Of a stretch of DNA of 64,000 nt, positions 1-64,000 are shown piece by piece. Origin of the DNA: Epilithonimonas hungarica (GTDB lineage Bacteria > Bacteroidota > Bacteroidia > Flavobacteriales > Weeksellaceae); assembly GCF_900102265.1 (NCBI RefSeq), contig NZ_FNBH01000002.1:620001-684000 (forward strand). Reading direction: 5' to 3'. The notes below the pieces were generated by a model. It worked only from the letters and a program-made list of their open reading frames with translations, was not told the origin of the DNA and made no database searches. How positions within the stretch are numbered: the stretch's first letter is position 1; the number at the start of each line of letters is the position of its first letter. Made by a program: the position numbers and the translations under genes.

Positions 1-165
1 ATGGCAATCATAGCAAGCGTTCTTCAGAATTGTCTTTATATTTCCCGGAGTCTTATAAATATCAACAAAGTTATCTTTCCTATCGACAGGTTTATTTTCT
101 CTATTAACAGGAATAAATTGTATTGCCAGAAAAACAATAACTATCCAAAAAATTATTTTTTTCAA
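1..165 (-). CDS. Haem-binding domain protein, N-terminal part (cut by window edge)
   Basis: Partial gene of 55 visible codons that runs off the left edge. Its TTG start at 165 overlaps the TGA stop of the lipoprotein gene upstream (TTGA), which suggests translational coupling. The N-terminus is a hydrophobic stretch (KKIIFWIVIVFLAIQFIPV), a membrane anchor or signal. The visible part ends in ILKNACYDCH, a CxxCH c-type haem-attachment motif. Small exported proteins with this layout are common in Bacteroidota as the Haem_bd domain family. The family call is inference from the anchor plus CxxCH; the rest of the domain lies outside the window. Confidence 0.7.
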   Translation of the reverse strand, partial: MKKIIFWIVIVFLAIQFIPVNRENKPVDRKDNFVDIYKTPGNIKTILKNACYDCH

Positions 166-1814
166 TTGACAGGCTGCTCTTCTTTTGTTAAATCCCAATT
201 CTCATTGATCTCCCACATTTGTCGTGCATTGATATTGCTCATTGCATCTTTTTCCCCAACCTTCTTGAAAAGATATACATCCTCCGCCAAAGTTTCGGTT
301 GCAAAATCTGCGTTATCCCAATATCCATTTTCATTGTTATCCACCAAAATCCTTAGTTTATAAGTTCCCGGTTTTATATTGACAAACGCAATCTCAGATT
401 GATTGGTATATTGCTGATATGCGGGTTCATTTTTTTCATTAAGTAATTGTATCCAAAATTTGTGAGCAGGCGGGTTTATAAGATGGACCTTAAAGCTCCC
501 GAACTCTTCCGGTTTTGAAACATCGAAATCAAAACGAACACTTTCACTGGATCTGTTATAATAAGAAATGACCGTATTTTTAGGAACAGTCAGTTTATAT
601 TTCTTTCCAGAAACAAAATTTGATTTAACAATAACTTGTGTCGAATCTAACTCCGAGATCCTTGCTGTGAAATCCTGGGTAATACTGTCTGACTCCAGCT
701 TCCAGTTTTCTGGTTGGATCTTATTAATAATATAATTAGAGGAAAATCGAAAATCCGTTTCTGGTGCCAGTTTATTAGAAAAGGGATTTGCAATAGTCAT
801 TTCATCCTTTGCAGGTTTCTTATAAAATACAGACATTGTATCTTGTTTGGAACCTGTATCATAAGAAAATTTCAGATTCTCACTTACTGTTGCTCCAATA
901 TTCTCTTTTGCAGCATCGAACCAAATTCGAACAGAATCTGATTTTGCCTTGTGTGTCACTTTGTAATCTGTCGGTTTTTCTCCTACAGTTTTCACGATGA
1001 CTTTATCAGGATTACCTTCGAAAATCATTGCTACACCTCCCACGGTTGCAGCCATTTCCTTATATTTTACAATTTTTTTTGATGGAAAAGTTTTCATCCT
1101 CATTCCCGAAATACTACTTTCAAGATTGATTTCTGCTTTTTGGAAAGCAACACTCTCTTTCCCCGAGTCATAGATGGAATTACTATTCTCATCATCGAAA
1201 CCAATGATCCTATATTTTCCAGGTGTCAGGTAATTGAGTTCAAAATAACCATCCTCATCGGCTTTTGTAATGTAATAAGGTTTTTGGCGGTAATTCATAC
1301 TATCTTTTACTTGATAAAGTCCAACTACCAAGTTTTTTTCTTTTCCTTCTGAGTTTTTACTATTCCCTAAGGCATCAGAAATTGTTCCACTTATATAGAG
1401 ATCATCCAGTTTTTCTCCCGTCGAAAAAGCAAAATTGAAATAGGGCAACACATTACCTTCATTAAGGTCCACAACAGAATTTCCAAAATTGAAGTTATAA
1501 GTCGTGTTTGATTGCAAAGAATCTTTCCATTGGATTTCCAAATACTTGTTCCCCGTAGAAGAAGGAAGAATCTTGGTATATTTTATAGGTGGGGAAATGA
1601 TCAGATTTTTACTAATGTCTTTCAACTGGATATATTCGTTAAAATAGATTCTAAGTTCTTTAATATTTTTCGAAACATTAACTCTGGTCGTATCAATATT
1701 AGAGCCTATCATTTTTGGAGCGATGGAATCTTTTTTTCCTCCCACAGGTGAACCTACTCTGGCACAACTTACCAAAACCAACGATGCAAAAAGCCAAAGA
1801 AGAAACTGCTTCAT
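162..1814 (-). CDS. Ig-like domain (SbsA/Big_5-type) lipoprotein
   Basis: A 550-residue cell-envelope lipoprotein. The signal peptide ends in the lipobox LVSC with lipidated Cys17. Directly after it, about residues 30-110, is a Big_5/SbsA-like Ig domain (DSIAPKMIGSNIDTTRV, then LRIYFNEYIQLKDI). A beta-sandwich segment around 140-225 and another near the C-terminus each carry an Asp/Asn-rich turn (GFDDENSNSIYD; LVDNNENGYWD) like those of carboxypeptidase-regulatory or DUF2141-like domains. The family is widespread in flavobacteria with no assigned function. It overlaps the haem-binding gene by 4 bases. The -7-like box TATTTTTG at 1872-1879 lies upstream on this strand, without a well-spaced -33 box. 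Confidence 0.85.
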   Translation of the reverse strand: MKQFLLWLFASLVLVSCARVGSPVGGKKDSIAPKMIGSNIDTTRVNVSKNIKELRIYFNEYIQLKDISKNLIISPPIKYTKILPSSTGNKYLEIQWKDSLQSNTTYNFNFGNSVVDLNEGNVLPYFNFAFSTGEKLDDLYISGTISDALGNSKNSEGKEKNLVVGLYQVKDSMNYRQKPYYITKADEDGYFELNYLTPGKYRIIGFDDENSNSIYDSGKESVAFQKAEINLESSISGMRMKTFPSKKIVKYKEMAATVGGVAMIFEGNPDKVIVKTVGEKPTDYKVTHKAKSDSVRIWFDAAKENIGATVSENLKFSYDTGSKQDTMSVFYKKPAKDEMTIANPFSNKLAPETDFRFSSNYIINKIQPENWKLESDSITQDFTARISELDSTQVIVKSNFVSGKKYKLTVPKNTVISYYNRSSESVRFDFDVSKPEEFGSFKVHLINPPAHKFWIQLLNEKNEPAYQQYTNQSEIAFVNIKPGTYKLRILVDNNENGYWDNADFATETLAEDVYLFKKVGEKDAMSNINARQMWEINENWDLTKEEQPVN

Positions 1815-1952
1815 TATAAAAATTAGATATTAGATGTTGGAATTTAGATTTTAGACTAAAATCCTCGAGTGCAAAAATAAGGAAACTTTGATACAAAATT
1901 GTTTCGACAATTGTAAAGTAAGTTAAATTGAAAACAAAAATGAGTTTTAAAA

Positions 1953-3113
1953 TTAAAACTCATTATATATATGCTTCAAAATATCTTTATCTGCTTCTGT
2001 GATGGCTATTTTTCTGCGTCCCATCGCTTTTTCCGCGACTTCATAGGATTTTTCCAATTTGAATTTCTCATCACCCTTCATTCCTCCCCAGGAAAAGCTA
2101 TCCACCAAATTTGGAGGAAAACCTGATTTGAAGATATTAGCCGCAACACCGACCACAGTTCCTGTATTAAGTTGTGTATTAATCGCTGTTTTGGAATGAT
2201 CTCCCATTATCAGCCCACAAAATTGCAATCCGGAGTCGAGAAACCTTTTTTTCCTATAATTCCAAAGTTTTACGGAAGCATAGTTATTTTTAAGATTTGA
2301 CGAATTGGTATCTGCACCCAAATTACACCATTCCCCGATTACAGAATTGCCCACGAAACCATCGTGACCTTTGTTGGTATAACCAAAAATCACAATGTTA
2401 TTGACCTCTCCACCGACTTTGGAATGTGGCCCAATCGTAGTTCCACCATATAATTTGGTTCCTAAGTTTATTTTCGAGTCTTCGCAAAGCGCCAAAGAAC
2501 CACGGATATTGGAACCTTCCATGATCTCCGCATTCTTTCCGATATAGATCCGTCCAGTTTTACAATTGATAGTGGAATATTCTACTACAGCACCTTCTTC
2601 TATAAACAGGTTTTCTCTATCCCCAATAAAACCGTTCGTAGGTGATAATTCCTGAGAATCTCTATCTCCTTTTATCAAATCGAAATCGAAATTAATGGCA
2701 AAATCGTTATGTGAAAAAATATCCGTTGGTTTTTCTATGAATAATAATTTCTCATGGATATCCGTCATTTTATTGATCTGGTTCAAAGAAAAATTCTCCA
2801 TATTGATGTTCGCCACCAGAACCTCATTTTCATAAACCAAAGCCTCACCAGGTTGCAAGTCTTTAATTTGTTTCAAAACTTCGTTTGAAGGGAAGAAATT
2901 AGGAACAATGAAAAGACTTTGTTCAGGTTTCGGTTCTTTGAATTTATCCTGAAGATAATTTTCAGTTATATAAAAAACATCATCTATCTCAAGAAGTTTT
3001 TTCCATCTTTCTGAGAAGGTCAGAATTCCCATTCGCATTTCTGCAACAGGTCTTGTGAAAGTCAACGGAAGGAAATCTTCCCAATATTGTGCGTCTGAGA
3101 ATACTAATTGCAT
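1953..3113 (-). CDS. GlmU-family sugar nucleotidyltransferase-like protein
   Basis: 386 residues matching the Bacteroidota alternative GlmU family. The N-terminal half begins MQLVFSDAQYWEDFLPLTFT and contains TRPVAEMRMGILT, resembling a nucleotidyltransferase domain but without the usual GxGTRM loop. The second half, from about residue 165, is a left-handed beta-helix of hexapeptide repeats (IYIGKNAEIMEGSNIRG, IGPHSKVGGEVNNIVI). The family is presumed to act on sugar phosphates or acyl transfer in cell-wall precursor synthesis; the exact substrate is not shown by the sequence. It follows the L31 gene on the same strand after a hairpin terminator. Confidence 0.85.
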   Translation of the reverse strand: MQLVFSDAQYWEDFLPLTFTRPVAEMRMGILTFSERWKKLLEIDDVFYITENYLQDKFKEPKPEQSLFIVPNFFPSNEVLKQIKDLQPGEALVYENEVLVANINMENFSLNQINKMTDIHEKLLFIEKPTDIFSHNDFAINFDFDLIKGDRDSQELSPTNGFIGDRENLFIEEGAVVEYSTINCKTGRIYIGKNAEIMEGSNIRGSLALCEDSKINLGTKLYGGTTIGPHSKVGGEVNNIVIFGYTNKGHDGFVGNSVIGEWCNLGADTNSSNLKNNYASVKLWNYRKKRFLDSGLQFCGLIMGDHSKTAINTQLNTGTVVGVAANIFKSGFPPNLVDSFSWGGMKGDEKFKLEKSYEVAEKAMGRRKIAITEADKDILKHIYNEF

Positions 3114-3162
3114 TATTTATTCTGAGTTTAAAATTCCAAATTCAACGTTGAGCAAATTTACA

Positions 3163-3190
3163 AATAAAAAAACCTTCCGAAAACGAAAGG
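3163..3190 (-). terminator. Rho-independent terminator after L31
   Basis: On the minus strand an imperfect 7-bp stem (CCTTTCG at 3190-3184 with CGGAAGG at 3179-3173, one mismatch) around a four-base loop is followed by a T-run. It lies 26 bases past the L31 stop. Confidence 0.65.
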
Positions 3191-3215
3191 CTTGTATTTA
3201 TAAAACGAGCTAAGA

Positions 3216-3467
3216 TTACTTAGCGAATTTTTTGTATTTGTTCATGAACTTATCAACTCTACCAGCAGTGTCAACCAATTTAGTCTTACCTGTGTAGAAT
3301 GGGTGAGAAGTTGAAGAGATCTCCATTTTGATCAAAGGATATTCTTGTCCTTCGAACTCGATAGTATCTTTAGTATCAGCAGTAGATTTACAAAGGAACA
3401 TTTCATCGTTGCTCATATCTTTGAAAACTACCAATCTATAATTTTCTGGGTGTATGCCTTGTTTCAT
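3216..3467 (-). CDS. rpmE2: 50S ribosomal protein L31, type B
   Basis: 83 residues, usual length for type B L31. It begins [17 protein letters not shown] and has the family core [26 protein letters not shown]. The zinc-binding CxxC motif of the C+ (type A) form is absent and only one isolated cysteine is present, so this is the zinc-independent form. It is a structural protein of the large ribosomal subunit. It is a single-gene unit with its own strong promoter at 3541-3571, a leader of about 65-70 bases and a terminator. Confidence 0.96.
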
Positions 3468-3540
3468 TTTCAGAAGTTTTAAAATTTGTTATAATATGAG
3501 TTTCGGACTAATGGATCCAGCAACTCTGGTTTTGAGGATG

Positions 3541-3571
3541 CAAAAATAAGAAAACTTTTTTATTCTGCAAA
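3541..3571 (-). promoter_or_regulatory. Bacteroidota-type promoter of the L31 gene
   Basis: On the minus strand, -33 TTTG (3571-3568), a 19-base spacer and -7 TATTTTTG (3548-3541), an exact fit to the TTG-N19-TAnnTTTG pattern of Bacteroidota primary promoters. Transcription would start near 3534, giving a leader of about 65-70 bases before the ATG at 3467. That leader contains short inverted repeats (CCAG/CTGG; GAGTT/AACTC), which could be an autoregulatory ribosomal-protein leader, though this is not demonstrated. Confidence 0.75.
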
Positions 3572-3702
3572 TATTTATTCCGAAAATTAAAAATCCCGAC
3601 CGTTCCATAATTTTTATCATTCTCCTGGCAATAATCGGTTATTAATATTGCTTCAATAAAATTCTTTGCATATTTTTATCCCAAACTAAAAATTGAGAAC
3701 AT

Positions 3703-4446
3703 ATGTCTGATTTAACTTTCGAAAAGTATAACCTTGCCATAGACAACTGGAATCTGTCAAAATCAAATTATTCTGATATCCAAAGTCTTATATCTCCGCA
3801 AAAGGTTTTCACATTGTTTCCGGACCAGATAGATTGGCTAGCCAACAACAACGAAACTGAGACCTACTTCCGTCTTGATATCGGTGTGCAGAGAGATGAA
3901 TTGATCCTGATACTGGCTCCAAGAACAACTTTTGGTGATATAAAAATATTAGACCATTACGAGTATGCTCCGCTAGGCTTTCTGGAGAATGACCTTACGC
4001 TGACCCAGACCAAGACCTACACAATGACCAATAATTATATATTGTCCAAGGACCTTACAAAACACGAGAACGACACCGATGTCAGCTTTCCGATTCTACA
4101 ACAACCGGTAACAGCCCAACAAATTGCCGTAGATGAAATCGAGTCCTGGAGAGAAAACGGGATGGACTGGCTAAGTCTGGAGTCCAACGAGTTCAATGGG
4201 GAAAGGATATTTCAAAGCTTTTATGTGCCCAAGGCAGACCTCTTGCAAAATCAGGATGATGCCACAAGTATTGTTTGTGCATTTGGATTGAAATATTCGC
4301 CTGTATATCAGCGATTGCTGCCAACTCTGATCTTCATTTCTTGTTTTGATGACCCGAGTTTGAAAAATGTGACCACAAAGTTGCCATCCAATACGTATGA
4401 CTGGTCAAGGCCATATCCGCCCTATACAGCATCAACAATAGGATAA
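3703..4446 (+). CDS. Conserved hypothetical protein next to a two-component system
   Basis: 247 residues, not recognised. There is no signal peptide and no transmembrane segment. Visible landmarks are LFPDQIDWLANNN near residue 40, an acidic mid-region and a C-terminal DWSRPYPPYTASTIG. The composition is that of a soluble globular protein. It ends four bases before the membrane-protein gene, which is followed by a histidine kinase and a response regulator, so all four genes are probably co-transcribed. A sensory or accessory role in that system is inference from position only. Upstream (3600-3702) no consensus TAnnTTTG box with good spacing was found. Confidence 0.7.
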   Translation: MSDLTFEKYNLAIDNWNLSKSNYSDIQSLISPQKVFTLFPDQIDWLANNNETETYFRLDIGVQRDELILILAPRTTFGDIKILDHYEYAPLGFLENDLTLTQTKTYTMTNNYILSKDLTKHENDTDVSFPILQQPVTAQQIAVDEIESWRENGMDWLSLESNEFNGERIFQSFYVPKADLLQNQDDATSIVCAFGLKYSPVYQRLLPTLIFISCFDDPSLKNVTTKLPSNTYDWSRPYPPYTASTIG

Positions 4447-4449
4447 ATT

Positions 4450-5055
4450 GTGGAAAAGATATTTGAAATCTGTGCTACATTAGCAGATATTTTTCTGGGA
4501 ATTACGCTTATCATTGCAATCATAAAGCTTAAGTTCTTTACAAAAAATGAAAGATGGTATATCTATTATGCCTTTTTCGTGTTTTGTATAGAGATCATCA
4601 TGTTTTTCAAAATAAAACAAACACATACCCATCTCTATCCTATCTATATTGCCGGAGAGTTCTTCTTGCTGAGCGGAACTTTCTTAAAAAAACTCAGTTT
4701 TAGCAGATATTATTTTATTCCGATAATACTTTTAAGTTTGGTATTCTTGACCGCAAGTCAAATATTTCCGTATTATGAAAATGATTACTCCAAGGCAATA
4801 TCCAATTTGATTATCATCTGTCTTATCGCATATTCGCTAATTCAGGAGATAAGACATTCAACTAAAAGCCAATTTCTTTTTTTGGACGGAATGCTTTTTT
4901 TGTATTACACCGTAAGCATTTTTATTTTTATGTTGCAGCATCAAGTGCTCAGATTTGACCACGAATCTTTTTTTATAATCTGGGCCATCAATAATATACT
5001 GCTTGTCATCCTATATTTAACATTTTTATATACTTTTTTAAAATTAAAGAAATAA
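4450..5055 (+). CDS. Integral membrane protein of a putative signalling operon
   Basis: 201 residues with GTG start, four bases after the previous stop. Hydropathy by eye gives about six to seven transmembrane helices (for example FLGITLIIAIIKL, WYIYYAFFVFCIEIIMFF, YYFIPIILLSLVFL, AISNLIIICLIAYSL, ILLVILYLTFLYTFL). No catalytic motif or known domain was recognised. It lies directly before a histidine kinase with only one short membrane anchor and no sensor domain, so this protein may supply membrane sensing for that kinase; that is inference. The reading frame is intact and codon use matches its neighbours. Confidence 0.75.
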   Translation: MEKIFEICATLADIFLGITLIIAIIKLKFFTKNERWYIYYAFFVFCIEIIMFFKIKQTHTHLYPIYIAGEFFLLSGTFLKKLSFSRYYFIPIILLSLVFLTASQIFPYYENDYSKAISNLIIICLIAYSLIQEIRHSTKSQFLFLDGMLFLYYTVSIFIFMLQHQVLRFDHESFFIIWAINNILLVILYLTFLYTFLKLKK

Positions 5056-5078
5056 AACTCAATATCATTTTTCTGGTC

Positions 5079-5801
5079 TTGTTGATTGTCGTTCTGATAA
5101 TCATCATATCCTTTATATTATTAGCGTACCGAAGTTTTATTCAGCGCATTATCAAAGAAAAGGACATCCAGTTTCAGGCAGAGCTAAATCATCAGCAGGA
5201 ACTGACGATGGAACATATCAAAGGGCAGGAAGATGAAAGAAAACGAATTGCCATATCTGTACATGATGACATTGGTAATCGTCTCAATATTCTCTCACTT
5301 TGGCTCAACAATCTCGATGCAGAAAACCAGGAAGCTTCCAAAAAGGTCATTACTAATCAGATCACCGAGCTTATAGATTCTACCCGAAATATATCGCATT
5401 CTCTTTATCCTGTAAATTTGGAGACGCTGGGTCTGGTTTTATATTTACAAGAACTGGTTACTAATCTTTCCCATAAAATAAATCTCATACTGCAGATCGA
5501 TCCTGCCTATCAGAAAAAAGATATATTTACAGAAGTCCAGATCTACAGAGTGATTCAGGAATTCACGACCAATGTAATGAAACACTCGAATGCTAATGAA
5601 GTAGTCGTTTACATTAGAAATCATCAGAAATATCTGACTATGATACTTTCTGATAACGGACAAGGTTTCGATTACGAAAAAGCAGGCAAAGGAATGGGAA
5701 TCAAAAACATCGAATCCAGAATCAGTTCCGTGAAAGGCTTTTACAAATGGAAAAACAAAATCGGGATAGGAAGCCGATTGATCATTAATATTCCTAATTA
5801 A
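5079..5801 (+). CDS. Sensor histidine kinase (HisKA_3/NarX-like), no sensor domain
   Basis: About 240 residues. One N-terminal transmembrane helix (LIVVLIIIISFILLAY), a coiled linker, then the dimerisation/phosphoacceptor segment ERKRIAISVHDDIGNRLN with His62, and a HATPase_c domain with N box VIQEFTTNVMKHSNA and G box DNGQGFDYEKAGKGMGIKNI. It belongs to the kinases that pair with LuxR/NarL regulators, and such a gene follows after two bases. There is no extracellular sensing domain. The start is uncertain: TTG at 5079 is used here, but the frame is open back to an ATA at 5052 that overlaps the upstream TAA stop and would add nine residues. Confidence 0.88.
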   Translation: MLIVVLIIIISFILLAYRSFIQRIIKEKDIQFQAELNHQQELTMEHIKGQEDERKRIAISVHDDIGNRLNILSLWLNNLDAENQEASKKVITNQITELIDSTRNISHSLYPVNLETLGLVLYLQELVTNLSHKINLILQIDPAYQKKDIFTEVQIYRVIQEFTTNVMKHSNANEVVVYIRNHQKYLTMILSDNGQGFDYEKAGKGMGIKNIESRISSVKGFYKWKNKIGIGSRLIINIPN

Positions 5802-5803
5802 TT

Positions 5804-6484
5804 ATGAGTGAAAAAATTAAAATTGTTTTGGTGGATGATGAACAGCTCATTCTGGAAGGAATCAAAATGCTGCTTGCTGCACAAACAAATATCTCTGTAG
5901 ATTTTGCCGCCACTTCTGGTAAAGAGATTTTGGAACATTTGGAGACAATAGGCGCCACTGATTTTCCGGATATCGCCATGATCGATGTACAGATGCAACC
6001 TATGGATGGATTCGAACTCGTAGAAATCCTGAAAAAAAACTATCCTAACCTAAAGATCATTATCCTTTCTTCGCATTACAAGAGCAGTGTTCTTGGTTAT
6101 ATGATCAAACTGGGCGTTTCTGCTTTTCTTCCAAAAAACTCTGATAAAAAGACTTTTATAGAAGCCATAGAAGCAGTTGACCAGAACGGAATGTATTTTA
6201 CAAAAGAAGATCATGAAATGCTTCTATCTTATATGAATACCCCTTCCCGAAAAAAATCATTATTTGAAAACGAAGAAACGCTTACCAACCGAGAAATAGA
6301 TGTTGTAAAACTGATCTGCCAGGAAAAGACCAATCAGGAGATCGCTGATATATTGTTCCTAAGTCCCAGAACTGTGGAAAGCCACCGCCAACGGATCCTT
6401 GACAAGATTGGCGCCAAAAACACGGTAGGGATTGTTATCTATGCCGTTATTAATAACATCCATTCTGTTTCAATTAAACTATAG
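5804..6484 (+). CDS. LuxR/NarL-family response regulator
   Basis: 226 residues. N-terminal receiver domain with the acidic pocket VLVDDEQ (Asp11, Asp12), phosphoacceptor Asp61 in IAMIDVQMQPMDG and the conserved lysine in FLPKNSDKK. The C-terminal LuxR-type helix-turn-helix, about residues 160-215, reads LTNREIDVVKLICQEKTNQE and RTVESHRQRILDKI. It is expected to be phosphorylated by the kinase encoded just upstream (two bases between the genes) and to bind DNA as a dimer. Target genes are unknown; the orphan gene at 6585 lies 100 bases downstream. Confidence 0.93.
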   Translation: MSEKIKIVLVDDEQLILEGIKMLLAAQTNISVDFAATSGKEILEHLETIGATDFPDIAMIDVQMQPMDGFELVEILKKNYPNLKIIILSSHYKSSVLGYMIKLGVSAFLPKNSDKKTFIEAIEAVDQNGMYFTKEDHEMLLSYMNTPSRKKSLFENEETLTNREIDVVKLICQEKTNQEIADILFLSPRTVESHRQRILDKIGAKNTVGIVIYAVINNIHSVSIKL

Positions 6485-6584
6485 TTCCTAAAAATTCAGT
6501 ATTTTTACTCTAATACAGGATTATTTTTTATTATTTCTTTGAAGTATGAAAATGTAAAAAAACAATTATCTAATTTTTTACAAT

Positions 6585-6920
6585 ATGTCTTCCCCAATAG
6601 AAATAATAAACTCTACCAATTATATCATCTCAGGCGAGATCTCTTATATGACTGTCTTTTGTTCCAGTCATTATTTTTTTGTGAAACCAAATACTAATTG
6701 GGAATCAGAAAAACGGGGAATCTGTCCTATCGTTCAGGTTTCAGCGATGATCAGAACGCCGAGAGGCGTTTTTACGGCAAAGCCATTTGTTTCTATTGGA
6801 ACGGCTTACAGCTCATTTGAAGTAATACAAACAAGAGAAAATGTTTTTTGTGTCACAAGATCCAGAAATAAAACCAATAAAAAATCGGTAATATTAGAAT
6901 CTAGCGATCATTTTTTTTAA
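6585..6920 (+). CDS. Small hypothetical protein (orphan)
   Basis: 111 residues, not recognised. The composition is protein-like, alternating polar and hydrophobic as in a beta-rich fold (NSTNYIISGEISYMTVFCSS, YFFVKPNTNWESEKRG, ICPIVQVSAMIRTPRGV). Three cysteines, no signal peptide, no membrane helix. It stands alone between the response-regulator gene and a strong terminator at 6954-6991, which supports it as a real transcribed gene. It could be a target or accessory of the upstream two-component system. The chance-ORF alternative cannot be excluded without homologues. Confidence 0.6.
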   Translation: MSSPIEIINSTNYIISGEISYMTVFCSSHYFFVKPNTNWESEKRGICPIVQVSAMIRTPRGVFTAKPFVSIGTAYSSFEVIQTRENVFCVTRSRNKTNKKSVILESSDHFF

Positions 6921-6953
6921 AGCAAAAATAAGACAGACCTGCTTCATATTTTT

Positions 6954-6991
6954 AAAGCTTCATCAAAAATGTATTGATGAAGCTTTTTTAT
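6954..6991 (+). terminator. Strong Rho-independent terminator
   Basis: Perfect 12-bp stem AAAGCTTCATCA (6954-6965) / TGATGAAGCTTT (6975-6986), nine-base loop, then a T-run. It ends the orphan gene at 6585 and possibly the two-component operon. Confidence 0.85.
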
Positions 6992-7071
6992 TGATTCAAA
7001 AACATTTCCGTATAAATACTTAATCATAAAATTGGTAATTTCTGCTCTGTTTCCACACGTGTGTATTATAA

Positions 7072-7079
7072 TATCTTTG
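7072..7079 (+). promoter_or_regulatory. -7 promoter element of a candidate non-coding RNA
   Basis: TATCTTTG matches the Bacteroidota -7 consensus TAnnTTTG. About 18 bases upstream is TTTC (7050-7053), a weak -33 match. No gene starts downstream; instead there is a run of hairpins ending in a terminator. Confidence 0.5.
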
Positions 7080-7085
7080 TACAAG

Positions 7086-7266
7086 AAGATACAGACACAA
7101 ATTCATATATAATAGTTAGCAATTTCTGCTCTCATCGGCAGAACGCTCCAAGATTAGAAACTAATAATGATGAGAATGTTTCAGAAAATTAAGTTATGAG
7201 TCGGATCAGCAACTTAATCCCTTAAATGGAGAAAATCCCTTTCAGATTTGAAAGGGATTTTATTTG
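7086..7266 (+). ncRNA. Candidate structured small RNA
   Basis: About 180 bases between a TAnnTTTG box and a perfect terminator, with no open reading frame of note. Successive hairpins can be read: TTCTGC/GCAGAA (from 7124), ATTAG/CTAAT (from 7153), ATTAAGTT/AACTTAAT (about 7188-7217) and the terminator AAAATCCCTTTCA (7232-7244) / TGAAAGGGATTTT (7249-7261). The motif AATTTCTGCTCT occurs in it (7121-7132) and again upstream of its promoter (about 7036-7047). The transcript is predicted only. A 6S-type RNA was considered but no single long rod with a central bubble was seen. Confidence 0.45.
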
Positions 7267-7310
7267 TTGTAAAATTTTCAATAAAAAAATATTATTTTCG
7301 CTTCCATAAA

Positions 7311-7412
7311 ACAATAAAAGAAGTCAATATTTCTAACTTGCCAAAAGGAAATTACCTTGTGAAAATCAAAACGGACAAAGAGAATATCACTCAGAAAATC
7401 ATCAAAGAATAA
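7311..7412 (+). pseudogene. Remnant of a T9SS cargo gene (C-terminal sorting domain only)
   Basis: An open frame of about 33 codons ends at TAA 7410-7412 and encodes EVNISNLPKGNYLVKIK followed by TDKENITQKIIKE. This is the last strand pair of the type A C-terminal sorting signal of type IX secretion cargo (pattern NLPKGxYxVKI...KIIK). No start codon or upstream domain is present in frame, so this is the tail of a lost gene. It is followed four bases later by an intact terminator at 7417-7443, as expected for a real gene end. Confidence 0.7.
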
Positions 7413-7416
7413 AACG

Positions 7417-7446
7417 AAAGCCTTTCAGAATTTGAAAGGCTTTTTG
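7417..7446. terminator. Bidirectional hairpin terminator
   Basis: Stem AAAGCCTTTCA (7417-7427) / TGAAAGGCTTT (7433-7443) with a five-base loop and T-rich sequence after it on the plus strand. It lies 8-37 bases past the stop of the minus-strand enoyl-CoA hydratase gene, so it probably also ends the paa operon. Confidence 0.75.
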
Positions 7447-7453
7447 TTGGCAA

Positions 7454-8209
7454 TTATTTATTTTTAAAACTATTAATGGCATTCACTGTAAACTCCGACA
7501 GAACCAATTGTCCGCTGACCGCCGCACGCTCAGTTAAGAGATGGTCCCAGTGCTCTGTTCCTTTCCAAAGAATGTTTTTCAGTTCGAACATTGCTTCTGG
7601 GTTTGAAGCTGCTAGTTTCTCTGCAAGAATTTGGATTTCAGCATCCATTTCTTCCGTCGTTTCGTACATATCCTGGAACATATTTTTTTCTCTTGCCCAT
7701 TCAGCAGAGTAAAATTCAGTTGCGTTGATGGCTAATTGAGCAAAAGCGGAAGTTCCGATTTTCTTTTCTACAACCGGACTGATAACAAAAGGTCCAATCC
7801 CGACCGCCAATTCACTTAGTTTGACAGAAGCATTTTCCGTAGCAAAAGTATAATCAGCAGCACAGGCAATTCCAACTCCTCCTCCCACAGCTTTTCCATG
7901 AATTCTTGCGATGATGAGTTTCGGAGATTTTCGCATAGCGTTGATGACGTTGGCAAAACCTGAGAAAAATGTTTTTCCCGTTTCGAAATCTTTGATTGAA
8001 ATCAATTCGTCAAAAGAAGCACCTCCACAAAAGGCTTTTTCGCCAGCACTTTTTAATATGATGACTTTTGCATCGTCATTTTTTCCAAGGTTATTGATTT
8101 CTTCTACCAGATTTTTAAGTTGAGAACTCGGCATCGAGTTGCTTTGCGGATGAAAAAACTCGATGGTTCCGATTCCGTTTTCTATGGTTGATTTTACGTA
8201 TGCTTCCAT
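7454..8209 (-). CDS. Enoyl-CoA hydratase/isomerase family protein of the paa cluster
   Basis: 251 residues with crotonase fold. The first oxyanion-hole segment is AFCGGASFDEL and the second is HGKAVGGGVGIACAADYTFA. In classical hydratases the second reads GGGxE; here the catalytic Glu is replaced by Gly, while the second acid is kept in KLSELAVGIGP. The C-terminal segment GIGPFVISPVVEKKIG resembles methylglutaconyl-CoA hydratases or isomerases. In this operon it could serve a PaaF- or PaaG-like step on ring-opened acyl-CoAs, but the assignment between hydratase and isomerase is open. It is the last gene of the minus-strand paa cluster, 80 bases after paaZ. Confidence 0.88.
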   Translation of the reverse strand: MEAYVKSTIENGIGTIEFFHPQSNSMPSSQLKNLVEEINNLGKNDDAKVIILKSAGEKAFCGGASFDELISIKDFETGKTFFSGFANVINAMRKSPKLIIARIHGKAVGGGVGIACAADYTFATENASVKLSELAVGIGPFVISPVVEKKIGTSAFAQLAINATEFYSAEWAREKNMFQDMYETTEEMDAEIQILAEKLAASNPEAMFELKNILWKGTEHWDHLLTERAAVSGQLVLSEFTVNAINSFKNK

Positions 8210-8289
8210 TTTTAAATATTAAATAATTGAAAGAATAAAAATTTCGAATCGCAATCTTTTATCTTTATTCTTTTCTTTTGTTTCTTAAT

Positions 8290-10335
8290 TTATTCTTGAT
8301 TAAGTTTTTTCACCATCGTCAAAATCGTAGCAATCGCCACAGTTTCTCCGGTTTCGTCATAAACATCCACGAGCCAGCGGACGATTCCTTTGGCAATATC
8401 GTCTTCATCCCGTTTTTCCTGACTGATTTTTTCTTTGCAGGTAAACTTCACGCCAATCGTCATTCCCGGATAAACGGGTTTCACGAAACGGCATTCGTCC
8501 AAACCGTAATTAAGCAAAACAGGACCTTTTCTCGGGTCAACAAATAATCCCGCCGCTTTGCTCAAAATGAAATATCCGTGCGCTACTCTACCTTCGAAAA
8601 TCGTTCCTTCCAAAGATGTCGCGTCCATATGTGCATAGAAATTATCACCGGAAACATTGGCAAAATTCGTAATATCTGCTTCGGTAACGGTATGTTTCGC
8701 CGTGATGTAAGTTTCACTGACTTTCAGTTCTTCAAAATGCTTTCTGAAGGGATGAATATTGTCCTCAAACTGTTTTCCGCCGTACTGATATTGCTGCGTA
8801 ATGTTGGTCAAAGTCGTTGGCGAACCTTGGATTGCCGTGCGTTGCATATAATGAAGAACGCCACGTTTCCCGCCCATTTCCTCGCCTCCGCCAGCTCTTC
8901 CCGGTCCGCCGTGAACCAGCATTGGCAAAGGCGAACCGTGACCTGTACTTTCTTTCGCGCAATCGGAATTGAGTATTAAAATCCGGCCGTGCATCGATGC
9001 AGCACCGATGACAAAATCTCTTGCAAAATCGTCGTCAGCCGTCACAACAGAACAGCAAAGCGAACCTTTTCCCATTCTCGCCAGCTCAATCGCTTCATCG
9101 ATATTATGGTAAGGAATAATGGTACTGACTGGTCCGAAAGCCTCAATATTATGGCAATCTGTATATTTAAAAGGGTCTGAATTAAGGAATAAAATCGGGG
9201 AAATGAAAGCGCCTTTGCTTTTGTCCGCACCTTTCACATCAAAATCATCCACATTCCCAAAAACGATTTCCTGAGTTTTGGATAATTCCTGTACTTTCTC
9301 GGAAACTTCCTTCACCTGGTCTTTATTTGCCAAAGCGCCCATTCTCACACCTTCGACATTCGGGTCGCCGATGACAACGGTTGAAAGTCTTTGTCCAAGC
9401 GCAATCTGAACATCTTCAACCAAATTAATAGGCACTAAAATTCTTCTCACCGCCGTACATTTTTGTCCAGCTTTGGTCGTCATTTCACGAACGGCTTCTT
9501 TAATGAACAAATCAAATTCCGCTGTTCCTGGTTTTGCATCTTCGCCTAAAACCATTGCATTCAAAGAATCGGCTTCCAAATTGAAAGGCACAGATTCTTC
9601 AAGAATTCTTGGATGAGACTTTAGCATTTTCCCTGTGGAAGCCGAACCTGTAAAAGTCACGACATCTTCGCTCGTCACACTTTCCAAGATTCCGTTGGCT
9701 GAACCACAAATCAGTTGCAGACTTCCTTCGGGTAAAATTTGGGAAGCGATGATTTCTTTAACGACAACTTCTGTTAAAAAGCTTGTTGCGGTTGCAGGTT
9801 TTACGATTGCCGGAACGCCAGCCAAAAGATTGACCGCAATTTTCTCCAACATTCCCCAAACCGGAAAATTAAATGCATTGATATGAATTGCAACCCCACG
9901 TTTCGGCGTGCAAATATGATGACCAATGAAAGTTCCTTCCTTGGAAAGTTTCACTGCATCGCCATCTATATAATAAGGTAAATCAGGAAATTGTCTTCGA
10001 AGTGATGCATTCGCAAAAAGATTTCCGATGCCACCTTCAATGTCAACCCAACTGTCAGCTTTGGTTGCGCCGGTTGCCCAACTCACTTTATAGAACGTTT
10101 CTTTCTTTTCCAAAAGATGAAAAGCTAGTTTCTTCAGCATCAATCCTCTTTCCTGGAAAGTCAATTTTCTAAGAGCCGGACCGCCAACTTTTCTGGCGTA
10201 ATCCATCATCTCCGCAAAATCCAAACCTTTGGAAGTCGCTGTTGCCACCAAATCACCGTTGATGGAATTATATAAAGCCTGCCCTTCTCCCTCTCCTTTT
10301 GTCCATCTGCCGAGCGCGTAATTTTCTAGTTGCAT
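8290..10335 (-). CDS. paaZ: PaaZ, oxepin-CoA hydrolase / semialdehyde dehydrogenase
   Basis: 681 residues, full length. The N-terminal aldehyde dehydrogenase domain (about 1-520) has the catalytic Cys in GQKCTAVRRILVP and the Glu in NLEADSLNAMVLG. The C-terminal MaoC-type (R)-hydratase domain (about 545-681) has the signature FANVSGDNFYAHMD and RVAHGYFILSKAAGLF. The enzyme opens the oxepin-CoA ring and oxidises the resulting semialdehyde to 3-oxo-5,6-dehydrosuberyl-CoA. It lies between paaJ and the enoyl-CoA hydratase gene on the same strand. Both active sites look intact. Confidence 0.95.
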   Translation of the reverse strand: MQLENYALGRWTKGEGEGQALYNSINGDLVATATSKGLDFAEMMDYARKVGGPALRKLTFQERGLMLKKLAFHLLEKKETFYKVSWATGATKADSWVDIEGGIGNLFANASLRRQFPDLPYYIDGDAVKLSKEGTFIGHHICTPKRGVAIHINAFNFPVWGMLEKIAVNLLAGVPAIVKPATATSFLTEVVVKEIIASQILPEGSLQLICGSANGILESVTSEDVVTFTGSASTGKMLKSHPRILEESVPFNLEADSLNAMVLGEDAKPGTAEFDLFIKEAVREMTTKAGQKCTAVRRILVPINLVEDVQIALGQRLSTVVIGDPNVEGVRMGALANKDQVKEVSEKVQELSKTQEIVFGNVDDFDVKGADKSKGAFISPILFLNSDPFKYTDCHNIEAFGPVSTIIPYHNIDEAIELARMGKGSLCCSVVTADDDFARDFVIGAASMHGRILILNSDCAKESTGHGSPLPMLVHGGPGRAGGGEEMGGKRGVLHYMQRTAIQGSPTTLTNITQQYQYGGKQFEDNIHPFRKHFEELKVSETYITAKHTVTEADITNFANVSGDNFYAHMDATSLEGTIFEGRVAHGYFILSKAAGLFVDPRKGPVLLNYGLDECRFVKPVYPGMTIGVKFTCKEKISQEKRDEDDIAKGIVRWLVDVYDETGETVAIATILTMVKKLNQE

Positions 10336-10363
10336 AATTTTAATTTTTAGACTTAGAGATAAT

Positions 10364-10424
10364 AGACGGATAGATGATAGATTTTAAAATGTCTGTTTTC
10401 TATTCGTCTATCATCTATTGGTCT
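10364..10424. repeat. Imperfect inverted repeat between paaZ and paaJ
   Basis: Arms AGAC plus ATAGATGATAGA (10364-10381) and TCTATCATCTAT plus GTCT (10407-10424) can form a hairpin. Related TCTATCATCTAT-like strings recur at 15062-15100 and 17809-17835, so this belongs to a dispersed AT-rich repeat rather than being specific to this junction. Confidence 0.6.
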
Positions 10425-10427
10425 GAT

Positions 10428-11633
10428 TTAAACTTTCTCAATAATCACCGCAAAACCTTGTCCCAACCCAACACACATCGTTGCCATGGCATATTTTTTA
10501 TTTTGGTTTTGAAGTTCATACATTGCTGAATTCAGGATTCTTGCTCCACTCATTCCAAGTGGATGTCCGAGTGCGATTGCGCCGCCGTTTGGATTGATTC
10601 GCGAGTCGTTGTCATCCAATCCCCAAGCTCTGATGCAAGCTAAACTTTGTGCAGCAAATGCTTCATTTAATTCAATAATATCAATATCATTAAATGTCAA
10701 TCCTGCTTTTTGCAATGCTAATTCAGCTGCTTTTACAGGACCAATTCCCATCAATCTTGGTTCAACACCGACAACCGCGCTGGAAACTATTCTTGCTTTT
10801 GGCGTTAATCCAAATTCTTTAATCGCATTTTCCGAAGCTAATAAATTTACAGCTGCGCCGTCATTCAATCCGGAAGCATTTCCTGCTGTTACCGTTCCGT
10901 CTTTTTTGAAAGCTGTTCTTAATTTTGACAAACCTTCCAATGTTGTATCGTTTTTCGGGAATTCATCTTTATCGAAAATCAAATCTTCGCCTTTTCTCTG
11001 AGGAATATTGACCGGAACAATTTCTTGCGACAATCTTCCGCTTTCCTGAGCAACTCTCACTTTCTGCTGAGAATTAAAGGCAAACAAATCCTGGTCTTCA
11101 CGGGAAATTTGGTCACGTTCAGCCAGATTTTCTGCTGTCTCGCCCATTGCATCCACACCATACATTTCTTTCATTTTCGGATTGACGAACCGCCAGCCGA
11201 AAGTCGTGTCGTAGATTTTTGAATCACCACCAAACGGGTTTTCAGATTTTGAAATCACCAATGGTCCGCGCGTCATATTTTCCACACCACCAGAAATCAT
11301 CAAATCTGCATCGCCAACCTGAATGGCTCTCGCTGCATTAATCGCCGCCGACAAACCAGAAGCACAAAGTCTATTCACCGTTTCGCCAGGCACGTGATAA
11401 TCCAAACCGGAAAGCAAAGCTGACATTCTTGCGATATTTCGGTTGTCCTCGCCGGCTTGGTTGGCGCAACCTAAAACGACATCGTAGATTTTACTTTGGT
11501 CGATGCTCGGATTTCTTTCCAATAATTTTTTGATGACAAAAGCCGCCATATCATCGGGACGAACGGAAGATAAACTTCCTTTCAGTTTTCCAATTGGCGT
11601 TCGGATGCCATCTATTATATATGCGTTGTTCAT
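10428..11633 (-). CDS. paaJ: 3-oxoadipyl-CoA / 3-oxo-5,6-dehydrosuberyl-CoA thiolase
   Basis: 401 residues, a full-length degradative thiolase. The nucleophilic Cys is in VNRLCASGLSAAINAAR (about residue 90), the NEAF motif is in IIELNEAFAAQSLACIRAW, the catalytic His is in NGGAIALGHPLGMSGARI and the second Cys is in TMCVGLGQGFA. In the phenylacetate pathway this enzyme cleaves the C8 and C6 3-oxoacyl-CoAs to acetyl-CoA and succinyl-CoA. The gene name rests on position between paaZ and paaH; by sequence alone it could be a general acetyl-CoA acyltransferase. Confidence 0.92.
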   Translation of the reverse strand: MNNAYIIDGIRTPIGKLKGSLSSVRPDDMAAFVIKKLLERNPSIDQSKIYDVVLGCANQAGEDNRNIARMSALLSGLDYHVPGETVNRLCASGLSAAINAARAIQVGDADLMISGGVENMTRGPLVISKSENPFGGDSKIYDTTFGWRFVNPKMKEMYGVDAMGETAENLAERDQISREDQDLFAFNSQQKVRVAQESGRLSQEIVPVNIPQRKGEDLIFDKDEFPKNDTTLEGLSKLRTAFKKDGTVTAGNASGLNDGAAVNLLASENAIKEFGLTPKARIVSSAVVGVEPRLMGIGPVKAAELALQKAGLTFNDIDIIELNEAFAAQSLACIRAWGLDDNDSRINPNGGAIALGHPLGMSGARILNSAMYELQNQNKKYAMATMCVGLGQGFAVIIEKV

Positions 11634-11691
11634 TTTTTATGATTGATTAATGATAATCGATAAATGATTTAGTTATTGTAAATTTTTAATT

Positions 11692-11796
11692 AACCACATA
11701 GACACATAGAGTTAAGGATTAAATTTTAAAAGTTAGAGAAGAAATAATTTGCGTGAACTATTTAAACTTTATAAAAAACTATGTGTCTATGTGGTT
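11692..11796. repeat. Perfect 18-bp inverted repeat around an 69-base core
   Basis: AACCACATAGACACATAG at 11692-11709 is the exact reverse complement of 11779-11796, 11 bases before the paaH stop. This CACATAGACACATAG string is a common dispersed intergenic repeat in flavobacterial genomes (general knowledge). It could act as a hairpin between the two paa genes. Confidence 0.8.
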
Positions 11797-11806
11797 CAAA
11801 ATATTA

Positions 11807-12961
11807 TTAATAAAAAGTTTTATTCTGTTTTATTAAGTTTCTAATAATCGGACTGCATCTGTAGCGGTCTTCGTGGTAGAAATTATAAAGTTCATCAAGC
11901 TCGTTCTGAAGATTTTCTAAACCAAATTCGTCTGCCCATTTCAGTAATCCTTTTGGATAATTCACGCCTTTTGTCATTGCCAAATCGATGTCTTCTGCGG
12001 AAGCAATGTTTAAGAAATAAGCATCTGCGGCTTCATTCATCAACATTACCAAGATTCTTTTGAAGATTAATTCTAATAATTCAGGATTTTCATTTGGTTC
12101 AGATTGTTCTGCATTTTCAGAATAATCATAAAATCCTTTTCCTGACTTTCTTCCAAAATAACCAGCTTCAAATAATCGTTTTTGGGTAAATGACGGTTTG
12201 AATCTCGGGTCGTAGAAAAATTCTTTGAAGACACTTTCCGTAACTCTGTAATTCACATCGTGACCAATGAAATCCATCAGTTGAAATGGTCCCATTTTGA
12301 ATCCGCCTAAACTTACCATTGCAAAATCTATAGTTGCACAATCAGCAATTCCTTCTTCCAAAATCCGGATGGCTTCTCCGTAAAATGGTCTTGCGACGCG
12401 GTTCACAATAAAACCGGGTGTATCTTTTGCAATCACCGGAAGTTTTTTCCAGCTTTCTACTAAGTTTTTCACTTGTGAAGCTAAATTTTTATCCGTTTGA
12501 ACAGCAGGAATAACCTCAACCAAAGCCATTAACGGCGCAGGATTGAAGAAATGAATCCCAATCACACGTTCCGGTTTCTGACAAGCCGATGCAATGGATG
12601 CAATGGATAACGATGACGTGTTGGTCGCCAAAATGCAATCTTCGGAAACCAGACTTTCCAATTTTTGGAACAAATCTTTTTTGATTTCCAACTCTTCAAT
12701 AATGGCTTCGATAATTAATTCTGAGTCTTTTAATTCGGATAATTTATCACTCAATCGAATCTTATCAAAATAAGTTTCCGCTTCCTCGAATGTCATTTTG
12801 CCTTTCTCGGCCAATTTCTGAAACTGTGCTTCGAGGTTTTGTCCTGCTTTTTCTACGGCAGTTGGATTGCTGTCGTACAACAAAACCTCGTTTCCGGCTG
12901 TTGCCAAAACCTGTGCTATTCCACTTCCCATTGCTCCGCTACCGACTATTCCTATTTTCAT
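11807..12961 (-). CDS. paaH: 3-hydroxyacyl-CoA dehydrogenase of phenylacetate degradation
   Basis: 384 residues. N-terminal Rossmann domain with the NAD-binding motif VGSGAMGSGIAQVLATAG and the segment GIHFFNPAPLMALVEVI carrying the catalytic His. The middle 3HCDH C-terminal domain contains DTPGFIVNRVARPFYGEAI, and a second, shorter C-terminal repeat has LAMTKGVNYPKGLLKWADE. It oxidises 3-hydroxyadipyl-CoA to 3-oxoadipyl-CoA, the step before the PaaJ thiolase, whose gene is next downstream. Intact, on the paa strand. Confidence 0.93.
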   Translation of the reverse strand: MKIGIVGSGAMGSGIAQVLATAGNEVLLYDSNPTAVEKAGQNLEAQFQKLAEKGKMTFEEAETYFDKIRLSDKLSELKDSELIIEAIIEELEIKKDLFQKLESLVSEDCILATNTSSLSIASIASACQKPERVIGIHFFNPAPLMALVEVIPAVQTDKNLASQVKNLVESWKKLPVIAKDTPGFIVNRVARPFYGEAIRILEEGIADCATIDFAMVSLGGFKMGPFQLMDFIGHDVNYRVTESVFKEFFYDPRFKPSFTQKRLFEAGYFGRKSGKGFYDYSENAEQSEPNENPELLELIFKRILVMLMNEAADAYFLNIASAEDIDLAMTKGVNYPKGLLKWADEFGLENLQNELDELYNFYHEDRYRCSPIIRNLIKQNKTFY

Positions 12962-13057
12962 TTTTAATTGTAAAATGTATGATGTAAAAAGTACAATGAC
13001 TTTTTTTTTCGTTTTAATTTAAATCAAACAACTATCAACTAACAACCATCAACCAAA

Positions 13058-13543
13058 TTAATGACATTTAAAATAATCAAAAGGTTCTTTACAATCATCA
13101 CATTGATATAATGCCTTGCACGCTGTGGAACCAAACTGACTTACCAAATGGGTGTGTTTTGAACTGCAAAGCGGACATTCTACCTCATCTGTTTTGGAAA
13201 ATAATTCATCACTATTTTTTGAATAGACAGGTGGTGCAATGCCGTAAGCCTTTAGTTTTTGTTTTCCTTCTTCAGTCATCCAATCGGTTGTCCACGCCGG
13301 ACTTAATTGGTTTGTTATTTTAATATTGTTGAAACCTTTTTCAATCAGTTTTAATTTAATCGACATATTAATCATCGATGTGGCAGGACAACCGGAGTAA
13401 GTTGGTGTCACTACCACTTCGATTTCGTCATCATTGAATCGCACATCGCGGATGATTCCCAAATCCAAAAGATTGAGAACCGGAACTTCCGGGTCAGGAA
13501 CTTCCTTTAAGATTTGCCAGATGTCATTTTCCGTGATTGTCAT
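13058..13543 (-). CDS. paaD: Phenylacetyl-CoA epoxidase accessory subunit PaaD
   Basis: 161 residues from the ATG at 13543, chosen because homology begins MTITENDIWQILKEVPDPEV; the frame is open 31 codons further upstream, but that stretch is repeat DNA. The N-terminal MIP18/DUF59-like domain (VPVLNLLDLGIIRDV, VTPTYSGCPATSMI) is followed by a zinc-ribbon-like tail with CPLCSSKHTH, a further Cys, and YQCDDCKEPFDYFKCH. PaaD is thought to help insert or maturate the iron centres of the PaaABCE epoxidase. It is followed downstream by paaH and preceded by paaC. Confidence 0.93.
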   Translation of the reverse strand: MTITENDIWQILKEVPDPEVPVLNLLDLGIIRDVRFNDDEIEVVVTPTYSGCPATSMINMSIKLKLIEKGFNNIKITNQLSPAWTTDWMTEEGKQKLKAYGIAPPVYSKNSDELFSKTDEVECPLCSSKHTHLVSQFGSTACKALYQCDDCKEPFDYFKCH

Positions 13544-13569
13544 TTTTATTACAAAGGCTAATAATTGTG

Positions 13570-13660
13570 TCGCCCCTTCAGGGCTCTCTTCATTTTGGTC
13601 ATTTTTACATCGGGTTTCACCCGACGCTATTAACATTAAGCCACTACGTGGCTTGACAAG
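13570..13660. repeat. Multi-hairpin intergenic repeat between paaD and paaC
   Basis: Three short hairpins in a row: GCCC/GGGC (13572-13584), TCGGGT/ACCCGA (13610-13624) and AAGCCAC/GTGGCTT (13638-13654), the last two joined by CGCTATTAACATT. Strings of this kind are recurrent intergenic elements in flavobacteria (general knowledge). This is why the longer open frame upstream of paaD is judged non-coding. Confidence 0.65.
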
Positions 13661-13689
13661 ATTGAGTCATTGTCATTTCTCTTATAAAT

Positions 13690-14454
13690 CTACCATTCCA
13701 TATTTGGATAAGTGCGTTGCATTATTTGCATTTCTGCTAAGATGTAACCCATTTTCTCGGTATGTTTTCCGTCTTTTCCGCCTGTCAGTTTTCTTGATTT
13801 TTCGAAATCGATGGACAATGTGGCTTCGTTCAGGATTTCAAGAACTTTGGTTTCCCATTTTGTTCGGAAGATTCTGATGTCTGGGATGATGTTTTGTTCA
13901 ATTAATTCTAATTCCCAGTTTGTAGGAATGAACATTTCGTCTGTGAAATCCACCAAATCATTAACTGACTTTTGGATTTTGTTGTGGCTTTCTTCTGTAC
14001 CGTCGCCTAATCGAATCATCCATTCGCTACTCCATTTTAAGTGATAGGTTACTTCTTTCAAAGACTTTTCTGCGATGGAAGCGAGTTTCAAATCTGAATG
14101 GTGTTTCAGTTCTGTCAATAATAAATGATGATAAGCATCGAAGAAAAACTGTCTCGCAATCGTGTCTCCGAAATGTCCGTTTTCTTTTTCTACCAACAAC
14201 AGATTCTTGAAATCACGCTCGTTTCTTAGGAAGGCCAAATCGTCTTCGGTTTTTCCTTCATTCTGAATCTCAACGGCATATTGATAATAGTTGGAAGATT
14301 CTCCCAACAAATCCAAAGCGATGTTTGACAAGGCAATATCCTGTTCCAAGACTGGACCTTTCCCACACCATTCGCAAAGACGCTGTCCGAGAATGAGGCT
14401 TGTGTCTGCGAGGTGCAGGAGATAATTGAGCCAGTTGTTTTTATTTTTTTCCAT
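13690..14454 (-). CDS. paaC: Phenylacetyl-CoA epoxidase structural subunit PaaC
   Basis: 254 residues, ferritin-like fold, usual length. The family start NWLNYLLHLADTSLILGQRL and the core LLGESSNYYQYAVEIQNEG are present, with TYHLKWSSEWMIRLGDGTEE in the middle. PaaC is the catalytically inactive partner that forms the heterotetramer with the di-iron subunit PaaA in the 1,2-epoxidation of phenylacetyl-CoA. It is separated from paaB by a 313-base spacer filled with repeats, unusual for subunits of one complex. Confidence 0.94.
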   Translation of the reverse strand: MEKNKNNWLNYLLHLADTSLILGQRLCEWCGKGPVLEQDIALSNIALDLLGESSNYYQYAVEIQNEGKTEDDLAFLRNERDFKNLLLVEKENGHFGDTIARQFFFDAYHHLLLTELKHHSDLKLASIAEKSLKEVTYHLKWSSEWMIRLGDGTEESHNKIQKSVNDLVDFTDEMFIPTNWELELIEQNIIPDIRIFRTKWETKVLEILNEATLSIDFEKSRKLTGGKDGKHTEKMGYILAEMQIMQRTYPNMEW

Positions 14455-14469
14455 TTTATGTTTAATTTG

Positions 14470-14760
14470 AACGCAAAGCGCACAAAGTTTTTATTTATTA
14501 CAATGTTTTAAGGTTCGCAAAGACGTAAAACTCATCAAAGAATTAGACTTCTAAGTTTTTTGTCATTCCGTAGGAATCTCAACAGTCTAGATTGACTTCG
14601 TCGAACCACTTCGTTAGGTTTCCTACGGAATGACAAACTGCGTGGTTATAACGAAATCTATTTTTATGTAGAATCTGCAGCCCGACTTGAGTGGAAATCC
14701 TTTTTTGTGGCTGGAAAAGCTGGGCAAAAAGATTGGGAACGGAAGGCGGAAATAGCTGCC
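14470..14760. repeat. Composite repeat, copy 1 (paaC-paaB junction)
   Basis: About 290 bases made of three modules in fixed order: (i) AACGCAAAG...CGCAAAGACG (14470-14526); (ii) a hairpin with 16-bp perfect arms TGTCATTCCGTAGGAA (14561-14576) / 14620-14635; (iii) an arm A - T/A stem - arm B element (14677-14760) with outer stem GCAGC/GCTGC. The whole array is present again, same orientation, at 16104-16419. It fills nearly all of the space between paaC and paaB and contains no gene. Confidence 0.85.
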
Positions 14761-14767
14761 ATAATAA

Positions 14768-15055
14768 TTACATATTCTTCACTTCCTCCGGAACGTGGTA
14801 AAACGTGGGATGGCGGTAAACTTTGTCTTCCGAAGGTTCGTAAAATGCCTCGGAATCGTCGGGATTTGTGGCGTGGATGTGTTTGGATTCTACCACCCAA
14901 ATGCTGACGCCCTCCATCCTTCTGGTGTAAACATCACGTGCGTTTTGGATTGCCATCTCAGCATCTGCCGCGTGGAGACTGCCGACGTGCTTGTGGTCGA
15001 GGCCTTGTCTGCTTCTGATGAAAACCTCCCAAAGTGGCCATTCTGTATTTTGCAT
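14768..15055 (-). CDS. paaB: Phenylacetyl-CoA epoxidase subunit PaaB
   Basis: 95 residues, typical length. It begins QNTEWPLWEVFIRSRQGLDH, the PaaB signature, followed by HVGSLHAADAEMAIQNARDV and VYTRRMEGVSIWVVES. PaaB is a small structural subunit that bridges PaaAC heterodimers in the epoxidase. The gene lies 60 bases after paaA and is bounded on its far side by composite repeat copy 1. It is intact. Confidence 0.96.
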   Translation of the reverse strand: MQNTEWPLWEVFIRSRQGLDHKHVGSLHAADAEMAIQNARDVYTRRMEGVSIWVVESKHIHATNPDDSEAFYEPSEDKVYRHPTFYHVPEEVKNM

Positions 15056-15115
15056 AATATTTCAGATTAGAGACGGATAGATTAGAGATGATAGACTTTA
15101 ATCTGCCGGCTTATA

Positions 15116-16075
15116 TTAAACTGTTTTTCTGTTTTGTTCTTCTCTTAATTTTCTTTTCTCGTGGTAAGCGGTTGCGGCTTCTCTTACCCAAGCGCCGTCA
15201 TCGAAGGCTTTTTTGCGGGTTTCGACACGTTCTTTATTGCAAGCGCCGTTGCCTTTGACCACTTTCCAAAACTCATCCCAATCGATTTCTCCGAATTCGT
15301 AATGGCCGGTTTCTTCATTGAATTTCAGGTCTGGGTCGGGAATCGTCAGACCCAGATATTCTGCCTGAGGAATGGAAACGTCTACGAAACGCTGTCTCAG
15401 CTCGTCATTGGTGAATCGTTTGATTCGCCATTTCATTGACATTTCTGTATTTCCAGATTCGGCGTCTTTGGGTCCGAACATCATCAACGTCGGCCACCAC
15501 CAACGGTTGAACGCATCCTGAGCCATTGCTTTCTGCTCCGGCGAACCTTGTGCAAGTTTCATCATCAGCTCGTAACCTTGTCTCTGGTGGAAACTTTCTT
15601 CCTTGCAAATCCGAACCATCGCTCTGGCATAAGGTCCGTAAGAAGCTCGGCAAAGTGGCACTTGATTCAGAATCGCAGCACCATCTACCAGCCAGCCGAT
15701 TGCGCCCATATCTGCCCAAGTCAAGGTTGGATAATTGAAAATGCTGGAATATTTAGCTTTCCCGGAATGTAAATCATTTATTGTTTCGTCTCTTGTAACG
15801 CCCAAAGTTTCGGCGGCACAATAGAGATACAGGCCGTGGCCAGCTTCATCCTGAACTTTTGCCAGAAGAATTTTTTTCCGGTTCAAAGTTGGGGCGCGTG
15901 TAATCCAGTTGGCTTCCGGCAACATTCCGACAATCTCGGAATGGGCGTGCTGGGAAATCTGACGAATCAGGGTTTTTCTGTACGCGTCCGGCATCCAGTC
16001 TTTTGGTTCGATGCGGATTTCGCTGTCTATTTTATTCTGAAAATGTTCTTCTAAGTTGATTTCTGTTGTTTCCAT
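15116..16075 (-). CDS. paaA: Phenylacetyl-CoA 1,2-epoxidase catalytic subunit PaaA
   Basis: 319 residues from the ATG at 16075 ([12 protein letters not shown]...); the frame is open 15 codons further into AT-rich spacer, but homology starts here. Di-iron ferritin-like oxygenase subunit. The first helix ligand is in [10 protein letters not shown], the ExxH pair in [14 protein letters not shown] (Glu77, His80) and the second Glu/His set in [15 protein letters not shown]. It epoxidises the ring of phenylacetyl-CoA with electrons from PaaE. It sits between two direct copies of a composite repeat. Confidence 0.96.
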
Positions 16076-16103
16076 AATGTTTTGGTTTAATGGAATTTTA
16101 TTT

Positions 16104-16419
16104 AAACGCAAAGCGCGCAAAGTTTTTTATTTATTTTACCGTTTTTTAAGTTCGCAAAGACGTAAAACTCATCAAAGAATTAAACTTCAAAGTTTTTTTG
16201 TCATTCCGTAGAAATCTCAATGGTTTAGATTGACTTCGTCGAACCACTTCGTTAGGTTTCCTACGGAATGACAAACTTGGTGGTTATAACTTAATCTTGT
16301 TTTATACCGAATCTGCAGCCCGACTTGAGCGGAAATCCTTTTTTGCTTTTACTTCGTTTTCTAATTGAAGACAAAGCGTCTGCAAAAAAGATTGGGAGCG
16401 GAAGGCGGATACAGCTGCC
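16104..16419. repeat. Composite repeat, copy 2 (paaA-paaE junction)
   Basis: Same three modules and same orientation as copy 1: AACGCAAAG...CGCAAAGACG (16104-16162), the GTCATTCCGTA...TACGGAATGAC hairpin (16199-16273) and the arm A/arm B element (16314-16419). Against copy 1 there are scattered substitutions, including a mismatch in the first arm of the middle hairpin. The loop of module iii is longer and unrelated in sequence. Together with copy 1 it brackets paaB and paaA as direct repeats. Confidence 0.85.
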
Positions 16420-16436
16420 ATAATTATTATTTTATT

Positions 16437-17519
16437 TTATTTAATATCAAAATTCACAACCACTTCCTCCGACCTCGGATGCGCCTGGCAAGACAGAATA
16501 AATCCTGCGGCAATCTCGTCCGGTTCCAAGGAATAATTGATGTCCATCACGACTTCGCCTTTTTCCAGTTTGCATTTGCAAGTGGCGCAAACACCACCTT
16601 TGCAGGCGTATGGCAAGTCGGCTCCGTTTTGCAAAGCGGCATCCAAAATAGTTGGACCGTGGTAAGCTAAATCTAATTTCAGAGCGGTTGCATCCAATTT
16701 CACAGTGACTTTACTAAAATCATCATCGGATTTATTAACAGCCAGCTCGTGTTCTTTTTTCTTTTCGGCTGAGGCTGCACTGAAGAATAATTCGAAATGA
16801 ATTTTCTTAGCCTCAACGCCGGATTGGATTAAAGTATCTCTCACACTCAGAATCATTTCTTCCGGTCCGCAAAGGAAAACCTCATCGATTTTTTCGGCCG
16901 GAATGATATTTTTAAGAAAAGATTCAGCTTTATCGGAATTGATCCTTCCGCTTAACAAGTCAGCATCTGCCACTTCTCGGCTGAGAATGTGATAAACGCT
17001 CAATCGTTCCATAAAACGGTTTTTCAAAGCTTCGATTTCTTCTTTGAAAATAATCGTTCCTTTATTTTTATTTCCGTAAATCAGGATAAATTGGCTTTGA
17101 GGCTCGTTTTTCAAAACGGATTTGATAATCGAAATAATTGGCGTGATTCCGCTTCCAGCAGCAAAAGCAACGTAAATTTTTTTGTTTTCGGGGTTGAGTT
17201 CCGTGTAGAATTTCCCCATTGGAGGCATCACTTCCAAAATGTCTCCTTCTTTCAGGTTTTCATTCATAAAAGAAGAAAATAAACCTTCGGGAACTTTTTT
17301 TACAGCAACTTTCAATTCGTTTTCGTGCGGACTTGCGCAAATCGAATAAGAACGACGTAGCTCCTGTTCGCCATTGATTTGTCGGAATGTCAAATATTGT
17401 CCTTGCGTGAATTTGAATTGTTCTGATAATTCTGCAGGCACATCAAAACTCACGGAAACACAATCCTGTGTTTCTTTCTTGACTTTTTTTACTTTTAAAG
17501 GGTGAAAAACTACTGACAT
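16437..17519 (-). CDS. paaE: Phenylacetyl-CoA epoxidase reductase PaaE
   Basis: 360 residues. FAD domain with RRSYSICASPHENE, NAD(P)-binding domain with VAFAAGSGITPIISIIKSVL, the FNR-family CGPEEMI motif, and a C-terminal plant-type [2Fe-2S] ferredoxin domain with CKGGVCATCKC followed by the fourth Cys in FILSCQAHP. It passes electrons from NADPH via FAD and the Fe-S cluster to the di-iron centre of PaaA. All cofactor motifs are present. It is preceded by the TetR gene and a repeat-rich 312-base spacer. Confidence 0.96.
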   Translation of the reverse strand: MSVVFHPLKVKKVKKETQDCVSVSFDVPAELSEQFKFTQGQYLTFRQINGEQELRRSYSICASPHENELKVAVKKVPEGLFSSFMNENLKEGDILEVMPPMGKFYTELNPENKKIYVAFAAGSGITPIISIIKSVLKNEPQSQFILIYGNKNKGTIIFKEEIEALKNRFMERLSVYHILSREVADADLLSGRINSDKAESFLKNIIPAEKIDEVFLCGPEEMILSVRDTLIQSGVEAKKIHFELFFSAASAEKKKEHELAVNKSDDDFSKVTVKLDATALKLDLAYHGPTILDAALQNGADLPYACKGGVCATCKCKLEKGEVVMDINYSLEPDEIAAGFILSCQAHPRSEEVVVNFDIK

Positions 17520-17831
17520 TTATTTTTAAACGCAAAGTGCGCAAAGTTTTTTTGATTAACTATATGTTTTTATGTTCGCAAAGCCGTTTACGCTTAGCTA
17601 AGATTTATAAAATTTGGCTATAGCCAAATTACTTTTCTATTTATCAGACGGGCTAAAGCCCGCCTCTATTGATATTTAAACCATTTATTAGTTGAACACA
17701 AAGTTCACAAAGATTTTTTTGGCATTGTTGAAAATATTTTAAGATACACAAGGTACTTCGACAGGCTCAGTATAAACTGCAAACTTAACGAAGCTCACAA
17801 ATTAATTCTATCAAATCTATCATCTATCAAT
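17520..17831. repeat. Repeat-filled spacer between paaE and the TetR gene
   Basis: No gene seen. The stretch holds at least four repeat types: AACGCAAAGTGCGCAAAG (from 17529), the perfect 20-bp palindrome AATTTGGCTATAGCCAAATT (17611-17630), a CGGGCT/AGCCCG hairpin (17649-17662) followed by CTCTATTGATATTTA, and CTTCGACAGGCTCAGTATAA (from 17757), plus a TCTATCATCTATC-like tail. All resemble dispersed flavobacterial intergenic repeats. Confidence 0.75.
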
Positions 17832-18446
17832 CTATTCTCTATATTCTTTTAGCATTCCTTGCATCAATAATGTTTTCAAATCTTCTTCCAATTCCTGTGG
17901 TGTGATGTCGCGACTTGGTTTGTACCAAAGTTCAATCCATCTTAGTGACGACAACATTGTGAAAAGAGCGACGGAAACATTCATCTTTTTGAATTCGCCG
18001 TTTTCCATTCCTTGTTCTATGATATTCGCAAAGCTTTTTTCGTAAGACTTTCTGATTTGCTTGTATTGATTTTTCTTCTCTTCGGAAAGATATTTCCAAT
18101 CGTTATTCGCAACAGAAACCGATGCCGAATCCTCAATAATCAACTGAACGTGAAGTCCGATGATGGCGTTCAGTTTTTCCTGAAAGGTCTGGTTCGTATT
18201 CTCGATTTCCTGAAGCTGGGAAATGTATTGATTGGCTATTTTGAAACAAATCAGTTCCAGAATTTCGTCTTTTGATTTGATGTGATTGTACATACTTGCG
18301 GCTTCCATCCCCACTTTTTCGGCGAGGTCGCGCATACTTGTTCCGCCGAAACCTTTTTCTTTGAAAAGCGTTGCGGCTTCTGCCAAAATCAATTCTTTTT
18401 TATTGATTTTGTTTATCTTCTTATTAATAGTTAACTCTTGTGTCAT
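17832..18446 (-). CDS. TetR/AcrR-family transcriptional regulator of the paa cluster
   Basis: 204 residues. N-terminal TetR helix-turn-helix at about residues 18-60: LILAEAATLFKEKGFGGTSM, RDLAEKVGMEAASMYNHIKS. The C-terminal ligand domain is helical without recognisable motif. It is co-directional with, and lies inside, the phenylacetate cluster, so it is probably the PaaR-type repressor responding to a CoA-thioester such as phenylacetyl-CoA (as known for TetR-type PaaR in other bacteria). A palindrome at 20681-20696 overlapping the cluster promoter is its likely operator; this link is inference. Confidence 0.88.
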   Translation of the reverse strand: MTQELTINKKINKINKKELILAEAATLFKEKGFGGTSMRDLAEKVGMEAASMYNHIKSKDEILELICFKIANQYISQLQEIENTNQTFQEKLNAIIGLHVQLIIEDSASVSVANNDWKYLSEEKKNQYKQIRKSYEKSFANIIEQGMENGEFKKMNVSVALFTMLSSLRWIELWYKPSRDITPQELEEDLKTLLMQGMLKEYRE

Positions 18447-18515
18447 TCTGTGTCACTCCTACGGAGTTCCTTTTCAAATAAAAATCATTCTACAAACATT
18501 TCGCTCCTATGGAAC
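18440..18515. repeat. Dispersed repeat (GGAGCGAAATGTTTGTAGA type)
   Basis: Read on the minus strand: GGAGCGAAATGTTTGTAGA, then about 20 bases, then GGAACTCCGTAGGAGTGACA. Strings like this are very common between genes in Bacteroidota (general knowledge). It fills the TetR/E1 junction and slightly overlaps the start of the TetR gene. Confidence 0.6.
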
Positions 18516-20597
18516 TTAGTATTTCAACAATTGTTCTATTTCTTTAATTAATTTATCTGTGTTCGGCAACATCTCTTTCTCCAATTCGGAATTGATAGCA
18601 ATCGCAGGAAGATTTTTTGCACCAACTACTTTTACAGGCGCATCCAGATGTCTGAAACAATTTTCACTGATTCTCGCCGCCAAACTTTGGGCAAAACTAT
18701 TATTCACTGGCTCTTCTGTCAAAACGATACATCGGTTGTGTTTTTTAACACTTTCGAAAACCCGGTTTTCATCCAACGGGGCGAGCGTTCTTAAATCGAT
18801 GATTTCGATCTGACCGTCAAATGCTTTCGCTGCATTCGAAGCCCAATAAACGCCCATTCCGTAAGTAATGATGGTTAAGGTCGGTTTGTTCTGATGATTT
18901 TCGCAGAGCAAAACTTCTCTTGCTTTTCCAAACGGAATGATGTAATCCTCGTCCGGTTCTATCGTTTTTGCATTTGCTGTTCCTTCGATTTTTGACCAAT
19001 ACAATCCTTTGTGCTCTAACATCACAACTGGATTCGGGTCGTAGAAAGCGGCTTTCATCAAACCTTTCAAATCTGCACCGGTTGATGGATAAGCGATTTT
19101 GATTCCTTTGATATTGCATAAAACACTTTCCACCGAACTTGAATGGTATGGTCCACCACTTCCGTAAGCGCCAATCGGAACTCGTAGAATCATCGAAACC
19201 GGCCATTTTCCATTAGACAAATAATAGCTTCTGGAAACTTCTGTAAATAACTGATTCAGGCCGGGCCAAATGTAATCTGCGAATTGGACTTCGACAATCG
19301 GTTTCAATCCAACTGCGCTCATTCCAACCGTTGAGCCTACGATAAACGCTTCCTGAATCGGTGTATTGAAAACTCTTTTCTCTCCAAATTGCGCTGCCAA
19401 AGTTATTGCTTCACGGAAAACCCCGCCTAATCTCAATCCAACATCCTGACCATATAACAAGGCTTCCGGATGTTTTGTCATTAATTCTCTGATGGCAAAT
19501 AAAGCGCAATCTACCATTACGGTTGGGATTTTTCCTCTTGGGGAACGTTCTCCTTTTTCTTCAGTAATTGGCGTTGGTGCAAAATCGTGTTTGTAAGCAT
19601 CTTCCGGTTTTGGATCTTCTGCCAAAACTGCATTTTCGAAATCAGTTTTTACGAGTTCTGCAACTTCTTTTTCTATGGTTTCAACTTCAGAATCTTCTAT
19701 ACTGAATTCTGAAAGTTTGTTTCTTAATTTAATTAATGGGTCGTTCTTCGCACATTCTTCCAAGTCATCCCGATACCATTCTTTTCTGACGCCAGAAGTA
19801 TGATGATTGAGTAATGGAACTTTTGCGTGAATTAGCATTGGCCGTCTTTCTTCACGGATGATTTTAATACATTCTTTGACGACCTCATAAGACTTAATAA
19901 AATCGGTTCCGTCAATGGTTCTGGTTTCGATGCCGTTGAAACCTTGCATATATTGTGTAATATCCTGCGCTCTGATTTCGTCCGCGCTGGCGGAAATATC
20001 CCATTCGTTGTCCTGAATGAGATAAAGGATCGGCAATTGTTTCAATGCTGCCATTTGAAAAGCTTCGGAAACTTCGCCTTCTGTACAACTTGCATCTCCG
20101 AGTGAGCAGACTGCAATTGGTTTTTCGTCAAGATTTTCGGCAATCCCTGTTTCTTCTTTGTATTTCATTCCCATAGCAATTCCAGTTGTTGGAATCGCCT
20201 GCATCCCTGTTCCGGAACTCTGGTGAATCATTTTTGGAAAATCATCGCGTCTTAAACTTGGATGAGCGTAATAAGTTCTTCCGCCAGAAAATGGATCGTC
20301 ACGTTTTGCTAAAAGCTGAAGCATCAATTCGTAAGGTGTGATTCCAATTCCAAGCAAAATAGAATCGTCCCTATAATAAGGACTCACGAAATCCTGAGGC
20401 AACAACTGCATCCCCAATGCCAGCTGAATCGCCTCGTGTCCGCGGGAAGTAGCGTGTACATATTTTGATGTTGTCTTTTTTTCCTGCTCGAACAAATCGG
20501 TCATTGTTTTCGCCGTAAACATCAGACGATAAGCTGATTTTAGTAAATCCGTCAGGCTAATTTTTTTGTTTAAAAAATGTTTTTCAGTGATTTGCAT
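18516..20597 (-). CDS. Fused alpha/beta E1 subunit of a 2-oxoacid dehydrogenase (branched-chain type)
   Basis: 693 residues from the ATG at 20597 (MQITEKHF...); seven more codons are open upstream. The N-terminal half is an E1-alpha domain with the thiamine diphosphate motif GDASCTEGEVSEAFQMAALK ending in QDNEWDIS, and the phosphorylation-loop-like YYAHPSLRRDD. From about residue 350 an E1-beta transketolase-like domain follows (MVDCALFAIRELMTKHPEAL, VPIGAYGSGGPYHSSSVES). It decarboxylates a 2-oxoacid for transfer to a lipoyl E2. No E2 or E3 gene is in the window. It is the first gene of the paa transcript, so a role with aromatic or branched 2-oxoacids is plausible but inferred. Confidence 0.9.
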   Translation of the reverse strand: MQITEKHFLNKKISLTDLLKSAYRLMFTAKTMTDLFEQEKKTTSKYVHATSRGHEAIQLALGMQLLPQDFVSPYYRDDSILLGIGITPYELMLQLLAKRDDPFSGGRTYYAHPSLRRDDFPKMIHQSSGTGMQAIPTTGIAMGMKYKEETGIAENLDEKPIAVCSLGDASCTEGEVSEAFQMAALKQLPILYLIQDNEWDISASADEIRAQDITQYMQGFNGIETRTIDGTDFIKSYEVVKECIKIIREERRPMLIHAKVPLLNHHTSGVRKEWYRDDLEECAKNDPLIKLRNKLSEFSIEDSEVETIEKEVAELVKTDFENAVLAEDPKPEDAYKHDFAPTPITEEKGERSPRGKIPTVMVDCALFAIRELMTKHPEALLYGQDVGLRLGGVFREAITLAAQFGEKRVFNTPIQEAFIVGSTVGMSAVGLKPIVEVQFADYIWPGLNQLFTEVSRSYYLSNGKWPVSMILRVPIGAYGSGGPYHSSSVESVLCNIKGIKIAYPSTGADLKGLMKAAFYDPNPVVMLEHKGLYWSKIEGTANAKTIEPDEDYIIPFGKAREVLLCENHQNKPTLTIITYGMGVYWASNAAKAFDGQIEIIDLRTLAPLDENRVFESVKKHNRCIVLTEEPVNNSFAQSLAARISENCFRHLDAPVKVVGAKNLPAIAINSELEKEMLPNTDKLIKEIEQLLKY

Positions 20598-20658
20598 ATT
20601 TAAACATTTGACATTCAATCCATTATTCTCAGTTTGGGTATATTGAATGTGATTTATT

Positions 20659-20696
20659 CAAAAATACACTTTTTTATTAAACTAACAAATGTTAGT
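20659..20696 (-). promoter_or_regulatory. Promoter of the E1/paa operon with overlapping palindromic operator
   Basis: Minus strand: -33 TTTG (20689-20686), 19-base spacer, -7 TATTTTTG (20666-20659), an exact Bacteroidota promoter. The -33 box lies inside ACTAACAAATGTTAGT (20681-20696), arms ACTAACA/TGTTAGT around two bases, the size and type of a TetR-family operator. A bound repressor would block the promoter. Transcription would start near 20652, about 55 bases before the ATG at 20597. Confidence 0.75.
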
Positions 20697-20764
20697 TAGT
20701 TTTTGTGACTATTAAAATTATTTAAGAAAATTTTAGCTTTTACAAAATAAAAATTTAAATTTTG

Positions 20765-20772
20765 TAGTTTTG
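20765..20772 (+). promoter_or_regulatory. -7 promoter element of the beta-helix lipoprotein gene
   Basis: TAGTTTTG fits TAnnTTTG; predicted transcription start about 20779, some 10 bases before the ATG at 20790. No clear TTG at the right distance upstream. The TetR palindrome at 20681-20696 is about 70 bases upstream and probably too far to control it. Confidence 0.5.
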
Positions 20773-20789
20773 AAGATTAAACGATTTAA

Positions 20790-22181
20790 ATGAAACTAAA
20801 AATATTTCTTGGCATCGCATTTTGGTCACTTTTGCTATTAGCAGGCTGTAATCGTGATGATATTTCTTTTGATTCACCCACTCAACTTTTGAGATTCTCT
20901 ACTGACACAGTTTTTTGCGACACCGTTTACAACCAAATGCGTTCGGAAACTTATGCTGTAAAGGTTTATAATAATGAAAACAAGGATGTTCTCATTCCAA
21001 GAATTGCTTTGGAAGGTGGAAGTGGTTCGCTTTACAGAATCAATGTAGATGGGAAAGTTGGAACGAGTTTTGAAAATGTGGCTCTGAGAAAGAAAGATAG
21101 TCTTTATGTTTTCGTAGAAATTGCGCCTGTTGCAAATGCTCCGGAAGCTATTGCCGAAGACAAAGTGGTTTTCAATACACCTGCTGGAGAACAGAAAGTG
21201 ACACTTTTCTCCGTGGTTCAGGATGCAGAATATTTTATTAAAACCGATACAAATCCAAATATCATTTCAGAAAATACAACCTGGACAAATAATAAAGCTA
21301 AAATCATTTTTGGAGATTTGACGATTGCTGAAGGAAAAACTTTAACAATGGAAAAAGGAACCAAAGTCTATTTCCGAAAAAACAGCGGAATGAATTTTGA
21401 GAAAAATTCTGGCTTAACTGTCAATGGAGCTTTAGGAGAAGAAGTGATTTTCCGGGGTGATAGAAGTGACACCAAATATGATACACTTCCTGCCAACTGG
21501 AACGGCATCAAAATGGAAGAAGGCTCTCTTCTTAATATGAATTATGCAAGAGTTTTTGGTGGAAACGTAGGTCTTCAGCTGAAAAAGAATGATGCAACCA
21601 TCAACAATTCTATTTTCCATACTTTTCAGAATGTTGGTATTTATGGAATTCATTCACAACTTACAATGAATAATGTTGTTATGAACAACTGTGGTGAAGC
21701 TGACCTTGCGATTGCTGCTGGTGGAGATTATACACTTAATTATTGTACGCTTGCTAATTACTGGAATCTGAATCCTTCGATGTCTGCTTTGGGAATCTAT
21801 GCAAGTGATATTTGGGAAAATGAAAATGGAGAACCTGAAATTGGAGATTTTGAATTGAATGTCAATAATTCAATTATTTATGGTGATACACCAGATATGA
21901 TTACAATTAATAAATCTAATGGAAATGTCTTAACTTTTCAATATGAGTTCAGAAATTCATTATTGAAATTTACATCTAATTCTGGGTTGACCATTGGTAA
22001 TACTAATACTGCCAACGAAGATCCGGAATTTCAGAATTATTTTACTCAGAAAATGAATTTGAGAGTGAAAGCTAATTCTAAAGCAAGAAGCAAGGGAACT
22101 AATTTAAACACACCTATCACAGCAACAGATATTGTTGGAATTACCAGAACTTATCCTGCAACTTTAGGAGCTTATCAATAA
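20790..22181 (+). CDS. Lipoprotein with right-handed beta-helix domain
   Basis: 463 residues. Lipoprotein signal with lipobox LLAGC (Cys20). The region at about 25-140 is beta-rich (DTVFCDTVYNQMRSETYAVK). From about 170 there is a parallel beta-helix with repeated short strands and Asn/Gly turns (FGDLTIAEGKTLTMEKGTKV, ATINNSIFHTFQNVGIYGIH, QLTMNNVVMNNCGEADLAIA). Such proteins are surface lipoproteins of unknown ligand or polysaccharide-active enzymes; no catalytic residues are recognised. Its stop overlaps the next start by one base (TAATG), so it is coupled to the MazG-like gene. Confidence 0.85.
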   Translation: MKLKIFLGIAFWSLLLLAGCNRDDISFDSPTQLLRFSTDTVFCDTVYNQMRSETYAVKVYNNENKDVLIPRIALEGGSGSLYRINVDGKVGTSFENVALRKKDSLYVFVEIAPVANAPEAIAEDKVVFNTPAGEQKVTLFSVVQDAEYFIKTDTNPNIISENTTWTNNKAKIIFGDLTIAEGKTLTMEKGTKVYFRKNSGMNFEKNSGLTVNGALGEEVIFRGDRSDTKYDTLPANWNGIKMEEGSLLNMNYARVFGGNVGLQLKKNDATINNSIFHTFQNVGIYGIHSQLTMNNVVMNNCGEADLAIAAGGDYTLNYCTLANYWNLNPSMSALGIYASDIWENENGEPEIGDFELNVNNSIIYGDTPDMITINKSNGNVLTFQYEFRNSLLKFTSNSGLTIGNTNTANEDPEFQNYFTQKMNLRVKANSKARSKGTNLNTPITATDIVGITRTYPATLGAYQ

Positions 22182-22507
22182 TGGAAATCACAACACTTCA
22201 AAATCAGGTTGATGAATGGATAAAAACCATCGGTGTCCGTTATTTCAATGAATTGACAAATATGGCAATGCTGACGGAAGAAGTCGGCGAAGTTGCCAGA
22301 ATCATTGCCAGAAGATACGGTGAACAATCTGAAAAAGAATCAGACAAATCCAAAGATTTGGGCGAAGAATTGGCTGATGTCCTTTTTGTGACAATTTGTT
22401 TAGCGAATCAAACAGGAACGGATTTGCAGTCAGCATTTGATAAAAAATTAAAAGTTAAAACAGAGCGTGACAAAGACCGACACGCCAATAATGAAAAATT
22501 AAAATAG
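22181..22507 (+). CDS. MazG-like nucleotide pyrophosphohydrolase
   Basis: 108 residues, single MazG-type all-alpha NTP-PPase domain. The metal-binding acids are visible in MLTEEVGEVARII (ExxE helix) and LGEELADVLFVTICLANQTG (E..D helix). Such small proteins hydrolyse non-canonical or damaged nucleoside triphosphates to monophosphates. Its ATG overlaps the stop of the lipoprotein gene by one base. The C-terminus is a short charged tail. Confidence 0.88.
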   Translation: MEITTLQNQVDEWIKTIGVRYFNELTNMAMLTEEVGEVARIIARRYGEQSEKESDKSKDLGEELADVLFVTICLANQTGTDLQSAFDKKLKVKTERDKDRHANNEKLK

Positions 22508-22581
22508 TGAGAGGTAAAATGTAAGAAGTCAAAAAGTTTTTATTGACCTTTTACCTTTTATTTTTCACATCTCACAAAACT

Positions 22582-23802
22582 ATGATATTAAAAAAATCAG
22601 AATTAATAGACGGAAAAAATATACAAATTACCGGTTCGAAAAGTATTTCGAACCGTCTTTTGATTTTAGGGAAATTGTTTGGGAATATTGACATGCTTAA
22701 TCTTTCCAATTCTCAGGACACTACTTTGTTAAAAAAAGCTTTGGAATCAGATTCCGAAACCATTGATATTCACCACGCTGGAACTGCAATGCGATTTCTG
22801 ACTTCTTATTATTCCATTTTTGAAGGCAGGAAAACCATTTTGACAGGTTCTGACAGAATGAAAAACCGACCAATCAAACCTTTGGTAGATGCACTTCAAT
22901 CTCTTGGGGCTGACATCACTTATCTTGAAAAAGAAGGATTTCCGCCGTTGCAGATCATCGGAAAGAAATTGCAGAAAAATTCGGTTAAAATTTCGGCCAA
23001 TGTTTCCAGTCAGTTTTTGACTTCTTTGATTTTAATTGGAGGAAAATTGGAAAACGGTTTAACATTGGAATTGGAAGGCGAAATCACATCCCGACCTTAT
23101 CTCGAAATGACTCTGAAAATCCTGAACGAAATTGGAATCAAATCCCATTTTGCAGAAAACACAATCGAAATTGTTTCTCATTCTGATAATTTCAGAACCG
23201 AACATTACGAAGTGGAAAGCGATTGGTCTTCTGCTTCTTATTTCTATTCATTGTCTGCGATTGGTAGAAAATCGATTACTCTGAAAAGCTATCATACACT
23301 TTCTCTTCAAGGTGACAGTATAATTAAAGAAATCTACTGGAAATATTTTGGAATCAACACCGTTTCTGATTATGCAGAAAATTCGATTTCATTATTACCT
23401 GAACCCGCTTTTGAATATCCTGAATTGATTTCTCTGGATATGAATGATTGTCCTGACATTGCGCAAACCCTTTGTGTAACAGCAACGGCATTGAAAATTC
23501 CATTCATTATAACTGGACTTCATACTTTAAAAGTTAAAGAAACCGACCGACTGGTGGCGCTTCAAAATGAATTATTGAAAATCGGTGGAAAAACACATAT
23601 CACGGTTGATAAAATCGAATCTTGTGAATTCATTGAGCCAGAAGATAACATTTCTATCGCGACTTACAACGACCACAGAATGGCAATGGCTTTTGCACCT
23701 TTTGCGTTGGTTATAGAACTGAATATCGAAAATGAAGACGTTGTCGAGAAATCTTATCCTGAGTTTTGGGAGGATTTTGCTGAAGTGACAACTAATATCT
23801 AG
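22582..23802 (+). CDS. aroA: 3-phosphoshikimate 1-carboxyvinyltransferase (EPSP synthase)
   Basis: 406 residues from the ATG at 22582 (MILKKSELIDGKNIQITGSK); the 13 codons upstream in frame are spacer. Motifs: the substrate loop GSKSISNRLLILGKLFG, DIHHAGTAMRFLTSYYS with the AGTAMRF phosphate-site motif, LTGSDRMKNRPIKPLVDAL, and late TLKVKETDRLVALQNEL and TYNDHRMAMAFA. It makes EPSP from shikimate-3-phosphate and PEP in the chorismate pathway. The Flavobacteria-type enzyme is slightly shorter than E. coli AroA. No other aro gene is adjacent. Confidence 0.95.
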   Translation: MILKKSELIDGKNIQITGSKSISNRLLILGKLFGNIDMLNLSNSQDTTLLKKALESDSETIDIHHAGTAMRFLTSYYSIFEGRKTILTGSDRMKNRPIKPLVDALQSLGADITYLEKEGFPPLQIIGKKLQKNSVKISANVSSQFLTSLILIGGKLENGLTLELEGEITSRPYLEMTLKILNEIGIKSHFAENTIEIVSHSDNFRTEHYEVESDWSSASYFYSLSAIGRKSITLKSYHTLSLQGDSIIKEIYWKYFGINTVSDYAENSISLLPEPAFEYPELISLDMNDCPDIAQTLCVTATALKIPFIITGLHTLKVKETDRLVALQNELLKIGGKTHITVDKIESCEFIEPEDNISIATYNDHRMAMAFAPFALVIELNIENEDVVEKSYPEFWEDFAEVTTNI

Positions 23803-23803
23803 G

Positions 23804-24463
23804 ATGAAGAAAGAGTTATTTTATGTAATTTTAATACTATTTGTCATTTTCGCTGGCTACAAATTTGTGAAATCTATTGAAGGAATAGAAACTGCAGATT
23901 TAGAATACAATACGGTTTATTCAGAAAAATATGACGAAGATTTATTCAATGATAAATTGTTAGGAAAAAGTAAGAAAGAAATTATTGGTAAATTAGGAAA
24001 ACCTCTTAGGACTGAAAACATAGAATCTTATTCAAAATTTCTTTATCGAGATAAAAAGGACAGTATCTATATAGATTGCTCTGGAGGTGTTGATTTAAGC
24101 AGTTACAATATTACAGATAAGAGTTATAGCTTTTTGACTTTTGAGTTCGATTCTAAAAATAATGTTAAAGAAGTATATGAAGTTAGGTATGCGGAAAAAT
24201 TTGATTCTGACAGCTTAATTGGAATATCAAAAGATGATGTTATAAAAAAATTCGGAAACCCAATTCAGATTGCACAAATCAACTTTGATGAAACGATTGT
24301 GTCATTTTCAAATATTAAAGATGGTGCTTATACAGGAAAAAAGCCGAAAATACATATAAGAAGTATTGTCTTTGCTCCAAATGATATAGCTACAAAAATC
24401 ATAAAAACAGATGGCAATCCTTACAATCAGTCAGAAAATTTGTGCAAAATCATTAATAATTAA
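23804..24463 (+). CDS. Membrane-anchored protein with two SmpA-like repeats, unknown function
   Basis: 219 residues; not a named family that I recognise. N-terminal membrane anchor (ELFYVILILFVIFAGYKF). Two internally similar segments follow, LLGKSKKEIIGKLGKPLRTE (about 51-70) and LIGISKDDVIKKFGNPIQIA (about 138-157), each like the SmpA/OmlA/BLIP-type LxGxSKxxVxxxxGxP motif followed by a strand. This suggests a small envelope protein with two such folds. It starts one base after the aroA stop, so it is probably translated from the aroA transcript. Confidence 0.75.
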   Translation: MKKELFYVILILFVIFAGYKFVKSIEGIETADLEYNTVYSEKYDEDLFNDKLLGKSKKEIIGKLGKPLRTENIESYSKFLYRDKKDSIYIDCSGGVDLSSYNITDKSYSFLTFEFDSKNNVKEVYEVRYAEKFDSDSLIGISKDDVIKKFGNPIQIAQINFDETIVSFSNIKDGAYTGKKPKIHIRSIVFAPNDIATKIIKTDGNPYNQSENLCKIINN

Positions 24464-24483
24464 ATAGAGTTATCTAGTTTAAA

Positions 24484-25155
24484 ATGAAATATCTCTTTTC
24501 TTTCTTAACCTTAATTTTTTTCTCGATTCTCCAATCTCAGGAATTGAAGGATTTTGTAATTCCGAAAGGTTATGAGAAAATCATTGAAGTAAAAGGTGAT
24601 TTGGACAAAGATGGAAAAGAGGAAATTGTAATGGTTTTTAATACTGATAAAATCATCAATAACATTTCTAATGGATTGGAAAGAAAACTCTACATTCTGA
24701 AAAATATTAATGGTAAATTAAAAGTTTGGCAAGAGAATTTTAATCTGCTTTTCGATAGTAAAGAAGGATTTTATCCGGAAAGTAATGAATTGGAATTGAG
24801 TATTAAAAATAATTGCCTAATCATTTTTCAATCTTATTTCTCAAATTCCCGTCATACTGTGACTTCAAAAAATACTTATAGATTCCAAAACGGTGATTTT
24901 TATCTGATTGGTGCTTTGGCGAAATTTGATGACACCTGCGAATTTAATTTCTCCAACGAAATCAATTTTTCAACTGGTAAAGTTATTATCGATGACCAAT
25001 ATTCTGAATGTGACAGCGGCTACGAAAGAGAAGTTCCTAAAAATTACTATAAAGAATTCATTTACAAAATTCCCAAACTCATAAAAATGAGCGACTATAA
25101 AATGGGGAAAAATGAAATCAAAATTCCTAATTCAAAAAAATCTTTTAATTTCTAA
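24484..25155 (+). CDS. Exported protein with FG-GAP/EF-like Asp-rich turn, unknown function
   Basis: 223 residues. Signal peptide KYLFSFLTLIFFSILQSQE. Soon after, VKGDLDKDGKEEIVMVFN is an Asp-rich calcium-type loop (DxDxDGxEE) as in FG-GAP/VCBS or XAC2610-like beta-propeller proteins. The rest is beta-rich (LYILKNINGKLKVWQENFNL). Periplasmic or surface location is expected. It lies 20 bases after the two-repeat gene and abuts the SDR gene with no spacer (stop at 25155, ATG at 25156), so it is within the aroA-to-SDR co-directional run. Confidence 0.75.
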   Translation: MKYLFSFLTLIFFSILQSQELKDFVIPKGYEKIIEVKGDLDKDGKEEIVMVFNTDKIINNISNGLERKLYILKNINGKLKVWQENFNLLFDSKEGFYPESNELELSIKNNCLIIFQSYFSNSRHTVTSKNTYRFQNGDFYLIGALAKFDDTCEFNFSNEINFSTGKVIIDDQYSECDSGYEREVPKNYYKEFIYKIPKLIKMSDYKMGKNEIKIPNSKKSFNF

Positions 25156-25950
25156 ATGTCAAAAACAATCATTATCACAGGCGCATCATCCGGAATTGGA
25201 TTTGCACTTGCAGAATATTTCGGAAAGAGAGGAAACAAAGTTTATGGACTTAGCAGAAAAGTCGTAAGCTCCGATTATTTCGTTTCGATTCCAACAGATA
25301 TTACGGAGAAAGAACAAATAGACAACGCCATTTCTGAAATCCTGAAAACAGAAACCAGAATCGATGTGCTTATCAACAATGCCGGAATGGGAATGGTTGG
25401 TGCAGTTGAGGATTCAAGCAAAGAAGATATTACGAAGTTATTCAATCTCAATTTGATCGGTTCTGTACAAATGATGACGGCTGTTCTTCCGAAAATGAGA
25501 GAACAGAAATCCGGAAAAATCGTCAACATTTCCAGCATCGGTTCCGAAATGGGATTGCCTTTCCGTGGATTTTATTCCGCTTCCAAATCTGCTTTGGACA
25601 AAGTGACGGAAGCAATGCGCTACGAAGTTTATCCTTGGAATATCCACGTTTGTTCCCTTCATTTGGGCGACATCAAAACCAATATTGCGGAAAATCGTGT
25701 AAAAACTAAAGTGTCTGAGCCTTACAGAAATGTCTTCGAGAAAGTCTATGCTTTGATGAATTCCCACGTTGGCGACGGAACTGAGCCTTTGGATGTTGCA
25801 GTTTATGTTGATAATCTTCTTCAGAAATCAAAATGGAAAGCACATTACTATTTCGGGAAATTCGGGCAGAAAATTGGCGTTCCTCTCAAATGGATTCTTC
25901 CTCAGAATACTTACGAAAATCTGATGAAGAAGTATAATAAAATGGACTAA
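25156..25950 (+). CDS. Short-chain dehydrogenase/reductase (SDR family)
   Basis: 264 residues, classical SDR. Cofactor motif TGASSGIGFALAEYFG at the N-terminus, NNAGMGMVGAVEDSS, catalytic Ser in VNISSIGSEMG and the YxxxK active site in GFYSASKSALDKVTEAMRY. The substrate is unknown. The C-terminal part (HYYFGKFGQKIGVPLKWILP) resembles SDRs acting on lipids or retinol-like substrates, which is weak evidence. It is the last gene of the run starting at 20790, followed by a hairpin terminator. Confidence 0.93.
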   Translation: MSKTIIITGASSGIGFALAEYFGKRGNKVYGLSRKVVSSDYFVSIPTDITEKEQIDNAISEILKTETRIDVLINNAGMGMVGAVEDSSKEDITKLFNLNLIGSVQMMTAVLPKMREQKSGKIVNISSIGSEMGLPFRGFYSASKSALDKVTEAMRYEVYPWNIHVCSLHLGDIKTNIAENRVKTKVSEPYRNVFEKVYALMNSHVGDGTEPLDVAVYVDNLLQKSKWKAHYYFGKFGQKIGVPLKWILPQNTYENLMKKYNKMD

Positions 25951-25966
25951 CTTCGGTTTTAGAATT

Positions 25967-25998
25967 AAGGCTTTTATTTTTGAAAGCCTTTTATATTT
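25967..25998 (+). terminator. Terminator after the SDR gene
   Basis: Stem AAGGCTTT (25967-25974) / AAAGCCTT (25983-25990), eight-base loop, then TTATATTTAT. It ends four bases before the TTG start of the next gene. Confidence 0.7.
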
Positions 25999-26001
25999 AT
26001 T

Positions 26002-27609
26002 TTGAAAAAGCTGTTCTATATATTCTTGTTACTTCTGAGCATATTTTCTTATGCTCAAACAAAAGAATTTTGGCTAATAGACAAAGAAACCAAAGTAAAG
26101 AAAATCGTTTCCGATTCAGCAAAAGCAGTTAAATTTCTGGATTCTCTGGCAGAAAATTCTTACTTTTTTACAGAACTGAAGGACGTCAAAAAAATCGAAA
26201 ATCGAACAGAGATCTATTACGACAAAGGCCCAAACTTTAACAAAGCCAATGTCAAATTCTCAGATTCTTTAGTTTCTGATTTGAAGTTTCAGAAGAATGA
26301 GGTTTATACAAAAAACCTAGACTCGCTTAAGAAAAATATCAATCAAAAATATCGGGATAAAGGCTTCGCTTTCAATCGTGTGAAAACCAAGTTCCAGAAA
26401 ATGGAAAACGGAGTTCCTTCGGTAAAAATATCGGTTGTTCCTGCTTCACAAAGGAAAATCGACGGCATTGTTTTCAAAGGTTATACTCGTTTACCGAAAC
26501 AATTCGTTAAGAATCTCAACAAACAATATGTCGGAAAAAACTACGATGATAAGAATCTGGTTTCTATGAACCAGTCTTTGCAGAATCATCAGTTTGTGTC
26601 ATTGGAAAAACCACCGCAGACCTTATTTACCAAAGATTCTACGCAGGTTTTTCTATTCACTCAAAAACGAAAAACCAATACTTTTGACGGGATGATTGGC
26701 TTCGGAAATGACAAAACTGAAAAATTTACCGTCAACGGAACACTGAATGTAATGCTGAAAAATATGTTCAACAGCTTCGAAAGCATCGGCATATATTGGC
26801 AGAGAAATCCCGACAAAGGTCAGACTTTTGATATGCAGACTGATATTCCTTACACTTTTGGGAGCAATGTCGGTTTGAACGTGAATGTCAACATTTTCCG
26901 ACAGGATTCCACTTTTGCGAACGTCAAATTTCTGCCTGCAGTTTATTATCATCTTTCTCCGAAACAAAAACTCGGTCTCAAAGGAACTTTCGAGTCTTCT
27001 GCGATTTTGGATTCGCTGTATACGAGTGGTCGGGATTACAGTAAAAAAGGCATTGGTGTTTATTATCAGTATCAGGAAGGGAGCGATATTCCGCTGTTCA
27101 TGAACAAAAGTAATATCCGTATAGAAGCCGATTTCCTGAAGACAACTTATGATGATACGCAGGAAAAATTTGACCAGATCCGGTATTTTCTCTTTGCGGA
27201 ACATAATTTCAATTTGTCAGGAAATCACTTTCTTAACATCAAAGGAGAATCCGCTTTGCTCAGTTCAAAAAACGAATTATCTACAAACGAACTTTTTCGG
27301 TTTGGAGGCTGGAACTCGATGCGGGGTTTTAATGAGCAGAGTCTCGTCAGCGATTTTTACGCCTTTGCTGGTGCCGAATACCGTTATCTCGTCAATGACC
27401 AAGCCTTTTTCGATTTGTTTGCGCAATATGGGCAAATGTCCAACAAAGCCCTGGGAATCACGCCAAAACTCTACAGCGTAGGCCTGGGATTCAACTTTTT
27501 TCTTCCCGTCGGTTTGATGAGTTTTCAAATTTCCAACGGAAACGAAATCGGCAATCCATTTAAATTCAACGAAGTGAAAATCCATTGGGGAATTCTCAGT
27601 CGTTTTTAA
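26002..27609 (+). CDS. Outer-membrane beta-barrel protein with POTRA-like domain (BamA/TamA superfamily)
   Basis: 535 residues with TTG start; no in-frame ATG fits the signal peptide KLFYIFLLLLSIFSYAQ. Residues of about 20-200 include POTRA-like motifs (LDSLKKNINQKYRDKGFAFN, IDGIVFKGYTRLPKQFVKNL). From about 225 to the end an alternating beta-barrel follows, with GESALLSSKNELSTNELFRF, the Omp85-like FGGWNSMRGF motif and a C-terminal strand ending in aromatic Phe (IHWGILSRF). It probably belongs to the Omp85 family for insertion or export at the outer membrane; substrate unknown. It is single, between a terminator and a repeat element. Confidence 0.88.
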   Translation: MKKLFYIFLLLLSIFSYAQTKEFWLIDKETKVKKIVSDSAKAVKFLDSLAENSYFFTELKDVKKIENRTEIYYDKGPNFNKANVKFSDSLVSDLKFQKNEVYTKNLDSLKKNINQKYRDKGFAFNRVKTKFQKMENGVPSVKISVVPASQRKIDGIVFKGYTRLPKQFVKNLNKQYVGKNYDDKNLVSMNQSLQNHQFVSLEKPPQTLFTKDSTQVFLFTQKRKTNTFDGMIGFGNDKTEKFTVNGTLNVMLKNMFNSFESIGIYWQRNPDKGQTFDMQTDIPYTFGSNVGLNVNVNIFRQDSTFANVKFLPAVYYHLSPKQKLGLKGTFESSAILDSLYTSGRDYSKKGIGVYYQYQEGSDIPLFMNKSNIRIEADFLKTTYDDTQEKFDQIRYFLFAEHNFNLSGNHFLNIKGESALLSSKNELSTNELFRFGGWNSMRGFNEQSLVSDFYAFAGAEYRYLVNDQAFFDLFAQYGQMSNKALGITPKLYSVGLGFNFFLPVGLMSFQISNGNEIGNPFKFNEVKIHWGILSRF

Positions 27610-27617
27610 TTTTTTTA

Positions 27618-27718
27618 GAAGCCGGGAACCTGCTGTCCACTATATCTTTTGCAAAAACCCAACAACTCATTCCGAGGCTGTTTTTTGCAAAAGGATGCCG
27701 TTCCCATCAGGGCTATGG
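27618..27718. repeat. Arm A/arm B stem element, copy 3
   Basis: Read on the minus strand: arm A AGCCCTGATGGGAACGGCA, a long stem (TTTTGCAAAAA.. pairing with ..GTTTTTTGCAAAA) and arm B GATATAGTGGACAGCAGG ending CCCGGCTT. It aligns with module iii of the paa composite repeats and with 34193-34275. Its outer stem is AGCC/GGCT. It fills most of the spacer between the barrel gene and guaB. Confidence 0.75.
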
Positions 27719-27802
27719 GATTCAACATTCAAACAACATTTCCCTGAATATTAATTATTTATAAAATAAATTACGATATTTTCAAATTCCATAAAAATAG
27801 CT

Positions 27803-27810
27803 TAATTTTG
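27803..27810 (+). promoter_or_regulatory. -7 promoter element of guaB
   Basis: TAATTTTG matches TAnnTTTG. Predicted start near 27817, so the guaB leader is under 10 bases. The -33 region (about 27780) has only TTTC, a weak match. Confidence 0.55.
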
Positions 27811-27824
27811 CAAAGAAAGTAAAG

Positions 27825-29285
27825 ATGTCTATTCATAACAAAATTGTAGAGACAGCCATCACTTTCGATGACGTGCTTCTAGTTCCTTCTTATTCAGAAG
27901 TTTTACCTAACCAGGTTTCCCTAAAATCAAGACTTACAGACAAAATTTCGCTTAATGTCCCGATTGTTTCCGCAGCGATGGATACGGTTACAGAAGCAGA
28001 ATTGGCGATTGCATTGGCAAGAGTCGGCGGTCTTGGATTTATTCACAAAAATATGACAATTGCCGAACAGGCATCACAAGTCAACAGCGTGAAACGTTCC
28101 GAAAACGGAATGATTGCCGACCCAGTGACTTTGTCAAAAGACCATACTTTGGCAGAAGCCAAAGAACTGATGGCAAAATATAAAATTTCCGGACTTCCTG
28201 TCGTTGACAAAAACAATTACCTCATCGGTATCATTACCAACCGTGATGTGAAATATCAAGAAAATCTTGAAGTTAAGGTTGAGGAAATAATGACGAAAGA
28301 AAACCTTATCACATCTGATAAAACAACGAATCTTGAAAAAGCGAAAGAAATTTTGCTGAAAAACAGAATCGAGAAACTTCCAATTGTTGATAAGAAAAAC
28401 AAACTCGTTGGATTAATTACAATAAAAGATATCGACAATCAATTAGAATATCCGAATGCCAACAAAGACCAAAACGGCCGTCTTATCGTTGGGGCTGGAG
28501 TTGGCGTTGGTGAAGACACAATTGAAAGAATCACAGCATTGGTAAAAGCTGGTGTTGACATTGTCGCCATTGATTCAGCTCACGGACATTCGAAAGGTGT
28601 TTTGGATAAAATCTCTGAAATCAGAAAAACATTCCCAGACCTTGACATCGTTGGTGGAAACATCGTAACTGCTGAAGCTGCAAAAGATTTGATAAAAGCT
28701 GGTGCTAATGTTCTTAAAGTTGGTGTTGGGCCAGGTTCTATATGTACAACCAGAGTCGTTGCCGGTGTCGGCGTTCCTCAATTATCAGCAATCTATAACG
28801 TTTACGAATTTGCGAAAAAGAAAAATGTAGCTGTTATCGCTGATGGTGGAATCAAACTTTCCGGAGACATTGTAAAAGCCATTGCAAGTGGTGCTGGCGC
28901 TGTAATGCTGGGTTCACTTCTTGCTGGAACAGATGAAGCTCCAGGAGAAGAAATTATCTTCCAGGGAAGAAAATTCAAATCTTATCAGGGAATGGGTTCT
29001 CTTTCTGCAATGAAACGTGGCGGAAAAGAGCGTTATTTCCAGAGTGAAGCCAAAAAATTTGTTCCGGAAGGAATCGAAGGAAGAGTTCCTCACAAAGGAA
29101 AACTGGAAGATGTGATTTTTCAATTGACTGGCGGTTTGCGAGCAGGAATGGGTTATTGCGGTGCAAAGGATATCGAAACTTTGCAAAAAGATTCAAAATT
29201 GGTAATGATAACAGGAAGTGGTTTGAAAGAATCCCATCCACACGATGTGATTATTACGCAAGAAGCTCCGAATTACTCTTTGTAA
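27825..29285 (+). CDS. guaB: IMP dehydrogenase
   Basis: 486 residues, full length. TIM-barrel catalytic domain starting [18 protein letters not shown], with two inserted CBS domains at about 95-210 ([40 protein letters not shown]). The catalytic Cys307 is in GPGSICTTR, then the flap and [28 protein letters not shown] and [11 protein letters not shown]. It oxidises IMP to XMP, the committed step of GMP synthesis. It is monocistronic with its own -7 box and terminator. Confidence 0.98.
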
Positions 29286-29307
29286 AAGGATTTATTTTAT
29301 TACAATA

Positions 29308-29350
29308 AAACTCCGAATCATTTAATGACTAATGACTCGGAGTTTTTTAC
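29308..29350 (+). terminator. guaB terminator
   Basis: AAACTCCGA (29308-29316) pairs with TCGGAGTTT (29337-29345); the inner bases also form ATCATTTAATGACTAATGA-type pairs. A T-run follows. Confidence 0.85.
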
Positions 29351-29360
29351 AAAAATTATA

Positions 29361-29391
29361 CATAAAAAAGAGCTACATTTCTGTAGCTCTT
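29361..29391 (-). terminator. Terminator of the T9SS cargo gene
   Basis: Stem AAGAGCTAC (29368-29376) / GTAGCTCTT (29383-29391), six-base loop. On the minus strand it is followed by TTTTTATG. It lies 25 bases past the minus-strand stop at 29416. Confidence 0.85.
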
Positions 29392-29415
29392 AAAATTTAC
29401 TTAAAGTTGCAGGAA

Positions 29416-30318
29416 TTACTTCTTGATAACTTTTGTAGATTCTTTAGAACCATCAGCATATTTAATGCTTACGATGTAAGAACCTTTAGCAAAATTCTCT
29501 ACATTAATAGACGTTTCAGCTGTAGTTTTTACAATTTTACCTGCTGCATCATAGATAGACACGGATTCTACTTTCTTATCAGATTTGATATTAACAACAT
29601 CTGTAGCAGGATTTGGATAAACGCTTACAGAAGATTTTTTAGTTACATCAGACACAGCCAAGAAAGGACTTGTATTAGTTGCACTTGCAACGATATTATC
29701 AAAACCGCTAGTAGATATACCCGATAACAATACATCAAATTCTTGTGGATTCAAATCAGGAGTACCAAAATAGCTTATAACATCACCACCGTTAACTTGA
29801 GCACTTACTTCACCTGTTGTTTTATCATAAGCCGCTTTAATATGATACCAAGTATTAGTTGTAACCTGATCAACAAGTATCTCGCCGTCTAATTGGTCAG
29901 CTATATACAAATAGCCATCATCTTGACTCCATCCAATTTCGAATGGCTGCTCAAAACCAGCATCAACATCATAAATTTGCACAACTCCTGCACCTCCTGC
30001 ACCTCCAGTTCCTGTATAATAGTCAAATTCTAATACAAATATATTATTTGCACTAGATCTACCTTCCCAGTTAGTACTATGAAAATGCCATACACCTTCA
30101 TTAGCAGCAATACTAGCCAATTTAAAAGATTTGCCGTGAGCAGCATCAATATTAGCAACCTGGGTCCAGTTTGCATTTCCTCCGCCATCTCTGGCCCAAC
30201 CTCCTTGGGTATTTAAATTGCCCACACTGTAGGTTTCAAAATTGTCTGTCCAAAGACTTTGCGAATAAGCAGTAAAAGCCATCACCGCTGTTAAAGAAAA
30301 AGATAAAATTCTTTTCAT
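29416..30318 (-). CDS. T9SS-secreted protein with type A C-terminal sorting domain
   Basis: 300 residues. Signal peptide (ILSFSLTAVMAFTAYSQS). Residues of about 20-205 form a beta-sandwich, probably concanavalin A-like, with FETYSVGNLNTQGGWARDGG and WYHIKAAYDKTTGEVSAQVN; no catalytic pair was recognised. The C-terminal 75 residues are a Por-secretion-tail sorting domain: SVYPNPATDVVNIKSDKK, VSIYDAAGKIVK, FAKGSYIVSIKYADGS, TKVIKK. It is exported across the outer membrane by type IX secretion and the tail is removed. Monocistronic with promoter and terminator. Confidence 0.92.
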   Translation of the reverse strand: MKRILSFSLTAVMAFTAYSQSLWTDNFETYSVGNLNTQGGWARDGGGNANWTQVANIDAAHGKSFKLASIAANEGVWHFHSTNWEGRSSANNIFVLEFDYYTGTGGAGGAGVVQIYDVDAGFEQPFEIGWSQDDGYLYIADQLDGEILVDQVTTNTWYHIKAAYDKTTGEVSAQVNGGDVISYFGTPDLNPQEFDVLLSGISTSGFDNIVASATNTSPFLAVSDVTKKSSVSVYPNPATDVVNIKSDKKVESVSIYDAAGKIVKTTAETSINVENFAKGSYIVSIKYADGSKESTKVIKK

Positions 30319-30345
30319 AATAATTAAATTTTAAAATTAGGAAGC

Positions 30346-30378
30346 CAAAGTTATTAATTATTTTTCAAAAAAAACAAA
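30346..30378 (-). promoter_or_regulatory. Promoter of the T9SS cargo gene
   Basis: Minus strand: TTTG (30378-30375), 21-base spacer, TAACTTTG (30353-30346). It fits TTG-N19..21-TAnnTTTG. Start near 30339, about 20 bases before the ATG at 30318. Confidence 0.6.
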
Positions 30379-30579
30379 CAAACATTTAATTTTTGGCATT
30401 GATTTCTAATTTTAACGTTTACATCCTCAATATGCTTTTGTAATTTTTAATTATAAATAATTAAGAAACAAATATTTAGAACAAGTATTGGAAACAATAA
30501 AATTTGTTTACCACCATTCATTTTTAACGGCCAATTTCAAAATTTCTATATTTTTTATAAAATAATGCTCAAATTAACG

Positions 30580-30607
30580 TTGATTATCAAATAACTTAAT
30601 AAATTTG
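30580..30607 (+). promoter_or_regulatory. Promoter of the small exported-protein gene
   Basis: TTG (30580-30582), 17-base spacer, TAAATTTG (30600-30607), about 17 bases before the ATG at 30625. The rest of the 306-base divergent spacer (30319-30624) is AT-rich with nothing else recognised. Confidence 0.55.
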
Positions 30608-30624
30608 CAGCTTAGTTTTTTGCA

Positions 30625-30972
30625 ATGAAAAAGAAGGTCCTATTCTCAATATTATTTTTATCTGTTTTTGTTTTCGGAATGCTTTCTTTCACTCCTAATA
30701 AGAAAGTGATAGCTGTTGTTTTCAACAAAGAAATGACGAGGCAGGACTTGATGAGCCTGCAAAAGAATCTGAAGGAAAAAAACATCATTCTTGTTTATAA
30801 TAAGATCCAGTTTACAAAAAACAGATTGAGTTATATCGATTTTAGTATCGATTTTGGGGATGGGTTTTCCGGAACTTCAAAATCCGAGATTACAAAATCG
30901 AAAGAAATTGGATTTATGAGAGATTATAATGATAACGCCGAACAGCCCTTTTTAGTTGGCGATTTAAAATAA
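30625..30972 (+). CDS. Small membrane-anchored or exported protein, unknown function
   Basis: 115 residues. N-terminal hydrophobic signal or anchor KVLFSILFLSVFVFGMLSF, then a soluble domain of about 90 residues. The segment KVIAVVFNKEMTRQDLMSLQ followed by LKEKNIILVYNKIQF resembles the C-terminal domain that accompanies some M56/BlaR1-like peptidases in Bacteroidota, but that is a weak resemblance. It is complete and monocistronic, with own promoter and terminator, so it is judged a real gene. Function not known. Confidence 0.75.
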   Translation: MKKKVLFSILFLSVFVFGMLSFTPNKKVIAVVFNKEMTRQDLMSLQKNLKEKNIILVYNKIQFTKNRLSYIDFSIDFGDGFSGTSKSEITKSKEIGFMRDYNDNAEQPFLVGDLK

Positions 30973-30974
30973 AT

Positions 30975-31005
30975 AAAGCTTCCGGATTTGGAAGCTTTTC
31001 TTTTT
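30975..31005 (+). terminator. Terminator of the small exported-protein gene
   Basis: AAAGCTTCC (30975-30983) / GGAAGCTTT (30990-30998), six-base loop, then TCTTTTT. It touches the stop codon of the convergent DUF4407 gene at 31004. Confidence 0.85.
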
Positions 31006-32083
31006 ATGTATTATCCTGTTTTTTATCTTTTCTAATTTTAAGATCATCTTCAAAATCGTCAATCCGATAATCTGTCAAAGAATTTCCTTTCCTTATTTTC
31101 TCCTTAGAATAAAGCCTGAACTCATTTTCTGTTTTTTCCAAAAGATAATCGTAAGGACCGACCGAAGAAATTAGTTTTATCAAAACTGGTGAAATTTCAA
31201 GACAGACAAACAATCCCATAATAAAACTTGCTGCCAAAGCAATGATTGCCGAGTTTTTCCCCAATTCATCCAATGCCTGTAGTCTTGCCGCAAAACCATT
31301 GAATTTATCTTCGATACCTTCTGTTGATTTTCTTTCGGTTTCAAGATTGGAATAGACTTTTGAGATTTCTTTGTCAAGATATTGCAAACGCTCTTGCTGT
31401 TGTTTTTGGTAATTTTCCAGGTCGGCCCGTTTCTGTTCTTTCAATTCAGACTTACGTTTCGCATTGGTTCCGAATCCCACTTTTCCACTTGTTAAACCAG
31501 ATTGTTTACCCAAAATTTCTTTTTCCAATTCTACAGAGGCCGAGTCATAAGCTAATTGATAAGTTTTGATTTGATTCTGGATTTGTTTCTTCTCCAAATC
31601 AAAAGGTCCGGATTGCTGCAAAATCCTTCCGCTCATCTCTGCCTGCAATTGTTTCTTATTTCTTTGAATAATCGTATTTAGTTGTTTGTTAACTTCCTTT
31701 TCGAAGATTTTCAGCTCAAGAGGCTTTGAAATAATAATTCCGAGAAACGTTGCCAAAATCAAACGCGGAATGGTCATCAAAACCTGATTCCACCAAGTTC
31801 CGGTTTTCTTGATCGAGGAAACAATATATCTATCGAGGTTGAAGATCATCAATCCCCAAAGAATTCCAAACCCAACGGAAGCCCAAATATTATCAAAAAC
31901 GGTAAACATCGCATAACCTGCCGATAATGTTGCAAAAATCGCAGTAAACAAAACGATTCCCCCGATTCCTGCAAACTTGTTCCATTCGGAAGGCGATTTT
32001 TTCAGCAAATGAATATTCCCGCCGGAACAAATCATCAGAAAATGCTGAAACCAATTCATTTTATGAGTGTTAGTATTTTTCAT
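31004..32083 (-). CDS. DUF4407 membrane protein
   Basis: 359 residues. Family start MNWFQHFLMICSGGNIHLLK (a second possible Met at residue 9). Four transmembrane helices: GIVLFTAIFATLSAGYAMF, WASVGFGILWGLMIFNLDRY, IPRLILATFLGIIISKPLEL, then a long charged coiled coil at about 125-255, then IIALAASFIMGLFVCLEISP. The motif NLDRYIVSS after TM2 is characteristic. The family is widespread in Bacteroidota with no known biochemical role. Confidence 0.9.
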   Translation of the reverse strand: MKNTNTHKMNWFQHFLMICSGGNIHLLKKSPSEWNKFAGIGGIVLFTAIFATLSAGYAMFTVFDNIWASVGFGILWGLMIFNLDRYIVSSIKKTGTWWNQVLMTIPRLILATFLGIIISKPLELKIFEKEVNKQLNTIIQRNKKQLQAEMSGRILQQSGPFDLEKKQIQNQIKTYQLAYDSASVELEKEILGKQSGLTSGKVGFGTNAKRKSELKEQKRADLENYQKQQQERLQYLDKEISKVYSNLETERKSTEGIEDKFNGFAARLQALDELGKNSAIIALAASFIMGLFVCLEISPVLIKLISSVGPYDYLLEKTENEFRLYSKEKIRKGNSLTDYRIDDFEDDLKIRKDKKQDNT

Positions 32084-32237
32084 TGATTATAAATTCATCA
32101 TAATTTGTATTTTAAAACGTTAATTTGTTACAAATAGTATTAGGTTTTGCCTAATATCTAAATCTGTACCATTTTTTAATTTTATTTATATTAAATTTAT
32201 AGGTATCATATTTGATGACACACTCAAAAAGTATTTT

Positions 32238-32666
32238 ATGAAAAAATTATGGTTTTGCTTAGGAATAATTATGGTTTCATTTTCTTGTAAATCAACCATT
32301 AATCCGGACACACTTCCAAAACCGCTTCCTGAAAGACCCGTAGATAGCGCTGGCAATCTGACTCAACAGGAATCAAACGAAATGGAGAATCTGAAATCTG
32401 AAATCCTTGCAATGGCAAAAAGTGAAAAATGCACCAATCCCGCCGATTGGAAAACCATTGGATTAGGAGCAAAAGCTTGTGGCGGACCTGTAAGCTACAT
32501 TGCTTATTCTAATAAAATTGATGAAGTGAAGTTTCTCGAAAAAGTCAATCTTTACAATCAGAGAGCCGCGGATTACAATAAGAAGTATAATCTGGTTTCA
32601 GATTGTATGCTGGTAATGCAACCTGAGAATATCGTTTGTGAAAATGAAAAGCCTGTATTTAAATAG
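32238..32666 (+). CDS. Small lipoprotein with conserved cysteines
   Basis: 142 residues. Lipobox VSFSC with Cys17. The mature part has a proline-rich linker (KPLPERP), then CTNPADWKTIGLGAKACGGP, VSDCMLVMQPENIVC: four further cysteines, probably two disulfides, so a compact extracytoplasmic domain. The DWK...GxKxCGGP pattern recurs in flavobacterial lipoproteins as far as I know, without assigned function. Its last eight bases overlap the 3' end of the convergent YihY gene. Confidence 0.78.
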   Translation: MKKLWFCLGIIMVSFSCKSTINPDTLPKPLPERPVDSAGNLTQQESNEMENLKSEILAMAKSEKCTNPADWKTIGLGAKACGGPVSYIAYSNKIDEVKFLEKVNLYNQRAADYNKKYNLVSDCMLVMQPENIVCENEKPVFK

Positions 32667-33606
32667 GTTCTGAATTCTGGAGAGCAAGTTGTTTTTTTTG
32701 TTCCTCAACATCTCGGTATAATTTTTCTTTGCTCCACTTAGCGTGTTTGGAGGGTATGATTTTGTGTCCTCTTTTGTAAGCGTAAACCTTGGTAAATTCT
32801 GCCCCGAAAAACACGAGCTGACAGGAATAATTAATCCACATCATCAGCAAAATCACAGTTCCTGCCGCTCCGAAAATGGACGTTGGTTTTGAAAAATCGA
32901 AATAAAAACTCATCAGCATTTTCCCGATATTGAAAAGTAGGGCCGTAACAATTGCTCCAATCCAAACCGATTTCCATTTGATTTCCACATCTGGTAGCAC
33001 TTTGAACATAAAAGCAAACAAAACTGTAACGACAGCAAATCCTAAAATGAAATTACTAGCCTGGACAATCACATAAGTTTCCATTCCGAAATATCTTGTG
33101 ATCCATTGATTGGCCAAACCAATAACAGACGAAAGCAACATACTTGTCAAAAGAAGGAATGCGATGATGAGAATCATCCCAAGGGAATTAGCTCTGTCAA
33201 GGATGAATTTCTGCCAGGCCTTCTTGGGTGCCGCTTCCACATCCCAAAGATTATTGAGTGTGGTCTGCATTTGGAAGAATAAGCTGGTTGCACCAAAGAC
33301 CAAAGTTCCAACGCCGAGAGCTTTCATCCAGAAATTTTCTTTATCAATCATCGCACTTGCAATAATATCCTGGATGCTTTTAGCACCATCATAACCCATT
33401 ATTCCTTGAAGCTGACGCCTGATTTCTCCATTTACCGCTTCTTCACCAAAGAAATGCCCGGTAACCCAGATGATGATGATCAACAATCCCGGCAAAGAAA
33501 ATATTGCATTGTAGGCCATACCCGCACTGTCTTTGGCTGCTGACGAAGACATCCATTCACCAAAGGTTTCCTTCAGAACCTCCCAAAAAGATTTAAGCTT
33601 ATTCAT
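32659..33606 (-). CDS. YihY/virulence factor BrkB family membrane protein
   Basis: 315 residues with six transmembrane helices. Family motifs: AAKDSAGMAYNAIFSLPGLL near the N-terminus, LGVGTLVFGATSLFFQMQTT, LNNLWDVEAAPKKAW, and the C-terminal WINYSCQLVFFGAEFTKVYA. An inner-membrane protein of unresolved function; once called RNase BN in error. It is downstream of the carbonic-anhydrase-like gene on the same strand, 39 bases apart. Confidence 0.92.
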   Translation of the reverse strand: MNKLKSFWEVLKETFGEWMSSSAAKDSAGMAYNAIFSLPGLLIIIIWVTGHFFGEEAVNGEIRRQLQGIMGYDGAKSIQDIIASAMIDKENFWMKALGVGTLVFGATSLFFQMQTTLNNLWDVEAAPKKAWQKFILDRANSLGMILIIAFLLLTSMLLSSVIGLANQWITRYFGMETYVIVQASNFILGFAVVTVLFAFMFKVLPDVEIKWKSVWIGAIVTALLFNIGKMLMSFYFDFSKPTSIFGAAGTVILLMMWINYSCQLVFFGAEFTKVYAYKRGHKIIPSKHAKWSKEKLYRDVEEQKKQLALQNSEPI

Positions 33607-33645
33607 CGTTTAAATTTCTTTGGGAAATTCAATCTTTATACCAAC

Positions 33646-34164
33646 CTATTCCTCTTTGTACCAGCTGGAGTATTTAACATAGTTATTGGCTATTCTATTG
33701 ATCTCGCCTTCTACAAGATTCTGAGACACATCCTTCACTTTTTTTGCAGGAACGCCAGCCCAAATTTCGCCTTCTTTGATAATCGTGTTAGCCGTTACAA
33801 CAGCACCCGCCGCGATAATCGAATTGCTTTCCACGATACAATCATCCATTACGATTGCTCCCATTCCGATCAGCACATTATCTTTGATTGTACATCCGTG
33901 AACAATTGCATTATGACCAATCGAAACATTGCTTCCAATCGTCGTCGGACTTTTTTGGTAAGTGCAATGTATCATCACATTGTCCTGAACATTCACTTTG
34001 TCGCCCATTTTGATGAAATGAACATCGCCTCTCAAAACTGCATTGTACCAAATGCTGCAATCTTTTCCCATCGTAACATCACCAATAATTACCGCCGTTT
34101 CTGCCACAAAAGTATTTTCCCCCAACTGAGGCGTTTTTCCTAAAAGCTCTCTGATAATTGCCAT
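33646..34164 (-). CDS. Gamma-class carbonic anhydrase family protein
   Basis: 172 residues, single left-handed beta-helix with hexapeptide repeats (VIIGDVTMGKDCSIWYNAVL, IGSNVSIGHNAIVHGC). Putative zinc-ligand histidines are in MIHCTYQ and IGHNAIVHG, and the family's RGDVHFIKMGDKVNVQDN is intact. YrdA/CaiE-like homologues may be carbonic anhydrases or acyltransferases, so activity is not certain. It starts at the edge of a 363-base divergent spacer shared with the NifU gene. Confidence 0.92.
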   Translation of the reverse strand: MAIIRELLGKTPQLGENTFVAETAVIIGDVTMGKDCSIWYNAVLRGDVHFIKMGDKVNVQDNVMIHCTYQKSPTTIGSNVSIGHNAIVHGCTIKDNVLIGMGAIVMDDCIVESNSIIAAGAVVTANTIIKEGEIWAGVPAKKVKDVSQNLVEGEINRIANNYVKYSSWYKEE

Positions 34165-34192
34165 TATTTTATTTTTAGAATTATAAATATTT

Positions 34193-34275
34193 GGGCGCCT
34201 TTATCCGTCCTCCACTCCCGCTTTTTTATTTTTCCGGGAAAAAAATAAAAAGAGCTCCGTTCAGGCCGGGGCGCA
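34193..34275. repeat. Arm A/arm B stem element, copy 4
   Basis: Minus-strand reading: arm A CGCCCCGGCCTGAACGGAGC, stem CTTTTTATTTTTTT / AAAAATAAAAAAG with a CCGG loop region, arm B CGGGAGTGGAGGACGGATAA ending GGCGCC. Outer stem GCGCC/GGCGC. It aligns with the elements at 14677, 16314 and 27618. It lies 29 bases upstream of the gamma carbonic anhydrase start. Confidence 0.75.
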
Positions 34276-34417
34276 GATTGGTTTTCCAATCAAATTTTGA
34301 CATTCATTTAGCCAAAATCAAACCAATAGAAAAAATCGAAAATCCGCAAAGCTTCTCATAATCAAAACTTAACATAACATTGGGATTTATCGGCTTTTTT
34401 CTTCCACCAATTTACGA

Positions 34418-34425
34418 TAATTTTG
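34418..34425 (+). promoter_or_regulatory. -7 promoter element of the nifU-like gene
   Basis: TAATTTTG fits TAnnTTTG. A predicted start near 34432 would give a leader of about 95 bases, longer than most in this window. 34276-34417 shows nothing else recognisable. Confidence 0.5.
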
Positions 34426-34447
34426 TAGTTCAATAGACTTAAAATGA

Positions 34448-34498
34448 AACATTCAGCTATAACTTTTGTCAGTTTCTGAAAACTGCAGTCTGAATGTT
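34448..34498 (+). promoter_or_regulatory. Nested inverted repeats in the leader of the nifU-like gene
   Basis: Outer 9-bp perfect arms AACATTCAG (34448-34456) / CTGAATGTT (34490-34498) enclose an inner hairpin CAGTTT (34470-34475) / AAACTG (34480-34485) with loop CTGA. It lies within the predicted transcript, 30-80 bases before the ATG. It could be an RNA regulatory structure or a DNA operator; there is no proof of either. Confidence 0.55.
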
Positions 34499-34527
34499 AC
34501 ATCACAATTAAAAAATAAATAGAACAA

Positions 34528-35406
34528 ATGAAAGAAATCATAATAGAACCTACAGAGAATCCGAAGGTGATGAAGTTTGTAACAGACTACAATCTCATTC
34601 CAGGTTCATTAGAACTTGACCGCGATTCTGACATTTCCGAAATCCCGTTGGCTCAGGAATTGTTTAATTATCCTTTCGTGAACAGAATCTTCATCACAGC
34701 CAATTTCATTGCCGTTGCAAAAGAAGATACTGTGGAATGGGAACATGTTGCAGAAAGTCTGAAAAATATTATCGAAGATGAGCTTTTGGCCAATCCTAGA
34801 ATCTATCTTCAGAAAAGAAAAGAAATGTATCAGATCTATTCTGAGATGACCCCAAATCCTGCAGTTATGAAATTCATTTCCAGCAAAATGTTGATGGACG
34901 GATTTATTGAAGTGAAGTCTAGAGAAGAATCGGAAAGCGTTCCTTTGGCGCAGGAATTATATGAAGCATTTGATTTTGTGAAAGAAGTTTATGTGAGTGA
35001 TAATTTTGTTGCTGTGACCAGAGATGAACAATTTCAATGGCACGAGATCATGAATCAGGTTCGTTCTTTCATTGCAGAATTTTTGCAGGCCGGGAAAACC
35101 ATTTCAAATGCCGAACCTCATCAGCACGAGAACCCTGTTCTGAAAATCATCAACAGAGAATATACGAATGATGAGCAGAAAATCAGTGATATCCTGAACG
35201 AATATGTTGCTCCGGCTGTAGAAAATGACGGTGGAAAAATATCTCTGATCGAATACGACCAAGAAAATAAAACAGCAAAAATGCTTCTTCAAGGAGCCTG
35301 CAGCGGTTGTCCGTCTTCCACAGCAACGTTGAAAAACGGAATCCAAAGCATCCTTAAACAGTTCGTTCCGGAATTGGTTGAAAATGTGGAAGCCGTGAAT
35401 GGATAA
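34528..35406 (+). CDS. NifU-like Fe-S cluster scaffold with two Nfu N-terminal domains
   Basis: 292 residues. Two tandem Nfu_N-type domains, about 1-90 (ENPKVMKFVTDYNLIPGSLE) and 105-195 (NPAVMKFISSKMLMDGFIEV), each with an IPLAQELF / VPLAQELY helix. The C-terminal NifU domain (about 215-290) has the cluster-binding CxxC in LLQGACSGCPSSTATLKNGI. It assembles or carries [4Fe-4S] clusters to target proteins. The ferrochelatase gene, itself with an internal cysteine cluster, follows 115 bases later. The tandem duplication of the N-domain is typical in Bacteroidota. Confidence 0.93.
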   Translation: MKEIIIEPTENPKVMKFVTDYNLIPGSLELDRDSDISEIPLAQELFNYPFVNRIFITANFIAVAKEDTVEWEHVAESLKNIIEDELLANPRIYLQKRKEMYQIYSEMTPNPAVMKFISSKMLMDGFIEVKSREESESVPLAQELYEAFDFVKEVYVSDNFVAVTRDEQFQWHEIMNQVRSFIAEFLQAGKTISNAEPHQHENPVLKIINREYTNDEQKISDILNEYVAPAVENDGGKISLIEYDQENKTAKMLLQGACSGCPSSTATLKNGIQSILKQFVPELVENVEAVNG

Positions 35407-35407
35407 A

Positions 35408-35428
35408 GGCTTCAAGAGCCTCAGCCTG
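35408..35428. repeat. Short dispersed repeat (first copy)
   Basis: GGCTTCAAGAGCCTCAGCCT occurs here and again, with one change, at 38140-38160. It is a recurrent Bacteroidota-type intergenic string. Confidence 0.6.
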
Positions 35429-35465
35429 GCAATGAAACTAAAATTAATTTAATCATTAAATTTGT

Positions 35466-35495
35466 CATTCAGTAGGAAACGTTTCCTACTGAATG
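35466..35495. repeat. Perfect 30-bp palindrome between nifU and hemH
   Basis: CATTCAGTAGGAAAC (35466-35480) is followed immediately by its exact reverse complement (35481-35495), with no loop base. It resembles the GTCATTCCGTAGGAA hairpin of the paa composite repeats with the inner sequence removed. It is followed by AAAAATATT, so it is also a possible weak terminator or attenuator before hemH. Confidence 0.8.
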
Positions 35496-35521
35496 GAAAA
35501 ATATTGCTTTAACAAATAAGT

Positions 35522-36556
35522 ATGCCGAGTCAATCAAACAACAAAAAAGGAATTCTATTGGTCAACCTAGGTTCGCCGAAATCGACGGATGTAAAAGATG
35601 TAAAAGATTATCTGGACGAATTCCTGATGGACGAGAAAGTTATCGATTATCGCTGGATTTTCCGAGCATTATTGGTTCAGGGGATTATTTTGAAAACCAG
35701 GCCAAAGAAATCGGCGGAAGCTTACAAAACAGTCTGGACTGACGAAGGTTCGCCTTTGATCGTGATTTCTAAACATCTTCAGCAGAGGCTTCAGGAGATC
35801 GTGGATGTTCCGGTCGGTTTGGGAATGCGTTATGCCGAACCATCGATACAAACCGGGATTCAGGAATTGGTGGACAAAGGCATTACGGAAATCACGCTGG
35901 TTCCGCTTTATCCGCAATATGCGATGAGTACAACAGAAACCGTGATCGACAAAGCGGAAGAAGTTCGACTGAAATTCTTTCCGGATATCAAGATCAATTA
36001 TGTTCAGCCGTTTTATAATAGAGAGATCTATATCAATGCTTTGGCGAAAAGTATTGGCGAAAAGTTGCCTCCAGATTTTGATTTGCTTCAATTCTCGTAT
36101 CACGGCGTTCCGGAAAGACACATCTATAAAACCGACCCAACGAAGACCTGCAGTATGGATAACTGCTGCCAGAAAGATAATCTTCCTTCGCATAAATACT
36201 GTTACAGACATCAATGTTATAAAGTGACGGAGTTGGTTCGTGAGAAATTAGGTTTGCCCAAGGAAAAAGTCTTGGTCACTTTCCAATCACGATTGGGTAA
36301 AGACAAGTGGATGGAACCTTACACAGACGCCACACTGGAAGGTCTTGGTAAGAAAGGTATCAAGAAACTGGCTATTGTTTGTCCCGCTTTTGTGTCAGAT
36401 TGTTTGGAAACTTTAGAGGAGATCTCTGTGGAGGGAAAAGAGATTTTCCTGCACGGCGGAGGCGAGAGATTCGATTATATTCCTTGTTTGAATGAAGACC
36501 CAAATTGGGTGAATGTTGTGAAGATTTTATCTGAAGAGAAATTGTCTCAATTTTAA
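35522..36556 (+). CDS. hemH: Ferrochelatase with internal cysteine cluster
   Basis: 344 residues. Family start KKGILLVNLGSPKSTDVKDV, catalytic His194 in LLQFSYHGVPERHIY and the C-terminal acidic motif CPAFVSDCLETLEEI. It inserts Fe(II) into protoporphyrin IX (or coproporphyrin III in other lineages). Between the active His and the C-terminal half is an insertion with five cysteines (210, 215, 216, 227, 232) in TKTCSMDNCCQKDN and HKYCYRHQC. This arrangement fits the described class of bacterial ferrochelatases that bind a [2Fe-2S] cluster through an internal segment; cluster binding here is inferred. Confidence 0.95.
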   Translation: MPSQSNNKKGILLVNLGSPKSTDVKDVKDYLDEFLMDEKVIDYRWIFRALLVQGIILKTRPKKSAEAYKTVWTDEGSPLIVISKHLQQRLQEIVDVPVGLGMRYAEPSIQTGIQELVDKGITEITLVPLYPQYAMSTTETVIDKAEEVRLKFFPDIKINYVQPFYNREIYINALAKSIGEKLPPDFDLLQFSYHGVPERHIYKTDPTKTCSMDNCCQKDNLPSHKYCYRHQCYKVTELVREKLGLPKEKVLVTFQSRLGKDKWMEPYTDATLEGLGKKGIKKLAIVCPAFVSDCLETLEEISVEGKEIFLHGGGERFDYIPCLNEDPNWVNVVKILSEEKLSQF

Positions 36557-36570
36557 GTTCTGCTTTTTTT

Positions 36571-36640
36571 AACGCAAAGTCGCAAAGTTTTTTAACTGCT
36601 GAATGTTTTTAAGAGTCGCAAAGACGCTTCGCTCATCAAA
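36571..36640. repeat. Intergenic repeat of the AACGCAAAG type
   Basis: AACGCAAAGTCGCAAAG, about 30 bases, then GTCGCAAAGACGC and GCTCATCAAA, the same as module i of the paa composite repeats and 17529. It lies just after hemH; no gene is in the 184-base spacer. Confidence 0.7.
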
Positions 36641-36739
36641 TCGTTATTTTATCGAAGATAAAATCTTTGCACCTTCTTATTTATTATTTTTTTAATCTTG
36701 TGCCTTTGCGATAAAATATAACTTCAAACAAAAATTAAA

Positions 36740-37120
36740 ATGATTTTCCGATATGCACGACATACTCAGAATCTGGAAAAACTGATTGGTTTTTACACCA
36801 AGGTTTTGGACTTTAAAGTTCTCGGAGATTTCAAGGAACATAATGGTTATGCCGGGGTTTTTCTTGGGAAGGAAAATGAGAATTGGCATTTGGAATTTAC
36901 GCAGGACGGCAATCTTCCGAAATCTAAATTCGATGATGATGATATCCTGGTTTTCTATCCGGAAACTTTGGAAGAGTTTCAGAAGATCGTTGCGAATCTT
37001 GAATATTACAAAGTTCCGATTCTAGAACCGAAAAATCCTTATTGGAAAGAAAACGGAATCTGTTTTGAGGATTGTGACCATTACAAGATCATTGTTTCTG
37101 ACCTTAGAATTACAAAATAA
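36740..37120 (+). CDS. VOC/glyoxalase-like protein
   Basis: 126 residues, single vicinal-oxygen-chelate module of two betaalphabeta units. The start is FRYARHTQNLEKLIGFYTKV, followed by VLGDFKEHNGYAGVFLG and WHLEFTQDG; the C-terminal half has ILEPKNPYWKENGICFEDCD and HYKIIVSDL. His and Glu residues at usual metal positions are present (His8, the Glu in HLEF). Could be a lyase, dioxygenase or resistance protein; substrate unknown. Monocistronic with a strong terminator. Confidence 0.88.
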   Translation: MIFRYARHTQNLEKLIGFYTKVLDFKVLGDFKEHNGYAGVFLGKENENWHLEFTQDGNLPKSKFDDDDILVFYPETLEEFQKIVANLEYYKVPILEPKNPYWKENGICFEDCDHYKIIVSDLRITK

Positions 37121-37125
37121 ATTAG

Positions 37126-37155
37126 CCCGCTTCAACTATTTGAAGCGGGTTTTTG
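37126..37155 (+). terminator. Terminator after the VOC gene
   Basis: CCCGCTTCA (37126-37134) / TGAAGCGGG (37141-37149), six-base loop, then TTTTTG. Confidence 0.9.
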
Positions 37156-37227
37156 TTTGGGATTTTGATAGAGTCGTTTTTATGAATTATAATTATATTT
37201 ACAAAAGAAGTTTATCAATTTATTATA

Positions 37228-38013
37228 ATGCAAGAAATAACTGTTACATCTTTAATCGAATTTATTAATTGTTTAGAAATACGAGAATCATTAATTATGA
37301 AATGTATTTATCGTGGACAAAGAGATAAAGAGTGGAAGCTAACTCCTTCATTTTATAGGCTTCAAATATCCATTAATGATAATTCTAAAGCAGAAATATT
37401 ACCAAACTATGAAACCTATGAAAATTATATTCTTGATGATTTTCATAGGAAAGGAATTAATTTACTTGAAAAATATAACATCAAAGATAGGCTTGATTTA
37501 ATGGTAGTTGCTCAACATCACGGATTACCCACTAGGTTATTAGATTGGACAGATAGTCCATTAATTGCCTTATTTTTTGCAGTAGAAAACTCTTCTTTAG
37601 AATCTGATTGTTGTGTATATGAATTTCTTCCAAATCAAGGACATACATATGATTATGTAAATAAAAATCTTAACAATGAAAATGAATATCATTTAGTTAG
37701 ACCTTTTCAAATTAATGAAAGAGTCAAGGCTCAAGATGGATGTTTTATATTACATCCTCTGCAGAAAAATTTACAAATTAAAAGTTTTAATGATTTACTG
37801 GAAGAGCAGGATAAACTTAAATATTTATGTAAAATAGTAATTCCGTCAGCATATAAAGAATCCATAAAAAAAGATTTAGATAAATTAAATGTGAATAGGT
37901 TTACTATATATCCCGATTTGGATGGCCTTTCAATGAAAATACAATCCGATTTGGCATCATATCCTTTATTTTATGAAGGAAAAAAATATACGCGGGAAAA
38001 AAGAAAAATTTGA
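37228..38013 (+). CDS. FRG-domain protein
   Basis: 261 residues, single domain. The FRG motif appears as YRGQRDKEWKLTPSFYR (about 28-44) and the second signature as VAQHHGLPTRLLDWTDSPLI followed by ALFFAVENS (about 93-121). A further conserved strand is AQDGCFILHP. FRG domains are frequent in accessory regions and next to defence genes, with no established catalytic role to my knowledge. The gene is visibly AT-richer in codon use than its neighbours and stands alone between a terminator and repeats, which suggests horizontal acquisition. Confidence 0.88.
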   Translation: MQEITVTSLIEFINCLEIRESLIMKCIYRGQRDKEWKLTPSFYRLQISINDNSKAEILPNYETYENYILDDFHRKGINLLEKYNIKDRLDLMVVAQHHGLPTRLLDWTDSPLIALFFAVENSSLESDCCVYEFLPNQGHTYDYVNKNLNNENEYHLVRPFQINERVKAQDGCFILHPLQKNLQIKSFNDLLEEQDKLKYLCKIVIPSAYKESIKKDLDKLNVNRFTIYPDLDGLSMKIQSDLASYPLFYEGKKYTREKRKI

Positions 38014-38183
38014 ATAATAAGAATTTACAGATTAATAGATTCATCTCTAAGAGCTACATTTTTAATAATATGTTGAGATTCCTCCGGAATGACAAAAATG
38101 TGGATATTGTATTCGTTATTGATTTATTCTTTTCTTGCGGGCTTCGAGAGCCTCAGCCTGACAAAGTGTTTGATAAAAAAGAA
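38014..38183. repeat. Repeat-rich spacer after the FRG gene
   Basis: No gene accepted. It holds GAGATTCCTCCGGAATGACA (from 38072), a fragment of the GTCATTCCG repeat, and GGCTTCGAGAGCCTCAGCCT (38140), the second copy of the string at 35408. An open frame of 71 codons crosses these repeats and is not credible. Confidence 0.6.
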
Positions 38184-38222
38184 AACCCTTTCAGAGTTTG
38201 GAACTTTGAAAGGGTTATTTTT
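38184..38222. terminator. Bidirectional terminator between FRG and M16 genes
   Basis: AACCCTTTCA (38184-38193) / TGAAAGGGTT (38207-38216) with A-run before and T-run after. It serves convergent genes on both strands. Confidence 0.85.
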
Positions 38223-38238
38223 TGAATAATCTTTTTAA

Positions 38239-40971
38239 TTATTTTTTATTGAAATCTCCTGCAAATACAGAAGTCAACTTATCTTCGCTGATGTATTTTT
38301 TTAGAACATCGTTCACCTGAGATACCTTCAATGCAGAAACTTTTGCTTCCAAAGCATCATACTCATCCAAAGACTGGCCATACTGAAGCTGAGAGTTAAC
38401 CAATCCCATCAAGGTATTGTCGTTTCCTAGACCTGTTTTTCTCGAGTTGAGCCAAGATGTTAAATTAGATTTGAATTCCTCTTCTGTGAAACCGTCTTTT
38501 ACTGCTTTGTTAACTTCTTCCTTCAAAGCTTTGCTCACTGCATCTTTTTTGGTCGGGTTGAAGAACGCATACCAAGCCCAGGATGCGACGTTGTTATCAA
38601 TAGGAACATTGATGTAAGAACCTGCGCCATAGCTGATTCCTTCTTTCTCACGAAGTCTGGTTGGGATTCTCGCCGTTAAGAAACCACCGCTTCCTAACAT
38701 TTCGTTGGCAATAACGAAAGCTGGATAATCCGGAGATTTTCTGTCCATAGAGAAACTGATCTTCCCAACCGCTGCACCATTTTCTTTATCTGGTGTGAGA
38801 TATTCTTTGTCTTGTTTTTTGGTTGCAAATAATTCCGGCTTAATGTATTCGTAGGTTGATTTTGAATTCCATTTTCCGAAAGTTGATTCCAATAATCCTG
38901 CAACCGTTTTGCTGTCAACATCTCCGATAACAGAACCAACACCGTTGTTTCCGCCTAAGATCTTGTTATAGAAGTCTACCAATTGCTCTCTCTTCACTTT
39001 CTTGTTGTTATCAATCTGTTCCTGAGTAGAAGCCGTGTAATAGATACTTTCTTTAGGATAATTCTCAGTGATTTTTTCAATCTCTGTGAACGCTATTGAC
39101 TGCGGGTCATTCAGTGAACTTTCAAGATAAGTATTGTACTCGTTGATTGTTTTTGCCAATTCTGCCTCCGGGAAAGTAGATTCTGTCAGGATTTCCTTGA
39201 TAAGAGCCGTTACTTTTGGTAGGCTTTCTTTGTAAGTACTGAAATTCACGAATAATGTCTGGCCACTGAATCCGAAATTGACGTTAGATTTCCATTGGTC
39301 CAGCATATCCTGGATCTGTTCTTTGGTGTGAGACTTAGTTCCTGTTTTAAGAACCTGGGCCATCAGAGAACCTACATCAGATTTGCCATTTAAATCTTTA
39401 GCATTACTTACTGGAAATTTGAAGCTTCCAAGCACTTTACCACCTTTGATATCTTTTTTGATCAAACCGTATTTCATTCCGTTGCTTAATTTGCCTTCTG
39501 TCAAATTAGCTTTCAGATTTTTGATACTCGCTTCGAAAGGTGCCGCTTCTTTTTCAAGAGCTTTCCCTTTGTAATCGTTGGTCAGAGAAGCAATCTGTTC
39601 ATTGGTATATTCGATATTCTTAACTCTTACCTCATCTTTTGCCGGCATGAAAACACCAACTGTTCTGTTGTTCGTTCTAAAATATTTCTCAGCGACTCTT
39701 TGAACATCTGCTACAGTCAATTTCTCAACTGCATCTCTGTAAAGGAAGCCTAATTTGTAATTACCTGCACCTACGATCTCAGTCAAATTAATTGCGAAAT
39801 TGATAGTGTTGTTCTTAATATTCTCGATTTGCTTCAGCAACTTAGCTTTCGCTCTTGCCACATCTTGCTCTGTATATTTTGTAGTAGCGATTTTGTCCAA
39901 TGCTGCACGGAAATCGTTTTCAGTGGCTTTCACATCTTTATCAGCCGGAACATCCAACCCAAAATACAAATAACTTGCGTCTCTTACCAATGGTTGATAA
40001 GCATAAACAGAAGCTGCTTTATGTGTATCGATCATTGCTTTATAAAGATAACCGGAAGGGTCGGCCGTCAATACTTCCTGCAATGCATCCAACGCTGCGT
40101 AATCTTTGTCCGCATAAGGTGCCGTATGATAGAGCGCACCTATTACTTTACTATCGCCGGAACGTTTCAGTTCTACAAAACGCTCTCCGTCCTGAGCTGG
40201 TTCAACAGTGTAAGGCGTTTCAAGAACTCTGGCAGGTTTTGGAATGGTTGAAAAATATTGAGTAATATATTCCAAAGCTTTTTTCTCATCAAATTTTCCA
40301 GCAACAATCAAAGTTGCATTGTCTGGCTGATAATATTTTTCGTAGAATTTTCTCAGCGTCACCGCCTTTACTCTTTCAACATCTTCTTTACTTCCGATCG
40401 TACTGTTTCCGTAGTTATGCCAAAGATAGGCTGTAGAAACTATACGCTCCATCAATACACCGCCTGGATTGTTTTCCCCGATCTCAAACTCGTTTCTTAC
40501 GACTGAAAATTCCTTATCAAGGTCTGACTGAAGAATTGTTGCATTCACCATTCTGTCTGCTTCCATTTCCAGGAACCATTTCAGATTCTCATCATTAGAA
40601 GGAAATACTTCATAATAATTGGTTCTGTCGTACCAAGTTGTTCCGTTGGCGTTACCTCCTTTGTCAGACAACATTTTCTTGATATCTCCTAGCTTTTTCG
40701 TACTTTTGAACAGCATGTGTTCCAGCAAGTGCGCCATTCCTTTCTCGCCATAACCTTCGTGTTTGGAACCAACATTATAAACGATATTCACAACAGCGTT
40801 ACTTTGAGAAGGATCGGAAAGTAAAAGAACTTTCATTCCGTTGCTCAAGGAATATTCTTTGATTCCTTCTGTGTTACTGATAAATTTTGGAGTTTCGGCT
40901 TTTTGAGAAAACACAGGTGTCGCATAACCTGCATAGAACACGACCGCCGCAGTCAGTAGAAAATTCTTCAT
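38239..40971 (-). CDS. M16 family zinc peptidase (fused two-unit form)
   Basis: 910 residues, exported (signal peptide ending TPVFSQK). The N-terminal M16 unit has the inverted zinc motif HLLEH (His81, Glu84, His85) in GMAHLLEHMLFKS, with further acids in VRNEFEIGENNPGG. The second half is a C-terminal M16-like unit without a HxxEH motif (KLSNGMKYGLIKKDIKGG), as expected for the inactive partner domain. It probably degrades peptides in the periplasm. Monocistronic, between two terminator-type boundaries. Confidence 0.93.
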   Translation of the reverse strand: MKNFLLTAAVVFYAGYATPVFSQKAETPKFISNTEGIKEYSLSNGMKVLLLSDPSQSNAVVNIVYNVGSKHEGYGEKGMAHLLEHMLFKSTKKLGDIKKMLSDKGGNANGTTWYDRTNYYEVFPSNDENLKWFLEMEADRMVNATILQSDLDKEFSVVRNEFEIGENNPGGVLMERIVSTAYLWHNYGNSTIGSKEDVERVKAVTLRKFYEKYYQPDNATLIVAGKFDEKKALEYITQYFSTIPKPARVLETPYTVEPAQDGERFVELKRSGDSKVIGALYHTAPYADKDYAALDALQEVLTADPSGYLYKAMIDTHKAASVYAYQPLVRDASYLYFGLDVPADKDVKATENDFRAALDKIATTKYTEQDVARAKAKLLKQIENIKNNTINFAINLTEIVGAGNYKLGFLYRDAVEKLTVADVQRVAEKYFRTNNRTVGVFMPAKDEVRVKNIEYTNEQIASLTNDYKGKALEKEAAPFEASIKNLKANLTEGKLSNGMKYGLIKKDIKGGKVLGSFKFPVSNAKDLNGKSDVGSLMAQVLKTGTKSHTKEQIQDMLDQWKSNVNFGFSGQTLFVNFSTYKESLPKVTALIKEILTESTFPEAELAKTINEYNTYLESSLNDPQSIAFTEIEKITENYPKESIYYTASTQEQIDNNKKVKREQLVDFYNKILGGNNGVGSVIGDVDSKTVAGLLESTFGKWNSKSTYEYIKPELFATKKQDKEYLTPDKENGAAVGKISFSMDRKSPDYPAFVIANEMLGSGGFLTARIPTRLREKEGISYGAGSYINVPIDNNVASWAWYAFFNPTKKDAVSKALKEEVNKAVKDGFTEEEFKSNLTSWLNSRKTGLGNDNTLMGLVNSQLQYGQSLDEYDALEAKVSALKVSQVNDVLKKYISEDKLTSVFAGDFNKK

Positions 40972-41097
40972 GTTTCTATAGTTAAATTTTTAGGTTTCTA
41001 AAATTAAAGACTATTTCTATTAAAATAGATTACTCAGTCAGTTTTTATGAAAAAATTAACTATTTACTATATTATTGCATACGGAAATGTGATTAAT

Positions 41098-41961
41098 TTA
41101 AAAAATACCTGTAATTCCTAACATATTTGGAGAAGCATTGATATTCCATTTTATAATTCGATATTTTTTATCATCAAAATGATTCATATACCGATAAGTT
41201 CCCTCTACTACAAAATAGCTGATTGCCGCACTGAGAAAAACATCCGAGAAAAAATGCGCACCATCCCACATCCTTGACACTGGTGTAATAGATCCAACAG
41301 AATAGATCCCGGCTTTTACCCAGGGATTTTCAAATTGCTTGGCCAATGAGAACATTGTTGTAGCGACCAAAATCGTATGCCCCGATGGAAACGATCTATA
41401 TGCAGGCTGCCCACTAAAAGGTTCAAAATGGGATTTACCTTCACCAGCTCCGGGACGAGCACGCCCAACCAGCGCTTTGGCAAATGTTTGTATTAATCCC
41501 GCCGTAGTCGCCGATGAGATCATCAGAATACCAGTATTTCTTATTTTGTCATTTTTGGTAAAAAGTCCTGTAAGATATACCGCGCTGGTTATCCCATAAT
41601 TGTTTTGCGGGCTTCCAAAATAATAACCAAAACCTTTAAGAAACTCTGGCGCTTTTTCTCCTTGTTTCATAAAAAAACGACTGGTGTCATTATCTACAGA
41701 ATACAATAAAACAGTTCCAATTGCCACACCTCCAAAGTCCAACCAATTGTCCTTTTTCCAATAATAAGGTCTGGAATAACTGTGAAAAATGTTATCCACG
41801 ATCTGTTTGCCATCCAAGACCAATTGTCTGCCAATAGTTGCTTTAGCATTAATTTGGGAACTTTCAATTTCAACATTACCAATCTCCATGTTCAGACTGT
41901 CAGCATTTTGAGAAAAAGTATTAATACAGAGAAAAAGAAAAAATGGAATGAAAAACTTCAT
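41098..41961 (-). CDS. PAP2-family phosphatase
   Basis: 287 residues from the ATG at 41961 (signal-like KFFIPFFLFLCINTFSQN); nine further upstream codons overlap the promoter. The three PAP2 motifs are complete: KALVGRARPGAGEG (KxxxxxxRP), RSFPSGHTILVATTMF (PSGH) and SRMWDGAHFFSDVFLS (SRxxxxxHxxxD). It hydrolyses lipid phosphates, such as undecaprenyl or phosphatidic acid phosphate, at the cell envelope. Divergent from ruvC over 76 bases. Confidence 0.92.
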   Translation of the reverse strand: MKFFIPFFLFLCINTFSQNADSLNMEIGNVEIESSQINAKATIGRQLVLDGKQIVDNIFHSYSRPYYWKKDNWLDFGGVAIGTVLLYSVDNDTSRFFMKQGEKAPEFLKGFGYYFGSPQNNYGITSAVYLTGLFTKNDKIRNTGILMISSATTAGLIQTFAKALVGRARPGAGEGKSHFEPFSGQPAYRSFPSGHTILVATTMFSLAKQFENPWVKAGIYSVGSITPVSRMWDGAHFFSDVFLSAAISYFVVEGTYRYMNHFDDKKYRIIKWNINASPNMLGITGIF

Positions 41962-41985
41962 AGATCTATCGGTTACATTCGAGTG

Positions 41986-42015
41986 CAAAGATAGTTCAAT
42001 AGAAAATTATCTCAA
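41986..42015 (-). promoter_or_regulatory. Promoter of the PAP2 gene
   Basis: Minus strand: TTG (42015-42013), 19-base spacer, TATCTTTG (41993-41986). Start near 41979, about 18 bases before the ATG. Confidence 0.7.
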
Positions 42016-42024
42016 TAATAATTG

Positions 42025-42032
42025 TAATTTTG
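42025..42032 (+). promoter_or_regulatory. -7 element of ruvC abutting the start codon
   Basis: TAATTTTG, five bases before the ruvC ATG at 42038. If this is the promoter the message is leaderless or nearly so. No clear -33 TTG was found. Confidence 0.5.
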
Positions 42033-42037
42033 CAGAT

Positions 42038-42592
42038 ATGGTAGTGGAAAAAGTAATTTTAGGAATTGATCCGGGAACCGCAATAATGGGGTTTGGAATT
42101 ATTTCTGTCAAGGGAAGTAAAATGGAGCTGATCGCCATCCACGAACTGATCCTGAAAAAATACGAAAATCATGAAACAAAACTCAAGGTCATTTTCGATA
42201 AAACATTGGCCTTGATCGATGAGTATAATCCTGATGAAACCGCTTTGGAAGCGCCATTCTTTGGGAAAAATGTACAAAGTATGCTAAAACTTGGGCGGGC
42301 TCAGGGTGTCGCAATGGCCGCAAGTCTCCACAGGAACATTCCTATTATCGAGTATTCTCCTAAAAAAATCAAAATGGCAATCACCGGCAATGGAAATGCC
42401 AGTAAAGAACAAGTCGCAGGAATGCTACAAAACCTTTTGAAACTAAAAAAATTCCCTACAAAATATCTTGACGCTTCCGATGGTTTGGCCGTTGCGGTTT
42501 GTCATCATTTCAATTCAGGAAATATTTTGACAGACAAATCTTATTCCGGTTGGGATAGCTTTTTAAAACAAAATCCGGATAGGATTAAATAA
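42038..42592 (+). CDS. ruvC: Holliday junction resolvase RuvC
   Basis: 184 residues from the ATG at 42038 (MVVEKVILGIDPGT); 30 further codons are open upstream but overlap the divergent PAP2 start. The catalytic acids sit in the usual places: Asp11 in GIDPGTAIMG, the Glu in ETALEAPFFGKNVQSMLKLG, and the Asp pair in LDASDGLAVAVCHHF. It resolves Holliday junctions with RuvAB. ruvA and ruvB are not adjacent. Confidence 0.95.
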   Translation: MVVEKVILGIDPGTAIMGFGIISVKGSKMELIAIHELILKKYENHETKLKVIFDKTLALIDEYNPDETALEAPFFGKNVQSMLKLGRAQGVAMAASLHRNIPIIEYSPKKIKMAITGNGNASKEQVAGMLQNLLKLKKFPTKYLDASDGLAVAVCHHFNSGNILTDKSYSGWDSFLKQNPDRIK

Positions 42593-42632
42593 TTTTCTTC
42601 GCTCTTTCAATTTTTTTCTGTTTTCTTTAAAC

Positions 42633-42663
42633 TTGATTCGTCTCTCCTGATTCTTTATCTTTG
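42633..42663 (+). promoter_or_regulatory. Promoter of the helicase gene abutting the start codon
   Basis: TTG (42633-42635), 20-base spacer, TATCTTTG (42656-42663), five bases before the ATG at 42669. This is a good two-box match and predicts a leaderless mRNA. Confidence 0.65.
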
Positions 42664-42668
42664 AATCG

Positions 42669-44795
42669 ATGAATGACTCTCTTTTTGAAATCGTAGAACA
42701 TACCAACCGAAGCATTTTCCTCACCGGAAAAGCAGGGACCGGAAAGACTACATTTCTGAACGATTTTGTAAAAAAAACCAAGAAAAAACACATTGTAGTT
42801 GCACCAACAGGAATCGCAGCTATCAATGCTGGCGGTGTTACCATACATTCTATGTTTGGATTGCCGCTCAGGACCTTTCTCCCGACCACAGAAAGAATCA
42901 ACCAAAATCTGGCGAACAATATTGCAGACCTGATGGTCCATTTCAAATACCGAAAAGATAAACTGAAACTTCTTCGGGAGATCGAGATCATTATTATTGA
43001 TGAAGCATCGATGCTTCGTGCAGATGTTCTGGATATGATGGATTTTTCCCTGAGACACGTCCGCAGGAATCAGCAGAAATTCGGTGGTGTTCAGATGTTG
43101 TTCATTGGTGACCTTTATCAGCTGCCTCCTGTGGTAAGGGATGAACATGTTCTTTCGATGTATTATTCATCGCCTTTTTTCTTTCACGCCAAAGCTTTGG
43201 AAGGCAGTAATTTCATCACATTGGAGCTCACCAAAGTTTATCGACAGACCGATGAACATTTTCTCGCAATCTTAAATGCCATCCGGGACGGGATTACCGA
43301 GGATATAGACTTCGACGCATTAAATGAAAGATATCAGCCCGACTTTGATCCAATAGATGAGGCTTATGTCTATCTCTGTTCGCACAACAAAATGGCGGAT
43401 GACATCAATCAAAAAAAGATAAAAGAGCTTGGCGGAAAATCTCATACTTACATTGCAGATGTTGTTGGCGATTTCAAGGAAACACAGTATCCGAATGATG
43501 AGGTTCTGGAACTGAAAGTTGGTGCACAGATCATGTTCATCCGAAATGACACGTCATCCGACAAAAAATATTACAATGGAAAACTCGCTCAGATCTCATA
43601 TCTCGACGAAGATGAAATCTCTGTGATCCTTGACGGAAGCGAGGAAGAGATCACTTTGAAAGCGGAAACCTGGGAACAGAAAAAATATTCCCTTGATGAT
43701 GAAAAGAATATCAAAGAAGAAGTCTTGGGAAGTTTCAAACAATTCCCTATCCGTCTGGCCTGGGCGGTTACCATCCATAAAAGTCAAGGTTTGACATTCG
43801 ACAGGCTGATCATCGATGCGGGGAAAAGTTTTGCTTCCGGGCAGGTTTATGTCGCATTATCACGTTGCCGAACTTTGGAAGGAATTATTTTGAAATCCAA
43901 GATCACACCTGAAGTTATTTTCTCTGACAAACGGGTTTCGAAGTTTCAGGATGAGACGCACGCCAATTCGAAAATTGAGGAAATCCTTAATTCTGAAAAA
44001 TACAATTACAGCATCCAAAAAGTCATCAGAAGAATTGACTGTGTTTGGTTTCAATCCGCTTTGGAAAACTGGATGGTCATCAGCCGAAGCAGTAAGTTCA
44101 TCGATAAGGAAAAAGCTGATTATCTTTATCATTGTTTGAAAGCTGACATTGAAAATTACATTACTATTTTTCAGAAATTCGAGAGAATCTTAATTCAAAA
44201 AACTCAAAAGTTCCTGCAAGGTGAGGAGGAATGGACCGAGATTGAAGTCAAAGCTAAAGGTGCCGTCAATTTCTTTTTCACAAATGTGAATGAGAAAATA
44301 TTTTCTCCACTCAAAGATTTTTATTCTGAAACCAAAGGTGTAAAAGGCCTGAAAGCTTTCAACGAAGATTTCCGTGTCTGGCTGGATGATATTGAAGATT
44401 ATCTTAAGGATCTGAAAGATGTTTATCTTTTGGAAACACCTTTATTTGATAAAGAAAAAGATGTAGAAGTTTCTATGGCAATCAAGAAAGTTCCGACACA
44501 CGTTTTGACCTATCAATTGTTCCAAGACGGGAAAACAGTTTCTGAGATCGCAAGAGAAAGAGGCTTGGTCAATTCCACAATTTTCGGACATTTGTCAAAA
44601 TATGCAGAGCAGAATCTACTGGACAGAAATGATTTGCTGAGAATCTATCCTAAGGAAAAAGTGACCGCTTTTGAAAAGATTTTCAAACAGAGTCCGAAAG
44701 ATAATATCAATGATTGGAAAGCCGCTTTGCCATCGGATTTTGATTATGGTGAGATCCGTTTGATCTGGAATTATTTTTTGAATTTGAAGAAGTAA
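42669..44795 (+). CDS. PIF1/RecD-like DNA helicase with C-terminal helix-turn-helix
   Basis: 708 residues. SF1B helicase motor at about 1-400: Walker A LTGKAGTGKTTFL, APTGIAAINAGGVTIHSMFG, Walker B IIIDEASMLRADVLDMM, FIGDLYQLPPVV, and late motifs TIHKSQGLTFDR and YVALSRCRTLEG. The C-terminal third ends in a winged-helix/HTH_40 segment: HVLTYQLFQDGKTVSEIARE, STIFGHLSKYAEQNLL. It unwinds DNA 5'-3' by analogy with PIF1. The type is common in Bacteroidota. A few bases of repair-gene clustering (ruvC is the neighbour) support a DNA-repair role. Confidence 0.92.
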   Translation: MNDSLFEIVEHTNRSIFLTGKAGTGKTTFLNDFVKKTKKKHIVVAPTGIAAINAGGVTIHSMFGLPLRTFLPTTERINQNLANNIADLMVHFKYRKDKLKLLREIEIIIIDEASMLRADVLDMMDFSLRHVRRNQQKFGGVQMLFIGDLYQLPPVVRDEHVLSMYYSSPFFFHAKALEGSNFITLELTKVYRQTDEHFLAILNAIRDGITEDIDFDALNERYQPDFDPIDEAYVYLCSHNKMADDINQKKIKELGGKSHTYIADVVGDFKETQYPNDEVLELKVGAQIMFIRNDTSSDKKYYNGKLAQISYLDEDEISVILDGSEEEITLKAETWEQKKYSLDDEKNIKEEVLGSFKQFPIRLAWAVTIHKSQGLTFDRLIIDAGKSFASGQVYVALSRCRTLEGIILKSKITPEVIFSDKRVSKFQDETHANSKIEEILNSEKYNYSIQKVIRRIDCVWFQSALENWMVISRSSKFIDKEKADYLYHCLKADIENYITIFQKFERILIQKTQKFLQGEEEWTEIEVKAKGAVNFFFTNVNEKIFSPLKDFYSETKGVKGLKAFNEDFRVWLDDIEDYLKDLKDVYLLETPLFDKEKDVEVSMAIKKVPTHVLTYQLFQDGKTVSEIARERGLVNSTIFGHLSKYAEQNLLDRNDLLRIYPKEKVTAFEKIFKQSPKDNINDWKAALPSDFDYGEIRLIWNYFLNLKK

Positions 44796-44846
44796 TTTTA
44801 ACATAAAAGCCAGCAAATATTTTATACCGTGAATTTGTCAAAATAA

Positions 44847-44873
44847 AAAGCCACAAAGTTTATTTGTGGCTTT
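44847..44873. terminator. Bidirectional terminator between helicase and serS
   Basis: Perfect AAAGCCACAAA (44847-44857) / TTTGTGGCTTT (44863-44873) stem with a five-base loop, A-run before and T-rich after; convergent genes on both sides. Confidence 0.88.
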
Positions 44874-44891
44874 CATATTTTAAAATTAGAA

Positions 44892-46160
44892 TTAATTAAT
44901 CAATTCAAATCTGGCATATTCTGCGATTTTCTTTGGTAGTCTGATGCCTTCTGGAGTTTGGTTATTTTCCAAAAGCGCCGCCATAATTCTTGGCAATGCC
45001 ATTGCAGAACCGTTCAATGTGTGAACCAATTGCGTTTTTCCGTCGCCTTTGTAACGGCATTTCAAACGGTTAGCCTGGAACGTTTCGAAGTTGGAAACAG
45101 AACTTACTTCCAGCCATTTCTCCTGCGCTGCGCTCCAAACCTCGAAGTCGTAAGTCATTGCCGATGCAAAACCTGTATCGCCGCCGCAAAGTCTCATGAT
45201 TCTGTATGGTAATTCCAGATCTTCCAAAATAGATTTGATGTGCTCTACCATTTCTTCCAAAACAGCATAAGAATTTTCAGGTTTCTCGATTCTCACAATC
45301 TCCACTTTTTCGAATTGATGAAGTCTGTTCAAACCTCTTACATGAGCACCATAACTTCCCGCTTCTCTTCTGTAACACTGGGAAAATGCCGTATTCTTGA
45401 TCGGAAGATCTTTCTCATCCAACAAAACATCACGGTAAAGGTTCGTAACCGGAACTTCCGCAGTCGGAATCAGATACAGATCATCTGCATTCACGTAGTA
45501 CATTTGTCCTTCCTTATCAGGCAACTGTCCCGTTCCATAACCGGAAGATTCGTTCACAACGTGAGGTGGATTCACTTCCAGATAACCTGCATCTGTATTT
45601 TTGTCCAGGAAATATTGAACCAAAGCCCTCTGCAAACGTGCGCCTTTCCCGAAATAAACCGGAAAACCAGCACCAGCGATCTTCACACCTAATTCAAAAT
45701 CGATCAGGTTATATTTTTTTGCCAATTCCCAGTGTGGGATTGCGCCTTCTCCAAGGCCTTCAACAGTTGTAGATTCATAAATGATCTCGTTATCATCGGC
45801 AGAAACTCCGGCAACCACTTTCTCGTTAGGAATATTCGGGAGCTGATAAAGGATATTGATCAGGCTTTTCTCAGCATCGTTCAGTTGAGCTTGTAATTCT
45901 TTGCTGGATTCTTTGTATTGCGACGTTTGGGATTTTGCTGTTTCTGCTTCCTCTTTTTTTCCGTCTTTCATCAGAATCCCAATTTCTTTGGAGATCCTAT
46001 TCATTTCGGAAAGTTGCGAGTCCAGCTCAAACTGTAATCTTTTTCTTTCGTCGTCAGCATTGATTGCTGCATCGACCAAATCTAATTCCTTGAAGTTCCT
46101 TTTCTTCAAGCCTTCCAAAACGCGCTCTTTGTTCTCGCGCAAAAAATTAACCTGTAACAT
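44892..46160 (-). CDS. serS: Seryl-tRNA synthetase
   Basis: 422 residues. N-terminal long antiparallel coiled coil (about 25-110, tRNA binding), then the class II core. Motif 2 is FSQCYRREAGSYGAHVRGLN, with HQFEKVEIVRIEKPENSY. Motif 3 is NGSAMALPRIMAALLENNQT. The serine-site TAEVPVTNLYRDVLL is also present. It charges tRNA-Ser. Upstream, TAAATTTG (46243-46236, minus strand) is a possible -7 box inside the end of the neighbouring lipoprotein spacer. Confidence 0.97.
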   Translation of the reverse strand: MLQVNFLRENKERVLEGLKKRNFKELDLVDAAINADDERKRLQFELDSQLSEMNRISKEIGILMKDGKKEEAETAKSQTSQYKESSKELQAQLNDAEKSLINILYQLPNIPNEKVVAGVSADDNEIIYESTTVEGLGEGAIPHWELAKKYNLIDFELGVKIAGAGFPVYFGKGARLQRALVQYFLDKNTDAGYLEVNPPHVVNESSGYGTGQLPDKEGQMYYVNADDLYLIPTAEVPVTNLYRDVLLDEKDLPIKNTAFSQCYRREAGSYGAHVRGLNRLHQFEKVEIVRIEKPENSYAVLEEMVEHIKSILEDLELPYRIMRLCGGDTGFASAMTYDFEVWSAAQEKWLEVSSVSNFETFQANRLKCRYKGDGKTQLVHTLNGSAMALPRIMAALLENNQTPEGIRLPKKIAEYARFELIN

Positions 46161-46249
46161 AAAAGTTTAAAGTTTAGGGTTTAAGGTTTTGAATAAATAT
46201 TGAACTCAAAACCACGAACTTTGAACAGTCCGCTGCAAATTTAACGATT

Positions 46250-46753
46250 TTATTTCACGATTTTGACCACATTTCTCTGTCCTTGAACTTTTGTGAACTT
46301 CAGTTCATCATTATACCAGAGTTTTGACAGTTGGAAAAGAGAAGGTGTCCATTTGTATTCGATCCTGATCGTATCAGGGTCTGTAGTTGTGACTGAATTC
46401 TTAGTAGTCACAAGCTGAATTATAAAATTGGAGTAATATATTTTCTCTTCCGGGCTTATGGAATCCTGCAAAAGTCTAACCGCTCCGGCTGGGTAATCCA
46501 GATAAGTAACAGTGTCCGCATCTTTTATCAAGCTATATCCTGTAATAGGCTTAAGGGCCGTTTCATCTAAAAGATCAACCAAATTAATAGAAGTGTAGGA
46601 ACCATCGATCTTAGAATTCAACATATCTTGACCGGCAGAATTATGGATATAAAGATTCAGAACCTGATCGATCGTCTGGATATCTTCTTCATCTCCACGG
46701 CAACAGACGAATGTAAGTAAGACAAGTGTGATTGTAAGAAAATATTTCTTCAT
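46250..46753 (-). CDS. Small lipoprotein, unknown function
   Basis: 167 residues from the ATG at 46753; 13 more codons are open upstream but overlap the asnB end. Lipobox TFVC with lipidated Cys (LVLLTFVCCRGDEEDI), acidic after the cysteine as in surface-exposed Bacteroidota lipoproteins. The domain is beta-rich (SYTSINLVDLLDETALKPIT, TVTYLDYPAGAVRLLQDSIS, DTIRIEYKWTPSLFQLSKLW). No known family recognised. It starts 25 bases after the asnB stop on the same strand. Confidence 0.8.
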   Translation of the reverse strand: MKKYFLTITLVLLTFVCCRGDEEDIQTIDQVLNLYIHNSAGQDMLNSKIDGSYTSINLVDLLDETALKPITGYSLIKDADTVTYLDYPAGAVRLLQDSISPEEKIYYSNFIIQLVTTKNSVTTTDPDTIRIEYKWTPSLFQLSKLWYNDELKFTKVQGQRNVVKIVK

Positions 46754-46778
46754 AACACAAAGGTAAAATAAAAATATG

Positions 46779-48680
46779 TTATCGGTTTTCAAAATATTTC
46801 TGATACCAAAGTTCGAATGTCACCAATTGCCAGATCTTCACACAATCGTATTCATTATTTTGATTGTTCCACCAATCATCAATGAGTTTCGGGTTGAAAA
46901 AATCTCTCTTTTTCAGGTTATCCAGATTTTCTAAGATAAAATTTCTAACCTTTGGTTCTGTTTTGATGAAATGTGAAAGCGGAAAAGAGAAACCACGTTT
47001 TGGCATTTTCAAGATCTCCGGATGTACATATTTTTCAGCCACTTTTCTTAGAAGCGGTTTATTCTGGATCCCGTTATATCTTAAACTTTCCGGCAATGTT
47101 GAGACATAGTCGATCAAATCATTGCTGAGATAGGGATAACGAAATTCTACGCCATATTTCATTGCGCTCAGATCATCGCGGAAAACATGATGTGACGATA
47201 GAGAGTACTTCATATCATATTCAAAAAGACCTTGATAATCTGTCGTTTCTGATAATTTTTTGTCTTGTAGATCTGAATTGATCTTATTAAATATATTTTT
47301 CTTAAAAATATTTTTGGCTTCGAAAGGCTTCATCCCGACCTGACTTTGTCTGAAAAATTCCAACATACTATCCTGAGAAAAATAATTTTTCACTTTTTTA
47401 GAAAAATTATCATTTGTGAAAATAAAATGACGGATGAAATTAAATTTTCTCGTAGACCTCCATTTATCAAGCTTCAAAGAATGGGAATATCCTGCAAAAA
47501 GCTCATCAGCTCCATTTCCGCTCAAAACAACCTTGAATCCAAGCTCCTTTGCATATTCTGCAGCGTTCATCAGAACTTCCAAGCTGCTGTAAGGTTCCTC
47601 GAAATGTTGGATATTTTCTTTCAATTGATCCAAAACTTCCTCATCGGTAACATTTTTTATATGATGCGGAATCTCTATTTTCTCAGCCATCAGAGAAGCA
47701 TTCTTCACTTCATTTTCTGAAAATTGATACGCAATCGTAAAGGCGTTGATATCTTCTTTGTAAGGTTTTGATTTTGCAGTGATCAAGGTGGAATCTATTC
47801 CGCCACTCATCATGCTTGTCACAGGGACATCAGCAAAAAGCTGTTTTTCCACACTTTCCGAAAGCAATCTATCAATCTCGGTGATTGCTTCTTGTTCTGT
47901 TATCTGATTCAGACTTTTGGTTGGAAAGTCCCAATATTTTTCTTTTGATGATGAAAGATCGTTCAGGTCAAAGACCAAAAAAGTTGCTGGTTCCAAAGAA
48001 TAGATATTCTGAAAGCAAGTTTCCGGAGCCAATGTTGTCTGAAAAAGAAAGTTACTGTAAACGCCTTGCCAGTTGATCTCGGGAGTGACGCATTCATTCT
48101 TCAAAATTGCTTTTATTTCTGACGCCCATATCAATTCGTTTTCTTTTTCGTAATAGAACAGAGGTTTCATCCCTACCCTGTCCCTTGCCAGAAGTAATTT
48201 TTTTTTATCCAGATCCACCAAGGCTATAGCAAACATCCCATCCAATTTAGGAAGCATATCCGTTCCCCATTCTTCGTAAGACCTTAAAATAACTTCTGTA
48301 TCAGAATGGCTTTTGAAATGATGTCCCAAATCTTCTAATTCCTTCCTTAATGTTTTGAAATTATAGATCTCTCCGTTGAATGTGACCGTAATCCTTTGAT
48401 TGTCGGCAAGCATCGGCTGATGGCCTTTTTCCGAAAGATCCAAGATAGAGAGCCTACGAAATCCTAATGCAATATTAGACTCTGAATCAGGTAGAACAGG
48501 AAAGATATTTTTGACTTGTTGTGTAGAACTCTCTCCACAAAAAGAATGTCCTTGTAATCCATCCGAAAGCCAAAACCCTTCATCATCCGGACCACGATGC
48601 CTGATCGCATTATTCATCTCCAAAATATTCTTAGAGGAAATTCCTTTCTTTGATAAATAATAACCACAGATCCCGCACAT
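46779..48680 (-). CDS. asnB: Asparagine synthase (glutamine-hydrolysing)
   Basis: 633 residues. N-terminal glutaminase with nucleophile Cys2 (MCGICGYYLSKKG) and RHRGPDDEGFW; ARDRVGMKPLFYYEKENELI links to the synthetase domain with PP-loop SMMSGGIDSTLITAKS. The C-terminal half has the typical LSGNGADELFAGYSHS and FRYPYLSNDLIDYVSTLP. In this position, before a flippase and a glycosyltransferase, it is the kind found in polysaccharide loci, where it may amidate a sugar acid instead of making asparagine; that is inference. Confidence 0.93.
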   Translation of the reverse strand: MCGICGYYLSKKGISSKNILEMNNAIRHRGPDDEGFWLSDGLQGHSFCGESSTQQVKNIFPVLPDSESNIALGFRRLSILDLSEKGHQPMLADNQRITVTFNGEIYNFKTLRKELEDLGHHFKSHSDTEVILRSYEEWGTDMLPKLDGMFAIALVDLDKKKLLLARDRVGMKPLFYYEKENELIWASEIKAILKNECVTPEINWQGVYSNFLFQTTLAPETCFQNIYSLEPATFLVFDLNDLSSSKEKYWDFPTKSLNQITEQEAITEIDRLLSESVEKQLFADVPVTSMMSGGIDSTLITAKSKPYKEDINAFTIAYQFSENEVKNASLMAEKIEIPHHIKNVTDEEVLDQLKENIQHFEEPYSSLEVLMNAAEYAKELGFKVVLSGNGADELFAGYSHSLKLDKWRSTRKFNFIRHFIFTNDNFSKKVKNYFSQDSMLEFFRQSQVGMKPFEAKNIFKKNIFNKINSDLQDKKLSETTDYQGLFEYDMKYSLSSHHVFRDDLSAMKYGVEFRYPYLSNDLIDYVSTLPESLRYNGIQNKPLLRKVAEKYVHPEILKMPKRGFSFPLSHFIKTEPKVRNFILENLDNLKKRDFFNPKLIDDWWNNQNNEYDCVKIWQLVTFELWYQKYFENR

Positions 48681-48750
48681 GTCTTAATCTTTTTCGATTC
48701 GTAAAAATAAGTTTTTGATTTCTATTTCTAAGAACTCCTGAATAGGAATA

Positions 48751-50013
48751 TTAGTATTTTTTCCTGGAAAAAGTTTGCATCAGAGCAGTAATTTCATCTT
48801 TCGTTATCAAATAATCCCGAATCTTGAAATCCGTGGTCTGGTAGAATTTCCAAAACAATATCGATCCTGAAACCAAATAAGAAGCGGATGTTACAAAACA
48901 AGCGCCCCAAATTCCCCATCGCGGGATAGCGAAATAAGAAAGAATTACTGTTATAAGTAAGCCTATAATTGATTTTACATTTAAGATCTTGAGATGCTTG
49001 ATCGCAGAAAAATAATAGCCGACCATATCACTTATTGCTATTGCAAAGATCCCTGGAGAGAGGAGAAGCATAATTTTTTTGGTCTTGCTAAATTCGTTCC
49101 CGAAAATCAAAACATAAACTTGTGCCGGAATAATGATAATTCCAATAAGAAAGACAAGCATCAGTGTAAATGAAATTTTGAGCGAAGATTTGGTTTTGAT
49201 GATGGATCCTTCTTTACTTTTAGAGTTGACAACATCAGAATAAAGAACCACTGCGATGCTTCTGGTGATCGTCCAGATCGCCTCGGAAAAAGTAATCCCT
49301 ATGGAAAAAATACCAACCGCAGCAATGCCTTCAAAATATTCTAAAAAGTAAAATGAAAGTCTGTAATTCAAAAACTGAATAAATGCGCTTAACTGTGTTT
49401 TCCAACCGTATTCGAACATATCGATGAATACTTTTTTTGAGAACTTAAAATCTCTGATCTTGCATTTTCTTAAGATCTGGTAAAAACTCAATAAAAACAA
49501 CAACATCAAACATAGGGTCTGAGCAAGAAAATAAACAGAAACGTCTTTTAGTTTTACAAAATAGATCAAAATGACTATGAACAAAACGTGCATCAGCTGT
49601 TGTAAAACCGTATAAAGATTGAACATCTTGATATTCTGAGTGCCAATGAACAGACTGATATTGGTCGTAAGTAGCGATGAAAATACTGAAATACCAATCA
49701 GATAATATAAATACGAACCCTGAAGCGAAGCAAAACTGAAGGCCAAAGGAACTGTAATACCTACAAGTAATGACCAAATATAGGAATAGACCAATACCTG
49801 CTCTATCTTGAACTTATGGGCAAAATATGATGTACTGCTGCCTGAAAAAATGCTACTGAAAAAACTGACAATAGCAACATTCGCAACGACAATCGAAATC
49901 GTTCCTTTCCCTTCGCTTCCCCAGATATTGGTAGAAAAGATGACCAGGCCGAAACTTAGTATCAATATCAAAAACCGGGAAATGAAAGTCTGAACAACTT
50001 TGAGCTGCTTCAT
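48751..50013 (-). CDS. Oligosaccharide flippase (Wzx-like MATE-superfamily)
   Basis: 420 residues with about 12 transmembrane helices, such as VQTFISRFLILILSFGLVIF, LYYLIGISVFSSLLTTNISL and ILNVKSIIGLLITVILSYFA. There are no catalytic motifs, as expected for polysaccharide transporters. It would move lipid-linked sugar units across the inner membrane. Preceded (upstream) by the glycosyltransferase with a 2-base gap and followed by asnB. Confidence 0.85.
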   Translation of the reverse strand: MKQLKVVQTFISRFLILILSFGLVIFSTNIWGSEGKGTISIVVANVAIVSFFSSIFSGSSTSYFAHKFKIEQVLVYSYIWSLLVGITVPLAFSFASLQGSYLYYLIGISVFSSLLTTNISLFIGTQNIKMFNLYTVLQQLMHVLFIVILIYFVKLKDVSVYFLAQTLCLMLLFLLSFYQILRKCKIRDFKFSKKVFIDMFEYGWKTQLSAFIQFLNYRLSFYFLEYFEGIAAVGIFSIGITFSEAIWTITRSIAVVLYSDVVNSKSKEGSIIKTKSSLKISFTLMLVFLIGIIIIPAQVYVLIFGNEFSKTKKIMLLLSPGIFAIAISDMVGYYFSAIKHLKILNVKSIIGLLITVILSYFAIPRWGIWGACFVTSASYLVSGSILFWKFYQTTDFKIRDYLITKDEITALMQTFSRKKY

Positions 50014-50015
50014 TT

Positions 50016-51149
50016 TTAGCTTTTAGGTAAAGAATTTTCTATAAAGTTAATGAAAGAATCGCTAATGATTTTCCAATTATATTTTTGGATAAATTCTTTT
50101 CTCGCATTAGTTGCATGCAAATCATAAAACCGAGAATCAACAATATATTTTTCTATACAGTCAGCAATAGACCCAGAGTCTTTAGGGTCGACCAAAAATC
50201 CGAAATCTGACACATCCATGTGTTTTCTAATTCCCTTCAAACTGGAATAAATAATCGGTTTTCCTGCTCCCATATAATAAAACAGCTTGATGGGAAGAGA
50301 ATGATGATTTTCAAAATTAAATTCTCTCAGATCAAAACAAATGTCGGCATCTGAAAAAGCTTTGGTAAAATCTTCAAATGATGTAGGTTTTCTGATCTCG
50401 ATAGCTTTAACAGACAATTTTTTGAGTTGATCATCGAAATAAATTTTATCTGTTTCTGTTCTTGCAGAACCTATAATCAGAATTTTAATATTTAATTCCG
50501 GTCGTCTTTTCCTAAGAATTTCGATGGCTGTGAAAAAATTACCAATTCCTTTATCTTCAGAAAGTGCTCCTGTATAACAAAGTGTGATCTGGTTACTTTC
50601 AAGTTTTTTTATGCCCTCGGAAACGAAACTTTCATCAGGATAATAAGGTAAGATCATTTTCTTTTTAAAAGGAAAAAAATAAGCTAAGGGAAATTTTTTA
50701 GTTTCTTCACCAAAAATAAAATGAGTGCTTAAAAGACCTGCGTATAATTGTATCAGAAAAAACTTAATTCCATGCACTATCTTCAGCGGAAAACCATGAT
50801 CTTGAAGCATAGACATTGCCGGATACCATTCTGTAACATCGTAAATGACACTTATTTTCTTGTCTTTTTTGAATTTATGGGCCGCAATTATTGCAATTGG
50901 TTCTGAACAAATAATAGAATCCGGCTGATAATCGTTACAAACTTTCAGAAAAATTTCTGTCTTTTGTCTTGCGCTGTGATGTAGTATCGAATAAGATTCG
51001 ATTTCAACCTTATCAATTACTCCTTGAAATTCCGAACACAGACTACAAATCTTCACATCAAAACCGCGTTTCACAAGTTCTGTCGCCTGATGATAAAAAA
51101 TGCGATCATCATTATATTTGTGAGCCGTGGTCAGGAAAAGTACTCTCAA
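50016..51149 (-). CDS. Glycosyltransferase, GT-B/GT4-like
   Basis: 377 residues. N-terminal RVLFLTTAHKYNDDRIFYHQ (GT4 nucleotide-sugar-independent domain start). The hinge is ITLCYTGALSEDKGIGNFFT. C-terminal donor domain DICFDLREFNFENHHSLPIK with FYYMGAGKPIIYSSLKGI; the usual ExxxxxxxE is partly changed. It adds a sugar to a cell-surface glycan; acceptor unknown. Its stop at 50016 lies two bases from the flippase start at 50013, so the two are tightly linked. Confidence 0.88.
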   Translation of the reverse strand: MRVLFLTTAHKYNDDRIFYHQATELVKRGFDVKICSLCSEFQGVIDKVEIESYSILHHSARQKTEIFLKVCNDYQPDSIICSEPIAIIAAHKFKKDKKISVIYDVTEWYPAMSMLQDHGFPLKIVHGIKFFLIQLYAGLLSTHFIFGEETKKFPLAYFFPFKKKMILPYYPDESFVSEGIKKLESNQITLCYTGALSEDKGIGNFFTAIEILRKRRPELNIKILIIGSARTETDKIYFDDQLKKLSVKAIEIRKPTSFEDFTKAFSDADICFDLREFNFENHHSLPIKLFYYMGAGKPIIYSSLKGIRKHMDVSDFGFLVDPKDSGSIADCIEKYIVDSRFYDLHATNARKEFIQKYNWKIISDSFINFIENSLPKS

Positions 51150-51175
51150 TATTTACATCGGTTTACGTTCGGAAA

Positions 51176-51664
51176 CTAAGAAATGGATGAAGCCCAACTT
51201 CTGCTGAATGGCTGTAAAAAATGACTTAGAAAATCAAGGTAAGTGTTCTTAGAAAAATCGAAAACCTCGATGTCCTTTGATAATTCGCCATTTCTTATTT
51301 TATTCTTAAAATCGGATAGCTTCAGGGTTTTTACTTCCCCGTTTTCGACAAAGCTTGCCTTCATTCTATCAAACAGCCCTAAATCAAACTCCGAATCCAA
51401 TTCTCTCATTATTTTTCCAAGTGCATCAATACTACAACCAGAAGCCGCTTCTTTTTCCTCATCCACACAGATGATGATGAATTGATTTTTCTCGATCTTG
51501 AAAGAGGATGAAAGTGGTTTCCCATGCGCTGCCCAATCACCTAAGAAATCATATAGTCTCTCTGCAATGATTTTGCTTTCTTTAGCTGTAAAAGGTCTTG
51601 ATGCAGGATATATAATAACGCGATAGTCGTTTGTTTCTACAATACTTGATTCCTCTATTTTCAT
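51176..51664 (-). CDS. Conserved flavobacterial protein, unknown function
   Basis: 162 residues, soluble. Landmarks: RVIIYPASRPFTAKESKIIA, LYDFLGDWAAHGKPLSSSFK, FDLGLFDRMKASFVENGEVK. Homologues are often labelled ABC transporter ATPase, but there is no Walker A, signature or Walker B here, so that label is not supported. In related genomes it is found near the MCE/Fe-S gene group as far as I know, here five genes away. Function unknown. Confidence 0.78.
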   Translation of the reverse strand: MKIEESSIVETNDYRVIIYPASRPFTAKESKIIAERLYDFLGDWAAHGKPLSSSFKIEKNQFIIICVDEEKEAASGCSIDALGKIMRELDSEFDLGLFDRMKASFVENGEVKTLKLSDFKNKIRNGELSKDIEVFDFSKNTYLDFLSHFLQPFSRSWASSIS

Positions 51665-51687
51665 TTTAAGTAATTTAAAATATAAAA

Positions 51688-52830
51688 TTACGGATTTTTC
51701 CCGAGTCGCAAACCATTGTACTTTTTACTCAATGCAAATGAAAGCATTATTAAAAGCAAAATAATGAATCCGAAGAAAAATCTTAGTGTGGCTGATTGTG
51801 GAAAAAAAACAAATTTGATATAAATATTAATGAAAATAAAAAGCGAATAGATCCTTATCCATTTATCTTTTGACCAATAAAATATCAAACCTAAGCTCCC
51901 AACAGCAATTAATGTTACTTTTTTAAAATTTATTATTTTTTCAAAAAGAATCAGAAGATAATCTTGTAAAGTGAAGCTTGCTGCTTGTGTCGAAACAAAA
52001 GGCCTTCTGTATATAAAGGTATCATAGAAAAGACTCTTCCATCCGGGAAAATTGTAAAATTTGATTATGAAAAAATATAATACTATGAGGACTGCAGCTT
52101 GTAAAAAATAGCTCAAATCTAATTTTTTATCAATTATAAATGCGTAAATCCAGGCTGTTACAAGATAGGTAAGAGTAAAAGTAATATAATCCGGCCTGAT
52201 GAAGGTTATCAAAAAGAGTATTATAAACACAGTCCATTCTTTCCATTTTTGGAGAAGTGCTATCATAAAGATCAATAACATTACTAAAATAAACATATCC
52301 GGCGTGGGTATTCTGGACATCTCTATTACCGGTGGTAACAATAACATCACGTTGGTTGCAAAAAAAGCAATCAAATAATTATTTGGGAAAATAATTTTGA
52401 ATATATAAAATAGGAGAATACCAGAAAAAAAATAGGATATAAGGCTTAAGAAAAGAACTGACATTGGTGCTGTAAATCCAATCTTGTACAAGAATCTTAT
52501 TACTAGATTATATCCAACTTTTATTTCATAGTAAGGAAGTTGTTCCGTAAAAGATCGTGTATTCTTCTCAAAATATTGCCTGGTTACATCCTTGGGATCG
52601 GTCCCATTAATATCTGCATAATGGCCAGCTGGCGCTTCTTTTTTTATTGATGAGAAAGTAAGCTCTCTAACTTTGTCTGGCAAACCAGGATAATCTAAAG
52701 CGTACATACAACCGATGTACCCCGGCATATCCCAATCATAAACTCTGTTGTTGTAATTCCAAAAAGTAAGTGCTGCTAAAATCGGCAGCAAAAATAACAA
52801 GGAAAGCTTCCATTTTTTTTCCATGGACAA
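51688..52830 (-). CDS. Multi-spanning membrane protein, GT-C glycosyltransferase-like
   Basis: 380 residues with about ten transmembrane helices. The first loop after TM1 carries an acidic motif (RVYDWDMPGYIGCMYALDYP), as in GT-C enzymes that use polyprenyl-linked donors, and a long periplasmic loop follows at about 55-105. Other helices include VLFLSLISYFFSGILLFYIF and FILVMLLIFMIALLQKW. The GT-C call is inference from topology; an O-antigen polymerase-like role is an alternative. Neighbours are glycan genes on the same strand. Confidence 0.65.
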   Translation of the reverse strand: MSMEKKWKLSLLFLLPILAALTFWNYNNRVYDWDMPGYIGCMYALDYPGLPDKVRELTFSSIKKEAPAGHYADINGTDPKDVTRQYFEKNTRSFTEQLPYYEIKVGYNLVIRFLYKIGFTAPMSVLFLSLISYFFSGILLFYIFKIIFPNNYLIAFFATNVMLLLPPVIEMSRIPTPDMFILVMLLIFMIALLQKWKEWTVFIILFLITFIRPDYITFTLTYLVTAWIYAFIIDKKLDLSYFLQAAVLIVLYFFIIKFYNFPGWKSLFYDTFIYRRPFVSTQAASFTLQDYLLILFEKIINFKKVTLIAVGSLGLIFYWSKDKWIRIYSLFIFINIYIKFVFFPQSATLRFFFGFIILLLIMLSFALSKKYNGLRLGKNP

Positions 52831-52856
52831 CCAGAGATATTAGTTTGTTTTTTCAA

Positions 52857-53642
52857 TTATAGATCTTCAGCTTCTGCCAAAAGCTCTACAATATCCTTAA
52901 CTTCTACTTCTGTATTTTTATTAAAGTGTTTCACGCCATCTGTCATCATCGTATTACAGAAAGGGCAACCTGTCGCAATAATCTTTGGTTCGAATGAAAG
53001 CGCTTCCTCTGTTCTTTCCACATTGATATCCTTATTCCCTTTTTCCGGTTCCTTGAACATCTGTGCTCCTCCAGCTCCGCAACATAATCCGTTTGTCTTG
53101 CAACGTTTCATTTCCACCAATTCTGCATCCAGTTTTTCAAGAAGCATTCTTGGCGCCTCATATTCGTCATTGGCTCTCCCAAGGTAGCATGGATCATGGA
53201 ATGTAATTTTTTTTCCTTTGAAGCTTCCGCCCTCTATTTTCAATCTTCCTTCCTGCATCAATTGTTTTAGGAATTGAGTATGATGCATCACTTCATAATT
53301 CCCGCCAAGACTCGGATACTCATTTTTCAACGTATTGAAGCAATGCGGGCAGGCTGTGACTATTTTTTTGACTTCGTAGGCATTCAGCACTTCGATATTG
53401 GTCAAGGCCATCATTTGGAAAACAAACTCATTCCCGGCACGTTTTGCAGGGTCGCCAGTACAAGATTCCTCTTGCCCCAGAACAGCGAATTCTACATTGA
53501 TCTTATTAAGGATTTTGCAGAATGCACGTGTGATCTTTTTCGCACGATCATCGAAACTCCCAGCACAACCTACCCAGAAGAGAACTTCGGGAGATTTGCC
53601 TTCCATTGCGTATTCTGCCATTGTTTTTATAGTGAAATCCAT
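52857..53642 (-). CDS. (Fe-S)-binding CCG-domain oxidoreductase subunit
   Basis: 261 residues with two CCG (cysteine-rich) domains as in HdrB/GlpC/LutA. The first has LFWVGCAGSFDDRAKK, then VTACPHCFNTLKNEY; the second has TFHDPCYLGRANDEYEAPR, GLCCGAGGAQMF and IATGCPFCNTMM. It probably takes electrons with the membrane Fe-S subunit (55637-56953), from which it is separated here by a two-gene insertion. Its ATG lies one base after the stop of the insertion's small gene (TAA-T-ATG). Electron donor and acceptor are unknown. Confidence 0.92.
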   Translation of the reverse strand: MDFTIKTMAEYAMEGKSPEVLFWVGCAGSFDDRAKKITRAFCKILNKINVEFAVLGQEESCTGDPAKRAGNEFVFQMMALTNIEVLNAYEVKKIVTACPHCFNTLKNEYPSLGGNYEVMHHTQFLKQLMQEGRLKIEGGSFKGKKITFHDPCYLGRANDEYEAPRMLLEKLDAELVEMKRCKTNGLCCGAGGAQMFKEPEKGNKDINVERTEEALSFEPKIIATGCPFCNTMMTDGVKHFNKNTEVEVKDIVELLAEAEDL

Positions 53643-53643
53643 A

Positions 53644-54174
53644 TTAGTTATTAAAAGTTATTTCATTTCCTATATATAAATTAGGACAACCACATTCTGA
53701 TAACAAATTATTAATTCTAACTTGATCTGCGGTCTGGATAATTTGTGTATGTGTTGGGACATTTGGTTTTAAACAAATTATCGCAAAAACATTTCTCATA
53801 TCAGTCAAATTGTAATTAGTTTTAATTTTTTTTATTGTCTGAATGATTTGATCTAAAGCGTCATCTTTTTTAGAATCAGACTTCCAAGAATTAGTAAAAT
53901 CTTTTAATTTTTTAACTTCTACAAAACAAACTACCTTTTCATCATTAATTGAAAAATCACATTTTCTTCCATCTTGGCTATTAAATAAACAACTATCAAT
54001 CTTCAAAAAAACAATTTCTTTTTGTTTTGGATTATTTATTTGAAAATCAAAATCATTTGCATTCGAAATAATACAAGGAGAGCCACTCGTATCGGGATCT
54101 TTTATATAAATTATCTTTTCCGTTTCAGTTTCGATACAATTGGGGAAATTGTTATTATTAAATATATTTTTCAT
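53644..54174 (-). CDS. Putative PD-(D/E)XK-type nuclease of an ATPase-nuclease cassette
   Basis: 176 residues, no close family recognised. The middle part has KCDFSINDEKVVCFVEVKKL, with Asp73, Glu86, Val, Lys88: a D-x12-E-x-K pattern like the PD-(D/E)XK nuclease core (beta-hairpin, acid then ExK), followed by an amphipathic helix with Gln (DALDQIIQTIKKIK). There is no HNH, TOPRIM or HEPN motif. It starts eight bases after the ATPase gene and ends one base before the Fe-S gene. The nuclease call is a motif-based hypothesis; a non-catalytic partner remains possible. Codon use is AT-rich. Confidence 0.55.
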   Translation of the reverse strand: MKNIFNNNNFPNCIETETEKIIYIKDPDTSGSPCIISNANDFDFQINNPKQKEIVFLKIDSCLFNSQDGRKCDFSINDEKVVCFVEVKKLKDFTNSWKSDSKKDDALDQIIQTIKKIKTNYNLTDMRNVFAIICLKPNVPTHTQIIQTADQVRINNLLSECGCPNLYIGNEITFNN

Positions 54175-54182
54175 CTAATAAT

Positions 54183-55568
54183 TTAATTATCTGCTGATAT
54201 ATATGCAATCTCTCTAAAATCGTTCATTATATCTTCCGAAACACTATCTATTATATTGTTTTCTATTAAACCTGTCTTCAAATTTAATATTGACTTTGTC
54301 TTACCGTTTACAATTTGAAATGCAGCAAAATCTTCAGGATTTATCCAAGATCTTTTTGAAATTATTTTATTAATTTTTTCTCTATTTTTTCCTTCATTTT
54401 CATTTCCTTTCATAAATGCAAAAAGGAGATTATTGATTGAAGATAAGAAAAACGGACTATGTGTTGTATAAAAATGTATTGTGCCTTTATCAATTTTTCC
54501 AAAATCATCAGTTCTACCACTTTCAAGAAGCTTTAGTAAATCATATTGAGCTCTAGGAAATAAGTTTGTTTCAGGTTCTTCAATAACGAATGAATAATTA
54601 CCCCCACCCCTTTCTTTATTTTTTGTAAACTCAATAGGAAGAATAATCGGGATTATACTTTGAAATCCTGATGCGCTTTCTGTTAATTTCATTTTTTTCC
54701 TCTTAGAAAAATAAATTCTATCTTCTCCATTTACATTCTTATATATTGTACCTTCTTTTAAGAAACTTATATCAAACTCTTTAATCTCATAGGATGCATT
54801 ACTATATATACTCGCAAAATTTAGTAGATGCTTGGGAATTGGCACTTCAAGATTTTGGAAAGAAAGTGCAGCTTGTTTTAATAAATTAATAATAACCCTC
54901 TCAGCAGGAATATACAAAGGTGATTTAAAAAAGAATTCTCTTTTCGTAGTATTTGCTGTTTCGATAACGTTTAAAACTTCTTTTTCGGACAAATCGAGAT
55001 CATAATCAAATCTATCTGAAAATTCGCGAAACTTTTTAGAAAAATCTTCTAATGATTTTTCTGTTTGACTCAGCCTGTCCCACATTACTGAAAATTTGTA
55101 CGAAAAATCAAAATTTTGAGATAATCCTGAAAGTTTCTTAAACTCCTTCTTACATTTAATGAAGTCATGATTTTCAAAAGCTTCATTTATTTTAGAAAGG
55201 TTAATCTTATCACTAAAAACAATCTTACTCTTTTTTAATATAATTTTATGGGTCGGACTCTCAAATAAGATTTCTGTTTTACTATTGAGACAATCAACTA
55301 TAGAATAATCTTCAAGTGCTTCTTTAAACTTAGTGAAGCTAGGCTCCTTAAAAAGTTCTAAATCTTCTTTATTTTTAGTGATTGAAAAAAAAGATCTTCT
55401 ACCTTCTTTAAAATTATGATATAATCTTGGTGAATTACAAATCGTATATAATTTCGCTAAAGTACTTTTCCCACTAGCTTGTGGTCCAATAAAAACATTT
55501 ACACTTTTTAAATCTAAATCGGCATGTTCTATTGGTCCAAAATTTTTAACAATTAGTTTTGAGTTCAT
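54183..55568 (-). CDS. OLD/SMC-like AAA_15 ABC ATPase without TOPRIM domain
   Basis: 461 residues. N-terminal LIVKNFGPIEHADLDLKSVN and Walker A GPQASGKST (28-36, Lys34). Middle insertion with a helical, coiled-coil-like stretch (about 165-200), and YIPAERVIINLLKQ. ABC-type signature region ESASGFQSIIPIILP (about 297-311), Walker B FVIEEPETNLFPRAQ (about 327-341, Glu331) and a His-switch TTHSPFFLSS (His370). The remaining 85 residues have no TOPRIM acids. It is the sort of ATPase found in anti-phage systems with a separate effector. Visibly AT-rich against both neighbours. Confidence 0.85.
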   Translation of the reverse strand: MNSKLIVKNFGPIEHADLDLKSVNVFIGPQASGKSTLAKLYTICNSPRLYHNFKEGRRSFFSITKNKEDLELFKEPSFTKFKEALEDYSIVDCLNSKTEILFESPTHKIILKKSKIVFSDKINLSKINEAFENHDFIKCKKEFKKLSGLSQNFDFSYKFSVMWDRLSQTEKSLEDFSKKFREFSDRFDYDLDLSEKEVLNVIETANTTKREFFFKSPLYIPAERVIINLLKQAALSFQNLEVPIPKHLLNFASIYSNASYEIKEFDISFLKEGTIYKNVNGEDRIYFSKRKKMKLTESASGFQSIIPIILPIEFTKNKERGGGNYSFVIEEPETNLFPRAQYDLLKLLESGRTDDFGKIDKGTIHFYTTHSPFFLSSINNLLFAFMKGNENEGKNREKINKIISKRSWINPEDFAAFQIVNGKTKSILNLKTGLIENNIIDSVSEDIMNDFREIAYISADN

Positions 55569-55636
55569 TATTGGCTCTAAATAATGTTTAAATTTACAAT
55601 TTTTATTAGTTTTATTGCTTACATAAAAAACATTCT

Positions 55637-56953
55637 CTAATCATTTGCCCAGTTCAAACGGTCTGCTTGGTTGTATTGCCAAGGTGCAGCATTGTTCTCG
55701 ACATTGGTCATCATCAGATTCAATTCTGTAGGTGCTGCGGATTGTTCCATTACCAGGAATCTTCTCATCTCGAAAATAATCGATAGCGGATCAATCAGAA
55801 CCGGGCAAACCTCTACACAAGCATTACAGGTGGTACACGCCCAAAGCTCTTCTTTGGTAATATAATCGTTCAATAGTTTTTTTCCATCATCAACAAACTT
55901 ACCTCCATTTTTATTAAGATTTTTACCGACTTCTTCCAGACGATCTCTGGTCTTCATCATGATCAACCTTGGAGACAATTTTTTTCCTGTGATATTCGCA
56001 GGACAAACAGAAGTACATCTTCCACATTCTGTACAAGAATAGGCACTCATTAACTGATGCTGATTGAGGTCAAAGATATCCTCAGCGCCAAACTTCGAAG
56101 GAACTTCTGCCTCACCTTCAGCGGGAGCCGCATAAGGGTCGGCATTCGGGTCCATCATCAACTTGATCTCTTTCGTCACAGAATCCAAATTGTTGAATTT
56201 CCCTTTTTTCTCAAGATTCGCAAACCATGTATTCGGAAAGGCCAAAATGATATGAAGATGTTTGGAATAATAAAGATAATTCATAAAGAACAAAATCCCG
56301 ACAAAGTGAAACCACCACGCAGATTTTTCTATGATATGAAGTGTTTCCAAACTAAAATTTTGAAAGAAAGGAAACAAATATTTTGAAATGGGGAAATTAG
56401 AACCAAAACGAGCTGAATCAGAATAATAATCTGCACCGTTCATCGTGAAGAAAGCAACCATCAAAGAGAATTCGATGATCAGAATCCAGTTGGCATCCTG
56501 TTTTGGCCAGCCGAACAATTCTTTCATCGTTAACCTTTTGACGCCATAAAAATTTCTTCTGATAAAAAATACAACCACTGCCAACACGACCAAGGCCGCT
56601 AAAACTTCCAAAGTCGCTGTAAAGAAATAATAAACCGAATCTCCTAAAATGCTATGCAAAAATCGGTGTGTCCCGAAAATACCATCAATAATGATCTCCA
56701 GTAATTCTATATTGATAATAACGAATCCAACATACACAAAAATGTGCAAAATCCCAGCAATAGGACGTTTTACCATTTTACTTTGTCCAAGTGCAACTCT
56801 GGCCATGATTGCCCAACGCTCCGGTTTTCTGTCAGTCCGGTTGATTTCTCGACCCAATTTGATATTGCGATATAATTCTTTCAGACTTTTAGCAAATAAA
56901 CCAAAGCCTGCTACCAAAAGAATTAAAAAAATTACATTGTCAATATATTGCAT
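55637..56953 (-). CDS. Membrane (Fe-S)-binding oxidoreductase subunit
   Basis: 438 residues. N-terminal 5-6 transmembrane helices of the NarI/HdrE-like type (VIFLILLVAGFGLFAKSL, GILHIFVYVGFVIINIELLE, FTATLEVLAALVVLAVVVF), which may bind haem through conserved histidines (LHIFV, FLHSIL). The C-terminal 4Fe-4S dicluster domain has Cys 307, 310, 313, 317 (CTECGRCTSVCP) and 373, 376, 379, 383 (CTTCNACVEVCP). It transfers electrons at the inner membrane, together with the CCG protein. Its stop is followed by a 68-base AT-rich spacer and then the inserted cassette. Confidence 0.92.
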   Translation of the reverse strand: MQYIDNVIFLILLVAGFGLFAKSLKELYRNIKLGREINRTDRKPERWAIMARVALGQSKMVKRPIAGILHIFVYVGFVIINIELLEIIIDGIFGTHRFLHSILGDSVYYFFTATLEVLAALVVLAVVVFFIRRNFYGVKRLTMKELFGWPKQDANWILIIEFSLMVAFFTMNGADYYSDSARFGSNFPISKYLFPFFQNFSLETLHIIEKSAWWFHFVGILFFMNYLYYSKHLHIILAFPNTWFANLEKKGKFNNLDSVTKEIKLMMDPNADPYAAPAEGEAEVPSKFGAEDIFDLNQHQLMSAYSCTECGRCTSVCPANITGKKLSPRLIMMKTRDRLEEVGKNLNKNGGKFVDDGKKLLNDYITKEELWACTTCNACVEVCPVLIDPLSIIFEMRRFLVMEQSAAPTELNLMMTNVENNAAPWQYNQADRLNWAND

Positions 56954-56955
56954 AG

Positions 56956-57909
56956 TTATTTTTTGTCAGAGTTCTTTCCAAAAACCGAGAAGTTCAGATA
57001 TCTTTTTGGGTTGGTCTTGAAATCTTCCACCAACTCATTAAGGTTTTTCGAAGTTTTTGTTAGATTGTTGTAAAGCTCTTCATCTTTTGCCAATTTACCA
57101 AGAGAACCTTCCCCGTTTTGTATGCCGGAAATAACGTTATTCAGTTTGCCAGCGGTCTGATTGAACTGATCGATTGTCCCATTCAATTTCTCAATATCCA
57201 CACGCTCAGCAACAGAGCCATATTTATCCAAAGTCCTATTGGCCGTTACCATTGCTTGATTGGCACTTGCAACCACTTCGTGCAGTCCCCTTTCATTACT
57301 TGCCAAAATACCGTTGGTTCTATCGGAAGTTGCTTTGAAAGACTCAATTGTTCTGTTGAGATTAGATAGCAATAATTTGATCTCTCTTCTGTTCTGCTCA
57401 TCTACAATTTTGTTTGTACTCGCCAAGGTCGAATCCAGCTTCAATAGAACATTTGATAATTGATCTTTCACAGGTTTTACCTGGGATGACAATGAATTCA
57501 GCATTGATAATTGATAATCCCCTTTTAAAGTATCTCCGTCTTTTGCCGTATCTCCTCCATAAAACAGATTAACCTTTATCTCCTTTCCGGACATTAGACC
57601 TGGTTCAAAAATCTCCACTGTAGAATTCCTAGAGAATTCGAAATTGTCATCAATGGTCAATTTCACAACAAAATGCAACTTACCGCCTTTGGAAGTTATC
57701 GGTTTTATTTCATCTACTTGTCCTACTTTTAATCCGTTGATAGAAACGGGATTGGAAGCAGAAAGACCTTCTACGTTATCATACTTTACATAAAAGATAT
57801 TATCAGTTGTAAAAAGGCTTTTTCCTTTCATAAATTGATAAAGTACGACAAAACTGACAATAGCGAATATAGCGATCAATCCTGTTTTTAATTCTTTACT
57901 TAACTTCAC
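56956..57909 (-). CDS. MCE/MlaD-family lipid-transport protein
   Basis: 317 residues. One N-terminal transmembrane helix (TGLIAIFAIVSFVVLYQFMK), the MCE domain at about 37-115 (YVKYDNVEGLSASNPVSING, LKVGQVDEI, SRNSTVEIFEPGLMSGKEIK), then a long alpha-helical region (about 125-300) rich in coiled-coil heptads (LSSQVKPVKDQLSNVLLKLD). The periplasmic ring of MCE domains forms part of phospholipid transport (Mla-like). The rest of such a system (ATPase, permease) is not in the window. It is two bases from the Fe-S membrane subunit. Confidence 0.92.
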   Translation of the reverse strand: MKLSKELKTGLIAIFAIVSFVVLYQFMKGKSLFTTDNIFYVKYDNVEGLSASNPVSINGLKVGQVDEIKPITSKGGKLHFVVKLTIDDNFEFSRNSTVEIFEPGLMSGKEIKVNLFYGGDTAKDGDTLKGDYQLSMLNSLSSQVKPVKDQLSNVLLKLDSTLASTNKIVDEQNRREIKLLLSNLNRTIESFKATSDRTNGILASNERGLHEVVASANQAMVTANRTLDKYGSVAERVDIEKLNGTIDQFNQTAGKLNNVISGIQNGEGSLGKLAKDEELYNNLTKTSKNLNELVEDFKTNPKRYLNFSVFGKNSDKK

Positions 57910-58033
57910 GTTTTTGTTGGGTTTTTACTAATTAGCAAATATAAGAATATTGGATCTATAATTATTATAAATAAAAAACAACAAAAGCGACAATCATGCC
58001 GCTTCTGCTTATTTTGATATATTATTGAATCTA

Positions 58034-60175
58034 TTATTGAGCTGTCTTGTCCCAAACCTCGATTCTAAAATCTTTGATATTGGCATTGTCTTGAAGACTC
58101 TTCAAGAATGCGCCAGTAAATTGCTGAGAATTCTGCTGATTGATAGATTCTGTAATCTGCTTAATATCTCCTGGCAGTTTGTTGGTCTTAACAGATTTTT
58201 TAACGACCAGATAAACACCCGTCATCCCTTCGATCGGCTGGGACAATTTGTTTGCAGCCACTCCAAATGCAGCACCAGCAACTTTAGGTTCCATTGCTCC
58301 ATTTACAGCCGGGTTGAATAAGTTAACATCCGCACTTCCTTTTGTCGTACCAAAAGCTTTTGCCGCCTGGTCAAGGGATGCATATTTTCCTGCATTGATT
58401 TTTTCGATGATTTTTTTGGCAAGAACTTTATTTTTCACAATCGGTTCGATCTGATCTCTTACAGTTTCTGGATCAGCAAGACCCTCATCCTGCTTCCCTA
58501 CCAAATAGGCCACTATTCTATCTCCGGTTCCTTCTACTGTGAAAATATCTGTATCTCCAATTTCTCGTTTCTTATCGAAAGCCCAAGCAATCACATCCGG
58601 ATCTTTATCCGTATTAAGACCTGGAAGCGTTCCTTGGAAACGACCTACAGTTTTGGGATTATCGAATCTATATTTATTTTTTTCAGCTAAACTTTTGAAT
58701 TGATTAAAGCTTTTTCCTTCAGTCTGCTGGATAAATCTTGTAGCTTGGGTCAACACTTGGTTTTCTGTTTTATCAGAAGCTTTGATAGCTTTTGCAAGAT
58801 GAGCGATCTTATAGGTCATCGCCCCTGATTTTTTGTCTTCAACATTAATGATATGATATCCGAAAGCCGTTTCCTGCAATCCTGTTGCTCCTTTAGGATT
58901 ATTTGCTAAAAAGCTCAAATATCCCGGTGCAAACTGACTTGCCGGAGTAGTCCATCCTACACTTCCGTTTCTTTCAACAGCATTTGGTTCATCAGACAAT
59001 TTAAGTCCTTCAGTAAATTTCGCAGGGTCAGCTTTGATTACAGCCAATAAACTATCTGCAGTTTTCTTAGCTGCTTCTTTAGTCCTGTTAGAAGTTGATC
59101 TTTCAGCTCCTTTATAGGCAATCAAGATATGTTTTGATAATGTGGAATCAGATGCTTTCTTATCTAACAATTTTGAAACCACATACAGACTTTGCTCTTT
59201 GTAAGGTCCAAAAGTTTGTCCGATAGCTGCTGTAGCAATTTTATCCTTAAGTTCTGTTGGCAATTGTGTAGGGCTTACATATTGAGGGATGAAAGGAACA
59301 TCAGAATTAAGCTCTACGAACATAGAATCATTCGTAGTATTCTGGAAGTTTTCTGTCCCGTTAGAAGCATCTGTTCCTTTAAGGAAAAGCTTGTTGATCT
59401 CGTTAAGCGTTGCTGCATCATCTTGAGGACTAGGTATAGCCGGAAAATAAGCATAGGCCAAGTTTCTGCTTGCAGTTGCTTTGAATCTTGTTGGATGTTG
59501 CTTGATATAGTCCGCAAGATCTTGTGTTGTAACTTTTACGTTGTTCTTTTTAGAAAACTCAAGATAATCAACTTTTACGAAATCAATATTGGCCATATCA
59601 TCACGGAACTTCATCATCAGCTCAGCTTCTTTTTTGCTGGTAGTTATACCAGAGGTCAAGTTTCCGAAAAGCATTCTTGCCATCATCCTGTACTCGATTG
59701 CTTTTTTATTTTTCAACCAATAGGAATAATTTTCAGGATTTGAAACCTGAGAAGCTTCTATTTCTGATTTAAGCTGCTGTAGTTTGAAGTTTCCTTTTTC
59801 ATCAAAGTACTGCTGACTTTGTGCGAAAATAGGATCATACTGAAGCTGACTCCAGAATATCTCATCTGTAAGCTTAAGTCCCATTTTGTCAAACTGCTGT
59901 TTTATCAATTTTGACTGCACAAGGATCTGCCAAGCCTGCTCCTCAAGACCCTTGGTTGGTTGTCCTTGTTGCTGAGCCTGTTGCTGCATTATGAAAAGTT
60001 GGTCGTTGAACTCATCTCTTGTGATATCATCACCATTTACCTTACCAAAAACATTCGGATTCTTTGAGAACATCTTGTCAAAGGTATCAGCATTAAAAAG
60101 AAATGATACTAATCCTAAAGCTATGACGCCTAATAATAGCCACGATCTTTTTCTAATTTCGCCTAAAATTGCCAT
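58034..60175 (-). CDS. PpiD/SurA-like peptidylprolyl isomerase, membrane-anchored
   Basis: 713 residues. N-terminal membrane helix (SWLLLGVIALGLVSFLFNAD) and SurA-N-type chaperone domain (VNGDDITRDEFNDQLFIMQQ). Parvulin-type rotamase domain at about 345-455 (LSKHILIAYKGAERSTSNRT, NGSVGWTTPASQFAPGYLSF, ETAFGYHIINVEDKKSG). A second, degenerate parvulin/SurA-like segment lies near the C-terminus (PAVNGAMEPKVAGAAFGVAA). It assists folding of exported or outer-membrane proteins. Large for PpiD but in the Bacteroidota range. Monocistronic. Confidence 0.92.
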   Translation of the reverse strand: MAILGEIRKRSWLLLGVIALGLVSFLFNADTFDKMFSKNPNVFGKVNGDDITRDEFNDQLFIMQQQAQQQGQPTKGLEEQAWQILVQSKLIKQQFDKMGLKLTDEIFWSQLQYDPIFAQSQQYFDEKGNFKLQQLKSEIEASQVSNPENYSYWLKNKKAIEYRMMARMLFGNLTSGITTSKKEAELMMKFRDDMANIDFVKVDYLEFSKKNNVKVTTQDLADYIKQHPTRFKATASRNLAYAYFPAIPSPQDDAATLNEINKLFLKGTDASNGTENFQNTTNDSMFVELNSDVPFIPQYVSPTQLPTELKDKIATAAIGQTFGPYKEQSLYVVSKLLDKKASDSTLSKHILIAYKGAERSTSNRTKEAAKKTADSLLAVIKADPAKFTEGLKLSDEPNAVERNGSVGWTTPASQFAPGYLSFLANNPKGATGLQETAFGYHIINVEDKKSGAMTYKIAHLAKAIKASDKTENQVLTQATRFIQQTEGKSFNQFKSLAEKNKYRFDNPKTVGRFQGTLPGLNTDKDPDVIAWAFDKKREIGDTDIFTVEGTGDRIVAYLVGKQDEGLADPETVRDQIEPIVKNKVLAKKIIEKINAGKYASLDQAAKAFGTTKGSADVNLFNPAVNGAMEPKVAGAAFGVAANKLSQPIEGMTGVYLVVKKSVKTNKLPGDIKQITESINQQNSQQFTGAFLKSLQDNANIKDFRIEVWDKTAQ

Positions 60176-60269
60176 TTTATATTATGTGTTTATAATCAGT
60201 TTGCGAAAATACATATTTTTAAGAGAATAGGAAAAATAATTTGGATACATTTGTAAATGTGCTTGATAA

Positions 60270-60300
60270 AATAAAAAAAACCTCCAAAATTTAGAGGTTT
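60270..60300 (-). terminator. Terminator of the ECF sigma module
   Basis: Minus strand: AAACCTC (60300-60294) / GAGGTTT (60284-60278), then TTTTTAT. It lies between the exported LTxxQ protein gene and the PpiD-like gene, downstream of the former. Confidence 0.8.
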
Positions 60301-60306
60301 CTTGAT

Positions 60307-60912
60307 CTATTTATCGTTTTTCTTATCCAGTATTTTCTCTCGCATTTTCCCTTCGTTTTGGAAAAGTTTCAAAACTTGCTGTGGCGTAAGAATTTTTAAA
60401 AATTTATCCGCATAAGTTTTTCTGTTATTAAGCAATTGTTGCCCAACATCAAAACTCTGGTTTAATCGGTTGATAGCCTCTTCATTAGAAAGGTTTCCAA
60501 AATTTTTATCCGAATTAAATTTTTCCTTTATCTGCTTCTGGTTACTTTGATATTCCGCAAAAAGGCTTTTGAACTCATCTTGTTTGTCTGTAGGAATTTC
60601 CAGGTCATCAATTGCAATATTCTCTTTCATCTTTTGGAGAAAGGCAGAACGTTCTTTTACGGACATATTACTTACAGCCGTTTTTTTCTCATCGATGTTC
60701 ATTGTTCTCCATTCAGATGCTCTGGGAATACTCGTTTGTCTCTGGTAAGTTCCGGAAGGTGACAATGACGATGTTGTTGAACCACTTCTGAAAGAAGAAC
60801 CTGGGCTGCTTCTTTGTGTTGTGGTCGGAGTTCCTGTTCTACGTTCTTGCCCTCTGGCTGTGTGTGCAGAAAATAATCCCGCAATCAAAATAGTCAATAA
60901 CAATTTTTTCAT
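60307..60912 (-). CDS. Exported LTxxQ-like protein of an ECF sigma module
   Basis: 201 residues. Signal peptide (LLLTILIAGLFSAHTARGQE), then a Ser/Thr/Gly/Arg-rich low-complexity segment (about 23-65), then an all-helical part with repeated charged helices and LKILTPQQVLKLFQNEGKMR near the C-terminus, like the LTxxQ motif of CpxP/Spy-type periplasmic proteins. In Bacteroidota such proteins are encoded beside ECF sigma factors and thought to sense envelope stress. Here it follows the anti-sigma-like gene after 18 bases, so it belongs to the same transcript. Confidence 0.78.
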   Translation of the reverse strand: MKKLLLTILIAGLFSAHTARGQERRTGTPTTTQRSSPGSSFRSGSTTSSLSPSGTYQRQTSIPRASEWRTMNIDEKKTAVSNMSVKERSAFLQKMKENIAIDDLEIPTDKQDEFKSLFAEYQSNQKQIKEKFNSDKNFGNLSNEEAINRLNQSFDVGQQLLNNRKTYADKFLKILTPQQVLKLFQNEGKMREKILDKKNDK

Positions 60913-60930
60913 CTCTCTAATATTTTGTTA

Positions 60931-61512
60931 TTAATTATAAAGGTCAAGATAAACATCCTGTTCACTATTCCTGTCAATATCTTTTATCTGGTCCGGCGTG
61001 AAAGCTACGAGAACCTTTTCAACCTCAGACTCGGACCTTCTTTTCGTTTCCACAGCATAATCCTGTCTGTCCGTATTATCAAAACTATTGTTTCTACGAT
61101 TATCAGACTTAGACAAATTAGCGATAGGCCTCTGCGATTTCAAATGCTCTGCTTTATGTTCAACAGATTGGATTGGATTTGAAACATCATTGTTGTCAGC
61201 TAATGCATTTGCGGGTTCTTGCTCCGTAGAATGGACTTCGTAAACGCTATCAATAATTGGTTTTTGCTGAGCCATTTGCATCTCAGGACCATCATTAAGT
61301 CCCAAAAACGCAGTAATACCTGCAATCATAACAATTGCCGCTGCAGCAACCCATTTGAAATTCAAAGAGAAAACTTTTGCTTCTTTCTGAACAACTGGGA
61401 TTCTTTCTCCAATTGTTTTCGAGATCACACTATCCTGAAGCGTTCTGAAAAACCCTTCCGAAGGTTCCGGATAAGGTGTTTTTCTGTTCAGTTTTTCTAT
61501 ATCAATTTTCAT
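60931..61512 (-). CDS. Membrane protein, putative anti-sigma factor
   Basis: 193 residues. Cytoplasmic N-terminus of about 55 residues (EKLNRKTPYPEPSEGFFRTL) with a conserved-looking PxPSEGFF, a single transmembrane helix at about 53-70 (WVAAAAIVMIAGITAFLGL), then a disordered periplasmic part. No zinc motif (ZAS HxxxCxxC) is present. Position right after an ECF sigma gene (70-base gap) and the single-pass topology suggest an anti-sigma factor. The function is inferred from context. Confidence 0.72.
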   Translation of the reverse strand: MKIDIEKLNRKTPYPEPSEGFFRTLQDSVISKTIGERIPVVQKEAKVFSLNFKWVAAAAIVMIAGITAFLGLNDGPEMQMAQQKPIIDSVYEVHSTEQEPANALADNNDVSNPIQSVEHKAEHLKSQRPIANLSKSDNRRNNSFDNTDRQDYAVETKRRSESEVEKVLVAFTPDQIKDIDRNSEQDVYLDLYN

Positions 61513-61582
61513 TTGCTTTTATTTAATTTTTCATTGTCAAATGGAACGTCAGATGACGTTTCATAACTATATTCTCTAATAT

Positions 61583-62140
61583 TTAAAACTCTTCCGAGTA
61601 GTTGTCCTTTATATATTGTTCAACTTTGTCTTTTGCATAATGATAATTGGTCTTCAAAGTTCCGACAGACATATCCAGAATCTTCGAGATCTCCTCGTAA
61701 GGCAAATCATCATAATATCGCATATTGAAAACCAGCTTCTGCTTTTCCGGCAATGTCTGAATTGCTTTCTGCAACATAACCTGGATTTCCTCCGCATCTT
61801 TTCCAGCGTTATCTGCGACCAGATTCTGCATATGATATTCTGCATCTTCATCTGTCTTTTTCATCCGGTTCATTTTGTTGAGTTGCTGCAAAGATTCGTT
61901 GGTTGCAATTCTGTAGAGCCAAGTGTACAATTTGCTATCACTCTTGAACTGGTGAATATTCTGATACGCCTTGATAAATGTATCCTGCAAAACATCCTGA
62001 GCGAGGTCGTGGTCCACAATCAGTCGCCTGATATGCCAATAAAGCCGGCTCTGATAGGCATCCATCATCGCACGCAAACCTTTTTCCACAGTTTGAGGTG
62101 CAGATAAAAGCTTTACAATCTCCTCATCCTTTAGCTTCAT
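61583..62140 (-). CDS. ECF RNA polymerase sigma factor (RpoE-like)
   Basis: 185 residues. Sigma region 2: DLAQDVLQDTFIKAYQNIHQ with LYTWLYRIATNESLQQLNKM. Region 4: LPEKQKLVFNMRYYDDLPYE followed by EISKILDMSVGTLKTNYHYA, the helix-turn-helix for the -35 box. There is no extra C-terminal domain. It is the first gene of a minus-strand module of sigma, membrane protein and exported LTxxQ protein. A -7-like box TAACTTTG lies at 62183-62176 upstream. The stimulus and regulon are unknown; the sequences downstream suggest an envelope-stress type. Confidence 0.94.
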   Translation of the reverse strand: MKLKDEEIVKLLSAPQTVEKGLRAMMDAYQSRLYWHIRRLIVDHDLAQDVLQDTFIKAYQNIHQFKSDSKLYTWLYRIATNESLQQLNKMNRMKKTDEDAEYHMQNLVADNAGKDAEEIQVMLQKAIQTLPEKQKLVFNMRYYDDLPYEEISKILDMSVGTLKTNYHYAKDKVEQYIKDNYSEEF

Positions 62141-62269
62141 TCAGGGGTTTCGTAGTTTTGATTAAAAAATAAGACCAAAGTTAAATTATTTTTTCAATTT
62201 TCTTTGAAAAACATATTTGAACCTGTCATATTAATGATTATTAAAAATCATACCTATCTCACAAAATTT

Positions 62270-62277
62270 TATCTTTG
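62270..62277 (+). promoter_or_regulatory. -7 element abutting the DUF2520 gene start
   Basis: TATCTTTG ends four bases before the ATG at 62282, again predicting a leaderless transcript. No well-spaced TTG upstream. Confidence 0.5.
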
Positions 62278-62281
62278 TTAT

Positions 62282-63034
62282 ATGAAAACAGTCATTATTG
62301 GTTCGGGAAATGTCGCTTATCATTTAGCAAAAGCTTTTACTCAAAATAATATCCGGGTTCATCAGGTTTTCGGGAGAAATGAAATTGAATTAAGAAAAAT
62401 CTCCGAAGAGTTCAACATTCCTTTTTCTACGGATAAATTGGAAGATGCCGATTTCTATTTGATTTCTGTTTCAGACTCTTCGGTTGAACAAGTTTCAAGT
62501 TTAATTAAAAAAGAAAATGCATTAGTTGCTCATACTTCCGGTTCGCTTCCAATGGAAATTTTGAAAGGTAATTATAGAAAAGCAAGTTTCTATCCTTTGC
62601 AGACTTTTTCCAAAACCAAAAATCTCAATTATTCCAAAATTCCGTTTTTCATAGAAGCCGAAAATCAGATTGATGAAAAATCGTTATTTGAATTAGCTTC
62701 AATTATTTCAGAAAACGTGGAAACCTCGGATTATGAAAGAAGAAAATACATTCATCTGACGGCTGTTTTCGCCTGCAATTTTGTGAATCATCTTTTTGCA
62801 AGAGCGAAAGAGATATCGGATTCTCAGGATTTGCCTTTCGAATATTTTATTCCATTAATTGATGAAACTGTAGAAAAAATCCATCATCTGGAACCAAAAT
62901 CCGCACAAACCGGACCAGCCGTGAGAGGCGATGAAAGAATTTTAAAACTCCACGAAGAGCTCATTAATGATAATGAACATTTGAAAATTTATCAACTGAT
63001 GAATGAGTCGATTAAAAAAATGTATCATAAATAG
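62282..63034 (+). CDS. Rossmann-fold and DUF2520 domain protein
   Basis: 250 residues from the ATG at 62282; 26 further codons are open upstream but carry the promoter. N-terminal NAD(P)-binding motif TVIIGSGNVAYHLAKAFTQN, then QVFGRNEIELRK and AHTSGSLPMEIL. The C-terminal DUF2520 helices read SDYERRKYIHLTAVFACNFV, LFARAKEISDSQDLPFEYF and QTGPAVRGDERILKLHEEL. It resembles ketopantoate/prephenate reductase-like dehydrogenases; substrate unknown. Confidence 0.92.
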   Translation: MKTVIIGSGNVAYHLAKAFTQNNIRVHQVFGRNEIELRKISEEFNIPFSTDKLEDADFYLISVSDSSVEQVSSLIKKENALVAHTSGSLPMEILKGNYRKASFYPLQTFSKTKNLNYSKIPFFIEAENQIDEKSLFELASIISENVETSDYERRKYIHLTAVFACNFVNHLFARAKEISDSQDLPFEYFIPLIDETVEKIHHLEPKSAQTGPAVRGDERILKLHEELINDNEHLKIYQLMNESIKKMYHK

Positions 63035-63090
63035 TGTAACATTTTTGAGAATACTGCACTAATTATTAGAAAACAGAAAATATAGAAATT

Positions 63091-63996
63091 ATGAAATCTC
63101 TCAAAAAATTAGTCATTCTTCCTTTGTTATTATTAGGATTAATGGTTTCTGCTCAGGAAACAGCCAACCGTTTCTTTTATGAATTAAGCTTCAAACCGAA
63201 AAAAGATTCGGCAAAAATTGATAAGGTAATGGCTACTCTTGATATTGTGAAAGACAAATCGATCTATCAGGATTTCACAATCACAGCACAGGATTCCATC
63301 ATAAAAATGGCTGTGGAAGAAATGCAAAAAACCAAAGCTTGGAAAGACCTTTCGAAAACGATAAAAATGCCAAAATTCGCTTTCAAGATATATAAAATGT
63401 ATCCTGATATGAAAGAGCAATATGTTGACAGGATCAGCAAAAATCTTTTCGCTTACGAAGAAGCTATAAAATTCGACTGGAAAATCCTTTCTGACAAAGA
63501 AAAAATCGGAGAATACAATACTCAAAAAGCGACGACAGAATTTGGCGGAAGAAAATGGACGGCTTGGTTCTCAACTGATATTCCTTTTCAAGATGGGCCT
63601 TATAAATTCTATGGTTTACCTGGATTGATTGTGAAAATCGAGGATGAGGGCAAAAATTATTCCTGGCTGTTATCCGGAAACAAAACGGTAAAAAACTGGA
63701 AGGAATTCTCTTATGTAGAAGAATTACAGGCACAATCCGGAATGATAAGTAATGAGAAAAAAATAATTCCGAAAGATAAGTTTGATAAAGCTTACGCCGC
63801 CTACAAACAAGACCCGATGGCAGAATGGCGCGCCCAAGTCCCTCAAAATATGCTGACTATGAAAATGCCTGGAAGCGATATAACCATTGGAGAAATGATG
63901 AAAAATCAAGAGAAAATCGCAAAAGATTTCTTCAATGCCAACGACAACCCGATAGAAGTTGTTCAAGTCGCAGAGAAAGACAAAAAGAAAAAATAA
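63091..63996 (+). CDS. GLPGLI family exported protein
   Basis: 301 residues. Signal peptide KLVILPLLLLGLMVSAQE. The name-giving motif is present as FYGLPGLIVKIEDEGKNYSW (about 171-190), preceded by YNTQKATTEFGGRKWTAWFS. The family is restricted to Bacteroidota, is often found near outer-membrane proteins, and has no known biochemical activity. The gene is complete: its TAA at 63994-63996 lies four bases before the window end. It starts 57 bases after the DUF2520 gene. Confidence 0.93.
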   Translation: MKSLKKLVILPLLLLGLMVSAQETANRFFYELSFKPKKDSAKIDKVMATLDIVKDKSIYQDFTITAQDSIIKMAVEEMQKTKAWKDLSKTIKMPKFAFKIYKMYPDMKEQYVDRISKNLFAYEEAIKFDWKILSDKEKIGEYNTQKATTEFGGRKWTAWFSTDIPFQDGPYKFYGLPGLIVKIEDEGKNYSWLLSGNKTVKNWKEFSYVEELQAQSGMISNEKKIIPKDKFDKAYAAYKQDPMAEWRAQVPQNMLTMKMPGSDITIGEMMKNQEKIAKDFFNANDNPIEVVQVAEKDKKKK

Positions 63997-64000
63997 GTAT

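Follow-up and report, generated by a model that had tools for sequence, protein, structure and literature searches.

SroC is reportedly a sponge RNA derived from a 3′ end, with its element against small RNAs (sRNAs) lying within or after a protein-coding operon. More generally, sRNAs and sponges derived from 3′ ends are an established class, and OppZ and CarZ of Vibrio are 3′ UTR-derived autoregulatory sRNAs that pair with their own transcripts, as described in the cited portions of PMC7398697. The published circuit closest to the one considered here, as far as the cited portion of PMC12559287 describes it, is that of CrfA, a Caulobacter sponge of four sibling sRNAs, SisA–D. Small-RNA regulation in Bacteroidota is thinly studied. 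Bacteroides has no obvious homologues of Hfq and ProQ according to the cited portion of PMC7366714, and in Flavobacterium psychrophilum the predicted partners of the sRNA Rfp18 are metalloprotease mRNAs, contacted through its third stem-loop (PMC9723704, portion cited).

Here we analyse a locus in Epilithonimonas hungarica at which an RNA of about 180 nt lies beside the genes of a histidine kinase (HK) and a response regulator (RR); the window denotes the whole 64,000-nt stretch of DNA in which it was studied. On balance, and from sequence evidence, we favour reading this non-coding RNA as a sponge, or anti-sRNA, under the control of the RR, possibly born by an operon losing its genes. Genomes and loci are named, where needed, by our own labels (G and L numbers).

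A predicted RNA gene beside a two-component system

An earlier note on this DNA had proposed a stand-alone transcription unit with a TAnnTTTG box, three hairpins and a 13-bp terminator beside a gene remnant. These elements were all recovered (Table 1), the three hairpins being hairpin 1, the stem-loop 3′ of the box and the terminator itself. The strand from 7082 to 7270 folds at −43 kcal/mol (z −3.08), a value equalled by none of 200 shuffles and to which the terminator contributes; terminator-like sites number three in 6480–7500 against a shuffle mean of 0.4. TAnnTTTG is the −7 consensus as quoted in the cited portion of PMC7366714, and the RNA has, by sequence, both a promoter of its own and an intrinsic terminator. 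A search for sigma-70-type promoters returned five at the locus against a shuffle mean of 5.0 and was set aside.

The proposed gene remnant also held up: it aligns with the C-terminal end of longer genes found at the same place in four loci (L125, L126, L130 and L142). We take the protein to have been secreted, with a type 9 sorting-like end. Downstream of the RNA lies a convergent enoyl-CoA hydratase gene. On the other side, the 111-aa protein is present in 14 of the 23 genus genomes (E ≤ 1e-10). Neither the link between regulator and operator nor the complementarity to a distant sRNA family, both described below, was visible to the reader who wrote the earlier note.

Table 1. Features of the locus, in window coordinates
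Feature	Position	Strand	Basis
Histidine kinase gene (probable sensor)	5079..5801	+	Pfam HATPase_c 1.6e-6; HisKA_3 0.00076, under its cut-off
NarL/LuxR-type response regulator gene	5804..6484	+	Pfam Response_reg 1.3e-20, GerE 5.5e-18
Gene of small conserved 111-aa protein, linked to the HK–RR pair	6585..6920	+	no Pfam family
Terminator-like site downstream of the HK, RR and 111-aa genes	6954..6986	+	terminator search
Conserved 39-nt operator, probable RR binding site (predicted)	7010..7048	+	≤1 mismatch in 118/296 Weeksellaceae genomes; reversed-pattern control 0
−7 box TATCTTTG (TAnnTTTG)	7072..7079	+	sequence
Non-coding RNA	7084..7266	+	boundaries inferred from the −7 box and the terminator
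Hairpin 1, TTCTGC..GCAGAA	7124..7143	+	stretch common only to G015 among aligned relatives
Box complementary to sRNA core (proposed sponge site), AAACUAAUAAUGAUGAGAAUG	7158..7178	+	
Stem-loop 3′ of the box, AATTAAGTT..AACTTAAT	7187..7218	+	fold prediction
Rho-independent terminator, 13 pairs, 4-nt loop	7232..7261	+	terminator search
Remnant of C-terminal end of secreted-protein gene (..VNISNLPKGNYLVKIKTDKENITQKIIKE)	7293..7412	+	longer homologues in relatives

The operator and its probable regulator

The motif AATTTCTGCTCT, which the earlier note had seen once before the promoter and once inside the transcript, has exactly two occurrences in the window, which begin at 7037 and 7121, and is absent from the other strand. 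The repeat is not target-like: the upstream copy forms the right arm of a conserved operator, a 39-nt element of fixed layout, and the copy within the RNA is lineage-specific, being altered in G015, the nearest relative, and missing from G017.

An orthologue of the RR (E ≤ 1e-70) is present in 153 of 296 Weeksellaceae genomes. The operator, at one mismatch or fewer, is found in 118 of these 153 and in none of the 143 RR-negative genomes, so that all 118 carriers are RR-positive; both are restricted to two genera, and the genomes are therefore not independent tests. In the window's genome the operator occurs once when up to three mismatches to its 40-nt pattern are allowed, and a looser pattern gives five matches, the other four having three mismatches, against ten for the control.

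The same operator stands ahead of genes in Chryseobacterium. Among 30 operator loci there, 22 have a collar-type gene behind the operator, six a gene encoding the motif SVGxFFDGTGNNG and two another gene. In the six, the operator sits immediately after the RR gene, and collar loci are sometimes distant from the RR, by 1.8 Mb in G181 for example. This occurrence ahead of Chryseobacterium loci, even far from the RR gene, together with the co-occurrence of the two across genomes, indicates that the operator is most probably the binding site of the RR, which would make the RR the probable activator of the RNA promoter. We also note the order RR gene, operator, SVGxFFDGTGNNG protein gene in L071, L077, L085, L088, L091, L093 and L135. 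Separately, Rfam places a DUF805b RNA in the leader of two Chryseobacterium collar operons, directly behind the operator, among five loci scanned (L149, 3805–3840, minus strand; L161, 168–204, plus strand).

Both proteins of the pair are under purifying selection. Against G015, dN/dS is 0.085 for the HK and 0.10 for the RR, with medians of 0.06 (55 usable pairs, 13 genomes) and 0.05 (62 usable pairs, 15 genomes), respectively. This constraint persists even though no PF07484 collar protein was found in the window's genome at E ≤ 1e-5.

Conservation of the unit across Epilithonimonas

The unit was located in relatives by synteny, by reading the DNA that adjoins the hydratase or the 111-aa protein. 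In 13 of the 16 genus genomes that bear the RR, operator, −7 box, ORF-less RNA and terminator follow one another in series (G000, G015, G017, G007, G005, G018, G012, G014, G020, G009, G010, G003 and G021), which supports a stand-alone small-RNA unit at 7084–7266 of the kind that had been proposed. In G010, and ahead of the RNA in G017, the operator is degenerate beyond one mismatch, and a DNA similarity search recovers two relatives well (G015, 98%; G017, 79% over part of the length). In the remaining three genomes the operator stands ahead of a protein gene, of collar type in G016 and G022 and of another secreted type in G008, and box and terminator were read downstream of the protein gene in G008 and G016. 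Seven genus genomes have neither the operator nor an RR orthologue (best identity 36% or less); six of them carry different DNA next to the hydratase, and the seventh, G019, had no hydratase match.

In an alignment of the relatives' RNAs, the conserved part comprises a short box, (AACTAAT)AAYGATGARAACT, a stem-loop and the terminator, in this order. The GATGA of the box is invariant in the eight aligned relatives, which also have a stem at the position of 7187–7218, the window itself being absent from that alignment. Coding potential is not conserved. Read by eye, 14 of 15 boxes, all but that of G016, contain an ATG in a start-like context that opens a short frame of about 4 to 14 codons, and these frames vary in sequence and length across relatives.

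Support from covariation is thin. Over the eight relatives, pairing holds in 93.6% of cells and two-sided changes affect 6 of 20 pairs, neither figure being reached in 500 shuffles, but the support is weaker than these figures suggest because G017, with a badly aligned first stem, supplies five of the six changes (the other is from G008), because the tested structure was itself derived from the same eight sequences, and because seven RNAs were left out (those of the window, G015, G007, G005, G009, G010 and G016). The aligned rows are, moreover, kin and not independent. In the terminator, 4 of 11 pairs change on both sides, all four in G017. Of the conservation that the earlier note had asked of relatives, retention of the unit is found by synteny and compensatory changes exist, but such changes are few. 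A covariance model built from the eight relatives with the window excluded (R1) nevertheless ranks the window RNA above all other matches in its genome (E 2e-7), the model including G017, a relative of the window RNA. Terminator-like matches below about 45 bits form its background in every genome, and syntenic matches alone were used.

A multi-copy sRNA family complementary to the box

When the reverse complement of the box was sought across the genus, each genome had 2 to 8 sites, against 0 to 2 for controls, and AGTTTTCATGGTTATTAGT was found in all 23 genomes. Of 25 such sites inspected, 23, which come from 19 genomes, proved to be short genes with CGATTCTCATGTTTAATTTGAGTTTTCATGGTTATTAGTTTTTA or a variant of it, then a hairpin whose loop is often CUUCGG, then a T run; the remaining two, in G016 and G022, coincide with the start region of a coding gene. 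The sRNA copies are about 70 nt long, with a core that contains two YUCAUG repeats and is conserved as GAGUUUUCAUGGUUAUUAGU, and with a terminator at the end, from which we infer the transcribed strand. Three copies lie in the window's genome (L189, L212 and L218), on contigs 3 and 5, which are not the contig that holds the RNA.

The exact 25-nt core is present in at least 118 stretches of named genomes, and the 80 matches listed come from Chryseobacterium, Epilithonimonas, Kaistella, Bergeyella and one unclassified member of the Weeksellaceae. Among sites in named genomes with enough flanking sequence (L238–L317), all 81 are followed by a run of five or more Ts. By eye, the upstream sequences are of several types: TTGGCAC-N4-TTGTT, which we take to resemble sigma-54 promoters; TAnnTTTG; and, for a few, tRNA-like sequence, with Rfam identifying a tRNA just ahead of the site in L198. 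Rfam returned nothing at gathering score for the sRNA sites in the 11 loci tested and, searched by E-value in three loci, sub-threshold matches alone. Sites resembling CATCATTATTAAT, considered as sRNA variants that would match the central change, were rejected, as those read were without the sRNA layout.

Stripped of its terminator, the window RNA is predicted to pair with the 44-nt sRNA core at −32.0 kcal/mol; dinucleotide shuffles average −18.6 kcal/mol, and none of 1,000 reaches this value. When both strands of the window were tiled (5,108 overlapping tiles; mean −16.2, s.d. 3.0), the RNA came first and the next locus reached −26.7. The comparison extends to 15 RNAs, comprising the 13 stand-alone RNAs and the 3′ regions of G008 and G016, that of G022 having been left out: at most 5 of 1,000 shuffles are as good in 14 of them, and 45 of 1,000 in G003. 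Core positions 23–29 and 31–33 are paired in all 15 RNAs and position 30 in one, the latter constituting a recurrent single mismatch in the centre of a predicted duplex of about 20 nt.

If the RNAs' own folds are charged against the pairing, the gain stands out in 9 of 15, with no more than 3 of 200 shuffled sRNA cores as good (3 for the window); it is intermediate in G017 (6 of 200), weak in G014, G012, G010 and G018 (11, 16, 23 and 31 of 200) and absent in G003 (103 of 200). The complementarity is strong and kept across species, and the accessibility of the site is less certain. In the stretch shared only with G015, CTCATC (7131–7136) is complementary to the GATGAG of the box (7169–7174), and the RNA may thereby mask its own box; this pairing is used in the fold of the G015 RNA. 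A second pairing site, in the stem-loop, was dropped, being clear in G021 alone (1 of 500 shuffles), weak in the window and in G015 (23 and 22 of 500) and without support in most.

Boxes behind Chryseobacterium operons

To compare the sister genus, we read 45 Chryseobacterium operator loci of our own choosing, in which the operator precedes collar- or secreted-protein operons. By our own rule, 44 have at least one ORF behind the operator. The exception is L180 (G197), where an ORF-less RNA with both box types follows the operator, possibly a second stand-alone case. The box is found in 13 of the 45, behind genes in 12 and in the gene-less RNA of L180; ten were assigned by pattern or placement (L180 and L134 by hand) and three diverged boxes were added by eye. 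Ten of the 13 pair with the sRNA core at −26.6 to −33.2 kcal/mol and the three diverged ones at about −21.5 kcal/mol, compared with −12.8 to −21.1 kcal/mol for the 32 box-less loci. The complement of the core is matched without interruption over 22 nt in L137 and 21 nt in L178. An ATG is missing from four of the 13 boxes, and hence the box is not simply a start codon.

A profile of the Chryseobacterium boxes places the RNAs of three relatives first, weakly (E 0.03–0.06), with G008 at 4.1, and does not recover the window's own box. Stems predicted to enclose the boxes are suggestive: in 12 tested with 40 mononucleotide shuffles each, 3 stand at ≤0.03, 7 at ≤0.10 and 5 above. A second conserved 3′ element, AAGATTCTAATNCATRAATGA, lies just 5′ of the terminator in 32 of the 45 loci (within L132–L182) and pairs with the end of the coding sequence in some folds. 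The outgroup pattern suggests that an operon with a 3′ box came before the RNA alone.

Discussion

The circuit that we propose would run as follows. Activity of the HK and RR would lead the RR to act on the operator and switch on the RNA promoter. The box of the RNA, AAACUAAUAAUGAUGAGAAUG, is predicted to form a duplex of about 20 nt with the sRNA core GAGUUUUCAUGGUUAUUAGU, interrupted by a single central mismatch; on the strength of this long complementarity, the RNA probably soaks up those sRNAs when the sensor fires. Their capture would release the mRNAs that they target, in which a start region similar to AACUAAUAACCAUGARAACU would be expected. The RNA gene itself may have arisen through the loss of coding genes from an RR-controlled operon whose 3′ region carried a box.

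A less probable but still serious alternative is that the unit is a relict, an operator, promoter, start region and terminator left after a gene deletion, with the box as a functionless fossil of a start or 3′ end. The gene remnant behind the RNA would fit such a history, as would the operator ahead of a protein gene in G016, G022 and G008, the box and terminator behind the gene in G008 and G016, and the ATGs and short frames seen by eye in 14 of 15 boxes. A relict would not be expected, however, to persist in 13 of 16 genomes with conservation limited largely to box, stem and terminator; the HK and RR are still under purifying selection, the short frames are not conserved, and the complementarity of the box is kept in 14 of 15 RNAs. 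The same ATGs and their start-like context could instead mark a very small mRNA that the sRNA family represses, a target and not a sponge. We regard this as very improbable, given frames that differ in sequence and length between species and boxes without an ATG in G016 and in 4 of 13 Chryseobacterium loci.

It is rather unlikely that the RNA is a base-pairing sRNA with mRNA targets of its own, its likeness to an anti-sRNA arising because both use start-codon-like sequence. Conserved box, stem and terminator are a usual layout of an sRNA, and a fair site exists in the gene of the 111-aa protein (−14.9 kcal/mol in the window, −14.4 kcal/mol in G005). Against this, a scan of the HK–RR region of 13 genomes with the box as seed gave no consistent partner site, and the 19-nt pattern with up to two mismatches has four matches in the window's genome, namely the three sRNA copies and the RNA itself, with no further site within one further mismatch of the sRNA core. 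Real targets of the sRNAs in this genome must pair over shorter stretches. Candidate targets whose start regions match the box are L204/L205 (MRTHFILISFF..), L233, with three tandem sites, and L237. Finally, length and hairpins alone would suit 6S RNA, for which the earlier note had advised a check, or another catalogued structured RNA. The Rfam search of the RNA locus gave nothing at gathering score, and its 25 hits up to E 10 are sub-threshold and include no 6S RNA; on this basis these families were rejected, and we give them almost no weight.

Returning to the RR-controlled sponge that we favour, a bolder extension, which we offer tentatively as possible and not as probable, is that in Epilithonimonas a complete two-component system was redirected, leaving the sponge as its only recognisable operator-type target. 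Operon genes would have been lost and the leader fused to a 3′ anti-sRNA element, and the sensor would now titrate multi-copy, start-codon-masking sRNAs of the Weeksellaceae that have no Rfam match at the loci tested. Either way, the locus offers a defined circuit of sensor, regulator, operator, proposed sponge, sRNA family and candidate target starts. Species that carry operator, genes and box, set against those that carry the RNA alone, provide a direct test of the birth of a sponge by gene loss.

Comparison with known systems

Among the literature matches listed, titles and abstract openings do not name the RNA, the operator or the sRNA family, and searching with two pieces of the sequences found no paper in the literature covered. 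SroC-like 3′ sponges resemble the layout proposed for the Chryseobacterium loci; the Epilithonimonas element differs from SroC in being a stand-alone gene, under the same operator, from which the coding genes are gone. Flavo-1 (RF01705) is a flavobacterial small RNA that lies in the same window, at 27622–27718 on the minus strand (60.2 bits), and Rfam gives no match of this family to the RNA locus or to the sRNA sites in 11 loci. Rfp18, compared here by description and not by sequence, is a conserved flavobacterial sRNA with tested effects on mRNA levels, according to the cited portion of PMC9723704. With OppZ and CarZ, as the cited portion of PMC7398697 presents them, the locus shares the 3′ UTR as a source of regulatory RNA, but its RNA is predicted to pair with an sRNA family whose genes lie elsewhere. 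The likeness is closest to CrfA, in which, as in the RNA proposed here, one non-coding RNA inactivates a family of several sibling sRNAs (PMC12559287, portion cited). Unlike CrfA, the present RNA belongs to another phylum, is predicted from sequence, would be controlled by an adjacent two-component system and has box-like counterparts in the 3′ regions of operons in a sister genus.
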